From an uncultured Acidimicrobiales bacterium (GTDB taxonomy: Bacteria; Actinomycetota; Acidimicrobiia; Acidimicrobiales; SZUA-35): DNA of 64,000 bases. The position numbers and the translations under genes are program-made. Below are positions 1-64,000 of this stretch, piece after piece. Every line of letters starts with the position of its first letter. The first letter of the stretch is position 1. Location of the stretch: positions 1 to 64,000 of the forward strand of contig CALIFY010000038.1 in the NCBI GenBank assembly GCA_938021675.1, in the 5' to 3' direction. The notes below the pieces were generated by a model. That model saw nothing but the letters and a program-made list of their open reading frames with translations, searched no databases and was not told the origin of the DNA.

Positions 1-1
1 G

Positions 2-469
2 GAGGCGACTGGGCTCGACCCTGAACGCTGCAGCGATGACGAAGTAGGGAAATCGGCAACATTCAAAATTGTTGCGGGAGCAATCGGAGTGCTGAGTTTA
101 ACTGCAGTATGGATGTTGTCATCTTCGATGGCCAGCGCAACGAAAACACCATCAGAAGATGCCCATACCTGTACTGCCTATATTAGTGACGATACAGCCA
201 AAGGTGCAATATTAGAGGGAGGAACATACGACAACGCAGTTGGGGGTTGTGGCAACTTTTTCTACCTGAGTGGCGGCGACAAGATTCCGTTTATAGAAGG
301 GTATCGGTGTGGCGACTATAGCGGTTGTGATGGTGAGGCGATCTTCTGGAAAGACTTACGCGATCCCACGTGCATCGTACAAGAACGAGACGCAGGTGGT
401 GATGGCCGGCTCGACTACCGGATCCAAGAGCGTTGCACAAAGAACTTCGTTCGGCCCCCGACTGAGTAG
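2..469 (+). CDS. Small exported six-cysteine protein, 5'-truncated by window edge
   Basis: The frame is open to the left edge, so the true start lies outside the window; a GTG at 89 would cut into the conserved N-terminal part. The product has a short charged stretch, then KSATFKIVAGAIGVLSL and a hydrophobic segment ending ASA, which reads as a signal peptide or anchor. The mature part carries six cysteines. A paralogue on the other strand (17233-17733) shares the GKSATFK/GRSATFK block, all six cysteines and an identical 19-residue spacing between Cys2 and Cys3 with FF..GG in it. I recognise no known domain. Three disulfides in an extracytoplasmic domain is inference. GC is visibly lower than in neighbouring genes, suggesting transfer or fast evolution. 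Confidence 0.7.
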   Translation, partial: EATGLDPERCSDDEVGKSATFKIVAGAIGVLSLTAVWMLSSSMASATKTPSEDAHTCTAYISDDTAKGAILEGGTYDNAVGGCGNFFYLSGGDKIPFIEGYRCGDYSGCDGEAIFWKDLRDPTCIVQERDAGGDGRLDYRIQERCTKNFVRPPTE

Positions 470-511
470 TGAGTTGAGAATCCACTGCGGGTAGTCGTAT
501 TGGACGATTGG

Positions 512-552
512 CGTGCCTGTTGGATCTTGGATTGCCGGATTCAACAGGCACG
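512..552 (+). terminator. Hairpin downstream of the Cys-rich gene
   Basis: A perfect 11-bp inverted repeat (512-522 pairing with 542-552, arm CGTGCCTGTTG) with a 19-nt loop is followed by TTT. It lies 43 nt after the stop of the first gene, in the convergent gap before fabZ. The loop is long and the T tract short, so the terminator reading is moderate. Apart from this I see nothing in 470-660. Confidence 0.5.
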
Positions 553-660
553 TTTCACGTGCGTTATACACGATCCGAATCGTTCCAGCACACGGCTTCC
601 AACCCACACTGCCGCTCCGTTGCGCTGCAGAGCCCTGCAGGGCCGCGACGGCGTTCGCCG

Positions 661-1110
661 CTACGGATCGGCGATGACGAAGGTGATCTCCGCCTCACAC
701 GCCACCTCTCCGTCGACGGAGGCACGCCCCTGTGCTTTCCCCGCCCGGGAGCCAAGACGGACCGTCTCGACCACCAATTCCAGCGTGTCGCCCGGCACGA
801 CCTGACGCCGAAATCGAACCTTGGACGACCCGGCAAGCAATGGGATCTTCCCCGAGAATCGCGGCTCGGCCAGGATTCCACACGCACCAACCTGGGCCAG
901 CGATTCAAGCATTAGAACACCGGGCAACGTGGGCCTTTCAGGAAAATGCCCAGGAAAGAACCATTCATCTCCCGAAAGTGTCCACTCGCCACGGACTCGC
1001 GTCCCTTCGACCATCTCGGTAAGCCGATCGACGAATAAGAACGGCGGACGATGCGGAAGCAGCGATGCGGGTTCTGGGAGCTCGTCGGACGCGTTGGCCT
1101 CGGTCACCAC
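661..1110 (-). CDS. fabZ: FabZ-like 3-hydroxyacyl-ACP dehydratase
   Basis: Single hotdog-fold protein of 149 residues, the usual size of FabZ, which dehydrates (3R)-hydroxyacyl-ACP in fatty acid elongation. Visible motifs are LPHRPPFLFVDRL (residues 18-30) and FPGHFPERPTLPGV (52-65), followed by MLESLAQ. The predicted catalytic pair is His55 and Glu69, matching His54/Glu68 of E. coli FabZ. No other fatty acid genes are adjacent, so a role in another hydroxyacyl-thioester pathway is possible. The start is one of two tandem GTGs (1110 or 1107). A TACCAT -10-like hexamer at 1114-1119 would make the 1107 GTG leaderless. Confidence 0.85.
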   Translation of the reverse strand: MVTEANASDELPEPASLLPHRPPFLFVDRLTEMVEGTRVRGEWTLSGDEWFFPGHFPERPTLPGVLMLESLAQVGACGILAEPRFSGKIPLLAGSSKVRFRRQVVPGDTLELVVETVRLGSRAGKAQGRASVDGEVACEAEITFVIADP

Positions 1111-1137
1111 CCGATGGTAGACCGATGAAAACCGGTT

Positions 1138-1168
1138 CGGGCGCCCCGAGCTAAACCCGGGACGCCCG
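1138..1168 (-). terminator. Rho-independent-type terminator of the HU gene
   Basis: Stem of 11 positions with one mismatch (1138-1148 against 1158-1168) and a 9-nt loop, GC-rich, followed on the minus strand by AACCGGTTTTC. It sits 36 nt after the HU gene stop, correctly oriented for it. Confidence 0.65.
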
Positions 1169-1204
1169 ACGCAACGGTCGATCTACACGTTCGACCTACG
1201 AGGT

Positions 1205-1486
1205 CTACAGACCGCTCTTGCCCGCGGCCTTGAGCTTCGTCAACGCGCTGACCTTGGCGGCCTTCGATGCCGGTATCGGCATCTTCTCGCCGGTCTGCGG
1301 GTTGTGACCCATCCGGGCCTTGCGCTCAACTTGCTCGAACTTGAGCCATCCCTGGATGGTCACGTCGCCGCCGTCTGAGATCGTGTCGGCAACGGTGTCA
1401 AGCATACCCGTGATCGAGGCCTCAACGTCCTTCTTGCTCACTCCAGTGCGTTCTGCGACGCTATCGATCAGTTCCGTCTTGTTCAT
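1205..1486 (-). CDS. hup: HU/IHF-family nucleoid DNA-binding protein
   Basis: A 93-residue protein beginning MNKTELIDSVAERTG. It has the family's N-terminal helical dimerisation part, the GDVTIQGWLKFE strand and the arm RMGHNPQTGEKMPIPAS that grips bent DNA. It compacts DNA and supports replication and recombination. It lacks the long Lys/Ala-rich tail of mycobacterial HupB, ending KLKAAGKSGL. The ATG at 1486 is preceded by AAGGAG at 6-nt spacing; an upstream in-frame start adding MQQGVR would include that ribosome-binding site and is unlikely. It is monocistronic, with its own promoter and terminator. Confidence 0.92.
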   Translation of the reverse strand: MNKTELIDSVAERTGVSKKDVEASITGMLDTVADTISDGGDVTIQGWLKFEQVERKARMGHNPQTGEKMPIPASKAAKVSALTKLKAAGKSGL

Positions 1487-1533
1487 GCGAACTCCTTGTT
1501 GCAAATCGGCCCGCCAATTGGGGGACGACGGAA

Positions 1534-1562
1534 AGTGGAGCCTGAGCGAATCACAATGTCAA
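1534..1562 (-). promoter_or_regulatory. Candidate housekeeping promoter of hup
   Basis: On the minus strand a perfect TTGACA (1562-1557) is followed after 17 nt by TCCACT (1539-1534), a weak -10. The predicted transcript would have a leader of about 40 nt including the AAGGAG ribosome-binding site. Confidence 0.45.
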
Positions 1563-1905
1563 GGATTTGGATGTCGATTGGGCTCGTCGAGGCCCGTCGA
1601 TTGGGGGATTCACGAGCCGCGTCCAAATCACAACCGGTCGAGGTGATACGACCGGTGAGCGGCGGGTCCGCCAGTCGCTGCCGCCAGCAGACCTCCAGGC
1701 CGACTCCACCCCCAAACCCTCTAAAACAGTACGGTTTCGGGCCCTTCACGGTCGGGTCGAACCTTCGGATGACGTGCGTGCTCCAGCGGCTGGCATGCCG
1801 TCCCTCCGACCCGGCCGATGGCCTCGAATCGACGACACGCTTCAACATTTCTCAGCGCTTCCCACTTCCGAGGTTTTTTTGCTCCACCACGCGAATCTGG
1901 CCCGA

Positions 1906-1911
1906 TACCCT
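1906..1911 (+). promoter_or_regulatory. Candidate -10 for leaderless NUDIX mRNA
   Basis: TACCCT (TANNNT class) ends 8 nt before the ATG at 1920, and no ribosome-binding site is visible. This is consistent with transcription starting at the start codon. Confidence 0.35.
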
Positions 1912-1919
1912 TCCGAACA

Positions 1920-2444
1920 ATGGCCTTCACCCCCCTTGTTGGCACACTCGCCTACCTCTGGGACCGTGACCGAGATGCGGTCCTACTGGTCCGCCGGAAC
2001 GCCAGAATCGACGACGACCACTACGGCAAAGTCAATGGGCTCGGCGGCAAAGTCGAACCGGACGAATCGATCGTCGACGGCGTCCGGCGAGAACTTCGAG
2101 AGGAAGCGGGCGTCGAGCTGGTCGACCCCCGACTGCGCGGCACCATCACGTGGACCAACTTCGGCCCAAAGCGAGAACAATGGCTCGGTTTCGTTTTCGT
2201 AGCGACGTCGTGGACCGGAACGCCCCCACCGAGCAACGATGAGGGGGAACTGGAATGGGTGCCCCGAACGTCGCTGCTATCGGCCTGCACCAATCCAGAC
2301 GGCGACGACGCCAGCCATCTCCCGCTGTGGGAAGGCGATCGACACTTCGTTCCCCTCGTGTTCGATGACGACCCACGAAGCTTCCATGGGACCATGCCGT
2401 ACGACGGCGACCTGCCGTTGTCTTGGAAGTATGAGCGGTTGTAG
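1920..2444 (+). CDS. NUDIX hydrolase, MTH1/MutT-like
   Basis: A 174-residue protein with a complete Nudix box (GGKVEPDESIVDGVRREL then REEAGVEL, about residues 43-68), matching GX5EX7REUXEEXGU. The NGLGGKVEPDES context resembles human MTH1-type 8-oxo-dGTPases, which remove oxidised purine nucleotides from the pool. Substrate specificity is inference. It sits just upstream of a redox-type sigma factor, consistent with an oxidative stress role but on its own transcription unit. The first ATG (1920) gives the normal family N-terminus; the frame upstream looks non-coding. Confidence 0.85.
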   Translation: MAFTPLVGTLAYLWDRDRDAVLLVRRNARIDDDHYGKVNGLGGKVEPDESIVDGVRRELREEAGVELVDPRLRGTITWTNFGPKREQWLGFVFVATSWTGTPPPSNDEGELEWVPRTSLLSACTNPDGDDASHLPLWEGDRHFVPLVFDDDPRSFHGTMPYDGDLPLSWKYERL

Positions 2445-2526
2445 TCGGCGATACCTGTCGGCTCACCGTGGTTCGAAACATTCCATGATCGGCCGCGCAT
2501 CCGGGCCAACTGCTGCCAGGATGGAA

Positions 2527-2552
2527 GGAATGGGGCTGAGGCCTACCCGGTT
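2527..2552 (+). promoter_or_regulatory. SigR/SigH-type autoregulatory promoter
   Basis: GGAAT (2527-2531), 18 nt, then GTT (2550-2552). This equals the GGAAT-N18-GTT consensus described for Streptomyces SigR (established knowledge). It lies directly before the sigma gene, so autoregulation is the simple reading. A start site near 2560 would leave almost no leader before the ATG at 2562. Confidence 0.7.
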
Positions 2553-2561
2553 ACAGAGGAG

Positions 2562-3119
2562 ATGGTTGCAGTTATGACCGCATCGAAGACCGAGAGCCAG
2601 CTCTCGTTCGAGAAGCACGTCCTCCCCGAACTCGACGTTTTGTACCGAACCGCATGGTCGCTCACTCGAGCGGATGCGGAAGCTCAAGACCTCGTCCAGG
2701 ACACTCTTCTTCGAGCCTTTCGAGCCATCGACCGCTTTGATGGCCGGTACCCCCGCGCCTGGTTACTCACCATCATGCGGAACGCAAACATCAACCGCGC
2801 CCGCAAAAAGAAGCCAGATCTACTCGACGACCCGGACCTCGCCTTCGAGCGCTCAGCGGATTTCGCCGATAACGACGACCCCGAGAAACTCGTCGTCGAA
2901 CCAATTTTCGATGCAGAGGTCAGCGCAGCGTTCACCGGCTTGCCAGACAAGTTTCGCCAGGTCGTCGAATTGGTCGACCTCAACGGTTTGGCATATCAGG
3001 AGGCGGCTGACCTCCTCGACATCCCGGTCGGGACCGTCATGAGTCGGTTACACCGAGGCCGGAAACGAATTCGGGATCATCTGGAAACGACGGGGTTGGA
3101 CGCGGAGGTACTGGTGTGA
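2562..3119 (+). CDS. sigR: ECF sigma factor, SigR/SigH type
   Basis: A 185-residue group 4 sigma factor. Region 2 spans about residues 18-85 (LYRTAWSLTRADAEAQDLVQDTLLRAFRAIDRFDG, then PRAWLLTIMRNANINRARK). Region 4 spans about 125-175 (LPDKFRQVVELVDLNGLAYQEAADLLDIPVGTVMSRLHRGRK). It is followed with a one-base overlap by an RsrA-type zinc anti-sigma factor, which together with the GGAAT-N18-GTT promoter identifies the thiol-oxidative-stress class. Starts at 2562 (nearly leaderless) and 2574 (ATG after AGGAG) are both possible. A mycothiol synthase gene in this window fits the thiol theme. Confidence 0.9.
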   Translation: MVAVMTASKTESQLSFEKHVLPELDVLYRTAWSLTRADAEAQDLVQDTLLRAFRAIDRFDGRYPRAWLLTIMRNANINRARKKKPDLLDDPDLAFERSADFADNDDPEKLVVEPIFDAEVSAAFTGLPDKFRQVVELVDLNGLAYQEAADLLDIPVGTVMSRLHRGRKRIRDHLETTGLDAEVLV

Positions 3120-3388
3120 TGCGGCGTGTGTTGGACAAGTTTCGTCGAGGTCTCTCTTGCGAAGAGGTCCTTGAGGTCCTCCAGGGATATCTCGATGGAG
3201 AGGTAGACGAGGACACGGCCCGCAAGGTCGCCGAGCACCTCGAAGGCTGCTCGATGTGCGAGAACGAGTCGAAGGTCTACCAGTCGATCAAGGCCTCGTT
3301 GGAAACCCGGCGAAAGCCGATCGACCCCGATATTCTCGACGCGCTCCAGCGCTTCGGCAACAATCTCGTCACCGATTCGAGTAACTGA
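3119..3388 (+). CDS. rsrA: Zinc-binding redox anti-sigma factor, RsrA-like
   Basis: About 89 residues. A cysteine near residue 14 (GLSCEEV), then H-x3-C-x2-C (HLEGCSMC) at about 40-47, gives spacings of 26, 4 and 3. These are exactly those of Cys11, His37, Cys41 and Cys44 in Streptomyces RsrA. In that family reduced zinc-bound protein holds the sigma factor, and disulfide formation releases it. The start is ATG 3119, overlapping the sigma stop (TGATG), or GTG 3116, which is 7 nt after GGAGG. Translational coupling with sigR is likely. Confidence 0.88.
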   Translation: MRRVLDKFRRGLSCEEVLEVLQGYLDGEVDEDTARKVAEHLEGCSMCENESKVYQSIKASLETRRKPIDPDILDALQRFGNNLVTDSSN

Positions 3389-3466
3389 GCCGTCCGTAGC
3401 ACCGGTGACCGCACCGGGCTCGGACGCCACAGGCATCCGAGCCACGGGCGATAGAGCCGCCTTGGA

Positions 3467-4540
3467 TTACAGCGACGATGCAAAGGCAGAGATGTCGGCA
3501 ACCGTTGCTGCGAACACCTCGGGCATCACGTTGGGGAACAGCATGTCACCCGCATGGCAGGTGCCGTTGACGGTACGACCGACCGTCGGAACGCCGGCCG
3601 CCAGCAGCTTCGCATAGTACGCAAGCCCCTCGTCCCGCAGCGGATCGAGTTGGTTAACCGAGATCACGTGCGGTGGCAGACCCTCGAGATCGGACACATC
3701 AGCGTGGTATGGCCACGCCAGAGGGTTGGAGGAATTCTCTCCAGACGGATCGTAAATCTTGGCCAACGGCGCCATCATGTTGCTACTCAGAAAGTATCCA
3801 TCGTTCTCGATCAGCGAAGGCAAACTCGGATCGCCTGAGTCGTACACCCCCGATATGTAGGGGCAGAGGGCGTACACACCGTCGATCTGATCTTCCACAC
3901 CGTCCCGCTTTGCTTTGAGCGCTGAGGCAGCAGCCAGATTTCCGCCACCGCTCTCCCCCGACACGATCAATGACGTGATACCCAGCGCGCCGCGATTGTC
4001 ATGGGTCCACCGCAAAGCCGACGCGCAATCGTTCAACCCGGCGGGAAACGGATGGTTGCCAAGTTTGCCTGCACCGTTTCGAAACTCGACACCGATGACG
4101 ACCATCCCGGCGGCGGCCAAAGAGTCGCGCCAGTACTGGTAGTTTCTGTCGGCCGCGGTGGCCAGCACCATGCCGCCCCCGTGGGTATGAACCACACCAG
4201 GCATCGGCCCGTCGAGGCCGTTCGGCCGGTGGATATAGAGATTGATATCGTTGCCGTCGACGCCGGCAATTATCTCCGTCTTCCGGCTCACATCCAGCGA
4301 AGGCGGATCGGCAAGTAGCATGTCGAACACCGCGCCGAACCCTTCTTCAGCCGCCAGACAGTGCTGATATATTTCCTCGTCAGTCGATGACGTATCGACC
4401 GGCGACGCCGGTGGCATCTTGTCCATCTCGAACGGCGCCATCGCAGCCACCATCCTCGGGTCGGCTCTTGGGTCGGTCTGCAACTCCATGGTGGGCGTCC
4501 CGAGCCGCCCCGGCAGGTTCGGTGTGACGGTCTCACTCAT
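3467..4540 (-). CDS. Alpha/beta hydrolase, hormone-sensitive-lipase family esterase
   Basis: 357 residues. The oxyanion motif HGGG follows GVVHT at about residue 120. The nucleophile elbow is GESGGGN at about 195, a variant of the usual GDSAGGN. The acid is in NQLDPLRDEG (about 300) and the catalytic His in NGTCHAGD (about 330). These make an HSL-type carboxylesterase or lipase. No signal peptide is seen, so it is cytosolic. The ATG at 4540 has GGGGA five bases upstream. It is divergent from the leu leader; the natural substrate is unknown. Confidence 0.88.
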   Translation of the reverse strand: MSETVTPNLPGRLGTPTMELQTDPRADPRMVAAMAPFEMDKMPPASPVDTSSTDEEIYQHCLAAEEGFGAVFDMLLADPPSLDVSRKTEIIAGVDGNDINLYIHRPNGLDGPMPGVVHTHGGGMVLATAADRNYQYWRDSLAAAGMVVIGVEFRNGAGKLGNHPFPAGLNDCASALRWTHDNRGALGITSLIVSGESGGGNLAAASALKAKRDGVEDQIDGVYALCPYISGVYDSGDPSLPSLIENDGYFLSSNMMAPLAKIYDPSGENSSNPLAWPYHADVSDLEGLPPHVISVNQLDPLRDEGLAYYAKLLAAGVPTVGRTVNGTCHAGDMLFPNVMPEVFAATVADISAFASSL

Positions 4541-4657
4541 CGTGTTCCCCCATCGTATTCCCCTCGCTTCCGTCGATCAGCCGACACTAGTTGGATCTCC
4601 CACCACGACAAAAACGAGACCCGGCCGACGATCCGGGGTCACCGGACCGAACCGTGC

Positions 4658-4663
4658 TACACT
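4658..4663 (+). promoter_or_regulatory. -10 element placing the transcript start at the leu leader GTG
   Basis: TACACT lies 7 nt before the leader GTG at 4671, so the predicted transcript would begin at or within a base of the start codon. No good -35 was seen at the expected distance. Confidence 0.45.
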
Positions 4664-4670
4664 CAATGCC

Positions 4671-4715
4671 GTGATTGCGCTACTCGTCCTCCGACTTCTG
4701 GGCCCGGCCGCTTAA
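4671..4715 (+). CDS. leuL: Leucine leader peptide upstream of leuA
   Basis: A 14-codon frame, GTG to TAA, reading MIALLVLRLLGPAA. Five of its codons are leucine (CTA, CTC, CTC, CTT, CTG), lying 145 bp before leuA in the same direction. Leu-rich leaders that sense charged leucyl-tRNA upstream of leuA are established in Actinobacteria. The TACACT hexamer suggests a leaderless leader. I could not find a strong U-tailed terminator between 4716 and 4859. There are only short stems such as TGCGG/CCGCA around 4797-4814, so the mechanism (attenuation or another) is open. Confidence 0.6.
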   Translation: MIALLVLRLLGPAA

Positions 4716-4859
4716 TCAAGCGCGTCGGGATTCCCCTTCGGAGTTCGAGCATCTCGCAATTGGAGCCGGCACAAACGTGTCGCTTGGCAGAGGATGCGGT
4801 GGACTCTCCGCAATCGTCGTCGACCCAACACACCACTCCAACCGAGAAAGTATCGAATC

Positions 4860-6533
4860 ATGAAGCGTATGCCCGTCGAAAAGTACCAACAGTTTCCCCA
4901 GGTCGAACTGCCGGACCGCACCTGGCCGAGCGCGGTGACCCGCACCGCTCCACTCTGGTGCAGCGTCGACCTCCGCGACGGCAACCAAGCCCTGATCGAA
5001 CCGATGGACCCCGAGCGCAAACGAATGATGTTCGACAAGCTCGTCGAGGTCGGATTTACCGAGATCGAGGTGGGGTTTCCCGCCGCGTCCGAGACCGATT
5101 TCGAGTTTGTTCGCCAAATCATCGCAGACGGCGCCATCCCCGATCACGTCACTATTCAAGTCCTAACCCAAGCTCGCGACGAGCTGATCGATCGAACGTA
5201 TGAGTCGCTGGTGGGAGCGAAACAGGCCATCGTCCACCTCTACAACTCCACCTCGACGGTCCAGCGTAGAGTCGTCTTCGGGCTCGACGAAGCGGGCATC
5301 ACCGACATCGCGGTCAAAGGCGCCGAGCGATGCGTTGCAAACGAAGCGAGCGTGGCCGATACCGCAATCCGCTACGAATACTCGCCGGAGAGCTTCACCG
5401 GTACCGAGCTCCTGTTCGCTAAGCACATCTGTGAATCGGTGATGGACGTAATCCAACCGACCACCGACACTCCCCTGATCCTCAACCTCCCGGCGACGGT
5501 GGAGATGAGCAGCGCCAACATCTACGGCGACATGATCGAGTGGTTTGATCGACATATCGATGGACGCGACCGGATCGTGTTGTCCCTCCATCCCCACAAT
5601 GATCGTGGCACGGCGGTCGCCGCCGCCGAGTTCGGTGTGATGGCCGGCGCCGACCGGGTGGAAGGCACCCTCTTCGGCAACGGTGAACGAACCGGCAACG
5701 TCGACGTGGTGACGCTGGCCCTCAACCTCTTCAGCCAAGGTGTCGATCCGGGGCTCGACCTGTCCGACATCAACGAGTTGCGTCGGGTAACCGAGCACTG
5801 CAACCAACTCCCGATCCACCCCCGCCACCCTTACGTCGGCGACCTGGTGTATACCGCATTCTCCGGATCCCACCAGGATGCCATCAAAAAGGGGTTCGAA
5901 GCCATGGAGACCACGGGTCAAACGCTCTGGGAAGTCCCCTACCTTCCCATCGACCCCACCGACGTCGGGCGCAGCTATGAAGACGTCATCCGTGTCAACT
6001 CCCAGTCTGGCAAAGGGGGTGTGGCGTATCTTCTCAAAACCGACCAACAGCTCGACCTGCCCCGCCGGCTTCAAATCGAGTTCACCAGAGTCATTCAGCA
6101 GATCGCCGACACCACCGGAAAAGAAATTACCGGCCAAGAGATATGGACCGAGTTTCGCACCCACTATCTCGCCGCCACCAAACCATACGAACTCGTCTCA
6201 TTCTCCACATCCCAAAACGCATCCGGGGCCGACCGGGCACGTATCACGGCCAAGGTTCGGGTCGATGGTGAGGAACGTACATTCGATGGCGAAGGGGGCG
6301 GCTCGCTCGAAGCATTTGCCGACGCCATCACCGGTGGGCTCGGGCTTGAACTTCGAGTCCTCGACTACCACGAACACGCCATCGGTACCGGAGTCGATGC
6401 CAAGGCTGTGTGCTATATGGAGCTGAAGGTCGGCGACCGCGAGCTGTGGGGTGTCGGCATACACAGCGACATCGTCACCGCATCCATCCGGGCCATCGTG
6501 TCTGGCGTCAACCGTGCCCTGGAAATGAAGTAG
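4860..6533 (+). CDS. leuA: 2-isopropylmalate synthase
   Basis: 557 residues, the long actinobacterial LeuA type. It condenses acetyl-CoA with 2-ketoisovalerate, the first committed step of leucine synthesis. The HMGL-like TIM barrel begins with APLWCSVDLRDGNQAL (metal and substrate residues in DLRDGN). It continues through HPHNDRGTA and GTLFGNGERTGNVD. The C-terminal regulatory domain (from about residue 430) is the site of leucine feedback inhibition in the family. The ATG at 4860 gives MKRMPVEKYQQF, close to the family N-terminus; the ribosome-binding site is weak. Expression is probably controlled by the leader peptide. It converges on the DUF3179 gene with only 18 bp between stops. Confidence 0.95.
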   Translation: MKRMPVEKYQQFPQVELPDRTWPSAVTRTAPLWCSVDLRDGNQALIEPMDPERKRMMFDKLVEVGFTEIEVGFPAASETDFEFVRQIIADGAIPDHVTIQVLTQARDELIDRTYESLVGAKQAIVHLYNSTSTVQRRVVFGLDEAGITDIAVKGAERCVANEASVADTAIRYEYSPESFTGTELLFAKHICESVMDVIQPTTDTPLILNLPATVEMSSANIYGDMIEWFDRHIDGRDRIVLSLHPHNDRGTAVAAAEFGVMAGADRVEGTLFGNGERTGNVDVVTLALNLFSQGVDPGLDLSDINELRRVTEHCNQLPIHPRHPYVGDLVYTAFSGSHQDAIKKGFEAMETTGQTLWEVPYLPIDPTDVGRSYEDVIRVNSQSGKGGVAYLLKTDQQLDLPRRLQIEFTRVIQQIADTTGKEITGQEIWTEFRTHYLAATKPYELVSFSTSQNASGADRARITAKVRVDGEERTFDGEGGGSLEAFADAITGGLGLELRVLDYHEHAIGTGVDAKAVCYMELKVGDRELWGVGIHSDIVTASIRAIVSGVNRALEMK

Positions 6534-6551
6534 CGGTTCCGGGTCGCTGGG

Positions 6552-7799
6552 CTACAGCTCCAACACCACGGTGTCGGGCTGGTAGGTGGCCCAAGCGAAC
6601 CAGAACGTATCCAGATGGTTCACGGCCTCCAGCTGCTCACCCGCTAGCTCGCCGTCGGTGGCCTGACCAAGTATGTTCCAGGTTGAACCGGTCTGGTCGT
6701 CGACGAAACCATCGCCATCGGCGGTGAACGTCAAGGCTGTGCCGTCCGCCGATTCGGCGGTGAACACACCGTTCTGACCGATATCGCGTCCACCCTCGAT
6801 CGTGTTGTTGTCAAGGGCCGATGACACACCGGCTTGATGCAGCACGACGAGGTTGCGACCGCTTTCGGTGATGGGTATGACTGGCGTTGTCTGAAGGTCT
6901 TCGAGCCGAACCGCTACCGAGCCTTCGTCGTCAAACACTCCGACGACTCGAGCCTTGGCCAGCAGAGTTCTGTCTACCTCGCCGTTGAAGAAGGTATCGA
7001 TCGGGTCGGAATCTTCGAAGTCATACCCCGGGTACGGATTGAGTCCGTAGTCACGAGCGGCGCCGGTGTCCTGGGTAAGAACCAACCCATCGGGGTGCGC
7101 CGCCTTGAACTGGGACCAGGACACGGTTTGAGCCGGAATGAAATCAAGCTGAGCTCCGGCGTAGTGACCTACGAGCCCCTGTCCGGTGAAGTGAGCCCAC
7201 AACGAGCCGGACTGCCGGTCGTACATGACGAGCGCTGACTGGTACAACGAACCGGACGTGCCGAAATCGAGAACCTGATCGCCGAAGCGGCGGTCATAGG
7301 CCAACGCCGAGTTGCACAGCGGGCAGAATGTAATCGAAACCGGGACGTCACCAAACTCGTCGTTCACGATCTCATGCCAGATCAAGATCTGGACCGGGTA
7401 AGCACGAGCCTCACCACCGACCTCGACAACGACGACCGGCTCATTGTCACTGAGAAAGTCGGTCTCTTCGATGGTGGCGAAATTCGGACTGTCGATGGGA
7501 GGAATCCCGTCGGGCGGCGGACCGCCGGACACGATCAAGTCAGGGTCGACAACCGGAGGCGGGAAATCGGGATTCTGGCGATTGCCCTCAAGGGCCGACT
7601 CGACGGGCTCAGCATCATAGTCAACCGTGGAGTAGTCGAAGTCCGAATCAGCGTCGGTGCCGCTCCCTGACTCCTCAGACTCGACCGCCTCGACAGGGGC
7701 GCTCTGGTCTTCGCTGGCCGGGGTTTCGTCATCGGCTCCACAGGCGGCGAACAGTACTGCTCCGGCTGCGATGACTACTACCGTTCTTCGTAGGCGCAT
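6552..7799 (-). CDS. DUF3179-domain lipoprotein
   Basis: 415 residues. A lipoprotein signal (MRLRRTVVVIAAGAVLFAAC, Cys at about 20) is followed by an acidic, low-complexity linker to about residue 70. The DUF3179 domain includes WHEIVND, SITFCPLCNSALAYDR with a CPLC pair, FGTSGSLYQSAL and LWAHFTG. The function of DUF3179 is not known to me. The conserved CxxC and Trp/His residues suggest metal or cofactor binding, which is inference. It starts 47 nt after the flavoprotein gene on the same strand, so the two are probably co-transcribed. Confidence 0.85.
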   Translation of the reverse strand: MRLRRTVVVIAAGAVLFAACGADDETPASEDQSAPVEAVESEESGSGTDADSDFDYSTVDYDAEPVESALEGNRQNPDFPPPVVDPDLIVSGGPPPDGIPPIDSPNFATIEETDFLSDNEPVVVVEVGGEARAYPVQILIWHEIVNDEFGDVPVSITFCPLCNSALAYDRRFGDQVLDFGTSGSLYQSALVMYDRQSGSLWAHFTGQGLVGHYAGAQLDFIPAQTVSWSQFKAAHPDGLVLTQDTGAARDYGLNPYPGYDFEDSDPIDTFFNGEVDRTLLAKARVVGVFDDEGSVAVRLEDLQTTPVIPITESGRNLVVLHQAGVSSALDNNTIEGGRDIGQNGVFTAESADGTALTFTADGDGFVDDQTGSTWNILGQATDGELAGEQLEAVNHLDTFWFAWATYQPDTVVLEL

Positions 7800-7846
7800 G
7801 GATCACAAACCCATCCGCCAAAGGATCTGTTCCCCGCTACCGGTGT

Positions 7847-9259
7847 TCAGGGTGTGTATTCAGGAGAACGGGCTGGTCGAGCCGACCGACCTTCGATGGT
7901 GGTGAAGAATTGGCCTGCGGCCTTGGCGATACCGTATGACCAGGTCGGATAGGGGTGGACGGTCTGGGCCAGTCGCCCGGTGAACATCCCGGTCCGCACC
8001 GCGAGCGCCAGTTCGGAGATCATCTCTCCGGCGCGCTCGGCAACGATCGTGGCCCCGATAATCCGACCGCCACCCACAGAACCAATCAGCGGTTGAGGAC
8101 CAGCGATCAGTTTGATGTAGCCATCGGTCGCTCCAGCGGTGAGTGCCCGGTCATGTTCGGTCAACGGTAACTCGGCCACCATCGCCCCCTCAATCGATCT
8201 GGTGGCCTCGGCCTCGGTCGGCCCGATCTGGGCTACCTCCGGGCGGGTGAACGTGACCCAAGGGATCTGTTCAGCCCGGAACCGGGACGGACGCCAACGG
8301 GCCGTCTTGCTCAAAAGGTTCGACACGGCCAGACGACCCATGTGGTCGGCGGCGTGGGTGAACTGCAACCGGCCGGCAAGGTCACCGGCGACATACACCC
8401 CGGCGACCGATGTCGCGAGGTCGTCGCTGTTGACAACATATCCGCGGTCATCCAACGCAACCCCGGCATCGATCATCCCACCGCGACGCGAGTTCGGCGA
8501 CCGCCCGACCGCCATCAAGATTCGTTCGGCTTCTACGGTCCGCCCGTCGTCGAGTTCGAGTGTGGCGCCGCCCGGTGATCGTCTGACCGCCGATACCGCG
8601 ACCCCGGTGAGGATGGTAACCCCAGCTGTTTTGAGTGCCGTGGCGACAATGCTGGCCGCCGCCGCCTCCTCTTTGATCAGAAGGCGCGGGCCGAGTTCGA
8701 CGATGGTCACCTCGACGCCGAGTTTGGCCAGAGCCTGCGACAACTCACATCCGATAGCGCCACCGCCGACGACCACCATCGACCGGGGCCGGTCGGTCAA
8801 TTCCCACAAATCGTCGGTCGAGAGCACATCGACGGTGTCGAGACCATCGATGGGTGGAATGGCAGGCCGGGACCCGAGAGCAAGTACCACTCCTTTCGCC
8901 CGAACCGTATCGCCACCGACCGCGATGGCCGGTGAGCGTCGGTCGACGACCAACGTTCCCTCGCCTTCGATCACCCGTATTCCCTCGTCCTCCAGGACAG
9001 CGGCAGATTCCGAGTCTGCGATTCGTTCACGGACCCGACGGGCCATCTCGAAGGCATCGGCGAAGCTCCGTCCGGCGTGGGCCGCCTCGATGACGGTCTT
9101 CGACGGGACGCAGCCGGTGAAGGTGCAATCGCCGCCGAGTGGACCATCGTTCACGATCGTCGCCCGAGCACCACGCCGGAGGGCTTCTCGGGCCGCCGCC
9201 AGCCCAGCCGCGCCGCCCCCCAGTACCGCAATGTCGGTATCGGTAGTCAAGTAACTCAC
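7847..9259 (-). CDS. FAD-dependent pyridine nucleotide-disulfide oxidoreductase, Lpd/MerA-like
   Basis: 470 residues with an N-terminal FAD Rossmann motif (GGGAAGLAAA, about 14-23) and a redox disulfide GGDCTFTGCVPSK (CX5C-like, about 42-54). The NAD(P) motif VVVGGGAIGCELSQALA lies near 175, the second FAD motif GVYVAGD near 305, and a dimerisation domain follows. In lipoamide and glutathione reductases the C-terminus has HxHPTxxE; here it reads VHPYPTWSYGI, so the general base His-Glu pair is not conserved. That resembles mercuric-reductase-like or uncharacterised members. No lipoyl-enzyme genes or mer genes are nearby, so the substrate is unknown. Confidence 0.85.
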   Translation of the reverse strand: MSYLTTDTDIAVLGGGAAGLAAAREALRRGARATIVNDGPLGGDCTFTGCVPSKTVIEAAHAGRSFADAFEMARRVRERIADSESAAVLEDEGIRVIEGEGTLVVDRRSPAIAVGGDTVRAKGVVLALGSRPAIPPIDGLDTVDVLSTDDLWELTDRPRSMVVVGGGAIGCELSQALAKLGVEVTIVELGPRLLIKEEAAAASIVATALKTAGVTILTGVAVSAVRRSPGGATLELDDGRTVEAERILMAVGRSPNSRRGGMIDAGVALDDRGYVVNSDDLATSVAGVYVAGDLAGRLQFTHAADHMGRLAVSNLLSKTARWRPSRFRAEQIPWVTFTRPEVAQIGPTEAEATRSIEGAMVAELPLTEHDRALTAGATDGYIKLIAGPQPLIGSVGGGRIIGATIVAERAGEMISELALAVRTGMFTGRLAQTVHPYPTWSYGIAKAAGQFFTTIEGRSARPARSPEYTP

Positions 9260-9284
9260 TCCATGGCGGGCTCGGGTTCAGGTG

Positions 9285-9668
9285 TCACTGAGGATCGTCA
9301 TGGCGTGCCGCTCCGACACCACGGTAAACCGAAACCGGTCGCGTGAAGCGAAGATTCCACCAACCTCGATCACGAGCATGGGCGTGGAAATGATTGTGGA
9401 CCTGCCGCATGTTCGTGTCGAACGACCACTCTTGGGGCCCGAACCTGTCATCGGCCACCAACCGGAGCGTTTCCAAGAGTTCGTCCCGTACGTTATCGGA
9501 CGGATCGGTCCCGTGGTGCCACCATACGACCATCGGGACGGCACATACTTCACAATCTGCTACCCATCCGTGCTCATTCTCGGCATACCAGTGAGTGAAT
9601 CGGTCGGCCTGGCAAAGTTCACAGTCGGGGTCGTCGGCCGGGAACGGGCGTTGGTTGTCATCGGCCAA
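9285..9668 (-). CDS. Unknown protein with CxxC pairs and an HNHFHAH motif
   Basis: 127 residues starting at TTG, 22 nt after trpA on the same strand with GAGG about 10 nt upstream. It contains CELC (about 16-19), then CEVC (about 39-42), WWHHG (about 50) and HNHFHAH (about 92-98). This is a likely set of metal-binding Cys and His residues. The HxHxH part faintly recalls HIT proteins, but no full HIT signature is present. I do not recognise a family. Position at the end of trpC-F-B-A suggests co-transcription but gives no functional clue. Confidence 0.7.
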   Translation of the reverse strand: MADDNQRPFPADDPDCELCQADRFTHWYAENEHGWVADCEVCAVPMVVWWHHGTDPSDNVRDELLETLRLVADDRFGPQEWSFDTNMRQVHNHFHAHARDRGWWNLRFTRPVSVYRGVGAARHDDPQ

Positions 9669-9690
9669 GAAGCGATCACCTCACCGGGAC

Positions 9691-10482
9691 TTAGTGAGCC
9701 GCCCGGTCGAGAGCGGCCCGGAGATCGGCCACGAACGCGATGGCATCGTCTATCCCGCCACCATCGAGTAACCGTCGGATGATGGCTGAGCCAACCACTA
9801 CCCCATCGGCCACGTCGACCAGCTCGACCGCCTGCTCGGGGCTCGAGACGCCAACTCCAATGATGACCGGCTTGTCGGTTACCGCTTTTAGTCTTCGAGC
9901 CATCTCGACGGCGGTCGATGCCAGTTCGGATCGTTCGCCCGTCGTGCCGACTAGGCCAACGCCGTAGACGAAACCTCTCGCCCGTTCGACGATGGCCGGA
10001 AGCCGTTCGTCTGGCGCAGTTGGCGCCGCAAGTAAGACGGTTTCGACTCCAACGTGATCGGCCGCCTTGGCCCACGGTCCGACTTCCTCCAGCGGAAGGT
10101 CGGGCAAGATAGCGGCACAAATGCCGGAGTCGAGTAGGGCGTTTGCGAATCGACGGTGGCCCATCTTGAAACAGATGTTGTAGTATGTCATCGCTACCAA
10201 CGGAACGCCGACGTCGACCTTTGCCACCTGCTCCAGCGCCGCCACCGGTGTGATCCCCGCACCAAGGGCTCGGGTCGAGGCCTCCTGAATCGTCGGTCCG
10301 TCCATAACCGGATCGCTGAACGGAAGCCCGATCTCGATGGCATCAGCGCCGGCGGCACCCAGACCTTCGATCAACCTTGGCCACTCGTCGACCGGGAACC
10401 CGGCCGTCACGTAGGGCACGAGTAGTTTGCGGCCCTCGTCTCGCTTGGCCCGAAGTGCTGTTTCAAGCGTTCCGACCGTCAT
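9691..10482 (-). CDS. trpA: Tryptophan synthase alpha chain
   Basis: 263 residues, TIM barrel. It cleaves indole-3-glycerol phosphate to indole and glyceraldehyde-3-phosphate. Motifs are [10 protein letters not shown] (about 22-31), [20 protein letters not shown] (about 51-70, catalytic Glu and Asp) and the phosphate-binding [13 protein letters not shown] near 215. The ATG overlaps the trpB stop (ATGA), indicating translational coupling and fitting the TrpA-TrpB channelled complex. Confidence 0.96.
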
Positions 10483-11726
10483 ACCGCATCTCCGTTGGTT
10501 CGAGAGAAGTCGACGGTGTCAAGAGCCGCCGGGTCACCTTGGCGAATAGCTTGGACTTGAGCGACATCTTTGTCCCCACGTCCAGACAGATTGAGAAGCA
10601 CGGTCTTTCCTGCCAACTCATCGCGGGCCCGAATCATCCACGCCAATCCATGAGCTGGTTCGAGAGCGGGAATGATGCCTTCCGTTCGGCTGAGAAGCTC
10701 GAACGCGTCGAGAACTTCGGAATCGGTTACCGCCTCATACCGGGCCCGGCCGACGTCGGCCAAGAAGGCGTGCTCCGGTCCAACACCTGGATAGTCCAAA
10801 CCGGCCGACACCGACTGAGCCTCCTGAACCTGCCCGAACTCGTCCTGCATGAGAAACGACATCGAGCCATGCACGACGCCGGGCACGCCGCGGGCGACCG
10901 CCGCTCCCCCCGCCGGTTCAACCCCAACCAATTCGACATCGGTATCGACGAACCCACTAAAAATCCCGACCGCGTTGGATCCACCACCGATACAGGCCAC
11001 AACAACATCTGGGAGGCCGCCATCGAGTAACGCCGTACTTTGATCGAACGCCTCACGGCCAATAGTTCGGTGGAACTCCCGAACCATCCACGGATACGGA
11101 TGGGGGCCCATGACCGAGCCGAGGCAGTAGTACGACGACTCAACCGATGCAACCCATTCCCGCATCGCCTCATTTACCGCGTCTTTCAGCGTCCGACTAC
11201 CGGAACGGGCGGGCCGGACCTCAGCCCCCAACAACTGCATCCGGTACACGTTCAGTGCCTGGCGGGCGATATCGACCTCGCCCATGTAGACGACACACTC
11301 TTGGCCGAAGTAGGCGGCGGCGGTCGCTGTCGCCACACCGTGCTGACCGGCACCGGTCTCGGCCACGATACGGGACTTGCCCATACGTTTGGCCAATAAG
11401 GTCTGGCCCAACACGTTGTTGATCTTGTGGCTTCCGGTGTGGTTGAGGTCTTCCCGTTTGAGCAGGATTCGGAATCCGAGTTCGGTCGACAGATTGACGC
11501 AATCGGTCAAAGGAGACGGTCGACCGGCGTAATCGGTGAGCAAAGAATGGAACTCGGCTCGAAAGCCGTCATCAGCCCACGCAGAGCGGAACGCATCCTC
11601 CAGCTCAGCGCATGCCGGCACGAGGGTCTCGGGGACGAACCGGCCACCAAATCGACCAAAGCGGCCATGTTCGTCGGGCCCTTCCATCAACGAATTCGTG
11701 CCCTCGTCAGCGGATGCTGCTACCAC
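10479..11726 (-). CDS. trpB: Tryptophan synthase beta chain
   Basis: 415 residues, PLP enzyme joining indole and serine. It carries [24 protein letters not shown] (PLP lysine in HK), [13 protein letters not shown] (catalytic Glu) and the phosphate loop GGGSNAVG. The GTG at 11726 has AGAGG seven bases upstream and overlaps the 3' end of trpF by 7 bp. A start at the internal ATG (about 11687) is less likely. It is a classical TrpB1, adjacent to trpA. Confidence 0.96.
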
Positions 11727-12400
11727 GTTTGTTCCTCTTCTCGGTCTCTTCGGTCGTAGCCTGGTTCTCCCGGACCCCGTGCCAGCGGCACTGCAGCGCG
11801 GGCTGCGGCGATGAACCGCCGGACTTTGGCCGGATCTTTGCGGCCCGGCGAGGCCTCAACCCCTGAGGCGACATCGACGCCCCACGGGTCGAGCATTTCG
11901 ATGGCCTCGGCAACGTTTTCTGGAATGAGCCCGCCGGCCAACACGTACGGCCGGTCGCCAACGGTGTCCTCGAGCCGTGTCCAGTCGAACACCTGACCAC
12001 TCCCCGGCGTCGAAGAGTCGATGAGAAGCCGATGAGGGCCGTACGCCGTTGGGTTTTCGACCGCCTTCCCCAAGGCCGGATCGTCGACGGCGAACGCTTT
12101 GATGACCGATCGGACCCGTTCGCCGATCCAATGGGTTTCCTCAGCCGACTCCGAGCCGTGGAGTTGCACCGCCTGCAAACCGATCTCGTTCGCGGTACGG
12201 ACGACCCGTTCGCGGCCTTCGTCTCTGAACACGCCAACGGTCATAACCTCACCCGGTAACCGATGGACAACGTCGCGGGCCTGAGCATTGGTAATACGTC
12301 TGGAAGACGCGGAGAAGATCATGCCGATGGCGTTTGCTCCTAGACCGGCTGCCAACAACGCGTCATCGGCTTCGGTGACGCCGCAGATCTTCACGAACAT
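11720..12400 (-). CDS. trpF: Phosphoribosylanthranilate isomerase
   Basis: 226 residues, starting [14 protein letters not shown] (catalytic Cys in KICG). It continues with [16 protein letters not shown] and a phosphate-binding [11 protein letters not shown]. It isomerises PRA to CdRP in tryptophan synthesis. No clear ribosome-binding site is seen, but TAACGT ends 6 nt before the ATG, so a leaderless internal start is possible. The C-terminal tail after ARAAVPLA is charged and longer than usual, extending over the trpB start. It lies 208 bp after trpC, with the tandem repeat array between. Confidence 0.94.
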
Positions 12401-12406
12401 GTCGAT

Positions 12407-12412
12407 ACGTTA
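12407..12412 (-). promoter_or_regulatory. Candidate internal -10 in front of trpF
   Basis: TAACGT on the minus strand ends 6 nt before the trpF ATG (12400). With no ribosome-binding site visible, this could drive a leaderless trpFBA transcript separate from trpC. Confidence 0.3.
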
Positions 12413-12475
12413 CCCGGGCTTGATCGTCGACGGCGTAGAAATGCCGCGCCAGGGAACCTCTCCGCTGCAGACGGC

Positions 12476-12625
12476 GCAAGATCTCACCGTTGTGCGCCGC
12501 GCAAGATCTCACCTTTGCGCTCCGCGCAAGATCTCACCTTTGCGCTCCGCGCAAGATCTCACCTTTGCGCTCCGCGCGAGATCTCACCTTTGCGCTCCGC
12601 GCGAGATCTCATCGTTGCGCTCCGC
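12476..12625. repeat. Six 25-bp tandem repeats between trpC and trpF
   Basis: Six head-to-tail 25-bp units (consensus GCAAGATCTCACCTTTGCGC then TCCGC) fill 12476-12625. Units 2-4 are identical and units 1, 5 and 6 differ by one to a few bases. Unit 6 contains the stop and last codons of trpC, so the array looks like repeated duplication of the 3' end of that gene. Read on the operon strand, each unit can form a small hairpin GCGCAA/TTGCGC whose loop holds AGGTGAG. There are no spacers, so it is not CRISPR. Confidence 0.95.
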
Positions 12626-13415
12626 GCAATGCATCGACCGCGGCCCGAGGGTCGCCGCTGCGAACCAAGGACTCGCCGACGAGCACGGCATCGAAACCGG
12701 CGTCGACCAACGGCGGCAGATCAGCCGGGCCGGTGATGCCGGACTCGGCGACACTCACCACTCCCGCCGGGATCGCCGATGCCACTCTGACCGCTCTGGC
12801 GGTGTCGACTTCGAAGGTGACAAGATCGCGTTGATTCACGCCGATCAGGTTGGCGCCCACCGCTAGGGCCCGCTCGACCTCAGCCTCGTCGTGGGTTTCA
12901 ACCAAGGCGTCAAGGCCAAGCTCGATGGCCAACGCGTGTAGCTCGGCCAGCTCCTCGTCATGTAGAGCGGCCACAATCAACAGCACCGCGTCAGCCCCCA
13001 TAATCCGAGCGTCCACAATGTCGTTGGCGGCGACGGTAAAATCTTTCCGCAGGATGGGAAGTTCGCACGCCGTTTTGGCGGCCGCTAAGTCGGCCCCCGA
13101 TCCACCAAAGAACCGTTCATCGGTCAAGACGGAAAGACACGCCGCGCCGCCGTCGGCGTATCGAGCTGCCAACACCGCCGGATCAAGGTCTGGGTTGAGA
13201 TCGCCCTTCGACGGCGACCGCCGTTTGATTTCGCTGATGATCGCAACGGAACCATCTCGATCATCTACCAACGCCTGTGTAAAGCCTCGCGTCGGCGGTT
13301 CGGCCGCCGCGCTGGTCAACAACTGGTCGAACGAGCGGCTGTCCGTCGCTGCCGACGCACGATGAGCGGCCAGAATGTCGTCGAGATACGTCACCGAACC
13401 AAACGCTACCGGCAT
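12609..13415 (-). CDS. trpC: Indole-3-glycerol phosphate synthase
   Basis: About 268 residues, TIM barrel converting CdRP to IGP. Visible are VAIISEIKRRSPSKG (catalytic Lys), LSVLTDERFFGG, LPILRKDFTV, GVNQRDL and SVAESGITGP. The start is uncertain: ATG 13415, or a GTG at 13394 giving the common VTYLDDILAAHRA N-terminus. The last residues (LRGAQR) and the TGA fall in repeat unit 6. It heads the trpC-trpF-trpB-trpA unit; trpD and trpG are not in the window and trpE is 5 kb away. Confidence 0.93.
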   Translation of the reverse strand: MPVAFGSVTYLDDILAAHRASAATDSRSFDQLLTSAAAEPPTRGFTQALVDDRDGSVAIISEIKRRSPSKGDLNPDLDPAVLAARYADGGAACLSVLTDERFFGGSGADLAAAKTACELPILRKDFTVAANDIVDARIMGADAVLLIVAALHDEELAELHALAIELGLDALVETHDEAEVERALAVGANLIGVNQRDLVTFEVDTARAVRVASAIPAGVVSVAESGITGPADLPPLVDAGFDAVLVGESLVRSGDPRAAVDALRGAQR

Positions 13416-13507
13416 GCCCTCGAAACCGGGTTGACCTGTCCTGGCAAACCGACCGCTCGGTTGGCCGGTCCAGCACAACCCTTCACCATTTCCTAACATG
13501 GGTGCAA

Positions 13508-13513
13508 TACGGT
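13508..13513 (+). promoter_or_regulatory. Possible -10 for the two-component operon
   Basis: TACGGT, the same hexamer seen before menG and the Rrf2 gene, lies 70 bp before the response regulator start. No matching -35 was recognised, so this is tentative. Confidence 0.25.
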
Positions 13514-13583
13514 AGACGGTACGCAAGGTCGGCAAGAGTTCAAGTCGAGCTTGGCTATCACCAAGCCGACGAGAGGAGAAACT

Positions 13584-14246
13584 GTGACGGCCATCGTCGT
13601 CGTCGAGGACGAACCAGACATCGGTGATCTCCTCGCCCTATATTGCCGGCGGGAGGGGTGGTCGGTTCACGTTGCCACCGATGCCACGTCAGGTCTGGCC
13701 ACGATACGAGCGAGAGAACCCGACTTCGTGGTGCTCGATGTCGGGTTACCCGGCGATCGCGACGGCTTCGACGTTTGCCGCGAGCTTCGTCAGACCAGCG
13801 ATGTGCCGGTGCTGTTCCTGACCGCTCGCGACGACGAAGTCGATCGGGTACTCGGTTTGGAAATGGGAGCCGACGACTATGTGATCAAGCCGTTCTCGCC
13901 CCGTGAGATCATCGCCCGGATCAAGGCGGTGCTGCGACGCGGCCGGACCGAGCCCGCCTCGAACAACGCCACCTTCGGTCCACTTCATATCGACCTAGAC
14001 CGGCGGGAGGCAACCATCGACACAACCCCGGTTCCTCTGGCGGCTCAAGAATGGTCCTTACTCGGAAAATTGCTCGACCACCGGGGCATCGCCTTGAGCC
14101 GTCAACAACTACTGGATCTCGCATGGGGGACCGACTGGATTGGCGACCCCCGCACCGTCGATGTCCATGTGCGTCAACTTCGCCGCAAACTCGGCAACGA
14201 CCTTCCCCTAGCCACGGTGCGAGGGGTCGGGTATCGACTTGACTGA
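13584..14246 (+). CDS. OmpR/PhoB-family response regulator
   Basis: 220 residues. The receiver domain has VVEDEPD (acidic pocket), the phospho-acceptor Asp in VVLDVGLPG (about 53), FLTARDDE and the conserved Lys in DDYVIKPFSPRE. The C-terminal winged helix includes ALSRQQLLDLAWG and RTVDVHVRQLRRKLG. The GTG at 13584 follows GAGGAG at ordinary spacing; the longer frame upstream is not needed. The histidine kinase follows after 15 bp. The signal and target genes are unknown. Confidence 0.94.
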   Translation: MTAIVVVEDEPDIGDLLALYCRREGWSVHVATDATSGLATIRAREPDFVVLDVGLPGDRDGFDVCRELRQTSDVPVLFLTARDDEVDRVLGLEMGADDYVIKPFSPREIIARIKAVLRRGRTEPASNNATFGPLHIDLDRREATIDTTPVPLAAQEWSLLGKLLDHRGIALSRQQLLDLAWGTDWIGDPRTVDVHVRQLRRKLGNDLPLATVRGVGYRLD

Positions 14247-14261
14247 CGTCCACAATCGCTC

Positions 14262-15665
14262 GTGCAACGCCGCCTAACCATCGCACTTGTGGTCACCGCG
14301 TTGGCCTCAATTCTTCTCGTTGGTTTCGGCGTGCTCGCCATGGCCCGATTCGGGGCACAGGCCAATGCCGAACGCCAAATAGAACGACCGCTGAATACCA
14401 TCACCGACTTTCTCGACGACCCGACCCCGAGAACTCGTTTGCGATCCCAGTTCGAGCAATCAAGGGTCCAGTTCGGGTTGGAGCAGCTCGAATTCGTGCT
14501 CGTGAGCAACGACGGGTCGGTCACGGCAGCCGGCCAGCGCCGACTCGAACCAAGCTCGGTTCCCGACATCTCCCTCAACGAGTCGCAGCGAGCCAACCTC
14601 ACCGCTGGTGAAACGGTCCTCATCTCAGATCGGAGTCAGGTCGTCGGGCTCCGCCGATTTCGAAACAACGGGCAAGGGCAGCGCGACGGCACACTGGCGG
14701 TGCTCGCCACCCAGCCGGTCAGAGCCGTGTCCCAACAGGCCCTCGTCTGGTTTGTGCTATCGAGCGCAGTCGTTCTCGTCGCCGCCATCGGCGCCGGACT
14801 GTGGATGGCCCGACGGCTTAGCCGGCCGATTCAGGCTATAAAGACGACGACCTCGGCCATCGCTGCCGGTGACCTCGGAGCCAGGGTCGACCTTGGCGAC
14901 AGTGCACGAACTGGAGACGAGTTGGACGACCTCGGTCGCTCGGTCAATCAGATGGCGGCCGACCTCCAACGATCGAAGGCACTCGACCGGCAATTCCTCA
15001 TGTCGGTATCCCACGACCTACGGACGCCACTCACCGCGATAGCCGGCTACGCCGAAGCATTGACAGACGGGGCGGTCACAGACTCGGAACAAGCGGGGCG
15101 CATCATCAAGTCCAACACCGATCGTCTCGACATGCTTGTCGGCGATCTCCTCGACCTGGCCCGGCTTGACGCCAATCGATTCCGCCTCGACATTCGTAGC
15201 TTCGACCTCGGAGTCGTTGCGGCCAGGACGGTCGCCGGGTTGCAAGCTGACCCGACGAAGAACGAAGTGGCCATCGATACGTCAGGGTTGGCTTCGGTCT
15301 TAGCCAAAGGCGATCCGGACCGAACGGCCCAAGCCATCGGCAACCTCGTAGACAACGCGATGAAGTTCGCCGAGAGGACCGTATGGATCACATGCGGTGT
15401 GGACGAACACATGGCGATAGTCCGAATCTGCGACGACGGCCCGGGAATCCCCGACGCTGATCTACCCCACGTCTTCAATCGGCTCTACACCGGCGCGGCA
15501 CAACCGGAGCGGGCCGAGAACCCGACCGGGCTTGGCCTTGCCATAGTCCGTGAGCTGGTCGCCGCCATGGGCGGCCGGGTCAAAGCAAGCAACGGGGCCG
15601 AGGGCGGGGCGTGCCTGCAAATGGATCTACCGCTCGGCGTTACCGCACCGGAAACGGCAGGGTAA
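14262..15665 (+). CDS. Sensor histidine kinase
   Basis: 467 residues starting at GTG. TM1 is at about 7-28, an extracytoplasmic sensor region at about 30-155, and TM2 at about 160-182. A HAMP domain (RLSRPIQAIKTTTSAIAAGDLGARV) follows. The HisKA motif is FLMSVSHDLRTPLTAI (phospho-His at about 252), then a HATPase domain with the N box (NLVDNAMKF), G1 (CDDGPGIPD) and G2 (GLGLAIV). It pairs with the preceding response regulator. Its 3' end overlaps the convergent YgfZ-like gene by 26 bp. The sensor part resembles no domain I can name. Confidence 0.94.
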   Translation: MQRRLTIALVVTALASILLVGFGVLAMARFGAQANAERQIERPLNTITDFLDDPTPRTRLRSQFEQSRVQFGLEQLEFVLVSNDGSVTAAGQRRLEPSSVPDISLNESQRANLTAGETVLISDRSQVVGLRRFRNNGQGQRDGTLAVLATQPVRAVSQQALVWFVLSSAVVLVAAIGAGLWMARRLSRPIQAIKTTTSAIAAGDLGARVDLGDSARTGDELDDLGRSVNQMAADLQRSKALDRQFLMSVSHDLRTPLTAIAGYAEALTDGAVTDSEQAGRIIKSNTDRLDMLVGDLLDLARLDANRFRLDIRSFDLGVVAARTVAGLQADPTKNEVAIDTSGLASVLAKGDPDRTAQAIGNLVDNAMKFAERTVWITCGVDEHMAIVRICDDGPGIPDADLPHVFNRLYTGAAQPERAENPTGLGLAIVRELVAAMGGRVKASNGAEGGACLQMDLPLGVTAPETAG

Positions 15666-16575
15666 AGGCGGCGATTGGAACCGACTCGTCCGATGCGGAA
15701 GCAACCCTCATCGAGTCGAGGTCGTCGACCGATCGACGAATGTAGGCCAAGCCAATCGTGCCCAATTCTGGGGACTCGACCACTGTGGTTACCGTGCCGG
15801 CGGCGGCCCCGGTGTTCGTCACCAATTCCCGGCCTATGTCGGCCGCTCGACCGCCGGCGACCCGAAATCCGTGAAGCCGGGTCGGCGTATTGTTGCCTCG
15901 GGAATCGACGCGAGCGACAAGCTCCTGGCCGACGTAACAGCCTTTGTCGAAGTCGACGGACGCCTCAACGATATTGGCGGCGGCAGCAATGGTCGATTCG
16001 TCGAGTTCTGAACCCATCGATGGAAACCCGGTCCGGACCCGGATGATGTCGAGTACATCTGGGGGCCCAAACGTCGAGGGGTCAAGCCCGAGCATTGAGG
16101 CCAATGCCGGCGGGGCTACCCGATCGGAAAGCGACGATCCGACATAGTCCATTCCATCGAGCCCTCCCCACTCGGCGTGTAGTCCAGCGACGCCGTCGAC
16201 CGGCTGTCGTTTGGCCTGCGCTGGGCCACGAACGGCCAACATCGGCACCGACAGCAACTCGAACTCGACGTCGACCCGTAGTTTGAACCGTTCGAGCCGA
16301 TCTCGTGCCGCTGCGCCATGCCCCGATCCAACGTCGAGCCACAACTCATCGTCGCCTCGACGGTGGAGACGAAGCCACGAATCGACTTTGCCCTGTGGTT
16401 GGAGAAGTAACGTCCAGGCCGAACTCCCGATCGTGAGACGTTCCACGTTCTGACTGAGCTGGCCCTGAAGGTAGGAGACGGCGTCTGGACCAGTGACGCG
16501 TAACACGTCACGCTCGGTCGGGATTGCGACCGTCTTGGTAAAGGCGAGATGTTCCGCTGTGGCGAGGTCGATCAC
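15640..16575 (-). CDS. ygfZ: YgfZ/GcvT-like folate-binding protein
   Basis: 311 residues with the YgfZ signature KGCYVGQE (about 218-225) followed by LVARVDSRGNN. The N-terminal half is GcvT-like (VLRVTGPDAVSYLQGQLSQNV). YgfZ proteins use tetrahydrofolate and support maintenance of certain Fe-S enzymes; the Cys in KGCY is the key residue. It is convergent with the histidine kinase, the coding ends overlapping by 26 bp. Confidence 0.9.
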   Translation of the reverse strand: MIDLATAEHLAFTKTVAIPTERDVLRVTGPDAVSYLQGQLSQNVERLTIGSSAWTLLLQPQGKVDSWLRLHRRGDDELWLDVGSGHGAAARDRLERFKLRVDVEFELLSVPMLAVRGPAQAKRQPVDGVAGLHAEWGGLDGMDYVGSSLSDRVAPPALASMLGLDPSTFGPPDVLDIIRVRTGFPSMGSELDESTIAAAANIVEASVDFDKGCYVGQELVARVDSRGNNTPTRLHGFRVAGGRAADIGRELVTNTGAAAGTVTTVVESPELGTIGLAYIRRSVDDLDSMRVASASDESVPIAAFTLPFPVR

Positions 16576-16862
16576 CGGCCCAGCCTAAACCTCCATGACC
16601 AGATTATTGGAATTGCGGATGGACTAGCAGTGTGAACTCGAGTGGGTGGACCAACCTTACTAAGCCGTTCAGTTGTATGACCTTGACGTCATCGCTTTGG
16701 CGTACCCTGCTAGCGGCCCCGATGCAATCACTGACATACTCAAATTCGTCACTGCCGCAGAGTAGAAGGTCTTTACATTCCAGGGGTTCGCCGCCATCAG
16801 GGTCTTGGAAGTCAAGGCCGGGTCGCTAACGAGGCGAGCGCCAGCTCGGGGTCGGTGTGGGC
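16576..16862. other. Non-coding or decayed stretch
   Basis: No intact gene. Minus-strand frames of about 60 codons exist without start codons. The stretch directly follows the transposase remnant and may be part of the same decayed insertion. Confidence 0.5.
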
Positions 16863-17232
16863 TTACAGTTGCCGGACGGTTTCCTTTGCGTGCCAGGCCG
16901 TGCGGACTACGGACCGTGGGGTCGCCGGCAGCGAGCAGTCCGAGCAGCTTCGACCGGCCGTTGTCGTTGACGCGTTCATCACCCCGCGTGAGGAGTCGTC
17001 GGGCAGTATCGTGTCGAACACTTTGCGGTAAGGGGCCCGACAGATCCAGCATCGCCCACCGGACCCGGTCACGCCATACATGGGGCTGGGCGGGAGTCAT
17101 GCTGCCGGGGACGAGCACTCAGAACAGGCCGACTGCGGTCCTCTCAATTCGGTGACGACGCGCACACCGTCACCATCGTCGGCTGCTCTGACCGCCCTCA
17201 CATCGGGCAGACCGGCAAGAACTTCACAGACG
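16863..17232 (-). pseudogene. Decayed ISL3-family-like transposase remnant
   Basis: Pieces in different minus-strand frames together resemble an ISL3 transposase. The first (about 17232-17119) reads CEVLAGLPDVRAVRAADDGD and then a CSEC finger, as in the N-terminal zinc part. The second (about 17079-16917) contains VWRDRVRWAMLDL, LLTRGDERV and LLGLLAAGDP. After a frameshift the third (about 16904-16863) continues VRTAWHAKETVRQL and stops. The catalytic DDE core is missing, so this is a non-functional remnant with internal deletion. The family name rests on remembered motif resemblance. Confidence 0.55.
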
Positions 17233-17733
17233 TTAGGGTCCAGTTTCCACAGAGGTTCCCCGAGACTCTAGCTGGATTGGATCGAACTTTTGCGCGCACG
17301 GCCACTTCACCCGATATGAGCCCGGGGCATTTTTTGCTTCGACGAAGCAGGAAGGATTGGATTTACCAGTCTCCTCATTATAGAAACTCGACCCGTCAAG
17401 GAAGGGATGGCAGAAATCTTCTCCTACATACGGGCATGTGGTAACGGCCTCAAAGAAGTGTCTGTTTCCGCCGTCCTGGAAAAAGAACTTTTCGCAAGCC
17501 TCAAAAAAACCATTGTTTGAATAGGTGACCATCGCTAAATTTTTCTCTTCGAGGGACAGAATGCAAACAATCTGTCGATACGAAGAATCAGCGCTAACCA
17601 TCGACGTCGACACCCCTACGACAGACAAGATCAACACGCCAACCAAACCAGAAACGACCTTAAAAGTCGCCGACCGACCGAACCGATCACTAGAAGCGTC
17701 TTTCGAACCCCGATCCCGCATCTTCAAACCCAT
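17233..17733 (-). CDS. Small exported six-cysteine protein, paralogue of the first gene
   Basis: 166 residues from an ATG at 17733 with GAGGAG eight bases upstream; the longer frame to 17844 is unlikely. N-terminal charged residues, then FGRSATFKVVSGLVGVLILSVVGV, look like a signal peptide or anchor, followed by a mature domain with six cysteines. The cysteine order and the FFFQDGGN block match the gene at 2-469, including 19 residues between Cys2 and Cys3. No known domain was recognised. The region has lower GC than the flanking operons, and its 3' end abuts the transposase remnant, so mobilisation is plausible. Confidence 0.75.
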   Translation of the reverse strand: MGLKMRDRGSKDASSDRFGRSATFKVVSGLVGVLILSVVGVSTSMVSADSSYRQIVCILSLEEKNLAMVTYSNNGFFEACEKFFFQDGGNRHFFEAVTTCPYVGEDFCHPFLDGSSFYNEETGKSNPSCFVEAKNAPGSYRVKWPCAQKFDPIQLESRGTSVETGP

Positions 17734-18258
17734 CTCAACCACTCCTCGTTTTCCTGCAGAGGCAACCGGGCCATCGCCACGACGAACCGCACCGTTGCGA
17801 CCACCTGTCCCCCCAACAGACCGATCATCACGCACCCATGACAAACATCACACAAGACACCACCGCTACCTCCGGGTTGCCAGCCCCGTGAATTTCCGCT
17901 TAGTCGGAACCAGCTGTATAGGAATGAATCAACTGGCCACCCTGCGAACGTAAGAAAGCCGGCCAGGTAGGCGTCCTACTAAGAGATCAGCCGTGCGTCA
18001 GCCAAGATACTTGCTCTTCAGTTCGGTCTCTTAGGCATTGCGTTTCGCAAAAAAGACTAACAGTGCGGCAATTACTGTCGGACCGACAACCACCAAAGCA
18101 ACTATGAAGCACATCAAATAGGTTGCGACGCAGTAAACCAAAAACGCCCAACCCTATGGAAGGGAAGAACGAACGATTCAAGACCGCGACAAACAGACCG
18201 TAGCGTCGAATGGACAAACGACGATACTGCAAATTTGCGAGATCACTCAATCAATGAG
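17734..18258. other. Low-GC intergenic region
   Basis: 525 bases with lower GC than the surroundings. It should hold the promoter of the Cys-rich gene at its left end. The only candidate coding element is a short hydrophobic frame (18031-18141). No hairpin followed by a T tract was found after trpE. Confidence 0.5.
18031..18141 (-). CDS. Candidate tiny single-pass membrane peptide
   Basis: A TTG-to-TAA frame of 36 codons reading VYCVATYLMCFIVALVVVG and ending in FFAKRNA. This is a plausible transmembrane helix with a positive C-terminus. There is no clear ribosome-binding site and the frame is closed just upstream by TAG, so it may be a decayed fragment or chance. It is reported because the hydrophobic composition is unusual for a random frame. 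Confidence 0.22.
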   Translation of the reverse strand: MVYCVATYLMCFIVALVVVGPTVIAALLVFFAKRNA

Positions 18259-19800
18259 TCAACTAGCGGTCGATCGGCGATGGTTGGACATCGCTCTGGC
18301 CGGTTCGATGGCGGCGAGCAGGGCCTTCGCTTTGTTCCAGCACTCAAGGTTCTCAAGCTCGGCGACACTATCAGCAACGACGCCGGCACCGGCCTGAACC
18401 GCCGCACGTTCCGGGATTCGCCCCGGACCACAAAACATGGTTCGAATAGTGATTGCGGTGTCTAGATTGCCCGAAAAGTCCAGGTAACCGACAACTCCAG
18501 CGTATGGGCCACGTTTACTGGGCTCCAGCTCATCGATGATCTCCATGGCTCTCACTTTTGGGGCACCGGTCACCGTTCCGGCCGGCAGCGTGGCCCGAAG
18601 CACGTCGATCACCGACGCGCCGTCGGCCAACCGGCCAGACACCTGGGAGGTGAGGTGCATCACATGGCTGTACCGTTCAAGCGCCATCATCTCGTCGACC
18701 TGTAACGAGCCATATTCGACCACCCGGCCAAGGTCGTTACGGGCAAGATCGACGAGCATCACGTGCTCGGCCCGTTCTTTGGGGTCCTCTGCCAGCTCGG
18801 CGGCCATCAACCGGTCATGCTCCTCGGTTCGACCCCGTCGCCTGGTACCGGCGATCGGCCGCGAGATGACACGCCCGTCCTGCACTTGCACGAGAGGCTC
18901 CGGCGAGCAGCCGACGATGGTCAACTGAGGCTGGCGGATGAAGTACATGTACGGGCTCGGATTGAGCTGACGAAGCGCCCGGTAAACGTCGAGTGGCTCG
19001 GCCCGTAGATCGATATCGAAACGTTTCGACAACACGACCTGGAAAATGTCGCCCGCTCGAACGTACTCTTTCGCGGCCTCTACTGCAGCCATGTACATAT
19101 CCGAGCTGATAGACGTGGCAAACGAATCCGGATCTAGACCATCGTCGATATCGCCGATATCAGGAGTTGCCAGCATCGGCTCGGCCAAGGGCCGAGCCCC
19201 GTCGGCGGCCAATTGATCGAGCCGCGCTACCGCGTCGTCGTAGGCCGCGTCGATACTCGACTCGCTCTCATCGTCGCCCAATAGTGCAACCGACACCAGG
19301 GTCACACGTTGCCGCCAATGATCGAAGACCGCAAGATCGCCGATCACGTCGAGAACGGCATCGGGGAAACCGGCCTCGTCGGTTGGAACATCTGGAAGGT
19401 GCTCCACTTCCCGCACGACGTCGTACCCCAGGTAGCCGACGAGACCAGCGGTCAACGGCGGCAGGTCGGGCAAACGGGGAGCGCGGTATCGATCGAGTAA
19501 GGCCTCCACAACGGCCAACACCCCCCGATTCGTCGGCAGGTCGGTGTCGGGCAGCGAACCAACGATCTCAACGTCGTTGCCCCTGGCGACCAACGATGCG
19601 TGAGGACGGCGTCCGACGAAACTGAACCGGCTCCAACGCTCCCCGTTCTCCACCGACTCAAGGCAGAAGCCAGGCTGTTCGCCGACACAACGGAGATAGG
19701 CGGCAAGCGGTGTCGTCAGATCGGCAAGCAGTTCCCGGTGGACGGGAATGGCCCGATACTCGCGGGCCAAGGTTCGGAACTGGTCTCGGGATGTTGTCAT
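18259..19800 (-). CDS. trpE: Anthranilate synthase component I
   Basis: 513 residues, chorismate-binding enzyme making anthranilate with TrpG. The N-terminal feedback-site region contains CLESVENGERWSRFSFVG, corresponding to the LLES motif where tryptophan binds. The C-terminal core has LSKRFD, LNPSPYMYFIR, RPIAGTRRRG, LVDLARNDLGRV and GAPKVRAMEIID. ATG 19800 is chosen because an upstream GTG (19863) would overlap hisI. It follows hisI after 25 bp, the common actinobacterial hisI-trpE order. No trpG is present here. Confidence 0.94.
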   Translation of the reverse strand: MTTSRDQFRTLAREYRAIPVHRELLADLTTPLAAYLRCVGEQPGFCLESVENGERWSRFSFVGRRPHASLVARGNDVEIVGSLPDTDLPTNRGVLAVVEALLDRYRAPRLPDLPPLTAGLVGYLGYDVVREVEHLPDVPTDEAGFPDAVLDVIGDLAVFDHWRQRVTLVSVALLGDDESESSIDAAYDDAVARLDQLAADGARPLAEPMLATPDIGDIDDGLDPDSFATSISSDMYMAAVEAAKEYVRAGDIFQVVLSKRFDIDLRAEPLDVYRALRQLNPSPYMYFIRQPQLTIVGCSPEPLVQVQDGRVISRPIAGTRRRGRTEEHDRLMAAELAEDPKERAEHVMLVDLARNDLGRVVEYGSLQVDEMMALERYSHVMHLTSQVSGRLADGASVIDVLRATLPAGTVTGAPKVRAMEIIDELEPSKRGPYAGVVGYLDFSGNLDTAITIRTMFCGPGRIPERAAVQAGAGVVADSVAELENLECWNKAKALLAAIEPARAMSNHRRSTAS

Positions 19801-19825
19801 GGCGCGAGCTCGATCGGCCCGCCGC

Positions 19826-20182
19826 TCACGATCCGAAGGGTCGGTAGAAGCACGAGTACTCACCGGTGTGGCAAGCTCCGTCCCCTTCCTGTTCAACCTG
19901 AAACAGGAGCGTGTCGCCGTCGCAATCGAAGCTGGCGTTACGGATCCACTGCCGATCGCCAGACGTGTCTCCCTTGCGCCACACTTCCTGGCGCGACCGG
20001 CTCCAGAAGACGGTCCGTCCTTCGGTCAGCGACATATCGAGGGTCTCGGCGTTCATCCATGCCATCATCAACACTTGTCCAGACTCGTGGTCTTGGACGA
20101 CGGCGGCGACAAGACCATCATCGTTGTAGCGGACGGCCTCCCGTTGTTCTGGCGTTGCATCGATCGGTGTTGCGTCTGGCAT
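19826..20182 (-). CDS. hisI: Phosphoribosyl-AMP cyclohydrolase
   Basis: 118 residues from the first ATG (20182); a TTG at 20245 would add 21 residues. It opens the adenine ring of PR-AMP in histidine synthesis. Motifs are [27 protein letters not shown] and the zinc/magnesium ligands in [21 protein letters not shown]. It is followed by trpE and preceded, unusually, by a GroES-like gene rather than hisF. Confidence 0.93.
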
Positions 20183-20262
20183 GGGAGGGAGGATATCGCG
20201 ATGGTTAGAGGCCGACGGCGGAAATTCGGCCGTCGGTTCTGCCAAAGAAACGGTCGGAACGA

Positions 20263-20664
20263 CTAAAGATAGAGACCGGTGTGCGATGAATCGAGGCGTT
20301 CGGCAGCCACTGCGTGGATGTCACGTTCGCGAAGGATGATGTAGTCGTGACCACCGACCTCGACCTCGTATCGATCCTCCGGATTGAACAAGACGCGATC
20401 GCCGACCTCCATTGAACGAACACTCGAACCGGCTCCCACCACTTCAGCCCACGTCAGCCGCTTACCGACCTGAGCCGTGGCCGGGATCAGAATGCCACCG
20501 GTCGACTTACGTTCGCCGTCTGGACCCTCGAGCTGGACGAGGATTCGGTCGTTCAACATCTTGATCGGCAACCGGTCCCGATCCTTTTTCGAGCGGGGAG
20601 CGGGAGAAGGCAGATCCTCCGCCGCCGTTTCCCCACCGGTTGTCACCGACTCTGATGCTGACAA
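20263..20664 (-). CDS. GroES-like co-chaperonin with N-terminal extension
   Basis: 133 residues. A Cpn10 domain (about 35-120) begins [12 protein letters not shown] and has the mobile-loop equivalent [15 protein letters not shown], which in GroES contacts GroEL. It also has [19 protein letters not shown] and [10 protein letters not shown]. An extra N-terminal part of about 33 residues and a C-terminal tail of about 12 are longer than in ordinary GroES. The TTG start at 20664 has GGAGA six bases upstream. It lies between hisF and hisI on the same strand with 80-84-bp gaps. No groEL is in the window, so it may be a second, specialised GroES. Confidence 0.8.
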
Positions 20665-20748
20665 GATGACTCTCCAACAACGCGATCGTCCACTCCCTAC
20701 GAGCTGCAAGGAGATCGACAAGGGTAGGCGGCACGAACGGCCAGGCCA

Positions 20749-21570
20749 CTACCCTGGCCCAGGTACCGCACCGGTTACCGATGGACGAACCGAAATCCCG
20801 GCGCTACGAAGTGCCGACTTAGCGTCGGCCACCGTTGCCTCGCCGAAGTGAAAGATGCTGGCGGCAAGAACGGCGTCGGCAGAGCCTTTTGTCACTCCGG
20901 CCGCCAGATCTTCGACACTGCCGACGCCGCCCGAGGCGATGACGGGGACCGTCACCCGATCGGCAACCGCTCGTGTCATCTCGTGATCGAACCCTTCCCG
21001 AGTTCCGTCTCGGTCCATAGAGGTCAACAGAATCTCCCCGGCCCCAAGCTCGACCACTCGTTCCGCCCAAGCGACGACATCGATCCCGGCCGGCCGACGA
21101 CCACCATGGGTGTACACCTCGAAACCAGACGGAAACCGGGAAGATGCCTCGCTGGACCGGTCTTGTTCCGGACGACGGCCATCGATGGCCACAACGCAGC
21201 ACTGGGCCCCAAACTCGGCGGAGATCTCGCTTACCAGTTCTGGACGGTCGACCGCAGCCGAGTTGACAGACACTTTGTCCGCCCCGGCTCGCAGCAACTT
21301 TCGGGCATCATCGACCGAGCGAATACCACCACCGATGGTGAACGGAATGAACACCTGCTCGGACACTGCGGCGGCCATGGACACCGTGGTCTCTCGCTCT
21401 TCATGGGTCGCCCCAATGTCGAGGAACACCAGCTCATCAGCGCCTTGGGCGTCGTAGATGGCGGCGAGTTCGACCGGATCCCCGGCATCGCGAAGATCCA
21501 CGAAGTTTACCCCCTTGACCACTCGACCTCCGGAGACGTCAAGACACGGGATGACGCGCACAACCCTCAC
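20749..21570 (-). CDS. hisF: Imidazole glycerol phosphate synthase, cyclase subunit
   Basis: 273 residues from a GTG (21570) preceded by GAGG. The TIM barrel starts [18 protein letters not shown] (catalytic Asp in CLDV). It continues with [24 protein letters not shown] and [15 protein letters not shown] (second catalytic Asp). It works with HisH, whose ammonia it uses. About 10 extra residues after ISVRPSV extend the C-terminus. It follows hisA after 19 bp. Confidence 0.95.
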
Positions 21571-21589
21571 TTCGAACCTCGCTCCGCTG

Positions 21590-22363
21590 TCATCTCTCGA
21601 CTCTCCCACCGTTCAGGGCGGCCAGCGCCGACCCCACCGTCACCGAGCCCTCGTACAACGCTCGGCCAACGATGACCCCGGCGAACGACCGGGGGACCCC
21701 GTCGACGTCGGCCGAGATGCCAGCAAGAGTCTTCAGATGTTCGGCCGAGCCGACACCCCCAGACGCCACGACCGGGATCGACGTGGTAGCCAACAGGGCG
21801 GACAGGCCGTCGACGTCGGGCCCGGCCAAGGTTCCATCTCGACTGATTTCGGTGACAACTAAGGCATCGACACCGGCCGCCGCGAATTGGTGGGCCATCT
21901 CCGACACGGTTTTGCCGGTGTGTTCGGTCCAGCCATGGGTTGCCACCTCTCCCCCGTTGGCGTCGAGACCAACCGCTACCCGGTGCCCATCGTGACACAG
22001 TTGGTCCACCAACTCCGGTTGCTCGATGGCTGCGGTACCGACTACCACTCGCCACACACCAAGATCGAACAGCGCTCCGGCCGCCTCAACCGATCGGACC
22101 CCACCGCCGACTTGGACCGGGACATCAACCGCGTCGCAGATCGAACCTATTACCGGACGGTTGGTCGGCTCGCCGGTCCGGGCGGCGTCCAAATCGACGA
22201 CGTGAAGCACCTCGGCGCCCTCGGCGACGAACGCCGATGCCTGAGCAACGGGGTCGTCCGCATAGGTCGTTTCCTGGTCGTAGTCGCCCTGATAGAGACG
22301 GACACAGCGACCACCGCGTAAATCTATAGCAGGGAACAACACCGGGCTCGGTGGCAGGGTCAT
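21590..22363 (-). CDS. hisA: ProFAR isomerase
   Basis: 257 residues. The N-terminus [21 protein letters not shown] has the catalytic Asp, followed by VQVGGGVRS and [15 protein letters not shown] with the second Asp. It isomerises ProFAR to PRFAR. ATG 22363 overlaps the hisH stop by 4 nt. Actinobacterial HisA may also act as PriA, doing the TrpF reaction. A dedicated trpF exists in this window, so a single-function HisA is likely here (inference). Confidence 0.95.
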
Positions 22364-22992
22364 GCTGAACTCCGACAAAGGTCGACAAAATTGGAAAGTA
22401 GCCGCAGACCGGCGGTCGCTGACTTCTCCGGATGGAACTGCGTGGCGTAGACGTTGTCTTTTGCCGCGGCGGCGACGATGGACCCGCCATAGTCGGTCGT
22501 AGCGATGACGTCGGACGACATCTCCGGAGCCAAGCTGTGCACAAAGTAGACCCATGACTCATCGAGGCCAGCCAGCAGCGGGTGGTCTTCACAGCGCAAC
22601 TGGTTCCACTGCATCTGAGGTCGTTTGACCGTCTCGGGGAGCCACTGAATCTGACCGGAAAGCAGTCCGAGCCCATCGACCGTCGGCGCTTCGGCCGACC
22701 CCTGGTACAGCATCTGCATGCCGACACAAATGCCGATGAAGGGCTGTCCTCTCTCGGCTACCTTTATCGCCTGATCGGCCAATCCGGTCCGGACGAGCGC
22801 ATCCATCGAGGCGCCAAAATGCCCGACGCCGGGCAGGACGACACCATCGGCGTGCTCGATCAGGTTCGGGTCGGCGGTGAGCGTCGCGTCGGCACCGACA
22901 TACTCCAATGCTTTCTGGGCGGAACGAAGGTTGCCGATGCCGTAGTCGAGAACCGCCAACCGAGGCGCTGTCGGCGAGGGGGCGTCGACCAC
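22360..22992 (-). CDS. hisH: Imidazole glycerol phosphate synthase, glutaminase subunit
   Basis: 210 residues, class I glutamine amidotransferase. Visible are LAVLDYGIGNLRS, LPGVGHFGASM, the nucleophile Cys in GICVGMQML and the His-Glu pair in QFHPEKS. The GTG start at 22992 overlaps the hisB stop (TAGTG). It supplies ammonia to HisF. Confidence 0.95.
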   Translation of the reverse strand: MVDAPSPTAPRLAVLDYGIGNLRSAQKALEYVGADATLTADPNLIEHADGVVLPGVGHFGASMDALVRTGLADQAIKVAERGQPFIGICVGMQMLYQGSAEAPTVDGLGLLSGQIQWLPETVKRPQMQWNQLRCEDHPLLAGLDESWVYFVHSLAPEMSSDVIATTDYGGSIVAAAAKDNVYATQFHPEKSATAGLRLLSNFVDLCRSSA

Positions 22993-23600
22993 TACAACAC
23001 TTCTTTCGTCGATGGAATATCTTCCCCCTCGATGCGGACCGCGTCGCGCAAACAACGGGCGAGGCCTTTGAACGCAGCCTCGATGATGTGATGGACATTC
23101 CGGCCATGCTTGAGGGTGACATGAAGGGTAATACCGGCATTGGCAGCGAAACTTTGCATCGCATGCTCGGCCAGCGAAGGGTCGAACGGCGGCGTTCCGA
23201 GCGGTACCGCTTGTGGCAGTTCCACGTTCCATACAAAAAACGGTCGGCCGGAAAGGTCGAGCGCCACTTCGACCAATGCTTCGTCGAGGGGATACAGACC
23301 ACTGGCGAACCGACGGACACCCGCCTTATCGCCCAACGCCTCAGCGAACGCCTGCCCTAGCAAGATTGCGCTGTCTTCTACCGTATGGTGACTGTCCACC
23401 TCGAGATCGCCCTCGGCCTTGATCGCCAAATCGAAGCCGCCGTGACGGCCGAGCTGATCGAGCATGTGATCGAAGAAGGGAAGCCCGGTCGATATCTCGG
23501 TCCGGCCAGAGCCGTCGAGATCGAGGCTGACATCGACCGAGGTCTCCGCCGTGGATCGGGAGGCAGTACTTATTCTTGTCGCAGTGCTTCTTGTCGTCAT
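22992..23600 (-). CDS. hisB: Imidazoleglycerol-phosphate dehydratase
   Basis: 202 residues, monofunctional HisB. Metal-binding motifs are FFDHMLDQLGRHG, DSHHTVED, a DEAL element (DEALVEVALDLSGRPF) and RNVHHIIEAAFKGLARCLRDA. The start is ATG 23600 with a weak ribosome-binding site, 21 bp after hisC. Confidence 0.95.
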   Translation of the reverse strand: MTTRSTATRISTASRSTAETSVDVSLDLDGSGRTEISTGLPFFDHMLDQLGRHGGFDLAIKAEGDLEVDSHHTVEDSAILLGQAFAEALGDKAGVRRFASGLYPLDEALVEVALDLSGRPFFVWNVELPQAVPLGTPPFDPSLAEHAMQSFAANAGITLHVTLKHGRNVHHIIEAAFKGLARCLRDAVRIEGEDIPSTKEVL

Positions 23601-23621
23601 GGAAACGTCCGGTCGGGAGAG

Positions 23622-24716
23622 CTATTCATGTCGTGGCGACTCCAGTATGTCGTCCAGGGCGTCGAGAAAACGACCGTTCTCCGCCGGCGTGCCGACCGTC
23701 ACCCGAAGACAGCCATCGAGATGTTCCCATCGTGCGGTGTTGCGCACCAGAATCGAGCGCTCGACCAATTCCTGCCAAACCAAGTCCCCGCTTCCACCTG
23801 GGCGAAACAGAACGAAGTTGGCGCCAGATGGCCACACCTCAACGCCGAGCCGGCGGAGACCAGCCTCGATTCGGCCACGTTCCTCAACGATCCCGGCAAC
23901 CCTGGCCGTCATGGCGTCTACAAACGACAGAGCGGCCAGACCGGCTGCCTGCTTCATGGCATCGAGATGATACGGGAGCACGACGAGATTCAGTTTTGCC
24001 ACAAGCCACGCCGGGCCGAGCAAGTAGCCAAGTCGGGCACCAGCCATGGCCCACGTCTTGGAGTACGTCTTTGTCACCACGAGGGGTACATCCTCGCCGA
24101 GGAGGGTCGTCGCCGACCACGGGGCGAACTCACCGTATGCCTCGTCGACCACCAGCAATCCGCCGGTCTCCGCTACCGCTTCCAGCACCGTCTCGACGGT
24201 TGCTCGCGGTTCGACGATGCCGGTGGGGTTGTTTGGCGAACACAGGAACGTCACAGCCGGACGGTCGGCTCGCACTGCGTCGGCGGCGGCGCCTGGATCG
24301 AGGGTGAAGTCACCGCGACGCGTCCTGCGCTTGGGCCTGGCGCCGGTGATGGTGGCCAAGTGTGAGTGGAGGGCGTAGGTCGGCTCGAAGCTCAAGGTGG
24401 TTCGTCCGGCGCCAGCGAACGTCAGCAGTACCGTTTGAAGTACTTCGTTCGATCCGTTCGCCGCAAACACCTGCTCTGGCCCCAGGTCGTACAGCGCACC
24501 GATCGCCGTCCGCAGGGCGATGGCGGATCGATCTGGGTAACGATGCCATTCCAAAGCCGAAACGGCATCGGCCACGGCTTGGGAAAACTCCGGTGGTGGT
24601 GCGCTCGGCGCCTCGTTGGTGTTGAGCCGAACGTCGACCTGGACCTGCGGAGAGTGATATCCCTCCAGGGTCACCAAATCATCTCGAACCGAAGGTCGCA
24701 GCACGGGACCGGTCAC
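23622..24716 (-). CDS. hisC: Histidinol-phosphate aminotransferase
   Basis: 364 residues, fold type I PLP enzyme. It has RLNTNEAP near the N-terminus, ANGSNEVLQ, SPNNPTG, VVDEAYGEF and the PLP lysine in TYSKTWAMAGARLGY, with Arg in GCLRVTVGT. The GTG start overlaps the hisD stop by 4 nt (GTGA). Confidence 0.95.
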   Translation of the reverse strand: MTGPVLRPSVRDDLVTLEGYHSPQVQVDVRLNTNEAPSAPPPEFSQAVADAVSALEWHRYPDRSAIALRTAIGALYDLGPEQVFAANGSNEVLQTVLLTFAGAGRTTLSFEPTYALHSHLATITGARPKRRTRRGDFTLDPGAAADAVRADRPAVTFLCSPNNPTGIVEPRATVETVLEAVAETGGLLVVDEAYGEFAPWSATTLLGEDVPLVVTKTYSKTWAMAGARLGYLLGPAWLVAKLNLVVLPYHLDAMKQAAGLAALSFVDAMTARVAGIVEERGRIEAGLRRLGVEVWPSGANFVLFRPGGSGDLVWQELVERSILVRNTARWEHLDGCLRVTVGTPAENGRFLDALDDILESPRHE

Positions 24717-26095
24717 CGATCAAGCCCCTCGGCGGTCGACCCATCATCGGCTGGCGCATCGTCAGTCCGATCTCCATCTACCGAAGCACTGGGAGCGGCG
24801 AGTGCTTCGAGTCGAAGCCGAACCGACTCGGCGTGGGCCGACAGCCCTTCCTGCTCGGCCATCGTTATGACATGGGGACCGAGCCGGGAGATCCCCTCTG
24901 CGGTCATCGTCACCACGTGATGGTCTTTCTGGAAATCCGACACGGTAAGGGCGCTGGAGAAACGGGCCGAACCGTAGGTGGGCAACACGTGACTCGGCCC
25001 CGCGAGATAATCTCCCACCGACGCTGGGGCCCAAGATCCACAGAAGATCGCACCTGCGTTGTCGACGACGCCGGCAAGCTTCGCCGCATCTTGACATTGC
25101 AGTTCGAGATGCTCGGGAGCTATCGCGTTGACCACCATCATCGCTTCGATCGGACCGTCGACCAGGGCGGCATAACCCCCCTCAGCCAGCGTGGCTCGGA
25201 TGTCATCACTCCGTGGCGAGGCCTCGACCAGTTCTTTCCCCCGGGCGCACACCGCGTCGGCCAACTCCTCATCCCAAGTGACCAGCCACGCCAGACCGTC
25301 CGGCCCGTGCTCGGCCTGCAGGATGACGTCGATGGCAACGTACTCGACGGTGGCAGTGTTATCGGCGACCACAACAACTTCGGATGGGCCAGCAAAGGCG
25401 GCGGCAACCCCCACATCGCCGGCGACTTCCTGCTTTGCCAATGCCACATAGACGTTGCCGGGTCCAGCAATCACATCGACAGCCGGTACCGACTCGGTCC
25501 CGTATGCCATGGCGGCGATGGCTTGAGCACCGCCGACGGCGAAGACTCGGGACACCCCGGAGAGCCGGGCCGCAGCCAACACCGAGGGGGCGATTCCGCC
25601 GTGTTCGGCGCTCGGCGGCACACACAAGATGATCTCCTCGACGCCGGCCGTCTTGGCCGGGACCGCGGTCATCAACACCGTCGACGGATACTCGGCCCTC
25701 CCGCCGGGAACATACAGTCCGGCACGGCGAACGGGTCGCTGGTAGGCGTCGATCCGAAGCCCAGGGCTCTCGACCACGGCCGGGGCGCGCAACTGGTGGG
25801 CGTGAAACCGGGCAATGCCTTCGATGGCGTGGTGAAACGCTTGGGCCAGCTCCGGGTCCAATGACTCGACCGCAGCGTCGAGTTGGGAGGCGGGCACTTC
25901 AACGGCATCGAGGTCAACCCGGTCGAACGATGCGGTCAGTTCGACGAGGGCATCGTCGCCCTCGGACCGAACCCGAGCGATCAGCTCACGGACCGCGGCC
26001 CGGGGTTCTTCCCCGGCGATTGTTGGGCGGGGCAGCTGGGAAGCGATTTCCGCTTCGGAACCACATTGCCCTCGGAGATCGAGACGGTTCAGCAC
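24713..26095 (-). CDS. hisD: Histidinol dehydrogenase
   Basis: 460 residues; oxidises histidinol to histidine in two NAD-dependent steps. Motifs are RRAGLYVPGGRAEYPSTVLM, DVIAGPGNVYVALAK, EHGPDGLAWL, AIAPEHLELQ, SVGDYLAGPSHVLPT and a conserved catalytic Glu-His region. The GTG at 26095 has AAAGGA upstream. Upstream extension of the frame is spurious. The C-terminus has an acidic tail of about 30 residues after LEALAAPS that overlaps the hisC start. It is the first gene of the his run. Confidence 0.95.
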   Translation of the reverse strand: MLNRLDLRGQCGSEAEIASQLPRPTIAGEEPRAAVRELIARVRSEGDDALVELTASFDRVDLDAVEVPASQLDAAVESLDPELAQAFHHAIEGIARFHAHQLRAPAVVESPGLRIDAYQRPVRRAGLYVPGGRAEYPSTVLMTAVPAKTAGVEEIILCVPPSAEHGGIAPSVLAAARLSGVSRVFAVGGAQAIAAMAYGTESVPAVDVIAGPGNVYVALAKQEVAGDVGVAAAFAGPSEVVVVADNTATVEYVAIDVILQAEHGPDGLAWLVTWDEELADAVCARGKELVEASPRSDDIRATLAEGGYAALVDGPIEAMMVVNAIAPEHLELQCQDAAKLAGVVDNAGAIFCGSWAPASVGDYLAGPSHVLPTYGSARFSSALTVSDFQKDHHVVTMTAEGISRLGPHVITMAEQEGLSAHAESVRLRLEALAAPSASVDGDRTDDAPADDGSTAEGLDR

Positions 26096-26213
26096 TGGAT
26101 ATGTCCTTTCCCGGAGCAGTAGCGCGGCCGACGCCCTCGCCTGCCCTCTATCGACGGTAGCGTGGGCGACCCGAGCTGGTACCTGAATTCGTCCGTGAGA
26201 GGAAATCGTCACC

Positions 26214-26402
26214 ATGCCCCTCGATACGAGCGCGCTGAGTGCCTTATCTGCGACCCTCGACGAACTTACGACCCGGTTAGGCGAGGTGTCCCGCGGCGCG
26301 GACCCTGAAGACGACGCGTTGTCCGATCTGCTCGAAGTGGAACGGCAACTGCAAACTTCAAGCCGAAGATTGACCAAGATAGTCACCCGTGTAACCCGCT
26401 GA
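26214..26402 (+). CDS. Small conserved-looking helical protein, unknown
   Basis: 62 residues beginning MPLDTSALSALSATLDEL, rich in Leu, Asp, Glu and Arg with heptad-like spacing, probably one or two helices or a short coiled coil. ATG 26214 is preceded by AGAGGA about 10 nt upstream. It is divergent from hisD and followed by a cluster of hairpins. No known family was recognised. Confidence 0.5.
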   Translation: MPLDTSALSALSATLDELTTRLGEVSRGADPEDDALSDLLEVERQLQTSSRRLTKIVTRVTR

Positions 26403-26469
26403 CATTCCGTCTTATGTGCACCAACAACAACGGGCAACGTTAGGCAAATTAGGTAAGGCCAAAAACAAC

Positions 26470-26499
26470 GTCGGCGCCCCGAATAAACGGGGCGCCGAC
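26470..26499. terminator. Perfect 12-bp GC-rich hairpin after the small gene
   Basis: Arms 26470-26481 and 26488-26499 pair perfectly with a 6-nt loop (AATAAA). On the minus strand the stem is followed by GTTGTTTTTGG, a T-rich tail. It may therefore terminate leftward transcription as well as rightward from the small gene. Confidence 0.6.
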
Positions 26500-26505
26500 G
26501 GCGCG

Positions 26506-26558
26506 AATCGGGGCGGCGGATCCCCGATTTCGCTGCTACCAGGTGGCGGGAACCTGGT
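26506..26558. repeat. Two further consecutive inverted repeats
   Basis: Perfect 8-bp arms AATCGGGG (26506-26513) and CCCCGATT (26522-26529), followed by TTT. Then 7-bp arms ACCAGGT (26538-26544) and ACCTGGT (26552-26558). With the hairpin at 26470 they form a row of three stems in 90 bp upstream of mshD. Confidence 0.7.
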
Positions 26559-26572
26559 GACGAGAACAGTAA

Positions 26573-26601
26573 TTGACCCGACCCAAGAGGTGGGTGATAT
26601 T
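26573..26601 (+). promoter_or_regulatory. Candidate promoter of mshD-rlmN
   Basis: TTGACC (26573-26578), 17-nt spacer, GATATT (26596-26601). The spacer holds a 5-bp inverted repeat (ACCCA/TGGGT, 26581-26595) that could be an operator. A GGAAT-N18-GTT SigR-type site was looked for here and not found. Confidence 0.5.
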
Positions 26602-26680
26602 GACAAAAAAAGATGGTCGGATAGGTGGATAGCCGTCGCAGGTCCGACAAGCACCGCTCGCCAACCGGTAACGTATGTAG

Positions 26681-27640
26681 GTGGATCCCATTTCGGCCGA
26701 TCATCGTGCGCTCACCATCGAACGGTTCGACTCCTCACAGATCGGGACCGGCGAGGCGACAACCCGGCTGGTCAACCAGGCCAGCGAGATTTTCAAACGG
26801 GCGGTTCCAGCGCCACAGCGAGACGACCGGTTTGAGGGGTGGGAACCGCCCGGTGACCTGGTCGCCGCGGTTGCGACATCCGACGGCGGCCGGTCGGCCG
26901 TCGGATACGTCGGCGGCAGCGTCAACCGCGATCGACTGCAACTCGACGCCATAGTCATTCCCGCGGCCGACGACGAATCCTCAGCGAAGGTAGTGAGTCA
27001 CCTCCTCGACGCCCTCGAACCATCGATCGCCAAGAGCGCGGCGACGACGGTTGAACTGTGGGGACGACCGGCCATGCCCTGGCATTCGCTGGTCGCCGAG
27101 GCCCATGGATTCGCCGATTGGCGTAGCCTCCATCAACTCCGATGTTCGCTACCGGTCGATCGAGAACCCATGGAAACTCGACCGTTCAGACCGGGCGGCG
27201 ATGAGGCCGCCCTTCGACGGGTCAACAATCGAGCATTCGCCGATCACCCAGACCAGGGCGCTTTGACCGTCGACGACATTGCCGACATCACCTCACAACC
27301 GTGGTTTCGGCCCGACGGCGTCCGCCTTCTCGACGACCCGGTCGATGCTAAACACCTCGCCGGATTCTGCATCACCAAGATCCACGATCCGATCGCTCCC
27401 GGTGAGCCGCCGCTGGGCGAGATTTACGCCATTGGAATCGATCCAGATCACCATGGACAGGGCCTGGGGACTCCCATGACCGCGGCCGGCCTAACCTGGC
27501 TGGCAGACCACGGTCTCGACGTTGGCATGCTGTACGTCGAAGCGAACAACACCGCGGCAATGAAAACCTACGCCAGACTTGGCTTCGAACAGCACCGCAC
27601 CGACCGGGCGTGGTCACGACGGATCGAGGCCCGGACATGA
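26681..27640 (+). CDS. mshD: Mycothiol synthase
   Basis: 319 residues, two tandem GNAT domains as in MshD, which acetylates Cys-GlcN-Ins in the last step of mycothiol synthesis. The C-terminal active domain has NRAFADHPDQGALTVDD, GEIYAIGIDPDHHGQGLG (acetyl-CoA loop) and GMLYVEANNTAAMKTYARLGF. The N-terminal domain is degenerate, as is normal for the family. In place of the usual GRG at the end of the CoA loop it reads GLGTPMTAAGL. The GTG start is at 26681; the ribosome-binding site is poor. It is coupled to rlmN by an ATGA overlap. Confidence 0.88.
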   Translation: MDPISADHRALTIERFDSSQIGTGEATTRLVNQASEIFKRAVPAPQRDDRFEGWEPPGDLVAAVATSDGGRSAVGYVGGSVNRDRLQLDAIVIPAADDESSAKVVSHLLDALEPSIAKSAATTVELWGRPAMPWHSLVAEAHGFADWRSLHQLRCSLPVDREPMETRPFRPGGDEAALRRVNNRAFADHPDQGALTVDDIADITSQPWFRPDGVRLLDDPVDAKHLAGFCITKIHDPIAPGEPPLGEIYAIGIDPDHHGQGLGTPMTAAGLTWLADHGLDVGMLYVEANNTAAMKTYARLGFEQHRTDRAWSRRIEART

Positions 27641-28809
27641 CCGGCACTGACATGACCGGCACCGATGCTGCCGGTGCTGAAACGGCCGACGCTCCATCAT
27701 CGACTTCTTCGAAGCCCGAGTATCGCTCCCCCTGGTCTCCTGACCGCACCGAACTCGCAACCATTCTCGATGGAGAACCCCGGTACCGGGTCGATCAACT
27801 ATGGGAAGGTCTCTACAGCCAGGACCGTCCGCCGGAAGAACAGTCGAACCTGCCAAAGCAACTCAAAGCCCGTCTGGCCAGTCAATTTCGTCCTGCATTG
27901 GAATCGGCGGCAGAGCAGCAAAGCGACGGCGGCGACACCATGAAGTGGCTGTGGCGGTTGCCCGACGGCGTCGAAATCGAGACGGTGCTGATGCACTACG
28001 CCAACCGGTCGACGGTCTGCATCTCCAGCCAAGCCGGTTGTGCCATGGGATGCGGATTCTGTGCCACTGGTCAGGCCGGATACACCCGCAACCTGAGCGT
28101 CGGCGAGATGATAGAGCAGGTCGTGCTGGCCCGCCGGGCGGCGACGCCACGCCGACTATCGAACGTCGTGTTCATGGGTATGGGTGAACCGATGGCCAAC
28201 TACGATCGGGTGATCGAAACGCTGCATCGGCTCATCGTCGATGTCGGAATAGGGGCCCGGCACCTGACGGTATCGACCGTAGGGCTTGTCCCACAAATGC
28301 TCCGGTTCGCCGAAGAAAATCTGCAAGTCGGCCTCGCACTCTCCCTTCATGCGGCAAACGACGAACTCCGGTCCGAACTCATCCCGATCAATCGAGCCAA
28401 CCCGATCGACGATCTCGTCGCCGCTTGCCAATTGTTTCGGGAGCGGACGGGGCGGCGGGTGTCGCTGGAATGGGCCATGATCGACGGGGTAAACGATCGC
28501 CCTCAGGACGCCGACGAGTTGGCGACGGTGGCCACCAACGCCCGGGCCCACGTCAACCTCATTCCCCTGAACCCCACTCCGGGTTGGCCGACCGTCGGTT
28601 CATCTCCAGATCGAATCCGAGACTTCGTCTCCAATCTTCGCCGGCGCGGCGTCAATGCCACCGTTCGAGCGAATCGGGGGACCGATATCGCCGCCGCTTG
28701 CGGACAGCTGGCCGGCCGATCCGATACCAAGGACCAGGCGACGAATGGGCCCACAGCCACAACGGTAGCGCTCAAGAAATCGGGGACCAGCCGAGATAAG
28801 ATCACGTGA
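27637..28809 (+). CDS. rlmN: 23S rRNA (adenine-C2)-methyltransferase
   Basis: 390 residues, radical SAM enzyme methylating A2503 of 23S rRNA and tRNA A37. The cluster motif is CAMGCGFC (about 136-143). GEMIEQV, FMGMGEPMANYD and HAANDELRSELIPINR follow. The second catalytic Cys is in RGTDIAAACGQLAG near the end. The first 40 residues are a low-complexity extension (repeated MTGTD). The ATG overlaps the mshD stop by 4 nt. Confidence 0.94.
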   Translation: MTGTDMTGTDAAGAETADAPSSTSSKPEYRSPWSPDRTELATILDGEPRYRVDQLWEGLYSQDRPPEEQSNLPKQLKARLASQFRPALESAAEQQSDGGDTMKWLWRLPDGVEIETVLMHYANRSTVCISSQAGCAMGCGFCATGQAGYTRNLSVGEMIEQVVLARRAATPRRLSNVVFMGMGEPMANYDRVIETLHRLIVDVGIGARHLTVSTVGLVPQMLRFAEENLQVGLALSLHAANDELRSELIPINRANPIDDLVAACQLFRERTGRRVSLEWAMIDGVNDRPQDADELATVATNARAHVNLIPLNPTPGWPTVGSSPDRIRDFVSNLRRRGVNATVRANRGTDIAAACGQLAGRSDTKDQATNGPTATTVALKKSGTSRDKIT

Positions 28810-28863
28810 AAGTCGCCGCTCGCGCCGTCTCTTTGTGGACACCAGACTCCATACTTAGAGCGT

Positions 28864-29229
28864 ATGAACCAGTGGTTGAATCGCTCGCATCCGCAGACCT
28901 TGCAAGCGGGCGTAATCCTCGGCTACATCAGTGCGGTGTTCGGGCTACTCGCCGTCGGGCCGTTTTTCTTTCTTCTGCTCGTCTACATTGGGCTCGGGGT
29001 CGGCGCGTTTGCCACGGCAAACAACAAGCGTTGGGGCTATGTGCTCCTCGCTGTCTGTGCCGCGATAGCGGCCGGGTGGCGGATCTTGTTTCTCGTCCTC
29101 GGGGTGCTCAGCGGTGTGGCCATCTCCGACAACCTCCAGCTCCTGAACTCAACCGTCTTCCCGACGGCGCTTGTCGTGGCGGTACTTCACATACAGTCTC
29201 GTGAGTACCAGAAAGTGTGGTTCGAGTAG
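28864..29229 (+). CDS. Small polytopic membrane protein, unknown
   Basis: 121 residues with three or four hydrophobic segments (about 15-35, 38-52, 58-80 and 88-108) and charged termini. No family was recognised. There is no ribosome-binding site; CATACT (28850-28855) ends 8 nt before the ATG, suggesting a leaderless transcript. The 3' end overlaps the proposed start of the next gene. Confidence 0.65.
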   Translation: MNQWLNRSHPQTLQAGVILGYISAVFGLLAVGPFFFLLLVYIGLGVGAFATANNKRWGYVLLAVCAAIAAGWRILFLVLGVLSGVAISDNLQLLNSTVFPTALVVAVLHIQSREYQKVWFE

Positions 29230-30751
29230 TCGTCCTACCGGCGTTGCCGTAAGCGACCTGATCATCGGCAGCCTCATCTTTCTGATCATCTCGACCGCTT
29301 GCAGCTCACCGACGACAACCGAGCCAACCAGCCAGGCCACCAGCAACCGGGCCGCAGAGTCGAACCCGTCAGTTCCCTCGACGGCAACGACAAACCTCCA
29401 ACCGTCCACATCTGGCCCCGCCATAGCGTCGCAATCAGCGTTTACCGTCGAGCATATTGAATGGGTGGCCTGCGGTGCCGGCATCGAATGCGCCGACGTC
29501 GCTGTCCCCGTCGATCACAGCCGGCCAACCGGCGAGACGCTACAGCTCGCCATGGTCCGAGTCCCCAGCACCGGCCCGGCTAGGGGCTCGATTTTTGTCA
29601 ACCCGGGCGGTCCAGGTGGGTCGGGCGTCGACTACGTCACCGGAGGCTTCCGGTTCGACGATGAGACCATGGCCTCTTATCACCTCATCGGATTTGACCC
29701 TCGAGGCGTCGGCCGGTCGTCGCCGCTTCGTTGCCAGGTCGATCTCACTACCCCAAGGCCCGATCTTTCCCCCGACGATGGGGACGAGGCGGCAACGCTC
29801 GACGCACACGCTCGATCGATTGCCGATGCTTGTCGACGACTCGACGGCGACCGCCTGGCCTTTATCGGAACCGACTCGGTCGTTGCCGATCTCGACTTGC
29901 TCCGGCAAGCGGTCGGTGACGAGAAACTTAACTACTACGGACTCAGCTATGGCACGCTCATCGGTCTCCGCTACGCCAGTCGCTACCCCGACACCATCGG
30001 ACACCTGGCGCTCGATGGCATCGTCGACCCGTCGTTCGGACTGATCGACCTGCTCGGTCAACAAGCGGTCGCCTTCGAGACCGGGTTCATCGAACTCGAC
30101 ACACAATGCAAACCGGAATGGCGTTGCCCAAACGGTGGGCTGGTTGCCGCCTACGACCGCCTGGCGGCGCAGCTGGAACGGGACGGACCGATCGATGGAG
30201 TAGGCAACGCCGAGCTGGACCTCGCCAGTCTCTTTGCTCTCTATGACGAGCGTCTGCATGCCAGCTACGTCGACGCCATCAATGCCGCGGAATCCGGAGA
30301 CTTCAGCGCCATCGACGCGCTCCACGACCGATTCGTCAGTGGGCCAAGCTACGCGTCATACGTCGCGGTCTTTTGCTACGACAGCGACACCCCGGTTGGG
30401 GCAACGGAATGGAATCGGTTCGCAACCGAGCTCGCCGCCACGGCACCACGGTTTGGCGAATCGGTAGCGAACGAGATCCGACCCTGTGCCTTTTGGCCTC
30501 CGGTCAGCGGTCCACCCCCAGCGCCGGTCACCGACATTGGCGACGCACCGATTCTCGCCATCTCCACATCGGGTGACATGGCAACCCCGGCGGTCAACGC
30601 CGAGACGATCGCCAGCGAACTGGACTCGGCCGCACTCGTCATTGCTGAGTCCACGACTCATACGGCATACGGCACGAGCGCCTGCGTCCGAGAAATCGTC
30701 GCTCGGTACTTTGTGGAAGATGTTCTACCCGACAGAACCACGTTGTGTTGA
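29201..30751 (+). CDS. Exported TAP-family alpha/beta hydrolase (tripeptidyl aminopeptidase-like) lipoprotein
   Basis: About 516 residues from a GTG (29201) that gives a positive n-region, a hydrophobic stretch LIIGSLIFLIISTAC and a probable lipidated Cys. A Ser/Thr/Pro-rich linker follows. The hydrolase core has the oxyanion loop NPGGPGGSG, a nucleophile elbow GLSYGTLIG, the acid in ISTSGDMATP and the His in TTHTAYG within a TAP-like C-terminal domain. The family includes Streptomyces secreted tripeptidyl aminopeptidases and mycobacterial lipoproteins. The lipobox is slightly off consensus, and a start at TTG 29171 is less likely. Confidence 0.85.
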   Translation: MSTRKCGSSSRPTGVAVSDLIIGSLIFLIISTACSSPTTTEPTSQATSNRAAESNPSVPSTATTNLQPSTSGPAIASQSAFTVEHIEWVACGAGIECADVAVPVDHSRPTGETLQLAMVRVPSTGPARGSIFVNPGGPGGSGVDYVTGGFRFDDETMASYHLIGFDPRGVGRSSPLRCQVDLTTPRPDLSPDDGDEAATLDAHARSIADACRRLDGDRLAFIGTDSVVADLDLLRQAVGDEKLNYYGLSYGTLIGLRYASRYPDTIGHLALDGIVDPSFGLIDLLGQQAVAFETGFIELDTQCKPEWRCPNGGLVAAYDRLAAQLERDGPIDGVGNAELDLASLFALYDERLHASYVDAINAAESGDFSAIDALHDRFVSGPSYASYVAVFCYDSDTPVGATEWNRFATELAATAPRFGESVANEIRPCAFWPPVSGPPPAPVTDIGDAPILAISTSGDMATPAVNAETIASELDSAALVIAESTTHTAYGTSACVREIVARYFVEDVLPDRTTLC

Positions 30752-30797
30752 CATCCGCTGGTGTCACCTGACTCGTGGCAGGCCTACGCCACCGGCC

Positions 30798-30803
30798 TAC
30801 GGT
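30798..30803 (+). promoter_or_regulatory. -10 element for leaderless menG
   Basis: TACGGT ends 7 nt before the menG ATG at 30811, the same hexamer and spacing as before the Rrf2 gene at 63647. Confidence 0.4.
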
Positions 30804-30810
30804 GTGAGGC

Positions 30811-31509
30811 ATGGGTGCTATGCCGACCGACCACCTGCCCGAGGGTGATGAGAAGCGGACCGCGGTGCGGTCAATGTTCGACACGATCGCTCCTCGCTAC
30901 GATCTCGTAAACCGACTCATGACGTTTCGGATGGACGTCGGCTGGCGCCGGACCACCCGACGGGCGCTCGAACTGGGGCCAGGATCTACCGTGCTCGACT
31001 TGGCGTGCGGTACCGGAGATTTTTCGGTCGATCTGGCCAACAACGGCCATCGCCCGATCGGCGTCGACCTGTCCTTCGGGATGCTGGCCGCCACTCGTTC
31101 CGGCGCGCCGCTGGTACAGGGCGACCTCCTCGATTTGCCGCTGGCCGATGCCAGCGTCGACGGGGCCGTGTGCGGCTTCGCATTGCGAAACCTCGTTGAA
31201 CTCCCGCCGTTCTTCGATGAGTTACATCGTGTTGTTCGACCCGGTGGCCGAATCGCACTCCTCGACGTCTCACAACCAGAAAACCAACTCCTGAGTTGGG
31301 GCCACGGCATCTATTTCAACCGCGTCGTACCGTTCGTCGGTGGATTACTCTCCGATCGGTCGGCCTACGCCTACCTGCCCCGATCGGTCTCATACCTCCC
31401 CGAACCGGTGGAGCTGCTGCGTCAAGCGAGACAGGCTGGGTTGATAGAGCTTGAGCGGCGCCAACTGAGTGGCGGTCTCTCGCAACTGATCACCGCCACC
31501 AACGCGTAG
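30811..31509 (+). CDS. menG: Demethylmenaquinone methyltransferase
   Basis: 232 residues, SAM-dependent MenG/UbiE family, last step of menaquinone synthesis. It has MFDTIAPRYDLVNRLMTFRMDVGWRR (UbiE signature 1), the SAM motif VLDLACGTGDFS, and PEPVELLRQARQAGL with LSGGLSQL near the end. ATG 30811 fits a leaderless transcript; ATG 30820 is an alternative. It is followed after 14 bp by a glycosyltransferase gene. Confidence 0.9.
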   Translation: MGAMPTDHLPEGDEKRTAVRSMFDTIAPRYDLVNRLMTFRMDVGWRRTTRRALELGPGSTVLDLACGTGDFSVDLANNGHRPIGVDLSFGMLAATRSGAPLVQGDLLDLPLADASVDGAVCGFALRNLVELPPFFDELHRVVRPGGRIALLDVSQPENQLLSWGHGIYFNRVVPFVGGLLSDRSAYAYLPRSVSYLPEPVELLRQARQAGLIELERRQLSGGLSQLITATNA

Positions 31510-31523
31510 GAGCCGAACCAGGG

Positions 31524-32810
31524 ATGGACTGGCCGGGGGTCTCCAGCAAACTGGCTCAGTTGACCAGTCGACAGGCCGATATTCCAGGAATGGACGCATC
31601 GTCGGTTGAACTGGGCGCCGCCGACCCCGACGGCCGAGGGGTGCCGGCCCGGTACGACCGACGACGACCTCGGGCGACGGCCGTATCGATCATCGTGCCG
31701 ACGTACAACGAGGCGGACAACATAGGAGTGCTCCTCGACCGAATCGCCGAAACGATGGTCGACTACGACTACGAAGTCATCGTTGTCGATGACGACTCTC
31801 CCGACGGCACGTGGAGGGCAGCAGAACAGAAGGCGGACGCCAATACAAGGATTCGGGTTGTGCGGCGACGGACCGACCGAGGGTTGTCGTCGGCGGTTCT
31901 GCTCGGCATGACCGTGGCCAACGGGCGGGCCCTCGTCGTCATGGACGCCGACCTTCAGCACGATGAACGAATTATTCCCGACCTCGTATCGTCGGTGCTC
32001 GACGACGGTATCGACATTTGCCTCGGCTCTCGGGAGGTCGAAGGTGGCGACTACGGCGACTTCGGCAGAGGCCGCCGGTCGGTTTCATGGGCTGGTGCCA
32101 CACTGGCCCGTGTCCTACTCAGGCTCCCGGTCACCGACCCGATGAGCGGCTTTTTTGCCGTCTCCAGGAGAAGATACGAACAGGTCGGCGACCACATCAA
32201 CCCACGAGGTTTCAAAATCCTCCTCGAGTTCTTGGCCCGGGGCCCGAGACCCTCGGTTGACGAGGTTGGTTACCGGTTCGGTCAGCGGCTTCACGGCTCG
32301 ACGAAGCTCACCGGATCGGTGGTTGTTTCTTACGTTCTTGCCTTAATCGAGCTGACGGTCGGCCGATTCGTTTCGGCAACGTTCACCGCGTACGCCCTCG
32401 TCGGCGCCTTGGGACTCTTGGTCCGATTCGCTGCGCTCTTGGTGTTCGAACAGGCCGGGATCGGGGCCGCCGCCATACTGGCGTTGGAGCTCAGCGTGTT
32501 GTTCAATTTCTATTCGAACAACGCCTTCACCTTCTCTTCCATCGGGCATCGAGGTCGCCGATCCATCCGCCCGCTGCTGCTCTTCCATCTTGTCAGCGCC
32601 CAAGGGGTGATCGTCCAGACCGGCGTGACCAACTGGTTGACCGAGTCGTCCCTATTTCGGAATGTCCTGTCGTCTGACGGACGAGCACCAGTGATGTTTC
32701 TGGCCGGCATCGTGGTCGCCACCGTCGGCAATTACATCCTCAACGTCAATGTGACCTGGCGCCCGGCTGGAGCGGTTCGACCCTTCGGTCTCAGGCGAGC
32801 GACCCGATAA
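31524..32810 (+). CDS. Polyprenol-phosphate glycosyltransferase fused to a GtrA-like membrane domain
   Basis: 428 residues. The N-terminal GT2 domain (about 50-285) begins VSIIVPTYNEADNI and has VVDDDSPDGT and the DXD-like MDADLQHDE, plus ARG-type C-terminal features typical of dolichol/polyprenol-phosphate mannosyltransferases. The C-terminal GtrA domain has four hydrophobic segments (about 295-415, with NFYSNNAFTF). Such fusions make polyprenyl-P-linked hexose donors for extracytoplasmic glycosylation. The gene end overlaps the convergent phosphatase gene by 20 bp. It starts the polysaccharide region. Confidence 0.88.
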   Translation: MDWPGVSSKLAQLTSRQADIPGMDASSVELGAADPDGRGVPARYDRRRPRATAVSIIVPTYNEADNIGVLLDRIAETMVDYDYEVIVVDDDSPDGTWRAAEQKADANTRIRVVRRRTDRGLSSAVLLGMTVANGRALVVMDADLQHDERIIPDLVSSVLDDGIDICLGSREVEGGDYGDFGRGRRSVSWAGATLARVLLRLPVTDPMSGFFAVSRRRYEQVGDHINPRGFKILLEFLARGPRPSVDEVGYRFGQRLHGSTKLTGSVVVSYVLALIELTVGRFVSATFTAYALVGALGLLVRFAALLVFEQAGIGAAAILALELSVLFNFYSNNAFTFSSIGHRGRRSIRPLLLFHLVSAQGVIVQTGVTNWLTESSLFRNVLSSDGRAPVMFLAGIVVATVGNYILNVNVTWRPAGAVRPFGLRRATR

Positions 32811-33327
32811 CCCTGGCCACCAGACCGTCGATCTCTTCGACCGCTTTCCGATAGGCCTTCATTCGGCGCCCGTACGGATCGGAGACGTCCCACCGGTTGT
32901 CGAGATAGCTGCGAGGATCACGATCCCTGTTCAGATGGGTGAGGAAGTCCTCGATCGACATCGGCCCCCACCGTGCCAGCAATTCATTGGCCTCGCTGAT
33001 CGGGACGATCTTGGCGAACGCATCAGGCCGGATCACCGTTGCCTTTTGTACGTGCTGCCCTTCCATCGTTAGCAATAGATCGGCCACCGCCAAACTCGCA
33101 TCGTCGAGTTGATAGCTGCGGTGTTGCGATGCGTCGATGCCGTGTTCACCTAGTGCCGTCACCATGTCGGCCGGCGACGGTTCATCGGAACGGAGAAACC
33201 CTGCCGAGCGAAACAGCATCCGATCCTCACCGAAACGAGTCCGAGCGAGCAGTTCGGCGGCTGGGCTTCTGCAGATATTCGCGGTGCAGACAAAAAGGAT
33301 CCGCCGTTGGGGAAGAGCGTCGCTCAA
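32791..33327 (-). CDS. Low-molecular-weight protein tyrosine phosphatase
   Basis: 178 residues. The P-loop VCTANICRSPAAE (CX5RS) is near the N-terminus and the acid loop is in DVSDPYG near 150. In polysaccharide loci these enzymes dephosphorylate BY-kinases and sugar transferases; here two Wzz/BY-kinase-like genes are close. The start overlaps the stop of the phosphoglycosyl transferase gene by 4 nt, so they are co-translated. Confidence 0.9.
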   Translation of the reverse strand: MSDALPQRRILFVCTANICRSPAAELLARTRFGEDRMLFRSAGFLRSDEPSPADMVTALGEHGIDASQHRSYQLDDASLAVADLLLTMEGQHVQKATVIRPDAFAKIVPISEANELLARWGPMSIEDFLTHLNRDRDPRSYLDNRWDVSDPYGRRMKAYRKAVEEIDGLVARVIGSLA

Positions 33328-34019
33328 CTTCCCCGGCCGGCCAACACGAAGATCGTCTTAAAAAGGATCATGAGATCTGATCGAAGACGAATATCTGCGA
33401 CATAGGCCACATCAAGATGGAGTCCGGCCGAGATTCGGTTCTGCGCTCGTAGTCGTGACACTTGGAATCGACCGGTGATACCGGGCCGCTCAAGGTGCCG
33501 AGGGTGTACGAGGAAACCTTCCCGAGCGGCGACGGCGACGAGTTCCGGGCGGGGACCGATCAGGCTCATGTCGCCCTTGAGGACGTTGAAGAGCTGGGGC
33601 AACTCATCGAGGCTGGAAGACCGAAGAAATCGACCGAACGGTGTGTGCCGTGGATCGTTTGCCGATTTGTGAGTTTTGCGTCGTTCGGGGCCGATATAGG
33701 GACGGTTACCGACCCTACGATCTGGCAACATAGACCGGAACTTGAAGATGTCGAAGCTCTGGCCGTTCCGTCCGACCCGCCGCTGGCGATAGATGATCCC
33801 GCCCTTGCCGAGCTTGATGCGAACCAAAGATGCCACTGCGAGAATGACTGGAGAGAGCGCCAGCAGGATAACGACGGAGACGACGATGTCGAATGGTCGC
33901 TTGAAACGAACCGAGTACTGACTCGGCCGAGACCGAAGCACAACGGGTGACGGCGCGGCAACGACAGCAGGAGGCGCATGCCGCGACCTCTCCATCAGTT
34001 GTACGTCAACATTAGCCAC
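33324..34019 (-). CDS. Small monotopic phosphoglycosyl transferase (bacterial sugar transferase)
   Basis: 231 residues. A reentrant hydrophobic helix (about 48-70) follows RFKRPFDIVVS. Motifs are FDIFKFRSM, SSLDELPQLFNVLKGDMSLIGPRPE (catalytic Asp-Glu in the family) and LERPGITGRFQV. It transfers a sugar-1-phosphate to undecaprenyl phosphate, starting repeat-unit synthesis. A GTG start is used. It is paired with the tyrosine phosphatase gene. A second, larger enzyme of the same class lies at 35529. Confidence 0.88.
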   Translation of the reverse strand: MANVDVQLMERSRHAPPAVVAAPSPVVLRSRPSQYSVRFKRPFDIVVSVVILLALSPVILAVASLVRIKLGKGGIIYRQRRVGRNGQSFDIFKFRSMLPDRRVGNRPYIGPERRKTHKSANDPRHTPFGRFLRSSSLDELPQLFNVLKGDMSLIGPRPELVAVAAREGFLVHPRHLERPGITGRFQVSRLRAQNRISAGLHLDVAYVADIRLRSDLMILFKTIFVLAGRGS

Positions 34020-34300
34020 AAGCTACCTACCCGAACCCTATTTGGGCCATCTCACTTCATGCTGATTTGGCGTCACCCGACACCCGTACCGACACATCTT
34101 ACGATTAGCTTCGTTAGACACCTTGCAGCACCACACGGCGCAGCGAGACGCTCCCAGTACGCACTCGACTCTAGAGTATTCGAGCCCGTAAGGGAACTAA
34201 CCTACGCTGCAGACTTGCAACTTACCGTACTGAGGTCATCCACCGGACGATGTTAACTCAGGAAACGGTCGCTGCCAGAGAGGTTCAAAAATTTCTCGAA

Positions 34301-35377
34301 CTACCACTGCGAAGGCGCAGCTTCGTAGGCCTCGATCTGTTTCAGGGTGAGTTCCCTCATGTCAGCGCCATCGAGGTGGCCTCTGTACCAGTCGATCACC
34401 CAGTCGATCGTCGTCTCCAAGTCGAGTCGGGGACGCCAACCGAGGCGATTCCTGGCCTTGGAGCAGTCGAGTTTGAGCATGTTCGCCTCATGGGGACCAT
34501 CGCGTTCCACCCGCCAATCAGCGCCACCCCACCGCGTGGCCATCCGCTCGACGATCCACTGGACCGGTCGGGCGTCTCGTTCGGCCGGTCCGAAGTTCCA
34601 GCCGTCGCTGAGACCGGCACGTCGCACCGGATCGTCGCCCGCCAGCTCTTGGGCGAGGACGAGATAGCCCGACAGCGGTTCGAGGACATGTTGCCACGGC
34701 CGCACCGCCTCCGGACGTCGAATCACCACCTCCTCGCCGACCCCAAAGGCCCGTACGATGTCGGGGATCAGTCGATCAGCAGCCCAGTCCCCGCCCCCGA
34801 TCACGTTGCCAGCTCGGGCGGTGCCGACTCCCGCCGCACCCGGCGACGAGAAAAACGACCGTCGCATCGACGCGGTGACCAACTCAGCACAACCTTTGCT
34901 GGCCGAGTACGGATCGTGCCCTCCCATCGGTTCGTCTTCTCGGTATCCCCAATCCCACTCACGGTTTTCGTAGCACTTGTCGCTGGTCACGCTGACGACC
35001 GAGCGAAGGTCTTCGCTCGACCGTGCCGCCTGCAACACGTTGGCGGTCCCAACCACATTGGTGGCGAAGGTGCCGGCCGGGTCGTCATAGGAAGCCCGAA
35101 CAATCGCTTGGGCTGCCAGGTGCAAAATAATGGTCGGGCGACAACCGTCCACAACCGCGCCGACGATTGCGGGGTCGTCGATCGTCCCGATGTGGGAGTC
35201 GACGTCATCGCCGACGGACGCAACCTCAAAAAGCGATGGTTCGGTCGCTGGGGCCAGTGACAGCCCGGTCACCTCCGCTCCAAGCCGACTGAGCCACAAC
35301 GAAAGCCACGCTCCCTTGAAACCGGTATGGCCAGTCACCAATACCCGTTGCCCCTGCCAAAACGCCGTATCGATCAC
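34301..35377 (-). CDS. rfbG: CDP-glucose 4,6-dehydratase
   Basis: 358 residues, extended SDR. NAD motif VLVTGHTGFKGAWLSLWL, SVTSDKCYEN, then GGHDPYSASKGCAELV (Tyr-x3-Lys), and AGNVIGGGDWA. It makes CDP-4-keto-6-deoxyglucose, the precursor of 3,6-dideoxyhexoses. The partner RfbF is 3.6 kb away on the same strand. Later enzymes (RfbH and the like) are not in the window. TAGCTT (35389-35384) ends 6 nt before the GTG start, suggesting a leaderless transcript. Confidence 0.9.
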   Translation of the reverse strand: MIDTAFWQGQRVLVTGHTGFKGAWLSLWLSRLGAEVTGLSLAPATEPSLFEVASVGDDVDSHIGTIDDPAIVGAVVDGCRPTIILHLAAQAIVRASYDDPAGTFATNVVGTANVLQAARSSEDLRSVVSVTSDKCYENREWDWGYREDEPMGGHDPYSASKGCAELVTASMRRSFFSSPGAAGVGTARAGNVIGGGDWAADRLIPDIVRAFGVGEEVVIRRPEAVRPWQHVLEPLSGYLVLAQELAGDDPVRRAGLSDGWNFGPAERDARPVQWIVERMATRWGGADWRVERDGPHEANMLKLDCSKARNRLGWRPRLDLETTIDWVIDWYRGHLDGADMRELTLKQIEAYEAAPSQW

Positions 35378-35383
35378 GGGACC

Positions 35384-35389
35384 AAGCTA
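35384..35389 (-). promoter_or_regulatory. -10 element for leaderless rfbG
   Basis: TAGCTT on the minus strand, six bases from the GTG start at 35377; no ribosome-binding site is seen. Confidence 0.35.
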
Positions 35390-35528
35390 CCCTCCCCAAG
35401 GCGGGACAGCGGCGCCAGGAGCCGGCCCAAGCGTTGTGAGCAGATAACCCCAACTCCAACCGGGATGCAGTCCAACGGACACACAACGCTGCTAAAACAA
35501 AGTGTTCGCTGAGTCGAGAGGGCACCAC

Positions 35529-37193
35529 GTGGCGAAAGTTGGAGAGCTAAAAACGCAGTGGCCCGCCGCGTTCCGTAGCTCCCCGTCTGCCATCCAGTTC
35601 ATAGTCGATCTCGTCACCGTCGGCGTCGGCTGGGGGCTCGTCCTCGTGACCGCAAACATAACGATCGAAGAACTTCGATCAAACGAGCGGTCGGTGGCCC
35701 TGACCCTTATCGCCACGGCGATGACGTTGCTCATCATGGAACGGCGCGACCTCTACGAGGGGCGACCGACCGTGCCAAGAACCGACGAGATTTCTCGAGT
35801 CTTCGTCGCTGTCGTCGGAGGGGCGGCCAGCGTGTCGGTGGCCGCGGCGTTCCTCGATTGGCTGATCGGAGCTTGGGAACTGGCGATCGGCGGCATGGGC
35901 GTCTTCGCTGGTCGGACCCTTATCCGCGGGTTGCTTCGTTCGCTTGGCAACGAGTTGCCCAGCACCACGACCCCCGAACGCGTCGTCATCGTCGGAACCG
36001 GACATGAGGCAAAGGAGTTGGCCGAACTGATCATCGATCACCCGGAGGCTCGATTCACTCTTTCCGGAGTGGTCGGAAATCTCAGCGTGGCAGAACGCAA
36101 CGGGCTCGCCGATTGTTGGATCGGTCCAACCGGACGCCTGATCGAACTCATGCATCAACACGAAGTGACCGGGGCCATCGTGACCGCCACCGGCTTTCGT
36201 AGCCAACAGTTTCGCAATATCACCAAAGAGCTGTTCGGGTCGGGCTACGAGGTCCACCTCACCACCGGCGTGAGCCGCATGTGGGAAGGCCGTTTCGACG
36301 TCCGTTCCTTGTCGCATGAGCCACTTATCGTGATGAGCCGGAACGACCCCGCCAGGTGGCAACACTTCGCGAAACGGGCCCTCGACATCGTGGGCGCCAC
36401 CGTCGCCATTCTGCTGGCGTCACCGGTCATGATTCTTGCCGCCGCAGCCATCAAGCTCGAAGACCGAGGCCCAACGACCTACACCGCTCGCCGGACCGGC
36501 CGCCGAGGCGAGTTGTTCGAAATGTTCAAGTTCCGATCGATGGTTGTGAACGCCGATGAGCTCCGCAAAAACGTCGAGTCAAGCAACGAACGAAGCGGCC
36601 CGCTGTTCAAAATGTCGAACGACCCACGGATTACCCGCGTTGGAAAAGTAATCCGGGAAACCTCGATCGACGAGCTACCGCAGTTATTCAACGTCCTCAA
36701 AGGCGACATGAGCCTCGTCGGTCCCCGGCCGGCGTTACCCGAAGAAGAGCAAGTCTTCGATGACGAGCTCCGTGAACGCTTCAAAGTTCGTCCTGGGATC
36801 ACCGGACTCTGGCAGGTTGAAGCTCGTTCAAACGCGGCGTTCAACGCATACCGTCGTCTCGATCTGCACTACGTCGAGAACTGGAATATTGGTCTCGACA
36901 TGAGAATCCTGCTGGCCACGGCCGAGCAGGTCATCGTGACCTTCGCACTTCTTCCGCTTCGATTGTTTCGGCGTCATCCAAACATTCCGGTCGATGGAAT
37001 TGAGGGACGACAATCCGACGGCGCCGTTCGACCAATCTCGGTCGAGCCAACCAATCTCCCAGCAAACGATGTGGTCATCGATCTCCGAGACCGCAACCGT
37101 GCCCGCCTTGCCGCCGCCACCGCAGCGGCCGAGGCCGAGGCCGTCGCTGCCCCCGAGCCAGTCGAAGGCTCGGAGACGTCATCGACCAGCTAG
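35529..37193 (+). CDS. Large polyprenyl-phosphate sugar-1-phosphate transferase (WbaP/WcaJ type)
   Basis: 554 residues. About four N-terminal membrane segments (20-125) are followed by a Rossmann-like soluble domain (RVVIVGTGHEAKELAELI). A further membrane helix and a C-terminal catalytic domain follow, with FKFRSMVVNAD, SIDELPQLFNVLKGDMSLVGPRPALP and RPGITGLWQVEARSNA. An Ala/Glu-rich tail follows. It attaches the first sugar phosphate to undecaprenyl phosphate. GTG 35529 has GAGAGGG six bases upstream. It is followed by a Wzz/BY-kinase gene after 44 bp. Confidence 0.9.
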   Translation: MAKVGELKTQWPAAFRSSPSAIQFIVDLVTVGVGWGLVLVTANITIEELRSNERSVALTLIATAMTLLIMERRDLYEGRPTVPRTDEISRVFVAVVGGAASVSVAAAFLDWLIGAWELAIGGMGVFAGRTLIRGLLRSLGNELPSTTTPERVVIVGTGHEAKELAELIIDHPEARFTLSGVVGNLSVAERNGLADCWIGPTGRLIELMHQHEVTGAIVTATGFRSQQFRNITKELFGSGYEVHLTTGVSRMWEGRFDVRSLSHEPLIVMSRNDPARWQHFAKRALDIVGATVAILLASPVMILAAAAIKLEDRGPTTYTARRTGRRGELFEMFKFRSMVVNADELRKNVESSNERSGPLFKMSNDPRITRVGKVIRETSIDELPQLFNVLKGDMSLVGPRPALPEEEQVFDDELRERFKVRPGITGLWQVEARSNAAFNAYRRLDLHYVENWNIGLDMRILLATAEQVIVTFALLPLRLFRRHPNIPVDGIEGRQSDGAVRPISVEPTNLPANDVVIDLRDRNRARLAAATAAAEAEAVAAPEPVEGSETSSTS

Positions 37194-37237
37194 GCTTACC
37201 GACCCGCCGCAACCCCCCGAGAAACAACGATCAACAA

Positions 37238-38908
37238 ATGCATCCGCCGCCGCAATTCGATGATGACCTTACGCTGTCCGACTACCTGCGCATCCTCCGC
37301 CGCAGGTGGGTATGGGTGGCCGCGCCAACCGCTGCCGTATTGGCGCTGGCCACCGCGGTTACGCTGGTCCGCCCGCCGAGCTATTGCTCGACAGCACAGG
37401 TCCTTCTCGCCGACTCCGACGCTCAAGTGGCCATCCAGGGAGATGCCAACGTGTCGGTCGCCAGTCGAGACCTGGCCAACGAAATCAATTTCGCGTACAG
37501 CGACGGTGTCCGCGGCGACGTCATCGAGACGTTAGGCCGCGAACCATCGGTCGACGTCGAGGGTGACGAAGATTCAGATGTGCTGTGGTTCAACAGCTGC
37601 GCCGAGTCGGCGGACGACGCTGCGGAACACGCAAATACGTGGGCCGGGGTATACGTCCAGGCGAAGCAGAGCCAAGCTGCAGACAGTATCGACTCAGCGG
37701 TCGACGGGTTCCAGGTGCGGCTAGACGAACTCCGCCGCACAAGGCAAGAACTTCGGGAACCGCTCGACGAGCTCGAGGAAGATTTGTCCGACGCCGACGA
37801 AGAGTCGGAGCAGATCGCCCTTCAGGCCCAGATCGAGCGGGTCGGAGCCGGTTTGGAGGTCGAACTCCGGCTCATCGACTCTCAGATCGACACCATCGCC
37901 AATACCGTCACCCAGCTCCAACTCGATGGTGAGCTCGCAGGGGCCGGAACGGCCCAGATCATTCAGGTGGCGGCTCCAGCGACCACGCCGTCAAACGCAC
38001 CGTTGTCGAAGAACCTCATGCTCGGTGCGGTCGTAGGGCTGATCGTCGGCGCAGCAGCCGCTCTGGTGATCGAGAACCTCGACTCGTCGATCAAGAATGC
38101 TGATGACATCGACGACGTCGCCGTACTCGCCACCATTCCTTTGAGCGACCGCGACCTCGGCGGAATCGATCCAGCCCTCGCCACGATGGCCCGGACCGAG
38201 AACAGCGTGGCCGACAGCTATCAGAAACTCAGAACGGCAGTCGAATTTGCGTTACTCGGCCGCGAGATTCGCTCGCTCTTGATAACCAGCCCCGATGAAT
38301 CAGAAGGCAAGTCGACCACCTCGACCAACCTGGCGTGGGCTCTCAGCGCCGTCGATCATCGGGTTATTCTGGCCGACGTTGACTTCCGCCGCCCTCGGCT
38401 TCATGAAATTTTCGGGTGCGGCCAAACCCCCGGTCTTTCCGACCACCTCCTCAACAAGACACCGCTCAGCGAACTTGCGCTACGGATCGACGACGAACGA
38501 GGCACGATCGTCATCCTGCCGACCGGCACAAGACCACCAAGCCCAGGAGACCTCGTCGCTTCTCCGGCGTTCTCCGAACTCATCCAGCGACTCGAATCCG
38601 AAGCCGATCTCGTCGTTCTCGACTCGCCACCGATTCTCCCCGTTTCCGACTCGTTGTCGATCGCCAGGCACGTCGACGCCGTGATAGTCGTCGCCCGGGC
38701 TGGACAAACGACTCGACAACGGCTGGCTCGTTCCATCGACAGCCTGACCGCCGTCGGTGCAGATGTCCTCGGAGTTTGCCTCATCGGGGTCGATACGCCC
38801 GGCAACTATACCTACAGCCTGCCGGACACAAATTCGCGGCGAACCAAACGCAAGGCACGACCGAAACAGCAAGAGGTCAACCTCATCAAGAACCGGGTTG
38901 GCCGGTAG
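37238..38908 (+). CDS. Wzz chain-length protein fused to BY-kinase domain
   Basis: 556 residues. TM1 is at about 28-47, an extracytoplasmic coiled-coil Wzz part at about 50-255, and TM2 at about 262-285. A cytosolic ATPase domain follows with Walker A SPDESEGKSTTSTNLA, Walker A' VILADVDFRRPRL and Walker B LVVLDSPPILPVSD. It controls polysaccharide chain length and export. The C-terminal tail has only two tyrosines (GNYTYS), fewer than the usual cluster. It is co-directional with the phosphoglycosyl transferase upstream. Confidence 0.88.
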   Translation: MHPPPQFDDDLTLSDYLRILRRRWVWVAAPTAAVLALATAVTLVRPPSYCSTAQVLLADSDAQVAIQGDANVSVASRDLANEINFAYSDGVRGDVIETLGREPSVDVEGDEDSDVLWFNSCAESADDAAEHANTWAGVYVQAKQSQAADSIDSAVDGFQVRLDELRRTRQELREPLDELEEDLSDADEESEQIALQAQIERVGAGLEVELRLIDSQIDTIANTVTQLQLDGELAGAGTAQIIQVAAPATTPSNAPLSKNLMLGAVVGLIVGAAAALVIENLDSSIKNADDIDDVAVLATIPLSDRDLGGIDPALATMARTENSVADSYQKLRTAVEFALLGREIRSLLITSPDESEGKSTTSTNLAWALSAVDHRVILADVDFRRPRLHEIFGCGQTPGLSDHLLNKTPLSELALRIDDERGTIVILPTGTRPPSPGDLVASPAFSELIQRLESEADLVVLDSPPILPVSDSLSIARHVDAVIVVARAGQTTRQRLARSIDSLTAVGADVLGVCLIGVDTPGNYTYSLPDTNSRRTKRKARPKQQEVNLIKNRVGR

Positions 38909-38965
38909 TCGATTGTGGTCCCGGGTCCGACCATCCCGGCCGGCGAAATATATCGCGCTAGGTAA

Positions 38966-39769
38966 CTAGTCGTTCCACAGCTTCCAGGGCGCTTCGTCGC
39001 TGCCCCACATGTCGTTCAACGCCGTGTACTCCCGGAAGGTGTCCATACCCATCCAAAAGCCCGTGTGGGGGAATAGCCCAAGTTTGCCCTCACGAGTCAC
39101 CTCTTGAACCGGAGCGTGCTCAAACATGTGTTCAGGCTGATCGGTCGGTACGTAGTCGAGGAAGGTCTTCCTAAAGGCAAAAAACCCGCCGGATACCCAA
39201 CCCTCTGCTGGTGGTTTCTCAGCGAAGCTAGATACGACGCCATCGGAGACATTCAGCTCGCCATACCGGGAGGTCGGATGGACGCCGGTCACCATGCCGA
39301 CCAGATCGGACTCGGCAAGGGCGTGAAGTTGGCGGGCCACGTCGACGTCCCCAACGCCATCGCCGTAGGTCAACATGAAGTAGTCGCTATCGAGGTGGGG
39401 GGCGACTGCGGCCAAACGACCACCCGTACCGGTGTTCATGCCGGTATCGATCAAGGAGACTTCCCAGTCATCGAGTCGATGGAGTTCCAGGAACTCCGGC
39501 TTTCCCCGACCTACCTGGAGCTGAAGATCGGACATCATCTCGTCGTACCGCAGGAAGTATTGCTTAATGTCCCACGCCTTGTACCCAAGGCACAGAACGA
39601 ACCGCCGGAATCCATGATGGCCGTACAGCTTCATAATGTGCCACAGCACCGGCTGTTGGCCGATGTTTATCAGCGGCTTTGGTAGTTTCTCGGACGCCTC
39701 ACGGATACGAGTCCCTTGGCCTCCGCACAAGATGACCACCGGGACGTTTGATGGGTCTAGGTCTGGCAT
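38966..39769 (-). CDS. rfbF: Glucose-1-phosphate cytidylyltransferase
   Basis: 267 residues, nucleotidyltransferase with VVILCGGQGTRIREASE and KPLINIGQQPVLWHIM. The sugar and metal site is LTYGDGVGDVD, followed by EKP and GGFFAFRK. It forms CDP-glucose for RfbG. ATG 39769 has GGAGG upstream. It follows the second Wzz-like gene on the minus strand. Confidence 0.92.
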   Translation of the reverse strand: MPDLDPSNVPVVILCGGQGTRIREASEKLPKPLINIGQQPVLWHIMKLYGHHGFRRFVLCLGYKAWDIKQYFLRYDEMMSDLQLQVGRGKPEFLELHRLDDWEVSLIDTGMNTGTGGRLAAVAPHLDSDYFMLTYGDGVGDVDVARQLHALAESDLVGMVTGVHPTSRYGELNVSDGVVSSFAEKPPAEGWVSGGFFAFRKTFLDYVPTDQPEHMFEHAPVQEVTREGKLGLFPHTGFWMGMDTFREYTALNDMWGSDEAPWKLWND

Positions 39770-39868
39770 TGGTCGATTCCCCTCCAGTTTCGATCGACAA
39801 TGTTAACGATGCGTGTGGCGAATGATGGCCACGCTCGTGAGTCACCCTGCCCGGCCCGCCGGTCGGAC

Positions 39869-41650
39869 TCAACTCGACCGAGGTGGCGCCGCAGGCTCGG
39901 GGTGCTGTTGCGACTGCTTCGGCGGCGGCGGAGCCGGAGACGAAGATGGAGCCGCTGCCTCGTTTCCGAAGACCATGGTTTCGTGATCCGCCTTTGTCGG
40001 TAGATCCTCGGGCGGAGGCACGGTGAGATCCACCCCAGGCCGACTTGCGTCAGGTGGCCTCGACGCCATCAGTCCCGGCATCGCGATCAGACCCTCGGAA
40101 CTGATGATCGCCCCTCTGGCCGGCCTCCGGGCCGGTGAGGTCACCACCGGTAGCAGCTTGTCCCGAACGGCGTCGAGTTGGCGGGACAAGTCGCTCAGAA
40201 GGTCGGACTTTTGGCGTGCCAGTGGCACCGCCAGCACCACGGCGTCGGCCAACGCAGTCGCCTGCAACGTTGACGCTAGATCCAAGGCTGGGCCACCATC
40301 AACAACGACGATCTGAGCTTTGCGACGGGCGGCATCCATCATGGCCGCAACCGTGTCCCGACGGAGAGACGCCGCTCCCCTACTCGAACCAAGCCCGAGC
40401 ACGCTTACCTCGGGGTCCATAGTTCGAGTGAATACCGATTGACCCCGCTGATCGACCAGAGCGCCGTCGTTTGTCACCACGGCCGGGATACCACCGTCGC
40501 CAGCGGCATTGAAGATCGCAGTGATTCGAGGGTCTCGAACGTCGGCATCGACAACGACGACCGATGAGCCGCCGCTGGCGAAGCGTTCAGCCATCGCCAA
40601 GGCCAGGGTGGTGGCCCCGGCGCTGCGTTGCGTACCGACCACCACGACGCTGAGTGGACCATCGACCTGGGCTTTTGCCTCAGCCCGGACGCAGAGCTGA
40701 TCGATGACATGAACCGCAGAGCGGGGTAACGACTGAAAGGCGGCGATCGGCTGGCGGGCCAGCGACCGGTAGTGGGGAAATTCCGAGACCACCGGAGCGC
40801 CAAGAATGTCGGAGGCGGTCTCCTCGTCGAGAACCTTGGTGGAGAAACGAGCCCAAGCCAACGCCGCAACGACACCGAGCATGGCCCCGGCGAACAGCCC
40901 CCCGGCCAAGAGAAATTGCCCACCGGCCGGCAGTGGTTCCGTCGGCAACGTGGCGTTCTGGATCACACGGGTATTGACCCGAAGCCGCGAACTGGATTTG
41001 AGATCGTTCTTCTGGCCTTGGAGCTGACGAAGCTCAGCTTCGGCCAAGTTCTTCTCGGTGACGGCGGCCGGATCAACCACGTCGGCCTGCGGGACCGGAG
41101 GGGCGGGATCGCGGGTGCGGAGCAGCGCCAGATACTCGTCCATGCCTTCGGCGATCCGAGTATTCAGGTTGCTCAATCGGTTCTGAAGAATAGAAATCTC
41201 TCGATCGAGTCGATCGAGCTCATCCTCGTCGCTTCGGCTCGTCTCCAGCGTGTCGAGGTAGGAATCGACGTACCCCTGAGCCAAGCTGTTGGCCACATTT
41301 GGTTCTGGATAGACCGCGCTTATCTCTACAACATCGGTCTGCGGAATCTGTTCGATGGTGACCGCATCGCGCACGTCGGCGACACCTAGGCCGTTTGCCT
41401 GCGCCACCTCGGTGACCAACGCCGCACCGTTTAATACGCTGAGCTGCCCGACAACATAACGATCGGGATCGCCAGCAAAACTGTTCGAGTTGGCCTGCGT
41501 CGGTTGCTGAATGATTAGCTCGGCGACGGACCGGTATTGGTTCCCGGCCGGCGGGTCGCTCAACAACCCAGGGAGCGCCCCGAGTAGAGCAAACAGAGAG
41601 ACCACCCAGAACCGACGCCTGAGGGCTGACAGTACGAATGAAAGTTCCAA
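39869..41650 (-). CDS. Wzz/BY-kinase-like protein with degenerate Walker A
   Basis: 593 residues from a TTG with AAGGG seven bases upstream. TM1 is at about 12-30. The Wzz-type periplasmic part has coiled coils (about 140-185), and TM2 is at about 240-265. The ParA/BY-like domain has VVVVGTQRSAGATTLALAMA in the Walker A place, where the invariant GKT/S lysine is replaced by Ala. Walker A' (VVVVDADVRDPR) and Walker B (IVVVDGGPALD) are kept. The C-terminal tail is Pro/Ser/Ala-rich with no Tyr cluster. It is probably a non-phosphorylating structural or regulatory partner of the intact copy. Confidence 0.82.
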   Translation of the reverse strand: MELSFVLSALRRRFWVVSLFALLGALPGLLSDPPAGNQYRSVAELIIQQPTQANSNSFAGDPDRYVVGQLSVLNGAALVTEVAQANGLGVADVRDAVTIEQIPQTDVVEISAVYPEPNVANSLAQGYVDSYLDTLETSRSDEDELDRLDREISILQNRLSNLNTRIAEGMDEYLALLRTRDPAPPVPQADVVDPAAVTEKNLAEAELRQLQGQKNDLKSSSRLRVNTRVIQNATLPTEPLPAGGQFLLAGGLFAGAMLGVVAALAWARFSTKVLDEETASDILGAPVVSEFPHYRSLARQPIAAFQSLPRSAVHVIDQLCVRAEAKAQVDGPLSVVVVGTQRSAGATTLALAMAERFASGGSSVVVVDADVRDPRITAIFNAAGDGGIPAVVTNDGALVDQRGQSVFTRTMDPEVSVLGLGSSRGAASLRRDTVAAMMDAARRKAQIVVVDGGPALDLASTLQATALADAVVLAVPLARQKSDLLSDLSRQLDAVRDKLLPVVTSPARRPARGAIISSEGLIAMPGLMASRPPDASRPGVDLTVPPPEDLPTKADHETMVFGNEAAAPSSSPAPPPPKQSQQHPEPAAPPRSS

Positions 41651-41699
41651 TGTCGGACCCTTCTGGTCACACAGCCCGCGGACGGCTGAACGATCCAGC

Positions 41700-42572
41700 C
41701 TACTCCTTTGCCTTGGGCTCCTGGTGACGCCGCTCGGTGATCAGACCTACCACGCGCCCTAGTCCGATCGACCCCCGACGGAGGAAGTACGGAAGGTTCT
41801 TGTTGTCAACAGCCTGACCGTTAGGTTTGAGCGATCTGAGCCCGGTGGATGCTCCGCTGCCCGGCGTGCCCCGACGGGACAAGATCTGACTGAATCCCCT
41901 GCCGTAGAGGTAGTGCTGCTTCATCATCGGCCACAATCCGCGACGATGGCGGTAGTGGATCACGGCCGAAGCGCAGAACTCAAGGTCGTATCCGTGCTCG
42001 ATCAGCCCCCACGACAGGGCGATGTCTTCGCCTCTGATCAGATCGGTATCAAAGCCGCCAACCTCCTGGAACACCGACCGGTCGACGGCCATATTGGCCG
42101 AGACAAGGTACGGGTGGCCCATGAATCGAGGCAACTCACCAGGGGTCGCGGCCGGACGCCAATCTTGTTGGCCGGGGATGGCCAACAATTCTTCATCGAG
42201 GTGACCGCCAACGGCGACCCCGTGGCCGGCAGCTCCGACCAGCCGGTCGAGCCAATCGATATCGGCGATGTCGTCGCCGTCACAAAATGCCAGAAGCGAA
42301 CCGGTGGCCGACTCCGCTCCGACGTTACGAGCGTGCGAGGCCGACCGAATAGCTGATGAGTCGACGACCCGCACCGGTCGTTCCGAACGGCTGCGGTCGG
42401 CGCTGAGCCGATCGACGGCCGCACACTCACCGGCATCCGAGGTGTTGACCGACAGCACGATTTCCCAGTGGCCGTCGTAGGTCTGACGGTCGAGAGCGTC
42501 GAGTTGAAGGGGAAGGTCATCGTCGAATCGACCGACTGGGATCACCACCGAGACATCCATAGGCGACGTCAT
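41700..42572 (-). CDS. GT2-family glycosyltransferase
   Basis: 290 residues: VSVVIPVGRFDDDLPLQLDAL, then FCDGDDIADIDWLD (DXD-type metal site) and GGFDTDLIRGEDIALSWGL. It is likely a cytosolic enzyme adding a sugar to the lipid-linked repeat unit. ATG 42572 overlaps the stop of the WecG-like gene by 4 nt; the longer frame upstream belongs to that gene's strand space. Confidence 0.85.
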   Translation of the reverse strand: MTSPMDVSVVIPVGRFDDDLPLQLDALDRQTYDGHWEIVLSVNTSDAGECAAVDRLSADRSRSERPVRVVDSSAIRSASHARNVGAESATGSLLAFCDGDDIADIDWLDRLVGAAGHGVAVGGHLDEELLAIPGQQDWRPAATPGELPRFMGHPYLVSANMAVDRSVFQEVGGFDTDLIRGEDIALSWGLIEHGYDLEFCASAVIHYRHRRGLWPMMKQHYLYGRGFSQILSRRGTPGSGASTGLRSLKPNGQAVDNKNLPYFLRRGSIGLGRVVGLITERRHQEPKAKE

Positions 42573-43459
42573 CGTGCCCGCCACGCTCGCCACACAATGC
42601 CGATGAAGGCCGCATCCCGAACGAAGTACCGGTGGAAGAGTCGGGTTGGCTCTTGACAGAACCGATAGAACCATTCCATTCCGATGCGTTGCACCCACTC
42701 CGGCGCACGCCGTTTTAGCTGCAGATACATAGAGAATGACCCACCGAGCCCAAGACACAACGGTTTTGGCCCAAGCTGATCGGTCCAACGATCAAACAAC
42801 GCGGCGATAATCCTGGCGTCCTTGGGGTTCCCGATGCCGACGAGAACGAGCGACGGACGGATCGCCGCAGCCGAGGCCAATATTCGATCGACGATTTCGC
42901 CGATCGCCACCTCGTCGTTGGCCTCGAACATCGGCGGCACTACGAACCGGGCTCGGGGATGCTCAGCCGCCAACCGGTCGGCCACCAACTCCGAAGAGGC
43001 GACGACGACCGCCGGCACCCGATCGACGATCATGCGTGGCCAAAGTGCCACAAACAACCCGCTGCCCGGAAGCCTGGCGCTCAGTTTGGCTCCAAACAGG
43101 CGGGAAACCCAGACGATTGGCTGACCATCGGGAAGCACATACTGTGCTCGCTGAAACACCGCGTGTTCCGTCGAACCGTTCGCCGCATCCAGATGGACCA
43201 TGATGTCTACGTTCGGGGTCAGCAATGCAGGAACAACGCTGTCGTCTCGTCGGGGACCGTCGAGGACCGAATCGACGACGTCATCGAGCGAGGCGGCGTT
43301 TACGAAGTCGAGCCCGAGCAAGGACGTCCGCTGAAGATCATCGACGACCGAAATTTCCGAGTCGACCACTGGTTCGATGGAAATACCATCGGCAGCGCCG
43401 CTTGGATTCTCGGCCGCGATATCGGTCGAGGTGGCGGCGCGCCCGTGAAGCTCATCCAT
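42569..43459 (-). CDS. WecG/TagA/CpsF-family glycosyltransferase (GT26)
   Basis: About 296 residues. The family core runs from LLGLDFVNAAS through ALLTPNVDIMVHL, YVLPDGQPIVWVSRL and RLPGSGLF. It ends with LVLVGIGNPKDARII and RRAPEWVQRIGMEWFYRFCQEPTRL. Members add ManNAc or related sugars to lipid-linked GlcNAc. Starts at 43459 or 43498 are possible; a TATCTT at 43503-43508 favours 43459 with a short leader. It is divergent from the Gfo/Idh gene and coupled to the GT2 gene. Confidence 0.87.
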   Translation of the reverse strand: MDELHGRAATSTDIAAENPSGAADGISIEPVVDSEISVVDDLQRTSLLGLDFVNAASLDDVVDSVLDGPRRDDSVVPALLTPNVDIMVHLDAANGSTEHAVFQRAQYVLPDGQPIVWVSRLFGAKLSARLPGSGLFVALWPRMIVDRVPAVVVASSELVADRLAAEHPRARFVVPPMFEANDEVAIGEIVDRILASAAAIRPSLVLVGIGNPKDARIIAALFDRWTDQLGPKPLCLGLGGSFSMYLQLKRRAPEWVQRIGMEWFYRFCQEPTRLFHRYFVRDAAFIGIVWRAWRAR

Positions 43460-43588
43460 GACTTCGCCAACCGAATGGGACCGTGCACAACATCGCATCT
43501 TGAAGATACCCCATCCGGTTCTCCGTCCCCTGTGCAGAATGGCCCGCATGGACAAATACCCGCACCATCGGGCCCGGGCGATTCGCCC

Positions 43589-43594
43589 TACACT
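43589..43594 (+). promoter_or_regulatory. -10 element for a leaderless oxidoreductase mRNA
   Basis: TACACT, identical to the leu leader hexamer, ends 9 nt before the ATG at 43604, with no ribosome-binding site. Confidence 0.35.
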
Positions 43595-43603
43595 TGGCCG
43601 GCG

Positions 43604-44839
43604 ATGACGCCGCAACCGCAAAGGTCCACCGCCGCAATCCGTCGCACCACAACCAAAGGCGCTACCTCTCATAGCGAGACACCCGATCAACAAGAGAAAG
43701 ACAGGCCACGCGAGACGGCCGGTCACTCGCCACCGATCCGAGCGGCCGTCGTCGGTACTGGTGGGATATCAAAGGAACACCTCGGATTTCTGGCTGGACG
43801 TGCCTCGGCCGGACCGGTCGAAGGTCGCATTCGCCTCGTCGGTGTCTGTGATCTTTCAGAAGTCGCCGCTACGTACGCAGCTCGTCAATACGAGGCCGAC
43901 GCCGCCTTCACCGAGCTCGACTCGCTACTGGACTCGGCGATGCCTCACGTGGTCCACGTCCTCACTCCCCCGGCCACCCACGTGCCGTTGGTGACCAAAT
44001 GCTTAGAATCCGGGGCCGACGTGATCTGTGAGAAACCGATCACCTCGACGGCCGCCGAACTCCGCCAATTGCTTGCGGTAGCCGACCGCACCGGTCGACG
44101 GCTCATGGAGAGCCACAACTACCGGTTCAACCGGACGATCCGAGCTATCGCTCAGTCCATCGCCGATGGCCGTTTCGGGACCATTCGCGAGGTCGAGATC
44201 AGGATCGCTCTCCCCGTCACCGACCCGGACGGACGGTTCGGAGACCCGAATCTTCCGAACCCGATCCACGATATGCCAGCCGGTGTACTCCATGACTTCA
44301 CCACCCATTTCGGCTATCTCGTCCTTCACCTGATCGGACCGGCTCGATTCGATCGGATTGGCGCAGCGTTCAGCAGTCATCAGGACCATCCGTTGTTCGC
44401 TTACGACAACCTCGATGCGATACTCATCGGCCGCCGGATCATCGCCGACAAGCCGACCGGACCGCCGGTCCACGCTCGGCTCCGGTTCGACGCCGGTGCG
44501 GCCCCAGACACCTTTACGGTGTGTGTTCGCGGCGACCGAGGCTGGACCGAGACGGACATCTTTCAGCCCTACGTCCGAGAGGTGATCCCGCGACCGGTGG
44601 GGTCCCAACTGAGTCCTATCGTCAACCACGTGGTCAACGGCGCGGGACTGGTCCGCGACGGCGTCCGAAACGTCGGCCGCAAACTCCTCCAGGACAACCC
44701 ATATGAGGGTCTCCATCACATGCTCGACAAAACCTACGCCGCGCTGGCCGACGGGAGCCCGCTCCCCGTGTCACCGGACGACATGATCGCTACCTCCGAG
44801 CTGGTCGACCAGCTTCTCGACGAACGGCACCGGCTATGA
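43604..44839 (+). CDS. Gfo/Idh/MocA-family oxidoreductase
   Basis: 411 residues. After a basic N-terminal tail of about 45 residues, the NAD(P) motif is AAVVGTGGISKEHLGFLAG. CEKPITSTAAEL is the conserved EKP of the family, and ESHNYRFNR and HDFTTHFGYL belong to the substrate side. It probably dehydrogenates a nucleotide sugar for the polysaccharide. The very long frame upstream to 42959 is antisense to the WecG gene and is not coding. An epimerase gene follows after 25 bp. Confidence 0.88.
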   Translation: MTPQPQRSTAAIRRTTTKGATSHSETPDQQEKDRPRETAGHSPPIRAAVVGTGGISKEHLGFLAGRASAGPVEGRIRLVGVCDLSEVAATYAARQYEADAAFTELDSLLDSAMPHVVHVLTPPATHVPLVTKCLESGADVICEKPITSTAAELRQLLAVADRTGRRLMESHNYRFNRTIRAIAQSIADGRFGTIREVEIRIALPVTDPDGRFGDPNLPNPIHDMPAGVLHDFTTHFGYLVLHLIGPARFDRIGAAFSSHQDHPLFAYDNLDAILIGRRIIADKPTGPPVHARLRFDAGAAPDTFTVCVRGDRGWTETDIFQPYVREVIPRPVGSQLSPIVNHVVNGAGLVRDGVRNVGRKLLQDNPYEGLHHMLDKTYAALADGSPLPVSPDDMIATSELVDQLLDERHRL

Positions 44840-44864
44840 GTGCGTCGTCTACTGGAGCGAACCG

Positions 44865-45878
44865 GTGACGCTCAAGATCTTCATCACCGGCGCCACCGGA
44901 TTCGTCGGCAGTCATGTCGTTGCCGAGGCCGTCAGGCGGGGGCACGAGGTGACGGCCGTTGTCCGTCCATCGAGCTCTCAAGACCCCACGGTGGGTCGGC
45001 CGTCGGTCAACGCGGCCAGAATCGACCTTCGAAGTAAAGAGGGATTGGCCGATGCCGTCTCCGGTCATGACGTCGTCATTCATTTGGCGGCGGCTAAAGC
45101 TGGCGACTTTGCGGTTCAGTTCGCGGGAACCGTCGTCGCCACTGAGAACCTGCTTGGCGCGATGGCCGAATCCGGTGTGGCAAACCTCGTCGGCGTCAGC
45201 ACGTTCTCGGTCTACGACTACTTGGGGATGCGCCCCAAGACGTTGTTGGATGAGGCGGCCCCGATCGACCGTTCCCCGGCGCGGCGCGACGAGTACGCCC
45301 AGACCAAGCTGATCCAAGAGGAACTCTTTCGCCGCTTCGGGGAGGTCGACGGGCGACGGCTCGTCGTACTCCGTCCGGGCATGATCTATGGTGCCGGCAA
45401 CCTGTGGCATGCGCTGCTCGGCGCAGAATTTGGTTCCCGGTTCTTGCGAATCGGCGCCAAGGCCACCCTCCCGTTGACCTACGTCGAGAACTGCGCAACC
45501 GCGATGGTGCTCGCCGCCGAACGTCTCACAGACACCGAGACAACGGTCGACGGCGAAACCATCAACCTGGTCGATGACAACTTGCCAACCCAGCGATCGT
45601 ACGCCGAGGCGGTGATGGCTCGAACCGATACACCTCCCTCGATCGGTATCCCGTGGGCCGTGGTGAGAACCGCGGCGGGGGCGTTGGCTAAAGGAAACGA
45701 GCTGCTGCTCGACGGTCGAGCCAAGTTTCCCGGCATCGCAGTGCCCGACCGACTCCATGCCAGGTTCAAGCCCCTCCGGTACACCAACGCAAAGGCGAAG
45801 CGTCTTCTCGGTTGGTCACCCCGTTACCAACTCACCGAAGCCATCGATCGTAGCGTTTCGGCCCAGGAGACCTCGTGA
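44865..45878 (+). CDS. NAD-dependent epimerase/dehydratase (extended SDR)
   Basis: 337 residues from a GTG. NAD motif IFITGATGFVGSHVV, then HLAAAK, and the active-site Tyr-x3-Lys in EYAQTKLIQEEL. RPGMIYG marks the extended SDR fold. A nucleotide-sugar or sugar-acyl modification is likely; the substrate is unknown. Its stop overlaps the next gene by 4 nt. Confidence 0.87.
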   Translation: MTLKIFITGATGFVGSHVVAEAVRRGHEVTAVVRPSSSQDPTVGRPSVNAARIDLRSKEGLADAVSGHDVVIHLAAAKAGDFAVQFAGTVVATENLLGAMAESGVANLVGVSTFSVYDYLGMRPKTLLDEAAPIDRSPARRDEYAQTKLIQEELFRRFGEVDGRRLVVLRPGMIYGAGNLWHALLGAEFGSRFLRIGAKATLPLTYVENCATAMVLAAERLTDTETTVDGETINLVDDNLPTQRSYAEAVMARTDTPPSIGIPWAVVRTAAGALAKGNELLLDGRAKFPGIAVPDRLHARFKPLRYTNAKAKRLLGWSPRYQLTEAIDRSVSAQETS

Positions 45879-47158
45879 GTTCGACCGCCGGTCGGCCGTC
45901 CGTTGCCTACCTGACCGGTGAATATCCTCGAAGCAGCGACACCTTTATTCAGCGAGAGGTGACCGGTCTCCGAAACGCTGGTTTTCGAGTCGAGACGTTC
46001 GCCGTCCGCCGACCCGACCAAGCACATCTCGTCGGACCAGAACAAGAACGGGCCCATGCCACGACGACCTACCTTCTGGAGCTTGCCCGGTCCCCTCGTC
46101 TCGGCTCGGCGAAGCTCGCCGTCATCCTCCGCCGGCCCGGCTCATTCCTCAAGGCGCTCGGTTTAGCGTGGCGAACCAAACGACCCGGCGTGCGGGGCGC
46201 GGCCTATCAACTCATCTACTTCATCGAAGCGGTGCTCCTAGCCGACGAAATGCGCCGCCGCCGACTCACCCACCTCCACAACCATTTTGGTGATTCGAGC
46301 TGCACCGTGGCCATGCTGGCCTCCGAGATAAGCGGTGTCCCGTATAGCTTCACCCTTCACGGTCCCGGCATTTTCTTCGAGGCACGCAGCTGGCAGCTCG
46401 GCGAGAAACTCGATCGAGCGTCGTTCACCGCATGTATTAGCCATTTCGCTCGTAGCCAGGCCGCAATCTTCGCTTCGCCAGAGACCATCGACCGACTGCA
46501 CATCGTGCACTGCGGAGTCGAACCAGAACGACTCAAGCCCGTCGATCACTCCGGTTCGGCCACCCGTCTGCTGTTCGTCGGCCGAGTGGTCGAATTGAAG
46601 GGGCTCGGCGTGCTTCTCGACGCCATCTCACGGTTGGCGGAGCGCCACCCGCGACTCGGGCTCACCGTTGTCGGCGATGGCCCGGACCGCGACCGTCTCC
46701 AACGACACGCTCACTCTCTCGGTATCTCCGACCGGGTTACCTTCGTTGGCTCTCGCTCCCAAGCTGAAGTGGCCGATCATCTATCGGGTAGCGACATTTT
46801 CGTGCTCCCCAGTTTCGCCGAAGGGGTGCCGGTGGTCCTCATGGAAGCGCTGGGAGCTGGCCTTCCGGTCGTGGCGTCGGTTGTCGGGGGCGTGGTTGAG
46901 CTCGTTGCTGAGGACATCAACGGGTTCCTGGTGTCGCCGGCAAACGTCGAGCAGCTGGCCGACCGGCTCGAACAGCTGATAGGCGACGCCGAGCTGCGGC
47001 AACGGTTCGGAACCGCAGGGCGGGCGACGGTTGTTGATCAGTTCGACTCCCGCCGGGAAGCCGAGCGGCTCGGGTCACTGTTCGTCAATACCGCCCATGG
47101 TCTCCCGAGCCTCATACGCCCTGAGGTGCCGCAGCCAAGCGGCACGCTACCCACCTAG
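45875..47158 (+). CDS. GT4-family glycosyltransferase
   Basis: 427 residues, GT-B fold. The N-terminal half has YLTGEYPRSSDTFIQREV and HNHFGDSS. The C-terminal half has RLLFVGRVVELKGLGVLLDAI, VGDGPDRDRL and the EX7E motif in FAEGVPVVLMEALGAGLPVVA. It is a retaining transferase for the polysaccharide repeat unit. It overlaps the epimerase gene by 4 nt and converges on the next glycosyltransferase. Confidence 0.9.
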   Translation: MSSTAGRPSVAYLTGEYPRSSDTFIQREVTGLRNAGFRVETFAVRRPDQAHLVGPEQERAHATTTYLLELARSPRLGSAKLAVILRRPGSFLKALGLAWRTKRPGVRGAAYQLIYFIEAVLLADEMRRRRLTHLHNHFGDSSCTVAMLASEISGVPYSFTLHGPGIFFEARSWQLGEKLDRASFTACISHFARSQAAIFASPETIDRLHIVHCGVEPERLKPVDHSGSATRLLFVGRVVELKGLGVLLDAISRLAERHPRLGLTVVGDGPDRDRLQRHAHSLGISDRVTFVGSRSQAEVADHLSGSDIFVLPSFAEGVPVVLMEALGAGLPVVASVVGGVVELVAEDINGFLVSPANVEQLADRLEQLIGDAELRQRFGTAGRATVVDQFDSRREAERLGSLFVNTAHGLPSLIRPEVPQPSGTLPT

Positions 47159-47168
47159 CGATCGGTGA

Positions 47169-48179
47169 TCAGTCTCCGGTGACTTGGTCCAGGACTCGGT
47201 AGAGGTGTGTTGCCGCCGCCTGATCGGTGCAGTTCTTCTCGGCGAACGCCAGCGCGTTGGCATCGAGCCGCGATCTCGTCACCTCATCTGACCACATCGT
47301 GTCGATGGCCTCGGCCATAGTCGCCGGGTCATACAGTTTGGAACACAACGCGTTCTCGTCGTGGACGCAATAGTCTTCGAGTCCCGGCCGATCGGTGGTG
47401 ACCAACGATCGGCCATGCCGATAGGTCTCAACGATCGTTACCAAACCGGCGGTAAGTGCGCCATCGTTGAGCGGAACCACGTTTACCCGGGCATGTCGCA
47501 CCAGGCGTCGAATCTCGGGACGGCTGATCTGCTCCAGAATGGTCACGTTCGGGGGAACGGTCAGACCCTCGAGCACACGATCGGATGCGAGAACCAGCGT
47601 GCGATACCCAAGTTTGGACATCGCAGCAAAGAATGTCCCATAGTCGCGATACCCAGAGCCGGTGGCGAACACGTACGGCTCGTCCTGACCCACTGGTTTC
47701 TCGGTCTCGATGTCGGCTCCGTACTGAATCGGCACGTATTCGAACCGCTCGGCCGGAAGGTTCAGCAGCTTAGAGTATCCCTCGATCTCCCGGGTCGAGT
47801 GCACGATGAAACGGTCGACACGACTGAGCGGGATTCGACCGATGCGTCGCTTCACCGCAGGATTCAACCCCTCGGTGTTGAACAACCACGCCACCAAGGG
47901 CCGGTCAGCTCGTTCGGTCATTGTCCACAAACTGGCGGCGAAGGCGAGCTGGGGAAACACGGTGATGACACCGGCATCGTTGCCGGCCATACCCTGCCTC
48001 GCCTGGCGCATCCGGTCGACCCATTCTTGAACTCCGGCCTTCGGTGCAGACTGATGCCAGTTCCGCTCGTTCCCGATTCGCGGGATCAGTGTGAAGGTAT
48101 GACGGTCGTCATCGACGGCGTGGTTGATCCAACGATCCTCAGCCGATTCGAAATATGGTGACAAAACGACCCACCTCAT
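47169..48179 (-). CDS. Glycosyltransferase, GT-B-like
   Basis: 336 residues. It is weaker in motifs than the GT4 neighbour, but the architecture fits: an N-terminal part with WLFNTEGLNP and RFIVHSTREIEGY, then VFATGSGYRDYGTFFAAM, VTILEQISRPEIRRLVRHARVNVVPL and ETYRHGRSLVTTDRPG. The last places a conserved Glu near the donor site. The ribosome-binding site GGGAG is 7 nt before ATG 48179. The substrate is unknown. Confidence 0.75.
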   Translation of the reverse strand: MRWVVLSPYFESAEDRWINHAVDDDRHTFTLIPRIGNERNWHQSAPKAGVQEWVDRMRQARQGMAGNDAGVITVFPQLAFAASLWTMTERADRPLVAWLFNTEGLNPAVKRRIGRIPLSRVDRFIVHSTREIEGYSKLLNLPAERFEYVPIQYGADIETEKPVGQDEPYVFATGSGYRDYGTFFAAMSKLGYRTLVLASDRVLEGLTVPPNVTILEQISRPEIRRLVRHARVNVVPLNDGALTAGLVTIVETYRHGRSLVTTDRPGLEDYCVHDENALCSKLYDPATMAEAIDTMWSDEVTRSRLDANALAFAEKNCTDQAAATHLYRVLDQVTGD

Positions 48180-48303
48180 GCACGGGCTCCCTTGTACCCG
48201 CCATCGGTTTCCGTTTCACACCACACCACAATCCCTCAGTTCTTCCAGACCAGCACGCCACACGCGCCAACCGGCAATCGCCCAGCATCAGTCCTTGTTG
48301 CCG

Positions 48304-49638
48304 TCATGAGGAACCGACGCCAGCAACCGGGATTTCTGTGCGCCGATCCCGGTCGGCGACCCGCTGATAGTAGACGATAGCAACCCAGCTTGCGATCACA
48401 AGATAAGTTTCTGACACCAGGGTGGCCACAACCGCTCCCTCCCACCCACCGTTTGGGATGAGTGTCAAGTACAGGACGACCGAAACCGCGGCCGATGAAA
48501 GGTACACGGCAGCTCGTTCGTTTGTCCGTCCCAGCCCGAGTAGTCCGTTGAGCGGCGTGCCACTCAAACCGAGCAGCGGCAGGAACAGCACGAGCCAAGG
48601 AATAATCGACTTTGCCTCGGCAAACTCGGGCTTGATCAAGAAATCGATCAGAGGCTCGACGAGTCTCAGCGCGCCGTAGATCGCCCCGGCCGCCACCCAT
48701 CCGACGGCAAACATGAAGGTGGAAAGACGTACGGCCCGTCGCAGATGAAAGCCGTCGCTCCCATCGCCGTCATCGGTCAAAAATCGGTGGAACGCAGCTT
48801 GCCCGACCACCCGAAGCGGCAATGCTCCCAACAGTACGACCCGGTATGCGGCGGCGTAGAGGCCGACATCGGTATCGAGTCCGAACGCCTTCAACGTGAT
48901 CTTGTCGCCCTCGATCTGAACCTGGCTGGCGGCGAGCGGGGCGGCGAACACCCCGCTAGACCGTACGGCGTTAGCCGGAGGTCGACGGAACCGGATCCGG
49001 TACCCGAGCCTTGGCAGGTGTCTGAACACCAACCATGCGGAATATCCGACATACAGCACGAAGTACGTGGCTCCCAGGTTCCGGACGGTCAATTGTCCGG
49101 CTAGAAAAAGCGTTGGTACGGCGATCAGTTTCATCAGGATCGACCCGATCCTGACCCGCATCATGGACGGATACCCAGCGGCCGCCTGAACCAGCCACCC
49201 ACAGACGAAAACCGTCGAGTTTCCGATCAACTCGCTTGCGATGATGAGTACGGTCTCTGAGAACGTCACGCCATCGTAGAAGATGACGGCCAGAACTACG
49301 GCCACCACCGTCGAGGCGACACCGGCCAACAGCGTCAGGGATAGGAAGTCCGGCTGCAGTTCATTCAACGGCTGGTTAAAACGAAACCGACGTTGAATTA
49401 GGGCGAGACCTGGGCCGGAGTACGTCACAGCACTGAAAATGCTGGCCAATCCGAACAACGCAGCGAACCCGCCGAACTGCTCGATGGTCAATACCTCTTG
49501 GAGAAGGGTGAACGACACAACGGCTGCGATGAGCGCCAATCCGTCCATGGCGGCAGACCACAATGTGTCCTCTGCCAACCCGTCGAAGGCGCGCCACGCT
49601 TTCGACGCGGCGGTTGCCGCTCGTGTTCTTATCGTCAC
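48304..49638 (-). CDS. Polysaccharide flippase (Wzx/MOP superfamily)
   Basis: 444 residues with about 12 hydrophobic segments. It includes an N-terminal LWSAAMDGLALIAAVVSFTLL, YSGPGLALIQRRFRFNQ, QIEGDKITLKAFG and a C-terminal pair of helices. It would move lipid-linked repeat units across the membrane. The GTG start has GGAGA upstream. A matching Wzy polymerase was not recognised in the window. Confidence 0.85.
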   Translation of the reverse strand: MTIRTRAATAASKAWRAFDGLAEDTLWSAAMDGLALIAAVVSFTLLQEVLTIEQFGGFAALFGLASIFSAVTYSGPGLALIQRRFRFNQPLNELQPDFLSLTLLAGVASTVVAVVLAVIFYDGVTFSETVLIIASELIGNSTVFVCGWLVQAAAGYPSMMRVRIGSILMKLIAVPTLFLAGQLTVRNLGATYFVLYVGYSAWLVFRHLPRLGYRIRFRRPPANAVRSSGVFAAPLAASQVQIEGDKITLKAFGLDTDVGLYAAAYRVVLLGALPLRVVGQAAFHRFLTDDGDGSDGFHLRRAVRLSTFMFAVGWVAAGAIYGALRLVEPLIDFLIKPEFAEAKSIIPWLVLFLPLLGLSGTPLNGLLGLGRTNERAAVYLSSAAVSVVLYLTLIPNGGWEGAVVATLVSETYLVIASWVAIVYYQRVADRDRRTEIPVAGVGSS

Positions 49639-49866
49639 CCGTTTCTCCGGATCAGTTGCCGCGGAACCACCGAGTATCTGCAGGTCCTGCAGGCGGCGGG
49701 GCGACCGTCGTCACCGGCCAAATTCTAGCAGGCTCAATCGCCGACCGATTCACGGACCACCCCAGCTTCGGGCCCCGCTCCGGGCCGACCGCTGCAGGCG
49801 AAAGGGCGGGTCGACAACTTCGACTCCCCTGTACGTTCCAGACCGGGTATGGCTCGCTCGATAGGA

Positions 49867-49872
49867 TAAACT
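49867..49872 (+). promoter_or_regulatory. -10 element for a leaderless glycosyltransferase mRNA
   Basis: TAAACT ends 5 nt before the GTG at 49878. No ribosome-binding site is present in the preceding 20 nt. Confidence 0.35.
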
Positions 49873-49877
49873 GATTC

Positions 49878-50867
49878 GTGGTTTTCAAAGAATCGGCCGC
49901 CGACCGATCCGAGTCAGATAAACACCTGGCCCCGACGTCGGGCGAGCCGACCAGAGTCGGTGTCTACGTCTGTACCTACCGACGAAACGAACCGTTATCC
50001 AGAATGCTCGACTCGCTTGAGGTAGCGGCCCGGCAGGCTGAACCGGATGTAGAACTCGGCGTCGTCGTCGTCGATGACAACGCCGATGGGTCGGCCCGCC
50101 AAGTCGTCGACGCCTGCTCCCATCACTTCCCTCTTGGCCTCCACTATTCCTTTGTCGGGACCGGGAATATCGCCGAAGCAAGGAATGCCGGCTTGAACGC
50201 AGCCATGGAACTCGGCGAGTGGGTAGCGATGGTCGATGATGACCAGATCGTCGTCGAACGCTGGCTCTCGGAGCTTGTCCGGGTTCAGCAAGATACCAAG
50301 GCTGATGCCATCACCGCTCCGGTGTATGCCCGGTTCCCGGACGACGGACCACGGTGGCTCCACGACCAACCATTCGCCGCGCTGTGGGGCACCAAGCTCC
50401 GTGAAGACGGCGATCCGGTCGACGACCTGCAGACGGCAAACTCCATGATCCGGACATCGTTCCTTCGGGAACACCCCGAGATTCGATTCGCCGTTGACCT
50501 CGGGTCTTCAGGCGGCGAAGACATGGTCTTCTACCGAGCAGCCATAGATGCTGGTTTGAAGGCCCACTACAGCCGTCATGCCGTGAACTGGGAGTTGGAG
50601 TCGGCGGACCGGGCCACCTATCGGTATCAACTACGCCGCAATCTGTGGCACGGCAACACCGAAGCGGTCACCTGCCTTCGAGCAGGGCGTGACGGACGAG
50701 CCCGGATCGTCGCCCGCGCCGCCAAACGAGCGCTTCTGGCCGCTGGCCATCCCGTCGGTCGGCTCCGCTCAGGCCGGTCGCCCCAGGCGCGCTACACGAT
50801 GGCATACGCCCTGCAATCGGTAGGGCTCCTCATCGGCGCAGCAGGCATCAAGTTGACACACGGATAG
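49878..50867 (+). CDS. GT2-family glycosyltransferase
   Basis: 329 residues: VGVYVCTYRRNEPLSRML, VVVVDDNADGSA, NIAEARNAGLN and the metal site in WVAMVDDDQIV. An acceptor motif SGGEDMVFYRA follows. It is an inverting transferase, cytosolic or membrane-associated; the C-terminal ALQSVGLLIGAAGIKLT may be a peripheral hydrophobic helix. It is the last gene of the polysaccharide region and converges on xylA with 25 bp between. Confidence 0.87.
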   Translation: MVFKESAADRSESDKHLAPTSGEPTRVGVYVCTYRRNEPLSRMLDSLEVAARQAEPDVELGVVVVDDNADGSARQVVDACSHHFPLGLHYSFVGTGNIAEARNAGLNAAMELGEWVAMVDDDQIVVERWLSELVRVQQDTKADAITAPVYARFPDDGPRWLHDQPFAALWGTKLREDGDPVDDLQTANSMIRTSFLREHPEIRFAVDLGSSGGEDMVFYRAAIDAGLKAHYSRHAVNWELESADRATYRYQLRRNLWHGNTEAVTCLRAGRDGRARIVARAAKRALLAAGHPVGRLRSGRSPQARYTMAYALQSVGLLIGAAGIKLTHG

Positions 50868-50892
50868 ACCCGTCCAACCGAACTCGGCGGCG

Positions 50893-52218
50893 CTATCGGA
50901 CCCGTTCGATTGTGCGGTTGACCAGGTTTTCGAGCAGTTCTTGACGACCCGATACCGGGATCGGGTCCAACACCGAACTGGCCCGTTCCCGCAACGAGTT
51001 AAGCGTGACGTCGCCGGTCAGGATCTGGCGGCCAAATTCGGTTTCCCAACCTGCGTACCGATGTTGGACGGCCACCGCCAGTTCGCCTTCTTCGAGCAGC
51101 GCTGCTGCCGCCAGCAAGCTGCGAGCAATCGTGTCCATACCCCCGATGTGAGCATGGAACAGATCGTCGTTCGCGACCGATTGGCGGCGTAGCTTCGAGT
51201 CGAAATTGCATCCGCCGGAGGTGAAACCGCCCCCCTTGAGAATCTCGTACATGCCGAGGGTCATCTGCTCGACCGAGCTCGGGAAACGATCGACGTCCCA
51301 CCCAAGCCGGTCATCGCCGGCGTTGGCGTCAACGCTGCCAAAGATTCCGGCCTCGACCGCCATCGCCACTTCGTGCTGGAAGTCATGGCCGGACAACGTG
51401 GCATGGTTGACCTCGATATTGACGTGTACCTCGCCGAGCAGATCGAACCGTTGTAAGAATGCAGTGACAGCCGCAACGTCGCGGTCGTACTGATGTTTCA
51501 TGGGCTCGAATGGTTTGGGCTCGACCAAGATCATCCCGTCGAACCCGATGGCATGTTTGTGCTCGATCACCAACGACAAGAATCGGGCCAGCTGCACCTG
51601 CTCGCGCTGAAGGTCGGTATTCAAAAGGGTCTCGTACCCTTCCCGCCCTCCCCACATCACGTAGTTGTGGCCGCCGAGTCGGTGTACGGCTTCGAGACAC
51701 TCACACACTTGAGCGGCCGCCCTGGCGAATACCTCCGGGTCCGGGTTTGTCGCGGCACCGGCTTGATAGCGACGATCGGAGAAAAGGTTCGCTGTTCCCC
51801 ACAACAACTCGACACCGGTTCGTTCCATGTGACCGTTCGCCAGGTCGACCATGTGACGGAATCGATCGACGGTCTCCCCTACGTCGGAACCCGGTGGGGC
51901 GATATCGACGTCGTGAAAGCAAAAGTACGGGACCCCCAATTTTTCGAAGAACTCGAACGCCACCTCCATCTTTTGCTCGGCTGCCGCCATCTCGTCGATC
52001 GCCCCTACCCACGGGCGATCGAGCGTTCCGGCTCCAAAGATGTCAAAGCCGTTCCAGGCGAACGAATGCCAATAACAGACGGCAAACCGCAGGTGATCGC
52101 TCATCGTCTTGCCGGCGACGACTCGATCGGCGTCATACCACCTGAAGGCCAGCGGGTTGTCGGACTCCGGACCCTCATAAGGGATCGGGGAGGCCACGGT
52201 CGGGAAAAATTCACTCAT
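50893..52218 (-). CDS. xylA: Xylose isomerase, class II
   Basis: 441 residues. The catalytic His is in FCFHDVDIAP. Metal ligands are in ILVEPKPFEPMKHQYD, VNIEVNHATLSGHDFQHE and SVDANAGDDRLGWDVD. It interconverts xylose and xylulose. The length and the N-terminal SPIPYEGPESDNPLAFRWY are those of class II enzymes. It lies downstream of the ABC transporter genes. No xylulokinase gene is in the window. Confidence 0.95.
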   Translation of the reverse strand: MSEFFPTVASPIPYEGPESDNPLAFRWYDADRVVAGKTMSDHLRFAVCYWHSFAWNGFDIFGAGTLDRPWVGAIDEMAAAEQKMEVAFEFFEKLGVPYFCFHDVDIAPPGSDVGETVDRFRHMVDLANGHMERTGVELLWGTANLFSDRRYQAGAATNPDPEVFARAAAQVCECLEAVHRLGGHNYVMWGGREGYETLLNTDLQREQVQLARFLSLVIEHKHAIGFDGMILVEPKPFEPMKHQYDRDVAAVTAFLQRFDLLGEVHVNIEVNHATLSGHDFQHEVAMAVEAGIFGSVDANAGDDRLGWDVDRFPSSVEQMTLGMYEILKGGGFTSGGCNFDSKLRRQSVANDDLFHAHIGGMDTIARSLLAAAALLEEGELAVAVQHRYAGWETEFGRQILTGDVTLNSLRERASSVLDPIPVSGRQELLENLVNRTIERVR

Positions 52219-52254
52219 GTCGTTCCTCTAGATTGATGTTCGGATTGGCGTTGC

Positions 52255-53553
52255 TCAGACACCGGGACGGCGGCTCAAGGCATCGACCGACGACGCTATG
52301 AGTAGTGCGGCCCCGGCACAGATGAACTTGACTCCGGAACTACTGAAGTCGATCTCGCCGAGTATTGGAAGGATCCGCTTGCCGACCAGCGTCAACCCGT
52401 TGGGAATCAAAGCGAGGACGAATCCGCCGAGCACTGCGTTCAGCATCCTGCCTCGTCCCCCAAACAACGAGGTACCGCCGATGACTGCAGCACCGACCGC
52501 CAGAAGCAGGGTGTCGTTCGCACCGGTATTGGGATCGACACTATTCACCCTGCTAGCCAGGAAGGCGCCGCCGATGCCGGCCATCAACCCGCACAGGGTG
52601 AAGGCAGCCAACCGAATCCGAGCCACGTCGATCCCTGCCCGACGGGCCGCTTCGGCGTTTCCGCCGACTGCGTACATGTGTCGACCGAACCGCGTTCGAT
52701 TGAGCAACAGGTTTAGCAACACAACAAGCGCTAACACCACAGGAATGACGATCGGAAGACCCCGTATCGGTGCTGGAGCATTGGGGAATGCCCGGTTGCG
52801 ATTCAGGATGAACGTGACGGCGATGGCACCTGCGGTGACCAACGACAAACGAAGGACAAGTAACGCCAACGGCCCGGAACCACCGGATGCCCGGCGTAGA
52901 CGAACGAGGGTGGCGCCATACAAGCCGATAGCCCCGGCCACGAACACCCACGATGCCGCCGGCGTGAGGTTCGACCCAACCAAGTCCTTTACCACTCCGT
53001 TCTCGATTCGTACGCTGCCCCCCTCACGGACGAGAAGCAGAAGGATTCCCTGAAACAACAATACGTTGGCCAAGGTCACGACGAACGATGGGATCCCGAC
53101 CCTTGCCACCATGAAGCCGGTAAACAATCCGAGGGCGACCGCCACCGCCGCTGCCGTCAGCGCCGAAGGGAGTAACGACCACTCTTCGAGTCGGGTGGCG
53201 AGAACCGCGGCCGACACACCAGCCGTGAAGCCGGCGGCCAAGTCGATCTCCCCGAGCAGCAGAGCGAACGAGACCGCCATGGCGATGACGATTACCGACG
53301 ATGCTTGCTCCAAGAAGTTGGCGAGGTTGAGAGCGGTCAGGAAACTGTCGGGGTTGGCCAATCCAAAGATGGTGGTCAAGACCGCAATTGCCAACAGCGC
53401 CGGCAGCGGGCCGAGATCCCCACCTCGCATCCTGGCTAGGCTTTGACCGACCGAGGATCTGAAATCTGACGGCGCCTCGTCGAGGGCAAAGTCGGTACGC
53501 GCCCCCGTCGGGCCGGCGTCATCGCTTGTACCGTCCGTCGTTCTCGTCGTCAC
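52255..53553 (-). CDS. xylH: Sugar ABC transporter permease (XylH-like)
   Basis: 432 residues with about ten membrane segments, BPD_transp_2 type. Family landmarks are LLLGEIDLAAGFTAG, FVVTLANVLLFQGI and AARRAGIDVARIRLAAFTLCGLMAG (cytosolic coupling loop), with GGTSLFGGRGRMLNAVLGG near the end. It starts with a 4-nt overlap after the ATPase gene. The xylose assignment comes from the adjacent xylA. Confidence 0.9.
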   Translation of the reverse strand: MTTRTTDGTSDDAGPTGARTDFALDEAPSDFRSSVGQSLARMRGGDLGPLPALLAIAVLTTIFGLANPDSFLTALNLANFLEQASSVIVIAMAVSFALLLGEIDLAAGFTAGVSAAVLATRLEEWSLLPSALTAAAVAVALGLFTGFMVARVGIPSFVVTLANVLLFQGILLLLVREGGSVRIENGVVKDLVGSNLTPAASWVFVAGAIGLYGATLVRLRRASGGSGPLALLVLRLSLVTAGAIAVTFILNRNRAFPNAPAPIRGLPIVIPVVLALVVLLNLLLNRTRFGRHMYAVGGNAEAARRAGIDVARIRLAAFTLCGLMAGIGGAFLASRVNSVDPNTGANDTLLLAVGAAVIGGTSLFGGRGRMLNAVLGGFVLALIPNGLTLVGKRILPILGEIDFSSSGVKFICAGAALLIASSVDALSRRPGV

Positions 53554-54323
53554 CGTACGACCTCTCCATGTTCCGTGCCGTTCGATCGACCGGACGTGAT
53601 CAGCTCGACGAGCTGCTCTGTAGTCGTGTCAGGCGTCACCGGAAGGTCGGCGACGATGCGCCCGAGATACATCGGAGAGATACGGTCGGCGACCTGTAAG
53701 ACATCGACCATGTTGTGGCTGATCAAGACGACGCCGAGACCGGTTTCGGCCAGACGACGCACCAGGGCGAGAACATGCTCGGTCTGGGCCACGCCAAGCG
53801 CCGCCGTCGGCTCATCGAGGATCACCACGTGTGAATTCCACAAGACAGCCTTGGCGATGGCCACCGTCTGGCGCTGGCCGCCAGACAACGCTTGGACCAG
53901 CTGGCGAACACTCTGAAGGGTACGAACCCCGAGCGACGCCAGGGTCTCGCGTGCCGCACGTTCCATCGAGCGTTCGTCGAGCATGCCGCGCACGGTCAGC
54001 TCCCGCCCGAGATACAGGTTTTGGACGACATCAAGGTTCTCGCAAAGCGCCAAGTCTTGATAGACGACTTCGATTCCGAGTGCGGCGGCATCACGAGGAC
54101 CATCGATGTCCACCACCGATCCGTCGAATCGAAAGGAGCCGCTGTCCGGTGGGTGGATGCCGGCCATCGTCTTGACCAGCGTCGACTTTCCGGCGCCATT
54201 GTCGCCGATTAGTGCCGTCACCGTCCCTGGGTAAACGGCGAAGTCGACGTCGTGCAACACGTGGACCGACCCGAAGGTTTTGTTAATTCCAACCGCTTCG
54301 AACAGCGGTGTTGACTCGGTCAT
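53550..54323 (-). CDS. xylG: Sugar ABC transporter ATP-binding protein, single domain
   Basis: 257 residues. Walker A is ALIGDNGAGKSTLVK, the Q-loop is in VVYQDLALCENL, the signature ALSGGQRQTVAIA and Walker B VVILDEPTAALG, with the His switch in LISHNM. It is a one-domain ATPase as in FrcA-type transporters, unlike the two-domain E. coli XylG. GGGGAG lies just before ATG 54323. Confidence 0.92.
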   Translation of the reverse strand: MTESTPLFEAVGINKTFGSVHVLHDVDFAVYPGTVTALIGDNGAGKSTLVKTMAGIHPPDSGSFRFDGSVVDIDGPRDAAALGIEVVYQDLALCENLDVVQNLYLGRELTVRGMLDERSMERAARETLASLGVRTLQSVRQLVQALSGGQRQTVAIAKAVLWNSHVVILDEPTAALGVAQTEHVLALVRRLAETGLGVVLISHNMVDVLQVADRISPMYLGRIVADLPVTPDTTTEQLVELITSGRSNGTEHGEVVR

Positions 54324-54333
54324 TCACTCCCCC

Positions 54334-54385
54334 TTTCCATCCCTTCTAGCCTTTCCATCCCCTTCTAGCCTTTCGATCCCCTTCG
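54334..54385. repeat. Three short tandem repeats upstream of the ATPase gene
   Basis: Two near-identical units of 18 and 19 bp (TTTCCATCCCTTCTAGCC with one extra C in the second) and a partial third with C to G. They sit between the binding-protein and ATPase genes. Confidence 0.8.
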
Positions 54386-54406
54386 AACCGCCCGATTTCT
54401 GGAAGA

Positions 54407-54453
54407 GGGCCGCCGGTCGCGTCGAGGCGGAAGCGAGACACGACCGGCGGTCC
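54407..54453 (-). terminator. Intercistronic hairpin after the binding-protein gene
   Basis: A stem of 13 positions (54407-54419 against 54441-54453; ten perfect pairs CCGCCGGTCG/CGACCGGCGG extended by G.T and two G-C pairs) with a 21-nt loop. It lies 15 nt past the binding-protein stop. No clear U tract follows. It is placed as a partial terminator or 3' stabiliser giving more binding protein than ATPase/permease. Confidence 0.55.
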
Positions 54454-54467
54454 AAGAACCCGGTGTC

Positions 54468-55637
54468 CTAGCTGACGCCATTCTCCTCGCAGAGGTCCTC
54501 GATGCCTTCGCAGAGATCTTCGGCGGAGACAAACCCGTCGGCGACCGGAACCTTGACGTCTTCAATGAAGATTGACTGGACTTCGGCTTGGACGTAGGGA
54601 ATCTCGGCCGACCCGTTGTCGATGGTGGCGTTGGCGGGGAGATCGTCGCCACTCAACAATGCTGCAGCAGCTGCGACCGCGCCGTTTGCTTCCTCCACGA
54701 CCGGCTTGTAGACCGTCATGCATTGCGTGCCTTGGAGAATCGCCCGCAGTCCTTCGACGGTGGCGTCTTGTCCGGTGATTGGCAGGGTCAGACCGCTGTC
54801 GGTCAGGACTGCCTGGGCGGCTAGGGAAAGCCCATCGTTGGCGGCCAGGACCCCGTCGACCTCGCCGTTGACCGCGGTGAGTAACTGCTCAAAGATCACG
54901 CCGGCTTGGGCGTTGTCCCAGTCTGGGACGGCTTCCTCACCGACGGTCTCAAACCCGGCCCCTTCCATCGCGGCTTGGTAACCCTCGCGGAACAGCGTGG
55001 CGTTGTTGTCGGTAGGTGATCCATGGAGTTGGATGATTTTCTTTCCCTCCGTGTCATCTCCGAAGCATTTGATTAGCCCGTTTCCTTGCTCGGTACCGAC
55101 GGCGACGTTGTCGAACGAGACGTACACATCGGCCGCACCGTCGAGCGTCAAGCGGTCGTAGTCGATGTTCTTGACTCCAGCGGCCGCCGCCTTCTCTTGA
55201 ATGGCCGCTCCGGATTCGGAATCCAAGTTCACGATGGCGAGTACGCCAATGCCGTCGGCAATCATCTGATCAGCGATCGTGGCCATGTTGTCCTTATCGC
55301 CTTCTGCGTTTTGAATCAGACACTCGATTCCAGACTCGGCGCAAGCTGCTTCGATAAGCGGACGGTCGAAGGCCTCCCAGCGCGCAGATGATGCCGAGTC
55401 GGGAAGGATGAACCCGACCAGTTGGCCTCCCGATGCAGCTTCGTCTGGTGCATCGGTGTCCTCGCCGGCATCCTCTTCCGGATCTGCCTCAGCATCGTCG
55501 GCGTCATCGACAGCCGCAGAGGTGTCTGCGCTGTCGTCCTCGGTTGAGGTCGAACCGGCATCCTCCGAGGTACAAGCCGCGGCCCCGAACATCAGAGCTA
55601 GAAGCGCAAAGAGCAGCGCCCGTAGATTCCTATTCAT
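54468..55637 (-). CDS. xylF: Xylose-type ABC transporter substrate-binding lipoprotein
   Basis: 389 residues. The lipoprotein signal MNRNLRALLFALLALMFGAAAC (Cys at about 22) is followed by an acidic linker and a periplasmic-binding-protein fold type I domain beginning QLVGFILPDSASSARWEAFD. IADQMIADGIGVLAIVNLD, YDRLTLDGAADVYVSFDN and VLAANDGLS are typical of XylF/ChvE proteins. ATG 55637 has GGGGAGA upstream. It is the first gene of the transporter-xylA operon, next to the regulator. Confidence 0.92.
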   Translation of the reverse strand: MNRNLRALLFALLALMFGAAACTSEDAGSTSTEDDSADTSAAVDDADDAEADPEEDAGEDTDAPDEAASGGQLVGFILPDSASSARWEAFDRPLIEAACAESGIECLIQNAEGDKDNMATIADQMIADGIGVLAIVNLDSESGAAIQEKAAAAGVKNIDYDRLTLDGAADVYVSFDNVAVGTEQGNGLIKCFGDDTEGKKIIQLHGSPTDNNATLFREGYQAAMEGAGFETVGEEAVPDWDNAQAGVIFEQLLTAVNGEVDGVLAANDGLSLAAQAVLTDSGLTLPITGQDATVEGLRAILQGTQCMTVYKPVVEEANGAVAAAAALLSGDDLPANATIDNGSAEIPYVQAEVQSIFIEDVKVPVADGFVSAEDLCEGIEDLCEENGVS

Positions 55638-55675
55638 CTCGTCTCCCCATCTCACCGTCTCATCGACGGTATTCG

Positions 55676-55786
55676 TATGCAACATTGCGCATGCAGCACG
55701 CTTGCATCCTGCACGATCCCCTGTCGCATGTTTGTATGCAATATGAACAAACCTTGACGTACGCCCCCTTCGTTGTCAATGACAAC
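55676..55786. promoter_or_regulatory. Operator and promoter region between xylF and the ROK regulator
   Basis: AT-richer stretch with GTATGCAACATTGCGCATGC (imperfect inverted repeat, 55676-55695) and GTATGCAATATG further on (direct repeat of GTATGCAA). GTTTGT and ACAAAC arms surround the latter. A perfect palindrome GTTGTCA-A-TGACAAC lies at 55772-55786. These are candidate binding sites for the divergent ROK regulator. Confidence 0.55.
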
Positions 55787-55932
55787 TACGTGACACACCA
55801 CCCGATGACCGCCTTAGGCTACTATTTCAGCCGAAGCCAAAACAATGCAGTCCGAACCGTTGTTTGCGTTCGACAATGACAAAAGTGGTGACCGCCGAAG
55901 TGACATCGACCAAAAAACGTGAAGGTTCCGGG

Positions 55933-57114
55933 ATGCGGAACGAATCGCTGCGGAACCAGAACCTGGCAACGATGCTGAGACTTCTCCACCTAGAGGGCCC
56001 TTCGTCGCGAGCCAACCTCGGCCGCCGGACCGGACTGACCAGGAGTGCCATTGGCGGAATGGTCAACGACCTCGCCTCGTTCGGGCTGGTCGAAGAATCG
56101 GCGCCAAACCGCGACGGCACACCGGGGAGGCCATCGCCGATCGTCGAACCCGTCGCCCGACGGAACGTGGTGATCGGCGCAGATTTGATGGTCGACTCGA
56201 TCGGCGTGGCCGTCGTCGGCCTTGGTGGCTCCGTGCTGCACTCGATCCGTCGCGATCGACCAAGAAATCAACAACGTCCCGAAGAGTCGGTCGGGTACGT
56301 CTGTCAGTTGATCCAAAAGCTTCGCAGCGATCTGGATCCAGCTACCCGAATCTTCGGCGTCGGTGTGGCGGTACCTGGCCTCATCGCCAAAGGAACGCAG
56401 CGCGTCCTGCTGGCCCCCAACCTCAAGTGGGAGAACGTTGACATCGAAGGGCTTTTTCGGCCCGCAATCGCCGACCTCCCGCTGTTTGTTGGCAACGATG
56501 CCGACGTCGGGGTCCTGGCCGAAAGCCGCCGTGGTGCAGCCGCCGGAAAGTCACATGTCCTCTACCTCTCCTGCGAAGTCGGGGTCGGCGCAGGTGTTAT
56601 CTCCGGAGGACCTCTTCTCAGCGGGGCCAGAGGCTTTGGCGGCGAGGTTGGTCACCTACCGGTCAACCCCGATGGGCAGCGTTGCGGCTGCGGCGCAGTC
56701 GGTTGCCTTGAAACAGAGATTGGCGAACGGGCCATGCTGCGGCGAGCCGGTTGGCCACCCGATGGCGGCCGACAAGCGGTCGACGAGGTGCTCCAGGCGG
56801 CAGCCAGCGGTTCGTCCGACGTCATCAACGCCCTGCTGGACCACTCCCGATGGCTTTCGATAGGGCTGACCGGACTGATCAACATCTTCGACGTCGAGAT
56901 CGTGGTTCTCGGCGGACTCCTCGGACGACTCTTTCCCTTCATCGGTGATGCCGTCGCCGATGAACTGGCAGTTCGTGTTCTGCCGGCGTTGCGCGACACC
57001 CCCATCGTCCCGTCGGCGATCGGAGAAGACGCAACCCTGATCGGGGCAAGCGAGCTGGTGTGGGACACCGTGTTGAGCGACACGGTTCTCGGCCCGCTCG
57101 GCCGTCAGGCCTAG
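55933..57114 (+). CDS. ROK-family transcriptional repressor (XylR-like)
   Basis: 393 residues. The N-terminal winged helix (about 8-65) contains LATMLRLLHLEGPSSRANLGRRTGLTRSA. The ROK domain has VIGADLMVDSIGVAV, VPGLIAKG, GNDADVGVLAE and GEVGHLPVNPDG. The zinc motif CGCGAVGCLE is complete. ATG 55933 has GAAGG seven bases upstream and gives the usual family N-terminus; the frame extends to TTG 55864 without support. It is divergent from the xylF operon, so xylose-responsive repression is likely. Confidence 0.88.
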   Translation: MRNESLRNQNLATMLRLLHLEGPSSRANLGRRTGLTRSAIGGMVNDLASFGLVEESAPNRDGTPGRPSPIVEPVARRNVVIGADLMVDSIGVAVVGLGGSVLHSIRRDRPRNQQRPEESVGYVCQLIQKLRSDLDPATRIFGVGVAVPGLIAKGTQRVLLAPNLKWENVDIEGLFRPAIADLPLFVGNDADVGVLAESRRGAAAGKSHVLYLSCEVGVGAGVISGGPLLSGARGFGGEVGHLPVNPDGQRCGCGAVGCLETEIGERAMLRRAGWPPDGGRQAVDEVLQAAASGSSDVINALLDHSRWLSIGLTGLINIFDVEIVVLGGLLGRLFPFIGDAVADELAVRVLPALRDTPIVPSAIGEDATLIGASELVWDTVLSDTVLGPLGRQA

Positions 57115-57179
57115 CCCGCCACTATCGCCGACCGAAGCGACACGGCACGTTAGCGGAAACCTTGACGTCTACCGTCGTC

Positions 57180-60100
57180 TCACGCGTTCGGCCCGCTGAG
57201 AGACAACCCGTCCTCGCCGAGCAACACCCGAAGATCGGGCACAAGACCGTTCGACATGTTGACGCAAAACGAGTCGGACAGGCGGATCGACTTCTCAGCG
57301 CTCAACTCGATGTAGACCGGTGAATCACCAGGGTGAGAGGACAGGATGTCCTTGAGCTGACCGATCAAACCATCGGACAATTGATTCGGTCGGATCCGTA
57401 GACGTAACGGTGGGGCCGAGCCGAGCTGATCGGCATCGAGCACTTCGATCGTCTGAGCCATCAGTTTTGCCTGGTCATCACGCCGATCGACCCGAGCTCG
57501 TACGATGACGATCCGGTCATCCTCCAGTAGGTGACCATAATCGGCAAAGGTTCGGGGAAAGACCATGGTCTCGGCCGAGTCGGTCAAATCTTCGAGCACG
57601 AAGACCCCCATGAGGTCTCCCTTGCGAGTCCACTTACGTTGCAAGGCGGTGACCACGCCACCGACCGCCACCATCTGACCTTCTTCGACGTCGGCGAGAC
57701 TTGCTATCGAGTCCTCGGCCTTACGTTTGAGCGCCGCCTCGATCCCCATCAACGGATGATCGGAAACGTATAACCCGAGCATCTCCTTCTCGAACTTCAG
57801 CCGCTGTGCCTTGTCGAACTCATCGGTGCCGATCTTCGGCCTGTCATCGAAGGTCAGCCCATCATCATCGTCGGCACCGGTCTCCATGGCACCGAACAAG
57901 GTCTGGACCCCGATGTCGTGCTGGCGCCGGGCCGCAACCGTCTGGTCGACAATGCCCTCCAACGCCCGCAACAACCCCTTGCGGGGGTGTCCGAGGGAAT
58001 CGAAGGCGCCCGCCTTCACCAGTGACTCCAACGTCCGCTTGTTTAGCACCTGATAGTCGACGCGCTCACAAAAGTCGATAAAACTCTCGTATGGTCCACC
58101 GGCCGTCCGCTCGGAGATAATGAGCTCGACAAGCCCCTCCCCCACATTGCGGACCGCAGAAAGCCCAAAGGGAATAGCGTTGAGCTGGCCACCATCGGGG
58201 TCGGGGATCGAGGTGAAGTCCGTCTCGGACCGGTTGACGTCTGGTACCAGAACGTTGATCCCCGACTGACGACACTCGTTCAGGTAAATCCCGGCCTTAT
58301 CCAAGTTCGATTTGACCGACGTGAGCAGACACGCCAGATACTCGACCGGGTAGTTCGCTTTGAGGTACGCCGTCTGGTAGCTGACGAGTCCGTAGCCATA
58401 GGAATGGCTCTTGTTGAACGCGTAGTCGGCGAACGGTTCCATGGTGTCGAAGAGCTCTTCACCGAGTTCACGGCCGTACCCCTGCTCCTCACACCCGTCG
58501 ACAAAGGTCGAGCGCTCAGCCTGGATTTTCTCTCGGATCTTCTTGCCCATCGCTTTGCGAAGGTTGTCCGCTTGAGCCAGGTCGTATCCGGCGAATCGCT
58601 GGGCGAGTTGCATCAACTCCTCTTGGTAGATACACAGCCCGTAGGTACCACCGAGAATCTCCTGGGCGTCAGGGTGGAACGGTGCCGACTCTTGCCGCCC
58701 GTTTTTTCGGTCGGCATAGTCGTTGTGCATATTGGCCGCCATCGGCCCCGGCCGATACAGCGCGACCAGGGCGGCGACGTCCTCGAACTCGGTCGGGGCC
58801 ATCGAACGCATCAAGGCCCTCATCGGGCCAGACTCCAACTGGAACACCCCGATCGAACGACCCTCTCGCAGCAGCGCGTACGTCTGCTCGTCGTCGAGTG
58901 GAACGTCGTCGATGTCGACCGACTCACCGGTAACCGACTCGATCAGCTCGAGAGTATCGGTAATAACGTCGAGGTTGCGAAGACCGAGGAAGTCCATTTT
59001 GAGGAGTCCAAGGTCTTCCACACCATGCATCTCATACTGGGTAACGACCGGCGCTTCCTCGATGTCCTTGCCAGCCTCCGGCTTCCGCTGGATCGGCAGA
59101 TACGTGGTCAACGGATCTTTGGTGATCACCACCGCCGCGGCATGGATGCCGTCCTGACGGCGAAGACCCTCCAAGCCTCGGGCTACCTGGACCACCGACG
59201 AGACATCATCGTCGGCATCGACCATAGAACGCAGCTCGGCGGCGGCCTTGTATCCGTCAGCGTGCTTCGGCGACTCCTCGAAACAATACTTCAGCGGAGT
59301 GTCGCGACCCATCACCAGCGGCGGCATGGCCTTGGCGATCTTGTCGCCGACGGCGTAGGGGTAACCGAGCACCCGAGCGCCGTCGCGCACCGCAGCCCGA
59401 GCCTTGATCTGAGAAAAGGTCACGATCTGCGCCACGTGATCACGGCCATAGCGTTCGGCCGCGTAGCGGATCATCTCGTCCCGATACCGGGAATCGAAGT
59501 CCATGTCGATGTCTGGCATCGAGACCCGCGACGGGTTGAGGAACCGCTCGAACAGTAGGTCATAGCGGATTGGATCGAGGTCGGTGATCCACAGGCAGTA
59601 CGCCACCGCACATCCGGCCGCCGAACCACGGCCAGGACCGACCCGAATGTTAGCCATCCTGGCGTGGTTGATGAGATCCCACGTAATAAGGAAGTAGGAG
59701 CTGAACCCCATGTTCTTGATTACGTCGAGTTCAAAGACAAGACGGTCGGTGATCGTGTCGTTCAGTGCCGATCCCCAGCGCTTCTTTGCCCCTTCCATGG
59801 TCAGATGGAGGAGATAGTCATCGGCGCCTTCGAACTGCTCGGGTATCGGGAAGTCTGGTAGCTGCGGCTTGCCGAATTCGATTTCAACGTCGCACCGTTC
59901 AGCGATCCACAACGTATTGTCGCAAGCTTCGGGCAACTCAGCCCATTGGCGCCGCATCTCGGCCGCCGTCTTTAGGTAGTGCTGATCTCCATGGAACTTG
60001 AACCGATCGGGATCGCTCATCAACGATCCGGTCTGGACGCACAACAATGCATCGTGGGCTGTGTGATCGTGTTGTTCGGTGTAGTGCGAATCGTTGGTGA

Positions 60101-60749
60101 CCAGGATCGGGGCCCTGATCTTCTTCGCGATCTCCAACAACTTCGGATTCGTGTCGTGCTGGGCCGGTATTCCGTGGTCTTGGATCTCGACGAAGAGGTT
60201 GTCGCGGCCGAAGATGTCCTGGAGCCGGGCCGCCTTCTCCAACGCAGCGGCCTCGTTGCCGTTCAGCAAGGATTGGAGCACGTGGCCGCCGAGACAACCG
60301 GTGGTGGCGATAACGCCTTCGGCGTGATCGGACAATACCTCCCAGTCGACACGAGGCTTGTAGTAGTAGCCCTCCATGAACGCCCGGCTGGCGAGCTGGA
60401 TCAAGTTCTTATAGCCGGTGTTGTTCTCGGCAAGCGTTATCAAGTGGTAGTAGAGCTTCTTGCCGCCGTCGGTGCTGCCACCGGAGTCGTCAAGCCTCCC
60501 TCGACGGCTCGGTCGCTCGTGACGGGAGTCGTCGGCTTGGTAGAGCTCACATCCGATGATGGGCTTGATGTTGTTGCCCTTACATGCCCGGTAGAAGTCG
60601 AGGACTCCGTACATGTTCCCGTGGTCGGTGATGCCGACAGCTGGCTGGCCGTCTGACGCCGCCTTCGCCACAAGTTCGTCGAGGCGCGACGCACCATCGA
60701 GCATCGAGTACTCGGTATGGACGTGCAGGTGGGTGAACGATGAGCTCAA
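57180..60749 (-). CDS. dnaE: DNA polymerase III alpha subunit
   Basis: 1189 residues, DnaE1 size. The PHP domain begins FTHLHVHTEYSMLDGAS and has ITDHGNMYG. The catalytic palm has PDIDMDFDSRYRDEMIRY (two catalytic Asp), and the third Asp lies further on. GPGRGSAAG, GIHAAAVVI and the helix-hairpin-helix and OB-fold (VGGVVTALQRKWTRKGDLMGVFVLED) follow. The start is taken as TTG 60749 (LSSSFTHLHVH) because homologues start here. The open frame continues to 60881 through a duplicated 18-mer. Replicative polymerase. Confidence 0.95.
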   Translation of the reverse strand: MSSSFTHLHVHTEYSMLDGASRLDELVAKAASDGQPAVGITDHGNMYGVLDFYRACKGNNIKPIIGCELYQADDSRHERPSRRGRLDDSGGSTDGGKKLYYHLITLAENNTGYKNLIQLASRAFMEGYYYKPRVDWEVLSDHAEGVIATTGCLGGHVLQSLLNGNEAAALEKAARLQDIFGRDNLFVEIQDHGIPAQHDTNPKLLEIAKKIRAPILVTNDSHYTEQHDHTAHDALLCVQTGSLMSDPDRFKFHGDQHYLKTAAEMRRQWAELPEACDNTLWIAERCDVEIEFGKPQLPDFPIPEQFEGADDYLLHLTMEGAKKRWGSALNDTITDRLVFELDVIKNMGFSSYFLITWDLINHARMANIRVGPGRGSAAGCAVAYCLWITDLDPIRYDLLFERFLNPSRVSMPDIDMDFDSRYRDEMIRYAAERYGRDHVAQIVTFSQIKARAAVRDGARVLGYPYAVGDKIAKAMPPLVMGRDTPLKYCFEESPKHADGYKAAAELRSMVDADDDVSSVVQVARGLEGLRRQDGIHAAAVVITKDPLTTYLPIQRKPEAGKDIEEAPVVTQYEMHGVEDLGLLKMDFLGLRNLDVITDTLELIESVTGESVDIDDVPLDDEQTYALLREGRSIGVFQLESGPMRALMRSMAPTEFEDVAALVALYRPGPMAANMHNDYADRKNGRQESAPFHPDAQEILGGTYGLCIYQEELMQLAQRFAGYDLAQADNLRKAMGKKIREKIQAERSTFVDGCEEQGYGRELGEELFDTMEPFADYAFNKSHSYGYGLVSYQTAYLKANYPVEYLACLLTSVKSNLDKAGIYLNECRQSGINVLVPDVNRSETDFTSIPDPDGGQLNAIPFGLSAVRNVGEGLVELIISERTAGGPYESFIDFCERVDYQVLNKRTLESLVKAGAFDSLGHPRKGLLRALEGIVDQTVAARRQHDIGVQTLFGAMETGADDDDGLTFDDRPKIGTDEFDKAQRLKFEKEMLGLYVSDHPLMGIEAALKRKAEDSIASLADVEEGQMVAVGGVVTALQRKWTRKGDLMGVFVLEDLTDSAETMVFPRTFADYGHLLEDDRIVIVRARVDRRDDQAKLMAQTIEVLDADQLGSAPPLRLRIRPNQLSDGLIGQLKDILSSHPGDSPVYIELSAEKSIRLSDSFCVNMSNGLVPDLRVLLGEDGLSLSGPNA

Positions 60750-60763
60750 CGCCGGATCTCTCT

Positions 60764-60799
60764 TTGCTTTTTGCCACTGCGTTGCTTTTTGCCACTGCG
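60764..60799. repeat. Exact 18-bp direct duplication in the dnaE leader
   Basis: TTGCTTTTTGCCACTGCG occurs twice head to tail (60764-60781, 60782-60799) just upstream of the chosen dnaE start. Because 18 is a multiple of three it keeps the upstream frame open. Confidence 0.9.
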
Positions 60800-60850
60800 T
60801 TGCGGACTCGGCCAGATGGCCACAGCGACCTCTGCGAACATCGATTGATA

Positions 60851-60894
60851 TCCGCAGGCATTCCACAAGCGCTATCCACAAGCTGTGGACAAAT
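60851..60894. promoter_or_regulatory. DnaA-box-like cluster upstream of dnaE
   Basis: CTATCCACA (60874-60882) and, inverted, TGTGGACAA (60886-60894, equal to TTGTCCACA) are separated by 3 nt. Weaker ATATCCGCA (about 60850-60858) and CATTCCACA (60861-60869) precede them. The consensus is TTATCCACA, and TTGTCCACA is a common high-GC variant. Possible DnaA control of dnaE. Confidence 0.45.
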
Positions 60895-61060
60895 CACATA
60901 GCTGTGATTACTACGCCGTCCCGTGATCGTAGCGAGCTACCGGACGCGGGCCAAGCCCCATCGAGGGCCGACTCCCGAATTGCTTCGCGGTCCAGCACAC
61001 CAGAGGCCGCCGTCGGTCAGGGTTGGCTCACCGCGAGTGGTCAGTCGAGACCGGTTCTGG

Positions 61061-61705
61061 TTAGTGGCGAGAGAACTCGTCGAGGAATTCAACCATGGCC
61101 CAACCCCACACGATCAGGCATTGGCCATCGTCGACCATACATGAGTCGAATACCTCATCAATCGAAAGGTCCGTCGTCGACTCACAGTCGAAGACCAGCC
61201 GCTCGCCTTCACCGGTAGACACCATGGCTCGATCATCGAACCTCGTCGCCCCATAACGCTTCGACAACCGTCGACCCCAGGCCCGATCCTCACCGCTGGA
61301 CCTGACCGACGGCCATGGTCGGATATCGGTCAACCGATCCAGCGCGGCGTAGGCCCCAGGATCAGCCGCTCGCAACGACACGATCACGTCCTCATCGGGA
61401 AACGCCATAACGGCCCGGTGGTACTGTTCGGCCATAAGAGCGGTCAGTACCTCCGGTCGAGCTGGAGCCACCGAGCCAAGTCCGATCACCAACGCCGGGG
61501 TTCCGCCGATCCGCTCAAGGGTCGAGAACACGAAACCGACGAGCGAGCCACCGTCGGTTGCTTGGCTTACCAGGACCCATTCCTGAGCCTGCTTGCTTAG
61601 CAGGCCGGCCTCCCACCCGAGCGACGATGCCGTCATATCGGCCATTTCGGCCAGCTCGACATCCTCTAAGGCAACGCAGTCCTTAGTCGTCAATGTGATA
61701 CTCAC
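61061..61705 (-). CDS. GNAT-like protein of unknown function
   Basis: 214 residues from a GTG (61705) with GAGGGGG about 7 nt upstream. The middle part (LVGFVFSTLERIGGTPALVIGLGSVAPARPEVLTALM) has the beta4-like VIGLGSVAP strand and spacing of an N-acetyltransferase. No clear acetyl-CoA Q/RxxGxG/A loop is present. The C-terminal part, after the RPWPSVRSSGEDR stretch, contains LVFDCESTTDL. Function unknown; it shares its strand with bpa. Confidence 0.6.
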   Translation of the reverse strand: MSITLTTKDCVALEDVELAEMADMTASSLGWEAGLLSKQAQEWVLVSQATDGGSLVGFVFSTLERIGGTPALVIGLGSVAPARPEVLTALMAEQYHRAVMAFPDEDVIVSLRAADPGAYAALDRLTDIRPWPSVRSSGEDRAWGRRLSKRYGATRFDDRAMVSTGEGERLVFDCESTTDLSIDEVFDSCMVDDGQCLIVWGWAMVEFLDEFSRH

Positions 61706-61834
61706 CCTAACGCCCCCTCGTCTTGGTGTCGGTCGACCGCCGACTACCGACTCCCCCATTTTTGCAACCTTGGGCGCGATTATCAAACCGGCGGGCGGTC
61801 CGCACCGCCAACCGGGATCAAATCCGGGCGCTTA

Positions 61835-62320
61835 CTACAGGTAAACGCCGCCGCCTTGCTGCTGGAGCTCCTCGCCTGGAGGGAGTCCCTGGGGGCGCTG
61901 GATGCCCTCAAGTTGCTGCCGTGCGGCGGCCTGCTGAGCGAACAGAGTGGCCTGGATCCCGTGGAAGAGACCTTCCAACCAACCCACGAGCTGGGCCTGG
62001 GCCACCCGCAACTCGGGTCCCGACGGAATATCTGCGTCGTCAAACGGCAGGGCGAGACGCTCAAGTTCATCGCGCAGATCGGACGACAACGCGCTCGCCA
62101 ACTCCTCGACCGACGTTTCGTAAATCTCCTTCAGCCGGTCGCGACCGGGCTCATCGAGTTCGGTCGCCCGAACCTCTTCGAGGAGCTGTTTGATCATCGA
62201 ACCGATTCGCATGACCTTGGCTGGCTCCGAGATCATGCCGACCTCTTCGCTTTCTTGCTCACCATCGACCGAGCCCTGCTCGACGATCTCCGGCGTCTCC
62301 GGCGTTGACTGATCAGTCAT
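61835..62320 (-). CDS. bpa: Bacterial proteasome activator
   Basis: 161 residues closely resembling mycobacterial Bpa/PafE (DUF2587). The core EPAKVMRIGSMIKQLLEEVR, then LPFDDADIPSGPELRVAQAQLVGWLEGLFHGIQATLFAQQ, is the four-helix part forming a dodecameric ring. It binds the 20S proteasome through a C-terminal GQYL motif; here the end is GGGVYL, keeping the penultimate Tyr and final Leu. ATG 62320 follows GGAAG. Its presence implies a 20S proteasome in this organism. Confidence 0.93.
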   Translation of the reverse strand: MTDQSTPETPEIVEQGSVDGEQESEEVGMISEPAKVMRIGSMIKQLLEEVRATELDEPGRDRLKEIYETSVEELASALSSDLRDELERLALPFDDADIPSGPELRVAQAQLVGWLEGLFHGIQATLFAQQAAARQQLEGIQRPQGLPPGEELQQQGGGVYL

Positions 62321-62405
62321 GGCTTCCGTTCTGTTGTCTTTCGATTACTGCCTAGGCGGTACCGCACAGACCGAGCGAGGATGACGTTGGCATCCGCTGT
62401 CCAAT

Positions 62406-63521
62406 CTATGCCGTGGCTGTGACGCAGGGTACCCGCATCTCGGCCGATGTGAGCGAGCCATGACGGCCGATGAGATCCATGGGTCCGGTGTCGTCGGGGT
62501 CATCGAAACCAAGCGGATCGAACGGCAGCAGCGCGACGTCGCCAAGTCGAGAACGGACGTCGGCCGAGACGCTCCGACCGAACCATTGCTCATCGAGCAT
62601 TTCATCGCAGCTTCGCACCCAGGCGTGATGACCATGAGACTCGGTAGCGGCGGCGAGAAGATCAGCGCTCGCTCCACCATCGGCGTGGAGCCAACGGAAT
62701 CGGGCCTCGCCGGAGAGCATCGCTGTGTTGGCCAACACGTCGGGGTGAACGTCGACAATCCGATCGCCGCAATCGACCTGACCGTGGTCGGCGGTCACCA
62801 TCAATGTCGTGCCGGTCGGAAGCGCGTCGATCAGATCGGCCACCAGGCGGTCGGTAAAGGCCAACTCGGCTCGATACTCCGACCGAAGGCCGTATTCGTG
62901 GGCCACCTTGTCGACACCGTCGTAGTAGGCGTAGACGGCCGGCTCGCCGGATCTGACGAGGCGGGCCACCTCGTGGACCAACACCGCCGTGGTCCGGTAC
63001 CCGGCCAGCATGCCCCCTCGAAGGTGCGCGTCGGTAAAGCCCGAGCGTCGAAATTCGGATTTCGTCACCATCGGCAAACGGTTACCGAGGAACGGTTCAT
63101 ACGGTTGGACCAAGGTTGGCGGCACGATCGATCGACAATCAGGCCGCTTGTTGGTTCCCCACCTCAAGCAATTGAAAACCTCATCGTCGACGACCATCCG
63201 ATAGCCGATCAACCCGTGCTCTCCCGGTGGCAACGCCGTGGTAATCGATGGCAGAGCAGCGGCGGTTGTCGTCGGTGCAACGGTCGTTATCGGGCCTCCA
63301 TCGAAGGCCGCTAACGTCGGCATCACCTCGGCGTTACTCTGGAGCTGGTCCCAGCCAAGACCATCGAGCACCAGAAGAACCCGCGGCCCCGAATCAAAAG
63401 TTGCGGGCAGCGTCGGCCCCGATGACGCGCCGACGAGAGCCGGCATCAACTCGGTGATGCACCCTCTTCCGAAGGCTGGTTTGATGGGTTGCTCCACGTC
63501 GTGCTCCACTACCACCTGCAC
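62406..63521 (-). CDS. Alkaline-phosphatase-superfamily phosphodiesterase/pyrophosphatase-like protein
   Basis: 371 residues. Metal and nucleophile motifs are LLVLDGLGWDQL, then VAPTTTAAALPSITTALPPGEHGLIGY (Thr nucleophile). AYYDGVDKVAHEYG, VTADHGQVD and IGRHGSL follow, the full set for type I phosphodiesterase/nucleotide pyrophosphatase (DUF-like actinobacterial members). No signal peptide, so cytosolic. GTG 63521 follows GGAGG six bases upstream. It is divergent from an Rrf2 regulator. Confidence 0.88.
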   Translation of the reverse strand: MQVVVEHDVEQPIKPAFGRGCITELMPALVGASSGPTLPATFDSGPRVLLVLDGLGWDQLQSNAEVMPTLAAFDGGPITTVAPTTTAAALPSITTALPPGEHGLIGYRMVVDDEVFNCLRWGTNKRPDCRSIVPPTLVQPYEPFLGNRLPMVTKSEFRRSGFTDAHLRGGMLAGYRTTAVLVHEVARLVRSGEPAVYAYYDGVDKVAHEYGLRSEYRAELAFTDRLVADLIDALPTGTTLMVTADHGQVDCGDRIVDVHPDVLANTAMLSGEARFRWLHADGGASADLLAAATESHGHHAWVRSCDEMLDEQWFGRSVSADVRSRLGDVALLPFDPLGFDDPDDTGPMDLIGRHGSLTSAEMRVPCVTATA

Positions 63522-63633
63522 CGGTTACCTCCCTCACGGGTCAGTCGATGCGCGCCTGACAATGTACGGCGTGATCGGGGCTTTGCCGACCAGCGACGTT
63601 TTTACAGTCGAAACTTCCCGCTCGACCACACGC

Positions 63634-63639
63634 TACGGT
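63634..63639 (+). promoter_or_regulatory. -10 element for the leaderless Rrf2 gene
   Basis: TACGGT ends 7 nt before the GTG at 63647, exactly as before menG. Confidence 0.4.
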
Positions 63640-63646
63640 AGGCGCA

Positions 63647-64000
63647 GTGAAGGTCTCTACGAGGGGGGATTACGCCAGCAGGGCATTGCTGTCGTTAGCC
63701 ATACACAGCGAGGCTGAAGGCCCAACCACCGTGCGGGATATCGCCGATCGCACCGGACTACCACAGCCATACCTTGAACAGATCTTGTTGGCGCTCAAAG
63801 GCGCCGGCCTTGTCCGCTCGAAACGAGGCGTCGGCGGCGGGTACGTCCTGGCCAGGAGCCCATCGGAGATCAACCTGGCCGAAATCGTCCGAGCCGTCGA
63901 CGGTCCGATCGCCCTCGGCGATTTCGGGCAACCCCACACCGACGGTGCCTGCGACCACGAAGGCCAATGTGTCCTGCTATCGATCTGGCATAACGCAGGC
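63647..64000 (+). CDS. Rrf2-family transcriptional regulator, 3'-truncated by window edge
   Basis: 118 codons, GTG to the window end with no stop. It begins VKVSTRGDYASRALLSLA and has the winged-helix recognition part TVRDIADRTGLPQPYLEQILLALKGAGLVRSKRGVGGGYVLAR, then EIVRAVDGPI, all typical of Rrf2/IscR/NsrR. The cluster-ligand region reads GACDHEGQCVLLSIW: a Cys-x5-Cys pair is present, but the position of the third IscR-type cysteine holds Trp. It is divergent from the phosphodiesterase gene. Confidence 0.9.
   Translation, partial: MKVSTRGDYASRALLSLAIHSEAEGPTTVRDIADRTGLPQPYLEQILLALKGAGLVRSKRGVGGGYVLARSPSEINLAEIVRAVDGPIALGDFGQPHTDGACDHEGQCVLLSIWHNAG

What the first reader, a model, noticed from the sequence alone, without database searches (positions are those of the whole stretch)
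4658..4859. Leaderless leucine leader peptide controlling leuA
A 14-residue frame with five Leu codons (MIALLVLRLLGPAA) starts 7 nt after TACACT, so its mRNA probably begins at the start codon. No convincing U-tailed terminator is seen before leuA, so control may not be textbook attenuation.
Basis: partly seen in the sequence, partly recalled or inferred. Interest (0 to 1): 0.5.

Follow-up and report, generated by a model that had tools for sequence, protein, structure and literature searches.

The report
Leucine leader RNA before leuA
Just before the gene for the first enzyme of leucine synthesis, this bacterium has a tiny leucine-rich reading frame with a conserved folded RNA around it, probably a leucine sensor of a known general kind but with an RNA shape of its own whose pairing partner has shifted in this genus.

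Summary
A 14-codon GTG-started frame (4671-4715, five Leu codons) begins 7 nt after TACACT, ahead of leuA (4860-6533), in an Acidimicrobiales genome. It is not chance: of 37 leuA loci of the same family with upstream sequence, 36 carry the conserved core, and 36 of 38 leaders have TAnnnT 5-9 nt before a start codon. The last codons and the stop form a hairpin (P2) with strong covariation. A covariance model of these leaders found 12 further loci in the order, 11 directly upstream of leuA. The Leu codons form a second helix (P1). In other genera its partner is often the leuA Shine-Dalgarno (14 of 25), which suggests translational attenuation. In the window's genus (g1, with g3) the partner lies right behind P2 and pairing with the SD is absent, so the output step here is unresolved. 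The window has no U-tailed terminator; relatives with a different Leu leader mostly do (19 of 20). Leaderless Leu leaders and Leu-codon/SD pairing (LEU element) before leuA are already known in other Actinobacteria. This is a sequence-unrelated variant without an Rfam match. There are no expression data; leucine response is inferred.

The parts
4655..4663 (+). extended -10 promoter element TGC-TACACT; start of transcription expected at or next to 4671
   Evidence: TAnnnT 5-9 nt before a leader start in 36 of 38 related leaders, 32 of them at 6-8 nt; background 46 of 5396 start triplets of the window at 6-8 nt
4671..4715 (+). leaderless leader ORF, GTG start, TAA stop, (M)IALLVLRLLGPAA
   Evidence: consensus xxLLDLRLL(G/S/C)PAA in relatives
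4683..4694 (+). P1 5' strand: codon bases CUCG (4683-4686) and CUCCGA (4689-4694)
   Evidence: fold of the window leader; joint pairing test in g1/g3 z 7.5
4703..4713 (+). P2 5' strand CCCGGCCGCUU (last leader codons, first base of the stop)
   Evidence: covariation
4718..4729 (+). P2 3' strand AAGCG-(C)-GUCGGG; the rest of the stop codon lies in the loop 4714-4717
   Evidence: covariation; model R1 match 4674-4729, 73 bits
4738..4749 (+). P1 3' strand UCGGAG (4738-4743) and CGAG (4746-4749), just downstream of P2
   Evidence: about 110 nt upstream of the leuA start, so it does not cover the SD
4750..4859 (+). poorly conserved linker to leuA, without TAnnnT or U-tailed terminator
4860..6533 (+). 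leuA, 2-isopropylmalate synthase
   Evidence: TIGR00970/PRK03739; PDB 1sr9; start chosen by comparison with relatives

Best explanation
A cis-acting leucine sensor of leuA. Transcription starts at the GTG of a leaderless leader frame and ribosomes load at the mRNA 5' end. The Leu codons double as the 5' strand of helix P1; the last codons plus the stop form hairpin P2. With Leu-tRNA plentiful the ribosome runs to the stop, leaves, and P1 forms; with Leu-tRNA scarce it stalls on the Leu codons and P1 cannot form. In many leaders of other genera and families the P1 partner is the leuA SD region, so stalling would open the start site (translational attenuation). In the window's genus the partner lies just behind P2 and the step from P1 to leuA output is unknown. 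Shown here: leader, promoter spacing, P2, statistical pairing. Inferred: stalling, leucine response and direction of control.
For: Core in 36 of 37 same-family leuA loci. P2: 95.7% of 418 cells paired, 26 cells changed on both sides, 0 of 500 shuffles as high on these two measures or on the covariation score, slid versions at most 48.9% paired; with further families 46 such cells (50 rows, one a false opposite-strand match, alignment fitted to the model). The model, built on 38 leaders, found 12 loci not used to build it at E<=1e-6 in 298 genomes of the order; 11 of 12 lie directly upstream of leuA. Leu codons against the SD region: 25 leaders of other genera z 6.1, control region 2.9; best helix reaching within 13 nt of the leuA start in 14 of these 25; 11 later-found leaders z 6.6, control 1.4 (only -42 to +3 examined). 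Blocking the Leu codons raises computed SD openness by more than 0.1 in 13 of 25 and lowers it so in 4; a block at the stop leaves the mean at 0.42 against 0.43. Leu is 62 of 190 residues in the variable part of 36 leaders, with five synonymous codons, against 1321 of 13792 codons in 28 long frames of the window.
Against: No transcript, ribosome or expression data. In g1/g3 (13 genomes) pairing of the leader with the SD region is absent (z -1.0); in the window itself blocking the Leu codons lowers SD openness (0.59 to 0.39). P1 covariation in g1/g3 does not exceed shuffles (covariation score reached by 188, cells paired by 202 of 500). Single-genome P1 tests reach p<=0.05 in only 13 of 38, and a swap control (own leader against leaders of other genera on the same linker) gives a mean percentile of 0.70 but only 0.50 in g8 and 0.35 in g10. 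Genomes are related, so joint z values are inflated, as the control regions show. In P2 the number of pairs with a two-sided change was reached by 10 and 41 of 500 shuffles, and the number of pair types lies below the shuffles. PMC1262725 reports that codon mutations in the S. coelicolor leuA leader did not behave as classical attenuation. One family member (G031) lacks the element.
Confidence: 0.62

Rival explanations
1. Transcriptional control without an intrinsic terminator: Rho stops RNA polymerase in the long untranslated linker of the window's genus unless leader translation or P1/P2 prevents it.
For: Long linkers in g1/g3 (130-300 nt), no U-tailed terminator in the window, no pairing with the SD. 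PMC1262725 proposes Rho for terminator-less cys leaders.
Against: C-over-G richness of the window's linker is ordinary: 16.5% of random stretches are as high, and leuA coding starts are about as C-rich as the linkers.
Confidence: 0.16
2. The RNA, not the frame, is the sensor: P1/P2 binds a protein (as proposed for the LEU element), and the frame is read only incidentally.
For: Third codon positions in the core are almost fixed (CGA 38 of 38, CTT 37 of 38, CCG 38 of 38; partly by the selection motif), so RNA constraint dominates there. In G009 the stop codon is lost while P2 is kept.
Against: TAnnnT 5-9 nt before a start codon in 36 of 38 leaders of 12 to 31 residues; Leu is enriched about threefold outside the fixed core with varied synonymous codons.
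Confidence: 0.17
3. A nascent-chain arrest peptide: the conserved C-terminus RLLxPAA-stop stalls the ribosome.
For: RLLxPAA is conserved in sequence and position.
Against: Amino-acid changes there follow P2 pairing: of 8 GCC-to-GTC (Ala to Val) leaders 7 have the matching A and one a G-U pair, and all 4 ACC (Thr) leaders have the matching U. Synonymous change in the core is nearly absent, so the RNA explains the peptide.
Confidence: 0.04

Closest known systems
LEU element upstream of leuA in Actinobacteria (Seliverstov et al. 2005, PMC1262725; parts 1 and 2 of 3 of the text read, figures not held)
   Same: Leader frame with Leu codons before leuA; Leu codons pair with the leuA SD as a base stem (here statistically in genera other than g1/g3); inner structure around the leader stop; no terminator.
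   Different: Sequence unrelated: model R1 finds nothing at the leader in 21 loci of other Actinobacteria with LEU-like leaders. The leader consensus is LLDLRLLxPAA, not LLLLSCRxE. No pseudoknot was identified, but none was searched for systematically. In the window's genus the base stem does not reach the SD.
Leaderless leader peptide LeuL1 of Streptomyces lividans (PMC8079986; passages seen)
   Same: Leaderless Leu-rich 15-residue leader before leuA without a Rho-independent terminator.
   Different: MRFGLLLLSCRGEGL, a LEU-like peptide; no RNA family described in the passages seen.
Leu leader with U-tailed terminator, here seen in other Acidimicrobiia families
   Same: Short leader with Leu codons directly before leuA in the same class.
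   Different: Ends in three or four Leu codons at or one codon before the stop, followed by a U-tailed terminator (19 of the 20 regions with such a frame); the window has none.
ErmC-type translational attenuation (recalled, no call)
   Same: A stalled leader ribosome opens a sequestered SD.
   Different: Signal is an antibiotic and a nascent chain, not starvation at codons.

Membership tests
LEU element (Seliverstov 2005) | leader frame with a run of Leu codons before leuA | tested here: met
   the window has five Leu codons, at most two in a row
LEU element (Seliverstov 2005) | base stem pairing the Leu codons with the leuA SD | tested here: not met
   absent in g1/g3, the window included (joint z -1.0); present statistically in other genera (z 6.1; 6.6)
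LEU element (Seliverstov 2005) | conserved pseudoknot inside the base stem | not tested
   the folding calls (30, 42, 74) give nested structures only and cannot show a pseudoknot; no candidate seen by eye
LEU element (Seliverstov 2005) | shared sequence and structure profile | tested here: not met
   R1 finds no match at the leader in 21 loci with LEU-like leaders (identified by leader peptide, five also folded)
Classical transcription attenuator | U-tailed terminator between leader and gene | tested here: not met
   (3 of 38 leaders, not the window)
Leaderless leader peptides of Actinobacteria | transcript starts at the leader start codon | tested here: inconclusive
   promoter spacing fits in 36 of 38; no transcript data
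Rfam release 15 families | score above the gathering threshold | tested here: not met
   0 matches in the window at gathering; at E<=10 two weak unrelated hits in 4500-5000

The most novel reading that the evidence does not exclude
A leuA leader RNA family of Acidimicrobiales in which the sensing half (leaderless Leu codons plus P2) is kept while the partner of the Leu-codon strand differs: the leuA SD region in many leaders of other genera and families, a site right behind P2 in the window's genus, so that one sensor drives two different output steps in close relatives.
Probability: 0.33. Interest if true: 0.6.

Novelty: new variant of a known kind. Interest (0 to 1): 0.45.

Why it matters
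How leucine controls actinobacterial leuA was left open when leader-codon mutations in Streptomyces gave results unlike classical attenuation (as told in PMC1262725). This RNA shows the same logic with unrelated sequence, which argues that pairing of Leu codons with the SD is the functional part. Some genera keep that pairing and the window's genus does not, which gives a natural comparison. Three leucine leader designs before the same gene (this one, a Leu-run leader with terminator, and LEU) make leuA a good case of repeated evolution of one control task.

Tried and rejected
Chance frame: rejected. Second promoter between leader and leuA: no TAnnnT at 4737-4859 of the window; in g1/g3 linkers TAGGCT lies about 35 nt before leuA in G003 and G001, and TAnnnT further up in G010, G008 and G006. 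leuA coding into the linker: in the window the leader is in frame with leuA and the frame is open, but motif-to-start distances are not multiples of three throughout g1. Rare-codon pausing at CGA-CTT: CGA is 22% of Arg and CTT 13% of Leu codons. Rho signal: not distinctive. RNAduplex test of P1: 7 of 38 at p<0.05 and no value for one leader cut by a contig end; it joins distant helices across large loops, so I replaced it by the tests. One search used a recoded pattern of the leader and found nothing. One search stopped with a script error after its first half. One search counted 36 of 52 with duplicates; later counts use one locus per genome.

Selections: leaders of A1 were picked with a loose motif (CGACT[TC] ... 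CCCG[AG]C), so fixedness of those bases is partly by selection; 36 of 37 same-family loci pass it. Two duplicates (L052, L047) were dropped from then on. After I corrected the leuA start by hand for G004 and G029; starts were picked by script. The genome searches used stricter filters that lose weak matches, on samples of the class, phylum and order.

Unexplained: CGACUU stays fixed even where its P1 partner does not need it, as in the window.

Not in print: the listings show no paper on this leader (Acidimicrobi + leader peptide, gave one unrelated paper); only open-licence papers are held. Papers: PMC1262725, parts 1 and 2 of 3 read; PMC8079986, PMC3890552, PMC4046766, PMC5784534, PMC4633059, passages; PMC4833913, abstract and outline; the rest only as listings.

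Full report
What is there. At 4671-4715 a GTG-started, 14-codon frame with five Leu codons begins seven bases after TACACT. It precedes leuA (4860-6533), whose protein is 2-isopropylmalate synthase by TIGR00970 and PRK03739, with solved relatives such as 1sr9. The long frame upstream (3467-4540) runs the other way, so leuA needs a promoter in this gap. The nearest named relatives of LeuA are Acidimicrobiales metagenome genomes.

Conservation. A relatives search gave a LeuA match in 61 of 61 genomes, though in some only a distant homologue of about 30% identity. Of the 39 genomes of the window's family, 37 hold leuA with upstream sequence: the copy in G002 is cut and G030 shows none. 36 of these 37 carry the leader core; G031 does not, and its leuA may itself be leaderless. 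Two more loci, G059 (another family) and L071, give 38 leaders. In 36 of 38 a TAnnnT lies 5-9 nt before an in-frame start codon, in 32 of them at 6-8 nt; the exceptions are one leader cut by a contig end and one with 10 nt. Background in the window is 46 of 5396 start triplets at 6-8 nt; the leaders were allowed any in-frame start, so the comparison is approximate. The spacing holds although the leaders vary from 12 to 31 residues.

RNA or peptide. The consensus is xxLLDLRLL(G/S/C)PAA. In the core the third codon positions hardly vary (CGA 38 of 38, CTT 37 of 38, CCG 38 of 38), so the constraint there is on RNA. Hairpin P2 pairs CCCGGCCGYY with the sequence after the stop, and the stop lies at its loop. 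95.7% of 418 cells pair and 26 cells changed on both sides; no shuffle of 500 reached either value or the covariation score, and slid versions pair at most 48.9%. The number of pairs with a two-sided change (5) was reached by 10 of 500 shuffles, and the number of pair types lies below the shuffles. Ala-to-Val and Ala-to-Thr changes in the peptide go with matching changes in the other strand. Outside the core, Leu makes up 62 of 190 residues with five synonymous codons, against 1321 of 13792 codons in the window's long frames. That supports selection for Leu codons as such.

Independent check. A covariance model of the 38 leaders (R1) was run on samples of 395 genomes of the class, 298 of the order and 296 of the phylum. 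In the phylum sample only the window's genome matched at E<=1e-6. In the class sample the five genomes of the window's family scored 57.9 bits or more, one genome of another family (G413) 42.3, and every other listed match 28.5 or less. In the order sample 25 of 298 matched at E<=1e-6, 13 of them already in the model. Of the 12 others, 11 lie directly upstream of leuA (families f42, f17, f131) and one partial match (G725) does not. With these, 46 cells changed on both sides; no shuffle reached that, the cells paired or the covariation score, while 41 of 500 reached the number of pairs with such a change (50 rows, one a false opposite-strand match, fitted to the model).

Helix P1 and its partner. 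In the window CUCG and CUCCGA (4683-4694) pair with UCGGAG and CGAG (4738-4749). Single-genome tests are weak (13 of 38 at p<=0.05), and the swap control is mixed (mean percentile 0.70; g8 0.50, g10 0.35). Joint tests are clearer. In the 13 genomes of g1 and g3 the leader codons pair with the 45 nt right after P2 (z 7.5) but not with the SD region (z -1.0); controls gave 2.3 (mid linker) and 0.04 (leuA codons). In 25 leaders of other genera they pair with the SD region (z 6.1; control 2.9). In 14 of these 25 the best helix reaches within 13 nt of the leuA start. The 11 later-found leaders repeat the SD pairing (z 6.6; control 1.4, which looked only at -42 to +3). Relatedness inflates these numbers, as the controls show. 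Covariation of P1 inside g1/g3 does not exceed shuffles (188 of 500).

Working model. Blocking the Leu codons, as a stalled ribosome would, raises the computed openness of the SD by more than 0.1 in 13 of 25 leaders of other genera and lowers it so in 4 (mean 0.43 to 0.54), while a ribosome at the stop leaves the mean at 0.42. In g1/g3 it rises in 2 and falls in 1 of 13, and in the window it falls from 0.59 to 0.39. So translational attenuation is the best reading for the RNA family as a whole, and the output step in the window's own genus is open. Rho was considered, but the window's linker is not unusually C-rich.

Terminators. 3 of 38 leaders of this type have a terminator-like site, the window not among them. 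Of 23 leuA upstream regions of other Acidimicrobiia, 19 have a U-tailed hairpin; 20 of the 23 show a frame ending in three or four Leu codons at or one codon before the stop, and all 19 are among these 20. In 34 regions of other Actinobacteria 7 matched, six of them in or before the leader itself.

Known relatives. Seliverstov et al. 2005 describe the LEU element, in which Leu codons pair with the leuA SD around a pseudoknot, and judge classical attenuation unlikely (PMC1262725). A leaderless Leu leader before leuA is reported in S. lividans (PMC8079986). Leu leaders before leuA are also reported in C. glutamicum (PMC4046766) and C. diphtheriae (PMC5784534, no start mapped). R1 finds nothing at the leader in 21 loci with LEU-like leaders, and Rfam has no match. 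I therefore call it a variant of a known kind: in many other genera it seems to work like the LEU element, but it is not a member by sequence, and the window's copy fails the SD-pairing test.

Noticed in passing
L064, L172, L178, L180 and similar (0.1-0.25 kb before leuA): Other Acidimicrobiia families have a different leuA leader ending in a Leu run, followed by a U-tailed terminator, i.e. the parts of a classical Leu attenuator; 19 of 23 upstream regions have the terminator.
   Followed up: partly
L184 (G031), last 30 nt before leuA: This reduced relative lacks the leader; TAGGCT lies 6 nt before an in-frame ATG, so leuA itself may be leaderless.
   Followed up: no
L007 (G009), leader stop: TAA has become TTG, so the leader frame is extended by six residues, while P2 is kept.
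   Followed up: no
L004 (G001) and L002 (G003), about 35 nt before leuA: TAGGCT, a possible second promoter downstream of the leader in two g1 relatives.
   Followed up: no
window 2562-3388: Overlapping frames that look by eye like an ECF-type sigma factor (2562-3119) and a small anti-sigma-like protein (3116-3388); named from recall, not searched.
   Followed up: no
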